22,822 bases of DNA, taken from a virus. Location of the stretch: positions 1 to 22,822 of IMG/VR virus record IMGVR_UViG_3300015171_000092, one strand, 5' to 3'. The notes under the pieces are model-generated. The model saw nothing but the letters and a program-made list of their open reading frames with translations. It did not search any database and had not been told where the DNA came from. Below are positions 1 to 22,822 of this stretch, one piece after another. Both the position numbers and the translations under genes were made by a program. Every line of letters starts with the position of its first letter. The stretch's first letter is position 1.

Positions 1-1
1 C

Positions 2-76
2 ATGAAGATCAACCAACTCGCCCAGCAGGAGCCGAAGGCGCAGGACAAGCCGAAGGCTGAGCCGAGCGCGAAGTGA
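2..76 (+). CDS. C-terminal end of a gene cut by the window edge
   Basis: A reading frame is open from the left edge of the window to a TGA at 74-76. It encodes a Lys/Ala/Glu/Pro/Gln-rich hydrophilic tail ending in PKAEPSAK. The ATG at position 2 could be a real start of a 24-residue peptide, but an internal methionine of a longer gene is more likely because the frame is open to the edge. The next possible start, GTG at 73-75, overlaps the stop in a GTGA arrangement typical of translational coupling. A small terminase subunit or another gene preceding the terminase would be usual here, but too little is present to say. Confidence 0.4.
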   Translation: MKINQLAQQEPKAQDKPKAEPSAK

Positions 77-138
77 ACCGCAAACATCTTTTCTCCGAAG
101 AAAGCCCGCTCCTTCCCCCCGAAGAACGTCACGAATAA
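73..138 (+). CDS. tiny possible ORF (21 aa) between the upstream gene and terminase
   Basis: GTG at 73 overlaps the preceding stop (GTGA) and the frame runs to TAA at 136-138, two bases before the TTG start of the terminase. The peptide is charged and rich in Glu and Pro (it contains EESPLLPPEERHE). Such back-to-back spacing suggests either a tiny leader peptide that couples translation into the terminase or chance. There is no recognisable domain and no separate Shine-Dalgarno sequence. This is a weak call made from spacing alone. Confidence 0.2.
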   Translation: MNRKHLFSEESPLLPPEERHE

Positions 139-140
139 CA

Positions 141-1967
141 TTGACGCCCGAGCAAACACTAAAAGCCGTCGAAAAAGAGCATCGCGCGGAGGAATGGACG
201 CCGTACCCTGGCGCCCAAACCTTGGCGATGACGAGCCCGGCGCGCGAAATCTTCTTCGGTGGGGCTCGCGGCCCCGGCAAGTCCTGGCTCCAGCGCCTCT
301 GGCTCGCGCGCATGGCGGTCGAGGAGTCCAAGCCTGGCGTGCTGCGGTACCCGACGTATAAGGGCGCGATTTTGCGCTATCACGCGATCGACCTTCGCGA
401 CTGGCACAAGGAAGCAGAGATCCTGTATTGCGCGAAGCTGGGCGCGAAGCCGGCCGGCAACCCGCGCGAGTATAAATTCCCGGGCGGTCCCATCATCCGC
501 TCCGGCCACTTGCAGGATGGCGCGTACATCCACTATGTCGGGTGGGAAATTCACAAACTGGGGCTCGACGAAGCAACCCATTTGCCGACCGTGACGAATC
601 GCGAGACGGGCGTTCCGGAATCACCGGACTACATGCTGCTGAACAATGGCTCCGTCCGCCTGAGTCCCGATGGACTGCCGCAATCGTTTCTCACCGGCAA
701 CCCTGGATTTAAGGGCGACCGCTGGGTGAAGCATCGTTTCATCAAAGTTTTCAGGAACGGTGAACTCGTCCCGCCGCGGACCCCGTTCCGTGACCCGGTT
801 TCCGGCGCGATGCGCATTTTCATCAATGCGACTGTCTTCGACAACCCCTGGATTCTCCAGAACGATCCTGGCTACGTCAAGAGCCTCATGGAGCTCTCGC
901 CGACCAAGCAAAAGGCTTGGATTTACGGCGATTGGGACGCTTACGAGGGACAGTTTTTTGACTTCGACCCCGTTCGGCATGTGATCGAACCCGAACAGGC
1001 GGCCGAAGCGATACCGCCCCATGTTTACCGCTGGCTATCTTGTGACTGGGGCTATTCGCACCCTTGCGCGGTTCACGGATATGCGCAGGGGCTTGATGGG
1101 CGCGTGCATGTCTTCCGCGAATTAGCGTTCGAGGGGAAGACCGGCAGTTTCGAAGTCGGAATGCAGATCGCGAAAGCGTTTCTGGCTGAAATAGAAACCC
1201 TGCCCGACAATTCGTTGACGCTGTACCTCTCGCATGACGCCTTCCACCAGGAAGACGCGGGTGATCGGCGCGTGGACACAATGCGCGCCGGCATTCAGAC
1301 AGTGCTCGGGCCACAGAGTTGCTTCATTCTCGAAATGAACGAGGACGAAAAGACGGAAGCGATGAGAGATCCGGACGTTGCCGTGCGGCAAATGAACGTC
1401 CGGCGTGCGCAGTCCACTCGCGGATATGGAATCACCATCTGCCGGGCCGACAAAAACTCGGTCGCTGGCTGGGATTACATGCGCGAACTTCTCAGGACGG
1501 AACAGGTGGTGATCCAAGGCGAGCCCGACGCGGCTATTGTCCAACGGTTACGCGGAAATCCGAACGGTGAAGCGCTGGTAGCGAACTACCTCCAGGGGTT
1601 CAACCAGCGGGCCGAAGTGCTGCCCAAGATCCTGATTCATTCGTGCTGCAAGCGCCTGGTAGAGACGATTGGCGAGATGCAGCATGACCCGAAGGACCCG
1701 GAGAAAATGCTGAAGGTAGACGGCGACGATTTCGTTGACTCCCTAGCTTATGGATGTATGGCCCATAGGAATCAACAACACGCCATGCCGCTCGCCTATT
1801 TCGTCGGGCACCAAATCGAAGAGGCATTCCGAGGTCGTCCGATCGACATGTCGTCCGTCCATCTCATGCATCTTCACGCGAAATCTAAATTTGAGCGCGA
1901 AAACGGCAGCGGCCAACCTATGAGGCTTGGGAGATTTGCCGGTCGAGGGAATCTTGCCGTTCAGTAA
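141..1967 (+). CDS. terL: terminase large subunit (packaging ATPase/nuclease)
   Basis: The 608-residue product is the DNA-packaging motor of a tailed phage. It pumps DNA into the prohead through the portal and cuts the concatemer. The N-terminal ATPase shows a Walker A loop GARGPGKS at residues 41-48, a Walker B LGLDEATH with D143/E144, and a coupling-motif-like FLTGNPG near 183-189. The C-terminal RNase H-like nuclease shows three expected acidic sites: SCDWGYSHP (D302), LSHDAF (D366) and VDGDDFVDSLAYG near residues 548-560. The length is normal for the family. The start is TTG at 141. No ATG lies in frame before residue 30, which is too close to Walker A to be the true start. No good Shine-Dalgarno sequence is visible, so coupling to the upstream frame is likely. 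The last 15 codons overlap, tail to tail, the antisense HNH gene. Confidence 0.95.
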   Translation: MTPEQTLKAVEKEHRAEEWTPYPGAQTLAMTSPAREIFFGGARGPGKSWLQRLWLARMAVEESKPGVLRYPTYKGAILRYHAIDLRDWHKEAEILYCAKLGAKPAGNPREYKFPGGPIIRSGHLQDGAYIHYVGWEIHKLGLDEATHLPTVTNRETGVPESPDYMLLNNGSVRLSPDGLPQSFLTGNPGFKGDRWVKHRFIKVFRNGELVPPRTPFRDPVSGAMRIFINATVFDNPWILQNDPGYVKSLMELSPTKQKAWIYGDWDAYEGQFFDFDPVRHVIEPEQAAEAIPPHVYRWLSCDWGYSHPCAVHGYAQGLDGRVHVFRELAFEGKTGSFEVGMQIAKAFLAEIETLPDNSLTLYLSHDAFHQEDAGDRRVDTMRAGIQTVLGPQSCFILEMNEDEKTEAMRDPDVAVRQMNVRRAQSTRGYGITICRADKNSVAGWDYMRELLRTEQVVIQGEPDAAIVQRLRGNPNGEALVANYLQGFNQRAEVLPKILIHSCCKRLVETIGEMQHDPKDPEKMLKVDGDDFVDSLAYGCMAHRNQQHAMPLAYFVGHQIEEAFRGRPIDMSSVHLMHLHAKSKFERENGSGQPMRLGRFAGRGNLAVQ

Positions 1968-2448
1968 GTCGCCGACGCGCTGCTCGATACGCAGCGCTTG
2001 CGGCGTTACGGCAGGCGCGGCACGCTCTCGCGCCTACTCGTGGATAAAGGTTATCGCCGGAATACGGGTGGCCTTTGGGGCAATGAGTTTTTAATGCAAA
2101 ACGTAGTCCGACCTCGCCGCGCTCACAGTTCACTTGGTGCGTAACGGGCTCTAGGTGCGCAGGATTAACGCAGGCATGATTGCGGCACAAATGGTCCAGA
2201 TCAAGGCCATCGGGAATCCTTCCGAGAGCAAGTTCATACGAGAAACGATGAGCGCGATAACTTCTAATTCTCCCGGCCCCGTAGTTGACCGGGAACATTC
2301 CATATCCGCGTCGGTCTTTACCGGCCAACCAAATCCAACACGATGTGCCGTTATAGGAAAGCGTTTCGGAGGCCGCATATTTCATCCGAAACCGATCAGT
2401 AGTACTTTGTCTAGGCTTCGTGAATGCACGCGGTGTCATGTCCAACAT
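1918..2448 (-). CDS. HNH endonuclease, free-standing, antisense
   Basis: The 176-residue protein is a zinc-dependent HNH nuclease of the type found as free-standing homing-like genes in phages. The order is: CWIWLAGKDRRGYGMF (37-52), common before HNH_3-type domains; RAHRFSYE with H67; the core LDLDHLCRNHACVNPAHL (82-99) with H86, N95 and H98 and metal-type Cys88/Cys93; N107; then a second finger CPKGH...C..C (C123, H127, C143, C146). It is read against all flanking genes. It fills the whole gap between terminase and the next gene, and its last codons overlap the terminase 3' end by 50 bp. A hand count over 2161-2460 gives 51% GC, lower than the surrounding structural genes, which fits acquired DNA. 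The start is ATG at 2448, with another ATG at 2439. No strong ribosome site is seen. Confidence 0.88.
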   Translation of the reverse strand: MLDMTPRAFTKPRQSTTDRFRMKYAASETLSYNGTSCWIWLAGKDRRGYGMFPVNYGAGRIRSYRAHRFSYELALGRIPDGLDLDHLCRNHACVNPAHLEPVTHQVNCERGEVGLRFALKTHCPKGHPYSGDNLYPRVGARACRACRNAASAAYRAARRRLTERQDSLDRQISQAS

Positions 2449-2480
2449 TTTAACAGAGCGTTTAAGGAAAATCGCACATT

Positions 2481-2795
2481 ATGATGCCATCTCAGATGGA
2501 TTTACAGCCACCTCCATCGGTCGAAGGATCGGCCAAGCCGGACGATAGATCACAGACAAGCGATGGCGGGTCTCAAGCCCACTATCGTTCCTCGGATGAG
2601 GAATGTTTTCAATGTAAGTTCTTCCAGGACCCCTCGACCTGCTCCAAGGGCGTGAACGGCGGCCAGACCGAACCCGGCGCCGGCTGCGATCTGTTCGAAC
2701 TGAAGGGCGACGGCTCGAATGACGCGGACGATCAGGGCGGCGCTCCTATGCCCGGTCAAGGCGCTCCGCCGCAAGGGCAGCCACAGGGACAGTAA
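2481..2795 (+). CDS. small four-cysteine protein, HiPIP-like motif
   Basis: This 104-residue acidic protein has a disordered N-terminus (Pro/Ser/Asp/Gly) and a Gln/Gly/Pro-rich tail around one compact core, residues 40-73. The core has cysteines at 42, 45, 54 and 69 in the pattern CxxCxFF...C...V.G...P.G.CxLFE. That order resembles the cluster-binding part of high-potential iron-sulfur proteins, and many phage genomes carry similar small genes near terminase and portal. Whether it binds an Fe-S cluster or zinc cannot be told from sequence, and its role in the phage is unknown. Two adjacent ATGs (2481, 2484) follow an AAGGA-type ribosome site at about 2465-2470. The next gene starts three bases after its stop. 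Confidence 0.7.
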   Translation: MMPSQMDLQPPPSVEGSAKPDDRSQTSDGGSQAHYRSSDEECFQCKFFQDPSTCSKGVNGGQTEPGAGCDLFELKGDGSNDADDQGGAPMPGQGAPPQGQPQGQ

Positions 2796-2798
2796 AAC

Positions 2799-3599
2799 AT
2801 GCACGATCCTAGCACACAGGCGTTCGTCATCCCGTATGGATGGCGCACCGAGACGTTCAAGAACGGCAAGAAGTGGCGCTACTGGAAGCCGTTCATCACG
2901 ATCTGGCATGAAGATCCAGAGACGGACGGTAGCGACGATTCGTGCGGGTATTCGCGCCCGAAGTTGACGGCGGAACAGCGCGACATCTGCAAGAATTTGG
3001 CGCGGGATGAGGCAAGCGAACCGTGGTTTATGGCTCTGGACGCAAAGAGCAACCCCGACGCGCTCCAGTGCGAGGCGCTTCTTCGTGGGGCTTTCATGCT
3101 TGTTTCGCGATGCCTTGAGAATCGCTACGCCAATAAGCGGGGCCTGCGGAAGCCAGTGACCATCGAAGAGGCAACGAAGTGGGCGTCGATCATGACGCAC
3201 AATTCGATTGATAACTTCCGCACCTCGCTCTGCTTCAAAAGCGGGTGGCATTCGAACGGCGATGGCAGCGACGACAAGCGGCATCGCGAGCAAAATGCCA
3301 CAGGGTTTTTCATGGCGATCATGGCCTACGTCCTGCGGGAGCGGCGCCCGTGGTATCGACATCCGAAGTGGCACGTTTGGCATTGGAAGCTGCAGGTTCA
3401 TGTTGTGCAAACCTTCAAGCGTTGGGCGTTCTCGCGCTGCTGCAAATGCGGGAAGCGTTTCGCATGGGGCTATTCGCCGACGACGAATAGCTGGAGCGGA
3501 GTAGGTCCGCGCTGGTTTAAGGGTGAGCCCGACGTATTTCACGGCGATTGTGACCGGCCGAAGTCGGAATGTTGCGCACCGGCGGTATCCGCGGCTTGA
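2799..3599 (+). CDS. conserved-type phage protein of unknown function with Cys/His metal site
   Basis: This 266-residue protein is one I cannot assign a function to. It is rich in Trp, His and basic residues. Near the C-terminus it carries a likely metal site: RCCKCGKRF (C214/C217) followed by VFHGDC (H248/C251), spaced like a treble-clef or zinc-ribbon knuckle. The segment PWYRHPKWHVWHWKLQVH (184-201) is unusually aromatic. The start ATG at 2799 lies three bases after the preceding stop, with GGGACAG upstream as a weak ribosome site. Its place between terminase and portal suggests a packaging or head-related accessory role, but that is inference from position only. It overlaps the next gene by 31 bases if that gene starts at its first ATG. 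Confidence 0.75.
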   Translation: MHDPSTQAFVIPYGWRTETFKNGKKWRYWKPFITIWHEDPETDGSDDSCGYSRPKLTAEQRDICKNLARDEASEPWFMALDAKSNPDALQCEALLRGAFMLVSRCLENRYANKRGLRKPVTIEEATKWASIMTHNSIDNFRTSLCFKSGWHSNGDGSDDKRHREQNATGFFMAIMAYVLRERRPWYRHPKWHVWHWKLQVHVVQTFKRWAFSRCCKCGKRFAWGYSPTTNSWSGVGPRWFKGEPDVFHGDCDRPKSECCAPAVSAA

Positions 3600-4051
3600 T
3601 CTGGCCCTGGCGATACGCGGCGCTGCGACGCTTGAACGAAACCATACGCATAGCCCAAGGGCAGCGGATTGAGAACCTGGAGCGCGCCGCGGCCGAAAGC
3701 GAACGCGCGCGTCTCTCGCTCGAACTTTCGAACGCGCATTTGCAGAACGAAAATACCTTCCTTCGCGATCAGATGGTGAAGGCTCTCGAAAACGAACGGT
3801 TCGCCCTCCGCTTTCAGGCGAATTGTGCGTCACAGAAGGAATACGGCGTGAAGACTTACGCCGACACGCCGGGCATACCGGAGTTCGATGAATCGAAGCT
3901 GCCACAACCGGAGCCCGCGCGAGTCCAAGGGCTCGATTTAAAGAAACAGGCGATGAATAGTTTTCTCGCCGAAGCCCGTCAACGTCATCGCGATAAGCAG
4001 ATGGGCGACGAAGAACTAGAAGCGCTCGAACAGATGGCCGTCAGTTTCTAA
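3569..4051 (+). CDS. coiled-coil protein of unknown function
   Basis: The 160-residue product begins with a short Trp/Arg-rich segment (GLIWPWRYAALRRL) and then has a long Glu/Ala/Leu/Arg helix at about residues 20-80 that reads as a coiled coil. It ends in a second charged helix (AEARQRHRDKQMGDEELEALEQMA). I recognise no family. ATG 3569 lies 31 bases inside the previous gene. An alternative TTG at 3596 overlaps the previous stop as TTGA and would remove only nine residues; the ribosome sites do not separate the two. The gene ends ten bases before the portal start. A small coiled-coil protein next to the portal could be a packaging or assembly accessory, but nothing in the sequence proves it. 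Confidence 0.7.
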   Translation: MLRTGGIRGLIWPWRYAALRRLNETIRIAQGQRIENLERAAAESERARLSLELSNAHLQNENTFLRDQMVKALENERFALRFQANCASQKEYGVKTYADTPGIPEFDESKLPQPEPARVQGLDLKKQAMNSFLAEARQRHRDKQMGDEELEALEQMAVSF

Positions 4052-4061
4052 CCCTTCCACT

Positions 4062-6389
4062 GTGGATCAAAACACTTTAGAGCAGATGCAGGCCGACCCG
4101 CTGCGCCCGTTCGCAGAGGAGTTACAGAAGCTCGTCAAGGAACGCGTTCTCGTGCGCGTGGATACGAGTCGCCAGATGCAATTGGTGATGGCGCTCCGCA
4201 ACGAACTGTTCTGGCGAGCAAAGCAATTCCTCAAGTTCAAATTTGTCAATAACGGGATGACGGTGGTCCCAATCACCGGGCCTCCGGGTACGCCCGGCGC
4301 GGATACTCGCATGAATCAGGAGCCGCAAGCGTTGAGCTATGTGTTCAACATCATGCGCGGGGACGGGCAGAAATTCGTCTCAATCGTCGGCGGCCGTCCG
4401 CCGGTCGTCAACGTGGACCCGAAAGACCCGCACGATCCCGACGCACTGCGCGCGGCGCGCGATGCGCGGGCAGTCACCCGCTACCTGACTGATTTGTGGG
4501 GCGCGAAGCAGCACCAGAAGGATCTGGCGCGGACGATCTGGCGCACAGGGCCGCAATTTGGGCATGTCTGCTGGGTGACTGACGCCGAGAAGTACGGCAG
4601 CTACACGGTCCACGATCCCGTGACCCAAGACGTCACGGATGAATCCGGCGCGACCTATCAGAAGACGGTTCTGACGAATCCGCGCGAGGTTCCACGTGGA
4701 ATGCCGGAACTGCACCCGTACACGGTCTTCGAAGTCTCGATTCCTCAGGAACGGCGCGAGATCAAGGATTGCGAGTGGCTGAATTGCGAGACGCTCGAAC
4801 TCTCCGGCAAGTTGCGGAACCTCTACGGCGATTTGCTCGCGGGGATGAACGATGAGGCGCCGAGCGGCGCGACAGTCCCCTCGCAGGAAACCGCCGCGGA
4901 AGCCTACGACATCATCGCGCAGAACGACCCACAGGGCGCGTATCGGCAAGATCGCTGGTGGTGGACGCGGACATGGCTCACCCCCGCGATGTACCACTAC
5001 GCCAGCGAGAAGCTAAAGGCGGTTCTGTTCGAGCAATACAAAACCGGCGTCCGCGCGGTGTTCGTCAACGGCAAGTATGTCGAGGGCGTCGAGGAGCGCG
5101 CGCAGGACGTTTGGCGTGTCTGCAAGACGGGCACCGACGACCGCATCTCTGGCGACCCGATTTGCCACGACCTCATCCCGATCAACGAAATCATCAACAA
5201 TTTCTTTAATCTGATGATCGAAACCGTGCTTCGCGGAATCCCGAAGACGGTTGTGGACCCGCGGCTGGTGGACCGACAGGCGATTATGTCGAATTCCGCG
5301 AATCCGGCGGAGGTTCTGTTTGCCAAGTCCGGCCTCGGAGGGTCGGATTTAAGCAAAATGTTCGCGGTTCTCCCGACGGCCAAGTTTGGGCCGGAAATGA
5401 TGGAACTCGCGACGCAGTTCCGGCAGTATTCGCGTGAACTCGACGGCGTTCTCGAAGCGGTTTTCGGCGGCGGCGAACCGTCCCCAACATGGCGGCAGGA
5501 TCAGCAGAAGAAAAATCAGGCGCTCGCGCAGTTCTACAACTCCTACGACGAGATGTGCGCCTACTGGAAGGGGCTGCATGAAATTGCACTTCGCCTCTTG
5601 GCGAAATACGGGACGGGCAATGTTAGCGTTCCTTCCGACGATACATTTTCATTCGGCCCCCACGTCGTCGATCTGACGAAGCTCGATCCGGATAAAGTCA
5701 CGGTCGAGCCCGAAGAAACGATGCCGCAAACGCGGGCGGATGAAGTGGATTCACTGCGTGAACAGTTCACTTTCCCGCAACAGGTTCAAGAAAGCCTTGG
5801 CCTGTTCCACCCGATCAACGCTCCGCGCATCAACGGCCTGCTTCAGATTCGCGGCATGACGAGCACTTATTCCGATGTAGTCGAGAAGACGCTGAAACTC
5901 ATTAGCCAGTTACTTCAGGGCTCACCGATCCCGGTCACTGATCCGCAGACCGGCCAACCGCAGAACGACCCGAACGGGAAGCCGCAGCAACAGCCGTCGA
6001 TCATGCCGGACCCGTTCGATTACAAGAACTCGGCGTTTGCTGTCGAGATCGTGCGGGCGTTCATCAATTCCCCGGAGGGCGCGGAGTACGAACAAGAAGC
6101 GCCCAACGGTTTTCAGAACGTGCGTCTTTTTGGCGTCGAGCTCGACAAACTCGCGACCCCGCCGCCACCGCCGCCACCGCCTGCTCGCGTGACCCTCACC
6201 GGCTCGCTCGACAAGATGGCGCCGAATCAAGTTACCGCAATCGAAGACCAGGTAGGGCTGCACGTCCCCGATCCAGTGGGGCAGCCGCTTGGCATGCCGG
6301 TACCGCCTCAAGGCGCGGCTCCGGCTCCGCAAGGTCCGCCGCCGCCGGCTGGACCGCAGGGCGCGGCACCGCCTGCGCCACCACAGTAA
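4062..6389 (+). CDS. portal protein
   Basis: The 775-residue protein is called portal (the dodecameric channel at the head vertex that docks terminase and tail) from its size, its place between terminase and scaffold/capsid, and its composition. It has an N-terminal alpha/beta region (about 1-250), an aromatic region with DRWWWTRTWLTP (about 300), a central part with ICHDLIPINEIINNFFNLMIE and GIPKTVVDP (about 370-405), and a long helical stem and barrel. Its length resembles large portals of P22- or N4-like podoviruses rather than short siphovirus portals. The C-terminus is low complexity, with a run of eight prolines near residue 705 and repeated Pro/Ala/Gln up to the stop. The start is GTG at 4062 with no good ribosome site, so coupling to the upstream gene is likely. 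Confidence 0.82.
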   Translation: MDQNTLEQMQADPLRPFAEELQKLVKERVLVRVDTSRQMQLVMALRNELFWRAKQFLKFKFVNNGMTVVPITGPPGTPGADTRMNQEPQALSYVFNIMRGDGQKFVSIVGGRPPVVNVDPKDPHDPDALRAARDARAVTRYLTDLWGAKQHQKDLARTIWRTGPQFGHVCWVTDAEKYGSYTVHDPVTQDVTDESGATYQKTVLTNPREVPRGMPELHPYTVFEVSIPQERREIKDCEWLNCETLELSGKLRNLYGDLLAGMNDEAPSGATVPSQETAAEAYDIIAQNDPQGAYRQDRWWWTRTWLTPAMYHYASEKLKAVLFEQYKTGVRAVFVNGKYVEGVEERAQDVWRVCKTGTDDRISGDPICHDLIPINEIINNFFNLMIETVLRGIPKTVVDPRLVDRQAIMSNSANPAEVLFAKSGLGGSDLSKMFAVLPTAKFGPEMMELATQFRQYSRELDGVLEAVFGGGEPSPTWRQDQQKKNQALAQFYNSYDEMCAYWKGLHEIALRLLAKYGTGNVSVPSDDTFSFGPHVVDLTKLDPDKVTVEPEETMPQTRADEVDSLREQFTFPQQVQESLGLFHPINAPRINGLLQIRGMTSTYSDVVEKTLKLISQLLQGSPIPVTDPQTGQPQNDPNGKPQQQPSIMPDPFDYKNSAFAVEIVRAFINSPEGAEYEQEAPNGFQNVRLFGVELDKLATPPPPPPPPARVTLTGSLDKMAPNQVTAIEDQVGLHVPDPVGQPLGMPVPPQGAAPAPQGPPPPAGPQGAAPPAPPQ

Positions 6390-6407
6390 CCCCAAAGGAC
6401 AAACATC

Positions 6408-7958
6408 ATGGAAGACCTCGGAATATCCGCTCCAAGTGCGCCTGTTGATTCGGGCGCGCCGGTATCCACCTACGTTGAGCCCACTTCGTCATCGGTAGAC
6501 GTGATGAACGAGATGAGCGATCTCCTCGAAGGAGACACGCCCGCGCCCGCCCTTGAAACGAGCGTTTCGACCGATACGGGCAACGACATCAAGCCCCCGG
6601 CCGCCGCCAAACCTCCCGCTCAACCATCCCCGAATACCCCGCCCGCGGCTGAGGCCACTGATCCCGCTACTCCTCCGGCAGCCGATGCGGCCACTGCCGG
6701 CGAGCCGGGGGCGCTTCCCGAAGGCGTGCGCGAGCGCACCATCGACGGGAAGAAGTCTTGGGTAGTGGACCCGGAAGTAGGGAAGGCGACAGTCGCTCGC
6801 GCCGCCCTGATCGAAGAGGCGGAGAAGTTGTGGGGCGAGCCCGTTACCGCGGAGTCGATCAAATTCCGGCAGGAGATGGCGGAAGGCTTCGAACTCATGC
6901 GCTCGGACATGATTTCCGATAATCCCGCCGACCAAGCGAAGGTTATCGACCACCTGACCGGCGTGATCGAACAAGCCGCGAAGGCCGGCGAGATCGGCCA
7001 CGATGCGTTGTCGAGCTTCTTTAACATGACGATCGACAAGGCGCTTAACGGGGCCGGGCCTCTCGCGGATAGCGTCCTGTCCCACATTTCAGAACGGCTT
7101 TTGGGTATGCAGGAATTGCCGACCGCAATTCTCGACAAGGTTGCTGGCAATCAACAGGTTTTGAAGCAGGTTATCAGCAGCGCCTATCTGGCTGCGCTCA
7201 CCGAGAAAGATCCCGCAGTCGCGACCGCGCTATGGCACAGCGCCCAGCAGATCGAGAAGAACAAGTTTGGGACGTTCCGCACGGTCAAGGAGATGGATTT
7301 CCTGCGCACCACTGGCGCGACCACGCTCCCGTCCTATCAGCGTGCGGAGGCAGCGAAACCCGCGCAAGCGCAACCCGCCGCCGCGCAGCCGCAGCAACAG
7401 AACGCGGCTACCCCCTCCCCTGAAGCGGCCCAAGCCTACAAGGAGTGGGGGGACACGACTGATCGCAAAATTCATCAAGAAGCGGTACTCAAAAACGTAG
7501 ACACCGTTCTTGACCAGGCAATCGACAAGGATTTGAAAGAGAAGTACCCGAACTACGCCAAATCGGCCAAGGCGCAACTCGTCGCCGCGGTCCAAGAAGG
7601 TCTTAAAAACGACTCACAATTGCGGAGTCAAATCGCGGCGATCGAGAGGCGTGCGCGCCTCGCGGTGAGCCCCGAAATACGCAACCAGCTTCAGTCGATG
7701 GTGATTAAGCAGTACGCCCAAAGGGCTGCGCAAATTCTGAGCGAGAAGAAGGGGCCAATCCTTTCAGAATTCGCCACGCTCCTAAAGGCCCAATCCACGC
7801 AGGACACCCGACGCGCCGACGCGAGCCAACGCGCCGGACGCCAAGCGGCTCCTGCCGGTGGACCCTCTGCTGCCCGTCAAACTGTTCCACGCGCCGCAAG
7901 CGGCAAGTTTACCAGCGCGACGGATTTCGCCAACGAACTCGACACCGCACTCGCTTAA
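6408..7958 (+). CDS. scaffolding-like protein upstream of the capsid gene
   Basis: The 516-residue protein lies directly between portal and major capsid protein, the usual place of the head scaffold that guides prohead assembly and is then expelled. It has a disordered Ala/Pro/Thr-rich N-terminus (about 1-105), a helical middle with many charged residues (about 115-305), a second Ala/Gln/Pro linker (about 310-345), and a C-terminal helical region rich in Lys, Gln and Ala that ends in a basic segment before the final acidic helix. This acidic-then-basic helical plan fits scaffolds, but no catalytic protease motif was seen. An AAAGGA ribosome site stands just before ATG 6408. The function is inferred mainly from synteny and composition. 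Confidence 0.65.
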   Translation: MEDLGISAPSAPVDSGAPVSTYVEPTSSSVDVMNEMSDLLEGDTPAPALETSVSTDTGNDIKPPAAAKPPAQPSPNTPPAAEATDPATPPAADAATAGEPGALPEGVRERTIDGKKSWVVDPEVGKATVARAALIEEAEKLWGEPVTAESIKFRQEMAEGFELMRSDMISDNPADQAKVIDHLTGVIEQAAKAGEIGHDALSSFFNMTIDKALNGAGPLADSVLSHISERLLGMQELPTAILDKVAGNQQVLKQVISSAYLAALTEKDPAVATALWHSAQQIEKNKFGTFRTVKEMDFLRTTGATTLPSYQRAEAAKPAQAQPAAAQPQQQNAATPSPEAAQAYKEWGDTTDRKIHQEAVLKNVDTVLDQAIDKDLKEKYPNYAKSAKAQLVAAVQEGLKNDSQLRSQIAAIERRARLAVSPEIRNQLQSMVIKQYAQRAAQILSEKKGPILSEFATLLKAQSTQDTRRADASQRAGRQAAPAGGPSAARQTVPRAASGKFTSATDFANELDTALA

Positions 7959-7988
7959 TCGGCCCATTCCTCATAAGGAGACTTCCCA

Positions 7989-9248
7989 ATGGCTTCCTAT
8001 AGCAACACGGACATGCTGTTCATGGAGTCCGAAAAGATTTACCCCAAGCTGCAAGAGTGGGTCAATCGCTTCGACACTCCCGCAAACCTGATCCCCAAGC
8101 GCGACGTTCAGATGGTTTCGGAACGCGATTTCCGCATTCCGTCCGTCACCGACGATCCGGGGCGTGAAGGTACCTACGACCCCAACTTCGGCGAAATCGG
8201 CCGCGGTCAGAACATGAAGGGCGCGGTGATGATTTCCACCTTCATGCCCACCCGCATGTCCTTCGAACTGTCGCAACTCTCGATGGATGCGACCGGCGAT
8301 AACGGCCAGGCCGTCAAGAGCACCTTCAAGTACGTCATGGGTCGGGCCATCCCCGGCTTCGCGGCGTTCCAGAACCGCCTGTTCTTCACCGACGGCACCC
8401 CGACCCTGGCGACTGCTTCCGCGCAGGCGACCGTGGGTGGGTTCACGCAATACACTCTCACGAACGTCTTCGGGGCGCGTCGCGTGCGTCGCGGCCAGTT
8501 CGTCGCGATTTACGATTCGACCCTGACTACCTTGCGCGCCACCGCTCGCATCACCTGGGTCGATTACAAAAACCGCATCGTACAAATGGCGTCCACCATT
8601 GCCGGCGCGGCCGCAACCGACGTTCTCTGCTTCGAGGGCGTGTCCGGCGCGTCTCCGGTTGGGATGCTGGGCCTGTACTACTGGAACTCTTCGGCGACCA
8701 CCGGCACCACTGCCGGCGTGAACCGCGCGAACGAGCCGGAAATTTGGGCCAACTCCGTTTCCGGCGCTGGTGGACTGAACTACATCCTCGGCCTCAACCT
8801 GTTCCACGCGATGTTGGAGCGCCGCGGTGCCAGTTCCCTCGACGGCATGATCGGCATTGCCGGCCTGCCACAGCACGCCGCCGCCGTTGGTCAGGTGACC
8901 AACATTCAGCGTATCGACATCCAGGGCGCCACGCCCGAGATGAAGGATCTTCTGCCGAAGGTGCAAACGGAGTTCCCGTTTGCCGGCGTCCGCCACAAGG
9001 TCGTCCCCTTCCAGGATGCGAGCCGCCTGGACTGGATCTCGCCGCAGGAAACCTGGGGCGTCGCGCGGCTGCATGACGTGAAGTATTTCGAGATCGGCGG
9101 ACAGCGCTTCTTCCCGATCTACGGCGCGGGCGGCTCTCCCAACGCCGGTATCTGGTTCGCGATGGTGGCGAACCAGAATTACTTCTGCGCCAACCCGGGT
9201 GCAAACGGATTTATCAGTGCGCTCCCGATCAACGCTCCCTACGCATAA
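7989..9248 (+). CDS. major capsid protein
   Basis: The 419-residue product is called the major capsid protein, expected to have the HK97 fold. It directly follows the scaffold-like gene, has the strongest ribosome site in the window (AAGGAG at 7975-7980, eight bases before ATG), and is followed by a terminator-like hairpin, as expected for the most abundant virion protein. Sequence features fit a coat protein: an N-terminal arm (MASYSNTDMLFMESEKIYPK), an E-loop-like FGEIGRGQNMKGAVM region near residues 68-82, a long central helix region, and many Gly/Ala/Phe beta segments to the C-terminus. No cleavage site or protease partner is evident. Family assignment within the HK97 group needs a profile search. 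Confidence 0.85.
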   Translation: MASYSNTDMLFMESEKIYPKLQEWVNRFDTPANLIPKRDVQMVSERDFRIPSVTDDPGREGTYDPNFGEIGRGQNMKGAVMISTFMPTRMSFELSQLSMDATGDNGQAVKSTFKYVMGRAIPGFAAFQNRLFFTDGTPTLATASAQATVGGFTQYTLTNVFGARRVRRGQFVAIYDSTLTTLRATARITWVDYKNRIVQMASTIAGAAATDVLCFEGVSGASPVGMLGLYYWNSSATTGTTAGVNRANEPEIWANSVSGAGGLNYILGLNLFHAMLERRGASSLDGMIGIAGLPQHAAAVGQVTNIQRIDIQGATPEMKDLLPKVQTEFPFAGVRHKVVPFQDASRLDWISPQETWGVARLHDVKYFEIGGQRFFPIYGAGGSPNAGIWFAMVANQNYFCANPGANGFISALPINAPYA

Positions 9249-9258
9249 ACCGTAGGGG

Positions 9259-9375
9259 ATTGATGGCTATCGGGTGGGACTTGAACCCACAACAAGCGGG
9301 TCCTAACGGACTCCAGGGCGGCTTGAAACACAACCGCCGAAGGGCTCTACCGTTGAGCTACCGATAGCCATCAAT
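9259..9375. repeat. perfect 15-bp inverted repeat enclosing the tRNA-like element
   Basis: The bases ATTGATGGCTATCGG at 9259-9273 are the exact reverse complement of CCGATAGCCATCAAT at 9361-9375. The two arms include the seven-base acceptor helix of the tRNA-like element and extend it by eight further pairs. The repeat starts 10 bases after the capsid gene stop. In a transcript of either strand it would close a multibranched RNA structure. Confidence 0.9.
9267..9367 (-). tRNA. tRNA-like gene, noncanonical, anticodon not assignable
   Basis: Read on the minus strand, this 101-base element has clear tRNA signatures: acceptor CTATCGG/CCGATAG, then TA at positions 8-9, a D arm GCTC-AACGGTA-GAGC containing GG, and a T arm GTGGG-TTCAAGT-CCCAC. 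The middle is abnormal. A GGCGG/CCGCC helix closes a 12-base loop containing TTTCAAG, and a GTCC-GTTA-GGAC hairpin follows where a variable arm could be. The variable region runs on as CCGCTTGTT. The element is about 30 bases longer than a class I tRNA and also longer than usual Leu/Ser/Tyr tRNAs. No properly placed seven-base anticodon loop is present, so the amino acid cannot be called. The acceptor helix continues outward to 15 pairs. CCA follows the last paired base directly, without a separate discriminator. It may be an odd or decayed tRNA, or a tRNA-like structural element. Confidence 0.6.
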
Positions 9376-9403
9376 AAAACTCTATCATCCTCCGTCACGC
9401 AAC

Positions 9404-9443
9404 GGGTCGCGCTGGCTTTTCCTGGCTGGCGCGGCCCTCTTTT
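9404..9443 (+). terminator. rho-independent-type terminator after the capsid gene
   Basis: GGGTCGCGCTGGC at 9404-9416 pairs with GCTGGCGCGGCCC at 9425-9437, giving 13 pairs including a few G-T, around an eight-base T-rich loop. The tract TCTTTT follows at 9438-9443. This is a strong GC-rich stem with a short U tract, placed between the capsid gene and the RyR gene. It probably separates or attenuates transcription downstream of the capsid gene. The U tract is short, so readthrough is likely. Confidence 0.65.
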
Positions 9444-9462
9444 CCAAGAAAGGTTTTTTACA

Positions 9463-9861
9463 ATGAACATTCCATTTGAAGAGCAGATAGCGCGCGTCTG
9501 CCATGAAGCTAATAGAGAATACTGTCTCACTATAGGCGACCGCTCGCAGCCATCGTGGGACGATGCTCCGCGATGGCAGAAGGAATCAGCCGTGAATGGC
9601 GTGCAATTCCATCTCGCTGCGCACCGAACTGGGAGCAAGCCGCGCCCAGAAGCGTCCCACGAAAAATGGCTTGAGCAAAAGCGTGCCGAGGGTTGGCAGT
9701 ACGGGCCAACCAAGGACCCTGAGCGAAAACTGCATCCGTGCTTCATGCCCTACGATGGCCTGCCGCTAGACCAGCGGGTGAAGGATTACATTTTCGGGGC
9801 AATCGTCCAGGCGTTTTTTGAGGGCAGTCATGAAGCAATCGGACCTCAGGCGCATCAATAG
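9463..9861 (+). CDS. RyR-domain protein
   Basis: This 132-residue protein is essentially one RyR domain (named after the repeat in ryanodine receptors, and known from phage and bacterial proteins). Recognisable parts are IARVCHEANREYCLTIGD (9-26), WDDAPRWQKESAVNGVQFH (32-50), SHEKWLEQKRAEGWQYGP (65-82), KDPERKLHPCFMPYDGLP (84-101) and RVKDYIFGAIVQAF (105-118). In animals the domain binds ligands or partners. In phages its role is not established, and links to nucleotide-type ligands in immunity are proposed rather than shown for this gene. The ribosome site AAAGG sits about ten bases before ATG 9463, after the capsid terminator. It overlaps the start of the next gene by 32 bases. Confidence 0.85.
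   Translation: MNIPFEEQIARVCHEANREYCLTIGDRSQPSWDDAPRWQKESAVNGVQFHLAAHRTGSKPRPEASHEKWLEQKRAEGWQYGPTKDPERKLHPCFMPYDGLPLDQRVKDYIFGAIVQAFFEGSHEAIGPQAHQ
9820..9824 (+). promoter_or_regulatory. ribosome binding site deciding the start at 9830
   Basis: GAGGG at 9820-9824 lies five bases before ATG 9830. It favours that ATG over the in-frame TTG at 9818, which the ribosome site itself overlaps. Confidence 0.6.
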
Positions 9862-10420
9862 GATTTTCGAGCCGTTCGGGCGCCTGCCCGATGGCCGCTT
9901 GCGGATTCGCTGGTTCGACACGTTCGACACCGAGCTCCGCTATTTCGTAGAGAAAGACAAAACCGTTAAGACGGAAGGCGGCCTATGGGTCGTCGAAGCC
10001 GAATGGGAGCCTCACTTTTGGGGCGAGCGCATCGGTAAAGGCTGGGTCGTCGCAATCGCGAAACCGCCGATCCCGCGCGAGGAGTTCATCCTTCGCTACG
10101 GCACGAAAGCCCCTTGGTCCGGCCAGCCGGACTATGCGACCGGGCTTATCGAGAACACGAAATTGGACGAGGGCTATCCGCCCGACGAGCGAAAGACGGC
10201 CCTAGTTAAGAACCTAATCATGGAGCAAATCTATCGCGGCGCGTCGATTGACGGCGGACCCGGCAAAGGCACCGAAATTTTAGACAGTCTCGTGAAGCAG
10301 CAGGAAAAGAAGCACGAGGCAACTCGCAAACAAATCGAAGACGAAATCGAGGATGGACTGTCCCCGTTCGGCAACTGGCCGGGCAAGCGTGGCGGCTCCG
10401 TCTCGTATGGAGGCATTTAG
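9830..10420 (+). CDS. unknown phage protein downstream of the RyR gene
   Basis: The 196-residue protein (starting MKQSDLRRINRIFEPFG) is not one I recognise. It has a beta-rich N-terminal half with WFDTFDTELRYFV and EAEWEPHFWGERIGKGWVVA, and a helical charged C-terminal third (KQQEKKHEATRKQIEDEIEDGL) likely to be coiled coil, ending in a Gly/Ser-rich tail. ATG 9830 is preferred over TTG 9818 because GAGGG stands five bases upstream of it. The gene overlaps the RyR gene by 32 bases and is followed two bases later by the zinc-ribbon gene, so the three are probably co-translated. The position between capsid and adaptor suggests a head accessory or tail-joining role, without direct evidence. Confidence 0.7.
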   Translation: MKQSDLRRINRIFEPFGRLPDGRLRIRWFDTFDTELRYFVEKDKTVKTEGGLWVVEAEWEPHFWGERIGKGWVVAIAKPPIPREEFILRYGTKAPWSGQPDYATGLIENTKLDEGYPPDERKTALVKNLIMEQIYRGASIDGGPGKGTEILDSLVKQQEKKHEATRKQIEDEIEDGLSPFGNWPGKRGGSVSYGGI

Positions 10421-10422
10421 CA

Positions 10423-11193
10423 ATGAACGACATTAGTAAACAGGCCGTGGTGGTATCTCTCTACCCGGCTCCACTGGGCGAAGTGAAACGGCCGGGATTT
10501 TTGCCAACCCCGACATTCACGATGCCCGCATGCAACTCGCTAGACAATCCCGTTCTGCTCGTGGTGCCGATGCAAACCGAAAAGTTCTACGTCGGGCATG
10601 ACCGCACGATGACGACTGCTTGGGCCGCGAAAGACGTGGCTGAGGACATTGTTCGGGAGTGGACTAGCGGCTTACCTGGCACCAACCTTGCAGTTGGAGC
10701 ACTGCCGGGGGTGTGGGTATCCGAAGGCGCGCATCAGGTCAACGGCGAATGGGTGATCCCGCAAGCCGAGCTCGATGCGCAGCGCAAGGGGCTCGATCTG
10801 ACATTGCGGCGTTTGGTGATGACGGCGCGCGAGCTACATGGCACCGACGGAAAGAACGCCACTCAGATTTTGCCGGTGATGCACACTGCGGCGAAGTGGC
10901 TGAAGGTCGAGGGCGAGGCTTGGCAGCAGGACTTGACCAGCGAAGCGCGGTTCTCTTGCCCTTTTTGCAAGGGAGTCAACCAGAACGGCGCATCGACCTG
11001 CATTCACTGCAAGAATGTCATCGACCAGAAGAAATTTGACGCGACGCGAGCTCTGATTCAGCGGCACGAAGATGCGATCGAGGGTACCGACAACGACGCT
11101 CCGCCGGATGAACAAGCTCTCTCCGTGCGCCCCTCGGAGAACAAAAGCGGCTCCGGTAAAGGCAGCAACAAGGGCGCACTCGCCTCGGTCTAG
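10423..11193 (+). CDS. zinc-ribbon protein of unknown function
   Basis: This 256-residue protein has an N-terminal beta-rich part (about 1-110) and a helical stretch (about 115-170). It then has a clear zinc ribbon, FSCPFCKGVNQNGASTCIHC, at about 178-197, with two CxxC knuckles 12 residues apart. The tail is disordered and Ser/Gly/Lys-rich. The ribosome site GGAGG at 10408-10412 lies ten bases before ATG 10423, inside the end of the previous gene. Zinc ribbons of this plain type occur in many nucleic-acid- or protein-binding proteins, so the domain alone gives no specific role. It lies in the cluster between capsid and adaptor genes. Confidence 0.75.
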   Translation: MNDISKQAVVVSLYPAPLGEVKRPGFLPTPTFTMPACNSLDNPVLLVVPMQTEKFYVGHDRTMTTAWAAKDVAEDIVREWTSGLPGTNLAVGALPGVWVSEGAHQVNGEWVIPQAELDAQRKGLDLTLRRLVMTARELHGTDGKNATQILPVMHTAAKWLKVEGEAWQQDLTSEARFSCPFCKGVNQNGASTCIHCKNVIDQKKFDATRALIQRHEDAIEGTDNDAPPDEQALSVRPSENKSGSGKGSNKGALASV

Positions 11194-11209
11194 TCCTTAA
11201 TTCTCCCGC

Positions 11210-11214
11210 GAGGG
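11210..11214 (+). promoter_or_regulatory. ribosome binding site pointing to an ATT start at 11222
   Basis: GAGGG at 11210-11214 is placed seven bases before ATT 11222. There is no ATG, GTG or TTG in this frame between the stop at 11198-11200 and ATG 11339. It is the best Shine-Dalgarno candidate for the adaptor-like gene. Confidence 0.5.
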
Positions 11215-11221
11215 TATCTAT

Positions 11222-11929
11222 ATTCAGCCCACCTTCGGCCAGGTCATTAACATAGCGCGCGACTACCTCGGGGACGAGAGGGGGGGTGTCTTCAAGACCC
11301 CCTTTCTCCTCCGTTGCGCCCGTCGCGTTTTCGATGAGATGCAGGATGTCTTCAAAAACTTCCAACTACCCGATGCACTGGTAGTCCCGGCCACGTTCAC
11401 CGTGGCTGCCGGGACGACGACATTCGACCCGCAGGCGCAAACGCAACTCGCTGGGTTTGGCGATCCCCGTCTGTTCGAGGAGCGCGCCAGTGGGAGTTCC
11501 GACAAGTTTACCCGCGTGCGCTTGGTGGATATTCTGCCCCAGCCCGACCCGGCCGCTCCGTCCGACAAGTTCTACTTTTACACCTTCCACCAAGAGAAGG
11601 TTCAGGTGAATGCTGCCGCTGGCGACATCGAAGTGCGCTTCACCTACTACGCTTCCGGCAATGCTGAACTGCTGGATGAAACCGTGACTATCGCGGTCGA
11701 TGACTGTCTGAATTTTCTGGCTGCGGCAACTGCTGCCAAGGCTGCACCCGGCAAGGGCTATACCGATGAGGCCGCCCGAGCCAAAACCGATGCGTATGGA
11801 GCGAACAACCCGAATCCGCTTGCGAATCCGGGTGGCTATCTCCAGGCACTAGTCGATTCAAAGTTGCGCATCTTGCAACAGTCGCCCGTAGTTCCGCCCA
11901 TGTACCGGGCGGGTCAGTTCAGATACTAA
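11222..11929 (+). CDS. probable head-tail adaptor (connector) protein, likely ATT start
   Basis: The frame is open from 11201. Its first ATG (11339) would give 196 residues, but 39 further codons upstream look coding. They give QPTFGQVINIARDYLGDE followed by GGVFKTPFLLRCARRVFDEM, the pattern seen at the N-termini of phage connector proteins (helix, LGD.xG..(Y/F)T..LL, helix). With GAGGG seven bases upstream, ATT 11222 is the best start, giving 235 residues. The rest is a beta-rich middle (ATFTVAAGTTTFDPQ; RVRLVDILPQPD) and a helical C-terminus ending near PPMYRAGQFRY. In podoviruses the adaptor sits between portal and nozzle and precedes the nozzle gene, as here. The function is inferred from this pattern and from order; the start is unusual and could instead be ATC 11216 or ATG 11339. 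Confidence 0.6.
   Translation: MQPTFGQVINIARDYLGDERGGVFKTPFLLRCARRVFDEMQDVFKNFQLPDALVVPATFTVAAGTTTFDPQAQTQLAGFGDPRLFEERASGSSDKFTRVRLVDILPQPDPAAPSDKFYFYTFHQEKVQVNAAAGDIEVRFTYYASGNAELLDETVTIAVDDCLNFLAAATAAKAAPGKGYTDEAARAKTDAYGANNPNPLANPGGYLQALVDSKLRILQQSPVVPPMYRAGQFRY
11276..11308. other. strong G/C-run hairpin inside the adaptor coding region
   Basis: GAGAGGGGGGGT at 11276-11287 pairs with ACCCCCTTTCTC at 11297-11308 (12 pairs, two of them G-T) around a nine-base loop. If translation starts at 11222, the hairpin is inside the gene. If it starts at ATG 11339, the hairpin is in the leader. No convincing U run follows, so a terminator is not supported. Confidence 0.5.
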
Positions 11930-11949
11930 TTCAAAGGAGAAAACATATC

Positions 11950-12297
11950 ATGGCTAGTATTCGACTTCCAAGTGAAGCGCATTGGGATATCAATGGCCCG
12001 CTCACCGCTTTCGCGGGCGGGGGGCAAACCAATGCGGTTGCATTGGTCGCAAGCAAAATGAACCGGGTCACGGTCGTCGGCACGGCTGCGGACAGCGTGA
12101 AGTTGCCACAGGCTACCGTGCTGGGCCGCGAACTGATCGTCATCAATTCCGGCGCCAACTCCGTGAACGTATTCCCGTTCCTGGGGGATTCAATCAACGC
12201 TTTGTCGGCGAACGCAGCCTTTGCTGTAGCGGCTGGCAAGACAGCGGTTTTCTATTCCCCGGTCGCAAATATCTGGTACGCGTTGCTTTCCGCCTAA
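11950..12297 (+). CDS. small beta-rich structural-type protein
   Basis: The 115-residue protein is built of alternating beta segments: NRVTVVGTAADSVKLPQA, GRELIVINSGANSVNVFP, NAAFAVAAGKTAVFYSP and NIWYALLSA. This pattern, with SVNVFP..GDSIN followed by an AAGK..VFY hairpin and a terminal W.AL strand, recurs in small phage structural proteins and at the ends of fibre or decoration proteins. It could be a capsid decoration or a tail accessory protein; I cannot say which. AAGGAG lies about ten bases before ATG 11950. It sits between the adaptor-like gene and the tail protein. Confidence 0.7.
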   Translation: MASIRLPSEAHWDINGPLTAFAGGGQTNAVALVASKMNRVTVVGTAADSVKLPQATVLGRELIVINSGANSVNVFPFLGDSINALSANAAFAVAAGKTAVFYSPVANIWYALLSA

Positions 12298-12304
12298 TAC
12301 CCCC

Positions 12305-12826
12305 TTGTCGCTCATAAGCTACATCGGGAAGGCGCTCAACGACTTCCGCGGGGCGTGGACTATCCGGGATCAAACCGGGCAGAACGCGTCTCGCGGTTCC
12401 GTTGCGAAGAATGTCCGGCTCAACCCCGGCCAGTTCTTCACGCGTCCAGGTATGGCAATTGCTCTGGCGTTCGATTCGGCGATCCAGTCGATGTACAACT
12501 GGATCGCCACTGACTCGTTCTATGGGCAGTTGTCGCGGCTCGTCTATCTCAAGGGCACGAACAGCATCAATCTCTATGACCTTGGCGCGGCCGTGAATAA
12601 TGCGCTCTACACGCGGGCCTGCCTAGGGCTTTCGGTGGTCGAGGCCGACACCCGCCTGTACATCGGGCACTACGATGCACTCGGCCGCGCTGCGGGCGGG
12701 GCGCGAATCTGCAACGGGTGGGGGCATGCACCCAAGGCGTTCACCTTTTCGCGTATCGCATCGAAACACGCTCCGGCTTCCCCGGGCGCATCGCGCCGAC
12801 GGCATCGGGGATCAGTTGTACCGTGA
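12305..12826 (+). CDS. tail (nozzle/stopper-like) protein, N-terminal half of a frame-broken gene
   Basis: This is the first part of a large tail protein. The start is TTG 12305, eight bases after the previous stop. The N-terminus (RDQTGQNASRGSVAKNVRLNPG then QFFTRPG) resembles the N-termini of podovirus tail/DNA-stabilisation proteins, where a list of features at fixed positions begins with N..L.PG...TR.G. Convincing protein continues through LSVVEADTRLYIGHYDALG and ARICNGWG up to about 12724. Beyond this the frame gives a Pro/Arg/His-rich, non-protein-like sequence up to its stop at 12824-12826, and the true continuation is in the frame one base back. The 173-residue form is therefore probably not the natural product unless frameshifting is programmed. 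Together with the next entry it would make about 612 residues. Confidence 0.7.
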   Translation: MSLISYIGKALNDFRGAWTIRDQTGQNASRGSVAKNVRLNPGQFFTRPGMAIALAFDSAIQSMYNWIATDSFYGQLSRLVYLKGTNSINLYDLGAAVNNALYTRACLGLSVVEADTRLYIGHYDALGRAAGGARICNGWGHAPKAFTFSRIASKHAPASPGASRRRHRGSVVP

Positions 12827-14142
12827 GCGCCGGTGGTCGCACTGTCACGTTCCAATGCACGATGACGGTTCCGACGGACGCCGCCTTCATCCATATCTCG
12901 ATGACGACGGTGGATAACACAGCGCTCTATAAGGACGTTGCCTCGCAAGTCGTCACGGCTGGCGCCACGTACACCATCACTCAGACCATCAGCATTTCGG
13001 ACACGGACATTGTGGCGCTCCCGGATACGACGGACGTTACCGACTACTTCTCTCTGCTGACGGTTTCGAACGGAGCTCCTAGCCCATCCAAGATCGTGCG
13101 CTATGGGAATCGGAACGTCTACATCCAGCAAAACAAGATGTTCATTAGCGACCCCTACGCGGCGCAGACCCTACTTGACCCCGACAACGTAATTCAGGTC
13201 GAGGGACAGCGCACGATGGTCACTGCCGACGTGCTGGGCGGGCAACTCATCATCTTTTGCGCCAATTCGACCTACACGCTAGGCGGCGATAACACGCGGA
13301 AGCCGCGCGAGTGGGCTCCTCCCTCACGCATCTCGGAAGCCATCGGGACACTCTCAATAAACGGCGTCTGTCCTTCGGCTGGCTACTCGTTCCTGTGGGT
13401 CATCCATGATAGCGGGCTCTACACCTTCAGCGGGGCCTACAGCGCGATTCCGATTTCGTATATGTTCGACTCGGATTGGAAGCGCATCAACTGGGCGGCG
13501 GCGCACACGATCCAGATGGCCGACAACGCTTCCGAGCGCTGCTTGTACATCAACGTGCCGCTCGACGGCGCCACGAGCCCGAACTACCGCATGGTGCTCG
13601 ACTATAGCCGGGCGCGCAATATGTACGGCCAGATCGACCCGTTTTCGATTGACTACTCGCTCGACGACTACAATAACGCGGCGGCAACCCCCTCGCTCGC
13701 GCTGGTGCAAAACTACATCACCCAGGCGCGGGAATTGTGGCTCGGCCTCCCGAGCGGTCAAATTCTGCGCCACGTTCCGGGGCTGCGCGCAGACAATACG
13801 GCTCACCCTATCCACACCGTCTATGAGACGGGGCTGAATCTCAACGCGAGGGACGCCAAAACGCTCCTGAGTCGATTCGGTGGCGCGCAGATGGACGTCA
13901 AGGGGTCCGGCCAGTTAACCATCACGCCTTACGGCCTTGGCCGGCTAACGGTGCCGGATGACTCCGTGGACCCCGTTGATCTTTCGGCGAACCCCGATGG
14001 AGAGTCGGAAGCTCGCTGGCACATGGTTTCCGAGAACCAAACGATCAGGCTTGAAACGGGCGCTGCGAACGTCGGCGACTGGATGCAGATGCAGGGCTTG
14101 ACTATTTTCCACAAGGCGAGCGGCACGACCAAAGCAGCGTAA
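12718..14142 (+). CDS. tail (nozzle/stopper-like) protein, C-terminal part of the frame-broken gene
   Basis: The frame is open from 12580 and reads as good protein from about 12742 (GVHLFAYRIETRSGFPGRIAP) to 14142. The GTG at 12718 has no ribosome site and is unlikely to be a real start. The sequence has repeated beta-propeller-like elements: RYGNRNVYIQQNKMFIS, GGQLIIFCANSTYTLGG, GYSFLWVIHDSGLYTFSG, RCLYINVPL and RELWLGLPSGQI. These fit tail hub or nozzle proteins that bind the adaptor and plug or extend the DNA channel. The C-terminus (GSGQLTITPYGLG; GDWMQMQGLTIFHK) is beta-rich. It should join the upstream half by a one-base backward shift near the G run at 12720-12724. The next gene begins one base after its stop. 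Confidence 0.75.
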   Translation: MGACTQGVHLFAYRIETRSGFPGRIAPTASGISCTVSAGGRTVTFQCTMTVPTDAAFIHISMTTVDNTALYKDVASQVVTAGATYTITQTISISDTDIVALPDTTDVTDYFSLLTVSNGAPSPSKIVRYGNRNVYIQQNKMFISDPYAAQTLLDPDNVIQVEGQRTMVTADVLGGQLIIFCANSTYTLGGDNTRKPREWAPPSRISEAIGTLSINGVCPSAGYSFLWVIHDSGLYTFSGAYSAIPISYMFDSDWKRINWAAAHTIQMADNASERCLYINVPLDGATSPNYRMVLDYSRARNMYGQIDPFSIDYSLDDYNNAAATPSLALVQNYITQARELWLGLPSGQILRHVPGLRADNTAHPIHTVYETGLNLNARDAKTLLSRFGGAQMDVKGSGQLTITPYGLGRLTVPDDSVDPVDLSANPDGESEARWHMVSENQTIRLETGAANVGDWMQMQGLTIFHKASGTTKAA

Positions 14143-14143
14143 A

Positions 14144-15832
14144 ATGGGAACGAATATCACATCCGTCACGGCGCTCAATGCGCTTCAGGATGCGCGCAAC
14201 CTTGCGACACAGGTACGTTCGCAAGGGCTGGGTGTTGTCGCCGACGCTGTTCTGAACCTGCAAAACCAGATGGATCAGGCTACAGGTTTCCTGTTGAGCC
14301 AGATCAAGGTATCCGTGTCGGCGACGAGGCCCGTTCCGTCTCCCGGCTCCAACCCAATTGCGCCGTATACGGACCTCCCGACTGGTTTCGCGATCTCGAA
14401 CCTGCGCTATTCGACGAACGCGCAAGGGCAGCAAACGCTAAAGATGGATGCGGTATGGACACCTCCGGCGGATGCGAAGTACGGCGGCAGCTACATCATC
14501 ATGAAGAAGCCGTCGGACATTACCGCCACGACGCGCATGGAGTTGAACGCTGGCAAATCGGCCACGCTCGTCTTCTCCGACTTCCCGACGGCTACCGAAA
14601 ACTGGCAGTTCTGGCTGGTTTCGCAGAACACGACCGGCCAACTGAACACCAGCCTTACTTCGCCGATCACGGGGACGCCCACGGTCACTGTTTCCGTGAC
14701 GCCTCCGCCTCTCGGTTCCGGTGGGACGGAATACACGTCGAACGTCGCCGTGGGCATTGTCGCCGTAAACGCCACGAGTACGGCGGAAGGCACCGTACAG
14801 CAGTACATCTCTGCGGGCTTCACCCCGCCGAACGATGCAAGCTGGGGAGGCGTCGAACTCCGCATCTATTTCGGCGGCAATCTGCTCGCGAAAAACAAGA
14901 GCGCGATTTCGCCAATCACGGTCAACATCAATAACCCCTCCGGAAACGTCACCTACACCTGGAAACTTGTCAGTTACGACGTAAACGGCCATAGCAACAC
15001 AGAGACGGGCTGCCCGACGGGCACTCTCGCGGTCGGTAGCGTTTCTGGCTCGTTCACGACCGGCGTCATTAACGGGGCAATCGCGAATATCATCAACATC
15101 AACGCGTCGAATATCACCACGGGATCCCTGACGGCGGTTACGGTGAAGGTGACGAATGCGGGCGGCTCCGGCGTGGTTACGGACATCACGCAGGGGTTCG
15201 ACGCCTCGGCTGGCATCAATAGCGGGATCGTAATTAAAACCAACGGCACAAACTCCAGGATCGTCGTTGGCCCCCTCGGGTTTTACATTTTTAATTCATC
15301 CAACGTAAACCAGGCTCAACTTGTTAGTAATCTCTTCCAGGTCTTTGACGGAGCGGGCGGCGGGGTCAGTTTAAGCGGGGCCGCGACTCAATTCTTCGCG
15401 TCCAGAACAGGTGATGGTGCTGGTGCCGCCACCCTTGGCGCGGTGGCCGGTTCGCCTTTCGGGAAAGGCCGTATGCAACTGTATAGCGCCGCCTTTACTC
15501 CAGTGGTGCGCATTGAGACCGGGACGGATGGCAGCGACAACGGCTACTATGCAATGTTCTGGGGCGGGACCGCTCGCTACGCTCCCGGCGTCATAGCCAA
15601 CGGGAAGCGTTTGGTATGGGGCAGCACCGGGAACTTCAATGGGTTGACCCCGGCTCAAGCCACAGTGAATACGGGCCTCACTGCGGTAGAGGGCTTTTTC
15701 CCCACTGTCGTTGCGCCAACCGGCTTCCCGGAGTATGCCTTCATAGTAAGCGCTGCTGGGGGCAGTATCACCTTCGAGTCATCGAATGGCGGGAGCACCC
15801 GCGGCTTCAACTGGTGGGCGGTGGGTACTTAA
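14144..15832 (+). CDS. tail fibre or spike-like protein with Fn3-like domains
   Basis: The 562-residue protein starts with a short helical anchor (about 5-60, with ALQDARNLATQVRSQG). Two Ig/Fn3-like beta-sandwich regions follow: about 75-190 (FAISNLRYSTNAQGQQTLKM, WTPPADAKYGGSYIIM) and about 200-305 (the matching phrase is FTPPNDASWGGVELRIYFGG). The duplication of TPP.DA..GG argues for repeated domains. Next is a Gly/Asn/Ile-rich stretch (VINGAIANIININASNITTG) like the beta-helical or collar segments of fibres, then a Gly/Ala-rich C-terminal region (about 430-562) that may be the receptor-binding end. The role would be host attachment at the tail. ATG 14144 follows the previous stop by one base and lacks a clear ribosome site, so it is probably coupled. 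Confidence 0.72.
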   Translation: MGTNITSVTALNALQDARNLATQVRSQGLGVVADAVLNLQNQMDQATGFLLSQIKVSVSATRPVPSPGSNPIAPYTDLPTGFAISNLRYSTNAQGQQTLKMDAVWTPPADAKYGGSYIIMKKPSDITATTRMELNAGKSATLVFSDFPTATENWQFWLVSQNTTGQLNTSLTSPITGTPTVTVSVTPPPLGSGGTEYTSNVAVGIVAVNATSTAEGTVQQYISAGFTPPNDASWGGVELRIYFGGNLLAKNKSAISPITVNINNPSGNVTYTWKLVSYDVNGHSNTETGCPTGTLAVGSVSGSFTTGVINGAIANIININASNITTGSLTAVTVKVTNAGGSGVVTDITQGFDASAGINSGIVIKTNGTNSRIVVGPLGFYIFNSSNVNQAQLVSNLFQVFDGAGGGVSLSGAATQFFASRTGDGAGAATLGAVAGSPFGKGRMQLYSAAFTPVVRIETGTDGSDNGYYAMFWGGTARYAPGVIANGKRLVWGSTGNFNGLTPAQATVNTGLTAVEGFFPTVVAPTGFPEYAFIVSAAGGSITFESSNGGSTRGFNWWAVGT

Positions 15833-15841
15833 GGAACACGA

Positions 15842-16147
15842 ATGACAAAATTACTCCTGATTTTCTTGCTGGTTTCTTCGCTACTTTGCGCGCAAGCGCC
15901 TATATCGCTCCCAGTCCATCACGGCCATCGCCGTCTGTGGATCGAAGTCGCGGTGGTAGCAGTCGCGGTCGGCGCAACGATTCTGATCGAGCACCAGACG
16001 CACAATCAGAAACCGATTCCACCCCCAACGCCCGCTCAATTATTCGGCAATCCGAAAAGCCCCTATTTCATCCCCACCTATGGCGAGCCCTGCTGGATGC
16101 TCTTGATCGCGGGCAAGGCATGCGGCCCATCGTGGATAAACCCGTAA
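15842..16147 (+). CDS. small membrane or exported protein
   Basis: The 101-residue protein begins with a hydrophobic signal-like segment, MTKLLLIFLLVSSLLCAQAP. This resembles a signal peptide, possibly a lipoprotein signal, although Leu before the Cys is not the usual lipobox residue. A second hydrophobic segment follows at about 33-52 (LWIEVAVVAVAVGATILIE), then a Pro-rich, soluble tail with two Cys. AAGGAA lies before ATG 15842. Small two-segment membrane proteins next to tail genes can be lysis proteins such as holins or spanin parts, but no family is recognised and no endolysin is in the window. The identity is open. Confidence 0.65.
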   Translation: MTKLLLIFLLVSSLLCAQAPISLPVHHGHRRLWIEVAVVAVAVGATILIEHQTHNQKPIPPPTPAQLFGNPKSPYFIPTYGEPCWMLLIAGKACGPSWINP

Positions 16148-16158
16148 AAGGATCACCA

Positions 16159-16455
16159 ATGAGTCAACGTAAATTGAAATCGAAGTTGAAGAAGACGAAA
16201 CAGCCCGCCGCTCCCGCCGGAATCCAGTCCGCGAAGACCGCCGCGATCCAATTCGCGAAGAGTATCCCGCTGTCCCCTAATCAGAAGTCGCGCATTGTCA
16301 GTTTAGTCGAGGCGCGGGCGGCTGCGCAGAAGCACATGACGACACTCGACGATTCTATAAAATTTATGCTCGCAACCATCATCGAATGCAGCAACGGAGA
16401 TCCAGCGGCGAACTATTCGCTCGTTGATAACGGCTCGCGTCTGGAGATCCAGTAG
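16159..16455 (+). CDS. small basic protein of unknown function
   Basis: The 98-residue protein starts at ATG 16159, six bases after AAAGGA. The frame is open well upstream, but the ribosome site and the end of the previous gene at 16147 place the start here. The N-terminus is strongly basic (SQRKLKSKLKKTKQ), then Ala-rich helices follow (ARAAAQKHMTTLDDSIKFML) and a polar C-terminus. No domain is recognised. A basic N-terminus may bind nucleic acid or membrane, but this is only a guess. It is followed eight bases later by the GNAT-like gene. Confidence 0.65.
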   Translation: MSQRKLKSKLKKTKQPAAPAGIQSAKTAAIQFAKSIPLSPNQKSRIVSLVEARAAAQKHMTTLDDSIKFMLATIIECSNGDPAANYSLVDNGSRLEIQ

Positions 16456-16463
16456 GCCGGCCT

Positions 16464-16961
16464 GTGATTGAGCTCGTTGCTCCGTTCCCGCGCTCCGAAC
16501 TGCTCTCCGTTTGGGAATGGGGGCAAGCGTTTCGAGAACGGATGTTCGACGATGCCTCGTTGCCAAGCCTGGATGCTTTTATCGCTGACTGGCAGGCCCA
16601 AGAGTCGGCAGGCCGTAACAGTTGGGCTGTGATGCGAGGCGGGGAGATCGGTGGCTGTTTCATATCGACGCGTCTCGCGCCGGCAACGGCGGAACTTCAT
16701 TTGCTTTTCAAGAAATCATTTTGGGGACGCGCGACGACGCTCCCTGCCCTACGTGTGGTCTGCGAGGCATTATTCGCGACCGGCGTTGACAAGATTGAGA
16801 GCACTGCGCCAGCGGACAGTCGCGCCGTGCTCGCGCTCACGAAAGCGGTGGGCGCCACTCATCGGCTGCTACCAGGCCAGACATCGCGTAACGGACGACC
16901 AGTAGACGTGATCGGGATAGCACTTCATCGAGACGCATTTCTTGTGAAAGCGGGGGCTTAA
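16464..16961 (+). CDS. GNAT-type acetyltransferase-like protein
   Basis: The 165-residue product has the length and pattern of a GNAT domain: a short N-terminal helix, GRNSWAVMRGGEIGGCFIST (beta strands 2-3, about 50-69), then LHLLFKKSFWGRATTLPALR (about 78-97), which fits beta-4 and the start of the CoA-binding helix. DKIESTAPADSRAVLALTKAVGAT (109-132) fits beta-5 and the helix after it. Similar GNAT genes occur within phage structural clusters, and their substrates are mostly unknown. The classical Q/RxxGxG/A loop is not clearly present (WGRATT stands there), so activity is uncertain. The start is GTG 16464 with a weak ribosome site. Its stop is followed two bases later by the next GTG start. 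Confidence 0.65.
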   Translation: MIELVAPFPRSELLSVWEWGQAFRERMFDDASLPSLDAFIADWQAQESAGRNSWAVMRGGEIGGCFISTRLAPATAELHLLFKKSFWGRATTLPALRVVCEALFATGVDKIESTAPADSRAVLALTKAVGATHRLLPGQTSRNGRPVDVIGIALHRDAFLVKAGA

Positions 16962-16963
16962 CT

Positions 16964-18442
16964 GTGAGTTTTTTCAAAAGCGGCGCGACCAACCAAGGGC
17001 AAGACCAGATCAACCAGAACCGTAATCTCATTTACGGCCAGGGCTCGACCCTGAATCAGAACGCGCAGGATCGAAGCAACGCCTACTACGACAAGGCGCA
17101 GGGCTACAACAATCAGGCCGATCAAGCGTATGCGCCCTTGGTGAATGGGCAAGGTGGCTATACCCCTGACCAAGCGGGCAAGATCCTCAACCAAGGCGGC
17201 CTGAATGGCCTCCCGCTCACCGATCAGGAAAAGACCGCGATGACGGGCGACCCCAACGCGGGCCGCCAAACCGAACAGGATCTCAACAAGAACTATCTCG
17301 ACGCCGCGGAAGCCCAAAGTATCAAAGGCGACCAGTCCGGCATCCAGGCGGGGCTCGGCCAGGTCAACGATGCGGTTGACCCGGCCTCGGTTGCGACGTT
17401 CACGCAGAATACGCGCCTAACTCCGCAGATGCAGGATCAGATTGCCACAGAAGGGGCGCGCTCGGCGACGAACGTAGACCATGCCGCGATGGACTCCAAC
17501 ATGGAAGCGGCTCGCGCTTCTGGTGCCGACCCGCTGGGCATGGCTGGTTATACGGATCGCGCCAACCGGCACGCACAGCAGGACGCCGCGAACGCTGCTT
17601 CAAGCGCCCGCGTGAATGCGATGCAGGTTGCCGCCGGGCGCGAGGGGAATATCCTCGGCGCGAATCAAACGCTGGCGGCGCAAAAGGCTCAGGCCGCCGG
17701 AACCAATCTCAGCGCACAGCAGCAGATGGAGCAAAATATGTCGGATCGCGCAAAGTTCGGCGCGACGAACCGCCAGCAGACCCTTGCCTCCAATCAAGCC
17801 ACCTTGTACGGCCAAGCGCAGAATGCCGATCAGGTTGCGGCGAGTCGCGCCACCGGCATCGCGCAGAATCGGCAGGGCCAGGGGCAGTACATCGACACCG
17901 CTACCTCCGGCCGCGAGACGAACATCGCGAACGAGAACCAGAACCAAGCCTCCGAAGGTCGCAACTATCTCACCAATCAGGTCGGGGGGAACAACGCTTC
18001 GGCGCAAACTGAGCAAGGCATTCAGTCCGGCGTCTACGGGACGCAGACGGGCGCCGCCGACCAGAACAACGCCAACCAAATCAATGCCGACAAGCGGCAG
18101 AGCGGGTTTTCGAATCTGCTCAGCGCGGCGGGGCAAGCGGCTGGGGCTGCGGTCACGAAATATTCCGACGTCCGCCTCAAGGAAAACATCGTCCTACTGG
18201 GCCAACTAAACGGGGTCAACGTCTACGAGTATTCGTTCAAGGGCAACCCGGAGCGCGAAGTGGGCGTGATGGCGCAAGAGGTTTATGAGCGCTTCCCCGA
18301 AGACGTGATCGTGGGCGGCGACGACCCCAATGTGTCTCCGTGGCGAGTGAAATACGGGACCCTGGTACCGAAACTGCTTACCTCAAGCGACCCGAAGGTG
18401 CTTCCAGGTTCTCCGATACAGGATCGCTTCAATGTTGAATAG
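16964..18442 (+). CDS. internal virion/ejection-type protein with C-terminal S74-like chaperone domain
   Basis: The 492-residue protein begins at GTG 16964. Residues 1-390 are Gln/Asn/Ala/Gly-rich helices (GQGSTLNQNAQDRSNAYYDK; QNRQGQGQYIDTATSGRETN), typical of proteins held inside the head and ejected with DNA. Residues 401-472 form a Peptidase_S74/intramolecular chaperone-like domain: SDVRLKENIVLLG, NVYEYSF, EVGVMAQEVYERFPEDVI, WRVKYGTLVPKLL. This domain usually sits at the C-terminus of fibres, trimerises them and may cut itself off. Here it is on a protein whose body looks like an internal virion protein. Family resemblance stops at residue 472, and two codons later the antisense HNH gene begins to overlap. 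The last 20 residues are therefore encoded within the HNH DNA and the C-terminal helix of the domain seems replaced. Confidence 0.75.
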   Translation: MSFFKSGATNQGQDQINQNRNLIYGQGSTLNQNAQDRSNAYYDKAQGYNNQADQAYAPLVNGQGGYTPDQAGKILNQGGLNGLPLTDQEKTAMTGDPNAGRQTEQDLNKNYLDAAEAQSIKGDQSGIQAGLGQVNDAVDPASVATFTQNTRLTPQMQDQIATEGARSATNVDHAAMDSNMEAARASGADPLGMAGYTDRANRHAQQDAANAASSARVNAMQVAAGREGNILGANQTLAAQKAQAAGTNLSAQQQMEQNMSDRAKFGATNRQQTLASNQATLYGQAQNADQVAASRATGIAQNRQGQGQYIDTATSGRETNIANENQNQASEGRNYLTNQVGGNNASAQTEQGIQSGVYGTQTGAADQNNANQINADKRQSGFSNLLSAAGQAAGAAVTKYSDVRLKENIVLLGQLNGVNVYEYSFKGNPEREVGVMAQEVYERFPEDVIVGGDDPNVSPWRVKYGTLVPKLLTSSDPKVLPGSPIQDRFNVE

Positions 18443-18952
18443 CGTGCAGCCGTACTCGAGGGCGAGCGCTCGCCGGGGAATCCGAGCGGCGCCCTTCTTT
18501 AAGATTTCCCTCACTTGCGCCTCGGTCAGTTTGGCATCGGGATGGGCTTCCCCGATGGGATACCGCTCTCGATGAAGATTTCGGCCATTGCGTTCGCCGC
18601 GCGCCATCATCTCGGGGTGAAGCATGGCGCAATTTCGAGCACGGCCCTTGGCAGCCATATCGGTAAGATTATCGAGGTCCGTTCCCATGAACAGATGCGC
18701 AGGATTTACGCACGGTGGATTGTCGCAACGGTGGCAAATCAGTTTTCCCAGTGGGTCCGTCCCCGTGGATATGAAAAAAGATATGCGGTGCGCGCGATAA
18801 CCCTTTCTGGCAAAAATCCCGTACCCCTTGGGGGACAAGGTGCCACGCCAGAGCCAGCAATCATCCGGCCCAGCTTTCTCGATTTTTTGCCAAAACCGCG
18901 CACGGAGTCTTTCGGACAGAACGGGCAACGGTTTAACGGCCACGATGCTCAT
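18383..18952 (-). CDS. HNH endonuclease with C-terminal helix-turn-helix-like region, antisense
   Basis: The 189-residue protein is a second free-standing HNH nuclease, related in plan to the one after the terminase. CWLWRGTLSPKGYGIF (32-47) and YRAHRISFF (52-60) lead to the core LICHRCDNPPCVNPAHLFMG (71-90), with H74, N83, H86 and Cys76/Cys81. After a basic linker, GEAHPDAKLTEAQVREIL (134-151) to YRRTWKHL (179-186) matches the DNA-binding helix-turn-helix repeat often appended to homing HNH proteins. It has no second zinc finger, unlike the first HNH. It is read against the structural genes, fills the gap between two ejection genes, and overlaps the 3' end of the S74-domain gene by 60 bp. 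The start is ATG at 18952 with no clear ribosome site. It is likely a selfish homing element. Confidence 0.88.
   Translation of the reverse strand: MSIVAVKPLPVLSERLRARFWQKIEKAGPDDCWLWRGTLSPKGYGIFARKGYRAHRISFFISTGTDPLGKLICHRCDNPPCVNPAHLFMGTDLDNLTDMAAKGRARNCAMLHPEMMARGERNGRNLHRERYPIGEAHPDAKLTEAQVREILKKGAARIPRRALALEYGCTLFNIEAILYRRTWKHLRVA
18461..18474. repeat. 14-bp perfect palindrome next to the S74 gene stop
   Basis: GGCGAGCGCTCGCC is fully self-complementary and lies 18 bases after the stop of the S74-domain gene, within the 3' part of the HNH gene. It could fold as a short cruciform or hairpin or be a chance result of codon use. No U run follows on either strand. Confidence 0.4.
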
Positions 18953-18988
18953 AAATAGATTTTACCAAGCGGGGGAGCTTAAATCATT

Positions 18989-20560
18989 ATGGCCTTCAAA
19001 AGACAAACCAGCTTCATCGACGACCCCGATCAGGAAGACTATCTGAACGCAGGGACGGCGACGCCGAAATATGTCGCGCCGGACCCCGTGGCTACGCCGA
19101 CATATTTGCGGATGGACACGCCAGCGCAGAGTCCCGTGAACCCCGCGCCGGACGGCTCGGTTCCTGGGGCCTCGTGGGATGACACCGGGACTCCCAATAA
19201 GCCGCCGACGGCTGCGGAGCTCCGGCAGCAAGTAGCCGATCTCGCGGCCCAACGCCCGGAGAAGGGCAAGGCTGGTATCTGGCGAACGCTGGCCGCAATT
19301 GGGGCCGGAACGGCGATTGGGTATGGGAGCCGGGGACCACAGGGCCAGGAGAACGTCAATAACGTAGTTGGGGCCATCATGTACCCCGGCTACACCCGCA
19401 AGGCGGCCGAATGGTCAACCAAAATGAACGATACGGCCACACAGGCCGAGCAAGCGGAGAAGATCGAGTCTGATGCGCGCGCCGGTAAGATGGGTGACGC
19501 GAACTTGGCGCACGTCAACGCGCAAACGAGGCTCGAAAACGCGCAGGCCGACAATTACAACTTGCCGAACGCTCCGCCCTCTCCGGAGTGGGACCTGAAA
19601 GATGGCGTTCTCTTAGAAAAACGAAGCGGCCAAGTAAAGCCGTCGCCTATTCCGGTGCAACCGAAAGCTCAGGGCGACGCCAACATGCAATTGGGCATTG
19701 CGACGTGGAAACGCATACCGGGGAACGAGGGCAAGGAGCCCGGCCCGGATGACATCGCGCATATTCACCAGATTTTCAACCCCGTCAACCCCGCTGAAAC
19801 GGACACCCAGTTAGCGATCCGGGCGGCGGGCGGTATCAGCGGCAATAAGGCGGTCGATGCTCTTACTCCGCCACTCGCTAAGGCTGCGCTGGATGCCAAG
19901 AGGGAGCGGCCAGAGCGCCCGCCCAACGAAGCCGCGCAAAAGGGCCAAGCTATCAACCGCGCATTCGTTGATTCCGGCAACGACTGGAACAAAGTGCTCG
20001 ACAATGTGCGCGCCGGGAAGTACACGGACTACGCCGGAGACATCGCCGAGCATGCGCAGAAGATGACGCAGTTGAAGCCGGACGCGCAGCGCAAGGTTGT
20101 AGCGGCCGACACCACCGCGCAGCAAGTTCAGGCCGCTATTGACGGGATCGACGAAGTTACAAAGGCGCATCCTGATCTAGTTGGTCCGGTGACGCAACAC
20201 CCATTGAATGCTCTCAACCGGCGCGTTCAAACCTTCGCCGGGAGTGAGCCTGCCGACGTGGGTACAGTAGACTCCATCCTCGAAACGGCCGCCGCGCTTC
20301 AGCCCGGCCAACACAACTTCCGCTCCATTGGCGCTCTTGCTGATTTCAAAAAATCGCTCGGCATTGACCCGCGTACAGGCAAGGCGGATGGCTCTCGCGC
20401 GTGGCTCGCTAACCCCGAAAAGGCGAAGGCTGCCCTCAAGGCAGTTCTCGACTTCAATCAGCGGTTGAAAGATAACACGTTGAAAGAAGCCGGGCAGGGC
20501 TCTCGACAGGTCGCGCCGAACACCGCTCCGGCACAGGCCGATCCACTCGGAATTCGTTAA
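18989..20560 (+). CDS. internal virion/ejection-type protein
   Basis: The 523-residue protein has a disordered Pro/Asp-rich N-terminus (about 1-75), then a charged helix and a small hydrophobic Gly/Ala segment, WRTLAAIGAGTAIGYG (about 98-113), which could insert in a membrane. Long Ala/Gln/Glu/Lys-rich helices follow (about 135-190 and 300-400), and a conserved-looking C-terminal part contains GIDPRTGKADGSRAWLANPEKA. This composition and its place between the S74-domain protein and the giant last gene fit a DNA-ejection protein stored in the head. No enzymatic motif is seen. GGGGGAG about eleven bases upstream serves as ribosome site for ATG 18989. It ends one base before the next ATG, so the two are probably co-translated. 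Confidence 0.65.
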   Translation: MAFKRQTSFIDDPDQEDYLNAGTATPKYVAPDPVATPTYLRMDTPAQSPVNPAPDGSVPGASWDDTGTPNKPPTAAELRQQVADLAAQRPEKGKAGIWRTLAAIGAGTAIGYGSRGPQGQENVNNVVGAIMYPGYTRKAAEWSTKMNDTATQAEQAEKIESDARAGKMGDANLAHVNAQTRLENAQADNYNLPNAPPSPEWDLKDGVLLEKRSGQVKPSPIPVQPKAQGDANMQLGIATWKRIPGNEGKEPGPDDIAHIHQIFNPVNPAETDTQLAIRAAGGISGNKAVDALTPPLAKAALDAKRERPERPPNEAAQKGQAINRAFVDSGNDWNKVLDNVRAGKYTDYAGDIAEHAQKMTQLKPDAQRKVVAADTTAQQVQAAIDGIDEVTKAHPDLVGPVTQHPLNALNRRVQTFAGSEPADVGTVDSILETAAALQPGQHNFRSIGALADFKKSLGIDPRTGKADGSRAWLANPEKAKAALKAVLDFNQRLKDNTLKEAGQGSRQVAPNTAPAQADPLGIR

Positions 20561-20561
20561 A

Positions 20562-22822
20562 ATGCCGACACTCGAAGAACTCGGGCGGAAGGTCAAGGCT
20601 AAATTCCCCGGCCAATACGATGATCTCTCTGACATCGACTTGGCTACGCGCGTAAAAGCTAAGCACCCTGGCGCGTATGATGACTTTACTTCCTCCGCGA
20701 TCCCCCCCAACCCGAGCGACAGCATCCCCGCCGCCAAGCCGCCCGTGCCGACAGAACTCCAGGGACCGGCGCCTTCGCGGTTATCCAGAGCCGTAACCAA
20801 CCTCCCCTACTCCGCTTTCAATTCCGTCGTTAATACGCTAAAAGGTCCACAGATGGGGGGCGACGATACTCTTCCGCCTAGCAATGGAGACAATAGGTCG
20901 GGCCTGGATAAAATCGGAGATTTCTTAAAGCATCCGATAGACAATACTCTCGATTGGGCAGCCGATGATCCGGTTGGCGCAGCGCAGCAGGCCGTCATGT
21001 TAGGCAAAGGGGCAGTTGAAGCCGCTCCCGTCGTTGCCGAGACGGTTAGGAGTGCCGCTCCGAAGGTCGTTGCGGTCGCGAAAGGCGCAGCGCAAGGCGC
21101 GAAAGAGGGCGCGCTATCCACCAGCGAAGTACCGGGGCATTCGTATGCCGCGCGCGCGGCCAAAGCGCTCGGTGTCGATAAAGTCCCAGCGGTTGCGTCT
21201 TCTGCTGTACTCGGCAAGTACGGCGCACATCTCCTATTTGGGCCGGAAGCCGCGCCGATTGGCGAGGCTGTCGGCGCGGTTGCGCCAATCGTTCGCGGCG
21301 CATGGCGCGGTGGCAAGCAAGCGCTTGAGGACTTGCGGACTCCGCCATCCGTCGAAGTGATCCACTCTGCGTCTTGGCCTCCAGAAGAACCCGCGACGAC
21401 CGAAGTAACACATTCGGCATCATGGCCGCCCGCTGAACCGCCTGACGACGGTGGCGGATGGACGACGCACTCGGCTTCCGTTGAGAAGCCACGCGAAGAC
21501 GCGCCCATGCCTACGTCTAACGCCAAGCGCACCGCCGCTCCCGCCCCGGCTGAAACCCTTCCGTCCCAGTCCATCTTGGACCGCCTCAAGATGACGGTCG
21601 AAGATTTCAATGCGCTCCCGGCGGACGGGAAAGCTGAAGTGCTGGCGATGGATCAGAGTATCCAGTCTCCGGTGTCGAAACGTCCGGCACCACCCGTCGA
21701 TCTGGCTACGCCTCCGTCGGTCGAGCAAGCCCCCGAACAGCCCTCGGCGCCGCCGATGACGCCAAAGCAGAGAATGGACGTGGAGCGAGCCGCCGGGATC
21801 GACCCACGCACCGGTAAGCCGATGGTGGTCGCTGCGCAAGAGCCGCCCGTAGTTGCGCCCGCAAGCGGTCCGGCGCCCATTGGGGATCTAGCGTCACATA
21901 ACGGGTACTCAATTCCAAAGGATTTCGGCACGAATGAGGCGAGCGGGGGGGCTGTACTTCCAGGACATACAGCCATACGTAGCAAAGGTGTCCATTCCGC
22001 CGGGTTCAACCCTGAAACGGGAGTGCCGGAAATTCACTTCAATAACGGCGGGCTCTATCGCTACCCCAATTTGCCGCCGCAGGAACTTACAAACGCGCTT
22101 GCCGATGCTCCGTCGATGGGCAGTTGGGTCCGGGAGAAACTTCGCGGCAACCCAATATGGCACGCGGGTTACCAGAAGGTTCAGCTACCTAATCCGAGCG
22201 CACCCGCGCTCCCTGGGGTCGAGCCCGGAGTTCCGCCGGCGGCCGATGCCGTTGCGCAGGCCGGCGATGCTGCGCCAGTTCCGCAGCCACAGCCACCGGC
22301 TCCAGCGCCGCCCATTAGCGCCGCGCCCGCGCCACGTTCCGGTGCGGAGTTCCCGCCCTCGAATACTGTCGTGGATATTCCCACCAATCGGATTAAGGTT
22401 GATCCAGCACGATTCCAATTCAAGGCTAACGTCGGGCAGGGCGGCGCGGGCGAGGAGTTGCGCGGCGTTCAAAGCTACGATCCGAAAAAGGGCGGCGTAC
22501 TCAGCGTATGGCGCGATCCGGCAGACGGCGAGACTTACGTCGCCAACGGACATAACCGCTTAGCTCTCGCAACGCGGACAGGCGCGCCGACAGTACGGGC
22601 ACAATATCTCGACGCCGCGAATGCGACAGACGCCCGCACTCAGGCCGCGCTCATCAATATCGCTGAGGGTCGCGGCGATGCAGTGGACGCAGCGAAGGTA
22701 TTTCGGGACAGCGGCATGGGAGCGGCGGACCTCGAACGCGAGGGCATTTCGCTCAAGGGCGAAAAGGCGCGACAGGGGCTCGCATTGGCGAATCTCGACC
22801 CCCACTTATTCGGCAAGGTTAT
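20562..22822 (+). CDS. polyvalent protein, virion cargo type (KTSC and DdrB-like ParB domains), truncated by the window
   Basis: The frame is open from ATG 20562 to the window edge (753 complete codons, no stop), so the protein continues beyond. The order is: two tandem copies of an N-terminal module ending in PGQYDDL and PGAYDDF (1-42), a Pro-rich stretch, Ala/Val helices (about 145-255), HSASWPP repeats (267-306), another Pro-rich linker, a KTSC domain (467-530: VHSAGFNPETGVPEIHFNNG, GLYRYPNLPPQELTNAL, SMGSWVREKLRG), and a DdrB-like ParB-superfamily domain (about 603 to end: VVDIPTNRI, YVANGHNRLALA at 660-671, NIAEGRGDAVDAAKVFRDSG). Such strings of domains define the polyvalent proteins of phages and conjugative elements, thought to enter the new host with the DNA and act in conflict or DNA handling. 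It follows the ejection genes with one-base spacing, consistent with packaging in the virion. Confidence 0.85.
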   Translation, partial: MPTLEELGRKVKAKFPGQYDDLSDIDLATRVKAKHPGAYDDFTSSAIPPNPSDSIPAAKPPVPTELQGPAPSRLSRAVTNLPYSAFNSVVNTLKGPQMGGDDTLPPSNGDNRSGLDKIGDFLKHPIDNTLDWAADDPVGAAQQAVMLGKGAVEAAPVVAETVRSAAPKVVAVAKGAAQGAKEGALSTSEVPGHSYAARAAKALGVDKVPAVASSAVLGKYGAHLLFGPEAAPIGEAVGAVAPIVRGAWRGGKQALEDLRTPPSVEVIHSASWPPEEPATTEVTHSASWPPAEPPDDGGGWTTHSASVEKPREDAPMPTSNAKRTAAPAPAETLPSQSILDRLKMTVEDFNALPADGKAEVLAMDQSIQSPVSKRPAPPVDLATPPSVEQAPEQPSAPPMTPKQRMDVERAAGIDPRTGKPMVVAAQEPPVVAPASGPAPIGDLASHNGYSIPKDFGTNEASGGAVLPGHTAIRSKGVHSAGFNPETGVPEIHFNNGGLYRYPNLPPQELTNALADAPSMGSWVREKLRGNPIWHAGYQKVQLPNPSAPALPGVEPGVPPAADAVAQAGDAAPVPQPQPPAPAPPISAAPAPRSGAEFPPSNTVVDIPTNRIKVDPARFQFKANVGQGGAGEELRGVQSYDPKKGGVLSVWRDPADGETYVANGHNRLALATRTGAPTVRAQYLDAANATDARTQAALINIAEGRGDAVDAAKVFRDSGMGAADLEREGISLKGEKARQGLALANLDPHLFGKV

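Follow-up and report, generated by a model that had tools for sequence, protein, structure and literature searches.

Some phages are known to inject giant multidomain proteins, which poses the question of how the effectors of such proteins stay with the injected DNA. A gene that bears on this question lies at the end of a 22,822-bp (22.8-kb) viral record of IMG/VR, the whole of which was analysed here and is referred to as the window. The giant polyvalent-type gene (20562..22822; window coordinates are on the + strand unless marked otherwise) runs off the end of the record, leaving 753 codons present and the 3′ end missing. We think it reasonably probable that this frame encodes the N-terminal portion of a polyvalent protein delivered with the virion, whose ParB-like module would load on DNA and hold effectors there.

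A giant gene cut off by the contig end

No stop interrupts the frame at 20562-22820, whose 753 codons run to the end of the record; it starts 1 nt past the stop codon of the preceding ORF. When the window was shuffled 300 times, the longest open frame reached 342 codons, in support of the stop-free frame described in the initial annotation, which had been made from the sequence alone. We looked for a rightward extension of the contig, and its last 23 bases matched no other IMG/VR contig. ORFs holding relatives of its ParB region reach 4,155 aa, and the frame in the window is probably about the first third of a very large phage protein. Hydropathy analysis revealed no membrane segments in this protein and almost none in its relatives, and two consensus promoter matches inside the ORF are at chance level. 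A Pro-rich linker of the translated protein contains a short repeat, HSASWPPxEP (21357..21491), present in two complete copies plus a partial one.

At residues 474-529 (21981..22148), a KTSC domain (PF13619) was identified with a Pfam E-value of 2.8e-8 and a score of 33.8 bits, above the curated cut-off of 25. A search of viral contigs found no close relatives of it, and weak matches were found in three phage records only. Together with the ParB-fold domain of the window and the further domains of its relatives, this domain, also named in the initial annotation, bears out the polyvalent architecture proposed there. A Pfam search found no effector or LPD domains among the 753 aa present of this cut-off gene.

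A separate ParB-fold family continuing into an HTH domain

The ParB/Srx-fold N-terminal domain (N-domain) of the window protein covers residues ~603-703 (22368..22670), as assigned by homology, fold match and a sequence profile against the PDB. It possesses an FQFK box, an NGHNR box (22545-22559) and an invariant Asn (22656-22658), and is followed by the first part of a ParB-type helix-turn-helix (HTH, or M) domain at residues 707-753 (22680..22820), which was delimited by alignment to the copy in the related contig L004 and is cut by the contig end. Of the ~320-aa module composed of the N-domain and the HTH, the window contains the initial ~155 aa. The NGHNRLALA segment (residues 662-670) and the subsequent NIAEGRGDAVDAAK helix (residues 699-712) are both present as first read, among the conserved positions. 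The module profile matched 61 proteins in all. The FQ, K, W, GHxR, the following Asn and a later Asp are kept in 60 of 60 aligned proteins, the window included, with active-site-like residues among these invariant positions, and several of the FQ[FY]K, W, NGHxR, N and D positions are invariant or nearly so across the 60 relatives.

The domain had been called DdrB-like. A ParB-fold domain is indeed present, but the assignment to the ddrB-ParB family (PF18763) did not hold. This model gave no match at E-values up to 10 in the window, nor in 13 relatives, whereas P1 DdrB, as the positive control, scored 2.1e-39. Comparison of the family profile with the P1 DdrB sequence via hhalign yielded a probability of 1%, and the box reads NGHNR in the window against SGNGR in P1 DdrB; the ddrB-ParB identity was therefore rejected. 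Of the refuting conditions named in the initial annotation, this missing ddrB-ParB match is the one that came true. The general models PF02195 (ParB_N) and PF17762 (HTH_ParB) also miss the window domain and its relatives, and NCBIfam gave no match to the window domain. By PHROGs, the ParB region of the window falls in the C-terminal portion of phrog_21, which is a family of portal proteins (E 5.5e-52). The window domain is thus a member of a separate and uncatalogued ParB-fold family, whose domain leads into an HTH of the ParB type.

The fold was predicted with AlphaFold2 on the L004 copy (pLDDT 84), 65% identical to that of the window where the two overlap, and not on the truncated copy of the window. 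A Foldseek search with this model hit Noc with an E-value of 3.3e-6 over 222 columns, covering both the N-domain and the HTH. The Z-scores of the model are 9-10 to ParB/Noc and 7 to Srx; by VIA, Z was 9.0 for 7nfu, with 193 residues aligned at 4.4 Å. Residues 115-222 of the model match the DNA-binding domains of Noc and Spo0J, and the HTH part alone gave a Z-score of 6.2 to Spo0J-parS. Because HTH domains are small helical bundles, the structural score of the module is in part unspecific. In the same register as the structural match, a structure-free sequence profile aligned both domains with Noc (E 0.0011) and with ParB (E 0.006). As judged from the predicted model, the module belongs to the ParB/sulfiredoxin fold superfamily, with the N-domain followed by the HTH as in the ParB/Noc clamps, and it looks like a DNA-loading molecular switch.

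Compared to the CTPase clamps Noc, ParB and KorB, the module shares the predicted order of domains, the G..R of box II and the N of box III. The ParB boxes GERR and ENxxR are aligned as NGHxR and xN, respectively, with the Gly, Arg and Asn kept and both Glu lost. Moreover, the window family differs from these clamps in escaping the two general models and in occurring in virion-type proteins. The retained residues make a nucleotide pocket likely as far as the alignment goes, whereas the loss of both Glu means that a ParB-like CTP hydrolysis is not implied. According to a section heading of a 2025 survey (PMC12704722), nucleotide specificity is not reliably predicted from sequence.

The ParB-fold domains of polyvalent proteins have been argued to be NTP-regulated DNases (PMC5512222), and the invariant His of NGHxR, within a ParB/Srx superfamily fold, could serve catalysis. 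The module might accordingly be an NTP-regulated nuclease or nickase that, once injected, cleaves or nicks the DNA of the host or of the phage. We consider this unlikely, given that HMM search and profile comparison both place the module outside the DdrB family and that it runs on into a ParB-type HTH, suggesting DNA binding. P1 DdrB and the window giant are both late phage proteins with a fold of the ParB/Srx superfamily; however, their boxes differ, and because our family is a different one that extends into an HTH, the DNase reading of DdrB is not transferable.

The module in giants, on portals and alone

We found the module in 26 contigs of IMG/VR, in 34 contigs from prokaryotic genomes and in several phage isolates, and it occurs in three settings. 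It resides within giants of 1,287-4,155 aa; it forms fusions with three kinds of portal (L007, full-length phrog_21; L033, phrog_113; L034, Portal_Mu); or it stands nearly alone, in proteins of 331-398 aa. Stand-alone copies are found away from portals (L043, L045, L050) and in cyanobacterial genomes. The C-terminal ~320 aa of phrog_21 portals are the same module as in the window, but fused to a portal, whereas the window copy lies within a giant bearing an N-terminal tag and a KTSC domain. A further portal-ParB join (L029, 2129-5251) was left out as fusion evidence, for it is probably an assembly chimera, with the ParB box region missing and the join falling in a GRGES word.

The giants differ in their cargo, which includes a methylase in L004, an FtsK gamma domain in L005, a zeta-toxin-like (kinase) domain in L006, a histidine phosphatase in L009, and GGDEF plus LPD38 in L010. 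The giant of Ruegeria phage 45A6 (ANH49087.1, 3,912 aa) combines a window-type N-terminal tag and the ParB module in one protein, and also carries helicase, methylase and GNAT domains and LPD38. Like the window giant, it is the last gene of its cluster, with a GNAT-profile gene upstream; it differs in being full-length, in these additional domains and in having no KTSC match. This protein best indicates what the missing part of the window gene may hold. Effector domains, raised in the initial annotation as a possibility beyond the edge, occur in the complete relatives as methylase, helicase, zeta-like kinase, GGDEF, FtsK-gamma and phosphatase domains, and since these relatives carry them, effectors past the contig end of the window are likely.

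Two further regions were observed in the giants. A domain of ~75 aa (VSFESDVDKAAYIAAQ...; residues 757-840 of L004) recurs in 12 giants, in which it precedes or follows the ParB module, the other carriers being L005, L011, L012, L017, L020, L022, L028, L030, L031, L049 and L052. Pfam does not match it, and it is a candidate new polyvalent-associated domain. A mostly helical C-terminal module of ~740 aa is conserved in five giants (L004 13034-15253; L005 12293-14602; L006 12200-14593; L008 12167-14566; L009 11639-13960). For the L004 copy, 50,697 phage records yielded no relative and PHROGs no match, an iterated HMM gave no link of the module to other giants, and its AlphaFold2 model (pLDDT 46) is too poor to use.

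The direct fusions to portals, together with the position of the giant as last gene of the late cluster, could also be accommodated by a structural or packaging role. The module would then bind DNA in the capsid, such as the end located at the portal, with the giant serving mainly as an ejection channel that replaces T7 gp15/gp16. In P-SCSP1 cyanophages, a ParB giant (ULF50148.1 in Prochlorococcus phage P-SCSP1u) occupies the place of the T7 internal core proteins. On the basis of size and location, the authors of that work proposed genes for internal virion proteins (PMC9860041); that the genes they name include the ParB giant is our own reading of their map. Nevertheless, the enzymatic domains in many giants favour effector delivery, and the stand-alone copies are located away from portals. 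We therefore hold a structural role to be rather doubtful, although it is not exclusive of DNA loading by an injected giant, the explanation that we prefer.

Gene neighbourhood and link to the virion

As proposed at the outset, the giant lies at the end of a late virion gene cluster, with TerL, tail and S74 genes upstream and conserved synteny. A GNAT acetyltransferase gene (PF13302; 16464..16961) serves as the syntenic marker of the cluster. It is followed by an Ala/Gln/Asn-rich ORF of 492 aa (16964..18442) with a C-terminal Peptidase_S74 chaperone domain (PF13884, E 7.7e-9) and weak matches to tail-fibre/virion PHROGs. This ORF directly follows the GNAT gene, at a place expected for an internal virion protein; the S74 self-cleaving chaperone domain is usually found on tail fibres. 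The 523-aa ORF directly upstream of the giant (18989..20560) takes the position of an internal virion protein, an assignment by position for an ORF with no homologue in Pfam, PHROGs, tblastn against isolated phages or profile search. These two genes between the GNAT gene and the giant are without informative homologues. Searches with the major capsid protein retrieved no relatives, and tblastn of the window GNAT against isolated phages none either. Between the late genes, two minus-strand ORFs, 18383-18952 (-) and 1918-2448 (-), contain HNH-type Cys/His motifs (CHRCDNPPCVNPAHL, DHLCRNHACVNPAHL) and look like free-standing HNH homing endonucleases.

A GNAT gene also precedes the giant in L004, L005, L006, L008, L009 and L070. 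By profile (E 2e-4 to 1e-3), it was detected upstream of the giant in the Burkholderia phages BcepMigl and DC1 and in Ruegeria phage 45A6. Burkholderia phages of the Bcep22-like group display the gene order acetyltransferase, virion-associated proteins, DarB-like giant. In one of them, JC1, the 4,515-aa giant gp69 was detected by mass spectrometry in purified virions with 51 unique peptides (PMC9144972). In addition, L010, which has the same ParB module, and the DC1 giant share a C-terminal LPD38 region (E 1e-6, 803 columns). Virion delivery of the window giant is thus supported by the portal fusions and by the synteny of GNAT, late genes and giant that reaches JC1; by this indirect analogy to a giant proven by mass spectrometry, the window giant is probably delivered with the virion.

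The stand-alone copies in cyanobacterial genomes would be compatible with a giant that is never injected and acts late in the infected cell, for instance in assembly or genome segregation, its position reflecting late expression only. The portal fusions and the virion-proven JC1 giant in the same slot speak against such a role, which we deem highly improbable.

A putative model for DNA loading by an injected giant

Sequence-based architecture, module homology, the L004 fold match, synteny and the effectors of complete relatives enable us to propose a putative model. The phage would be of the short-tailed type, with the giant as the last gene of its internal/ejection protein cluster. The giant would be packaged in the particle and then ejected along with the DNA. 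Afterwards, the ParB-like module, comprising the N-domain and the HTH, would most likely bind a nucleotide and load on the incoming phage DNA. We infer that the module tethers the downstream effectors, which in relatives are methylase, helicase, kinase and others, so as to keep them on that DNA. Anti-restriction and early take-over functions would thereby act in cis. Such behaviour is reminiscent of P1 DarB (reviewed in PMC5512222), which acts in cis and protects only the DNA that was packaged in the same virion.

That polyvalent proteins exist, are encoded among late genes and can contain ParB-fold domains is already known (PMC5512222). The window giant resembles described members such as P1 DarB, JC1 gp69 and DC1 gp67 in being a giant multidomain protein among late virion genes, with a GNAT gene upstream and with methylase, helicase and LPD38 in its complete relatives. 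In contrast, its KTSC domain and its ParB module of N-domain plus HTH are not described there. The 2025 survey of ParB folds across phages (PMC12704722) started from PF02195, outside which our module family falls, and makes no mention of portals, virions or polyvalent proteins. In the open-access journal articles searched, no account of the module was found. If the model is true, portals and injected giants equipped with a DNA-loading module of the ParB type would directly answer how effectors are retained on injected DNA, and the ParB switch fold would be extended to virion proteins.

Duplicated motifs at the N-terminus

The N-terminal tag of the window giant (residues 5-45; 20574..20696), shared with other large phage proteins, consists of two copies of a unit of ~16-20 aa (KVKAKFPGQYDDLSDIDL and RVKAKHPGAYDDF). 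Its duplicated unit within the first 45 aa reads KAKFPGQYDDLSD and KAKHPGAYDDF. Large phage proteins whose bodies are unrelated, several of which occupy the same slot, have duplicated motifs of this KAKYPGxYDD type at their extreme N-terminus; the carriers are the window, L002, L003, L069-L072 and L075-L078, and the records KT820175, OL762410, MG592581 and MN698244. A duplicated short motif that is exceptional for its protein occurs within the first 70 aa in 22 of 58 large proteins of this set, against 2.9 expected, although these proteins are non-independent and the binomial P-value hence makes the excess look stronger than it is. The same repeat test for residues 71-140 was positive in 4 of the 58. 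The tag of the window itself falls narrowly outside the repeat threshold (0.066), because the HSASWPPxEP repeat of the same protein scores higher. The idea that a motif marks neighbouring virion proteins of the same genome was rejected, as no excess over other genomes was seen.

We conjecture that the duplicated motifs are candidates for a virion-targeting signal. A broader, tentative and by our estimate improbable proposition is that tailed phages carry a distinct family of ParB-type NTP switches, with N-domain, HTH and NGHxR box, on portals or injected giants; these switches would load on the exiting DNA and retain the injected effectors there, the giants being recruited to the particle by their duplicated N-terminal motifs. 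The motifs duplicated at the N-termini of other giants differ from that of the window and include FDADSFMA, DIFDQVA, VDGMRITGPG, DPWAALGFKP and others.
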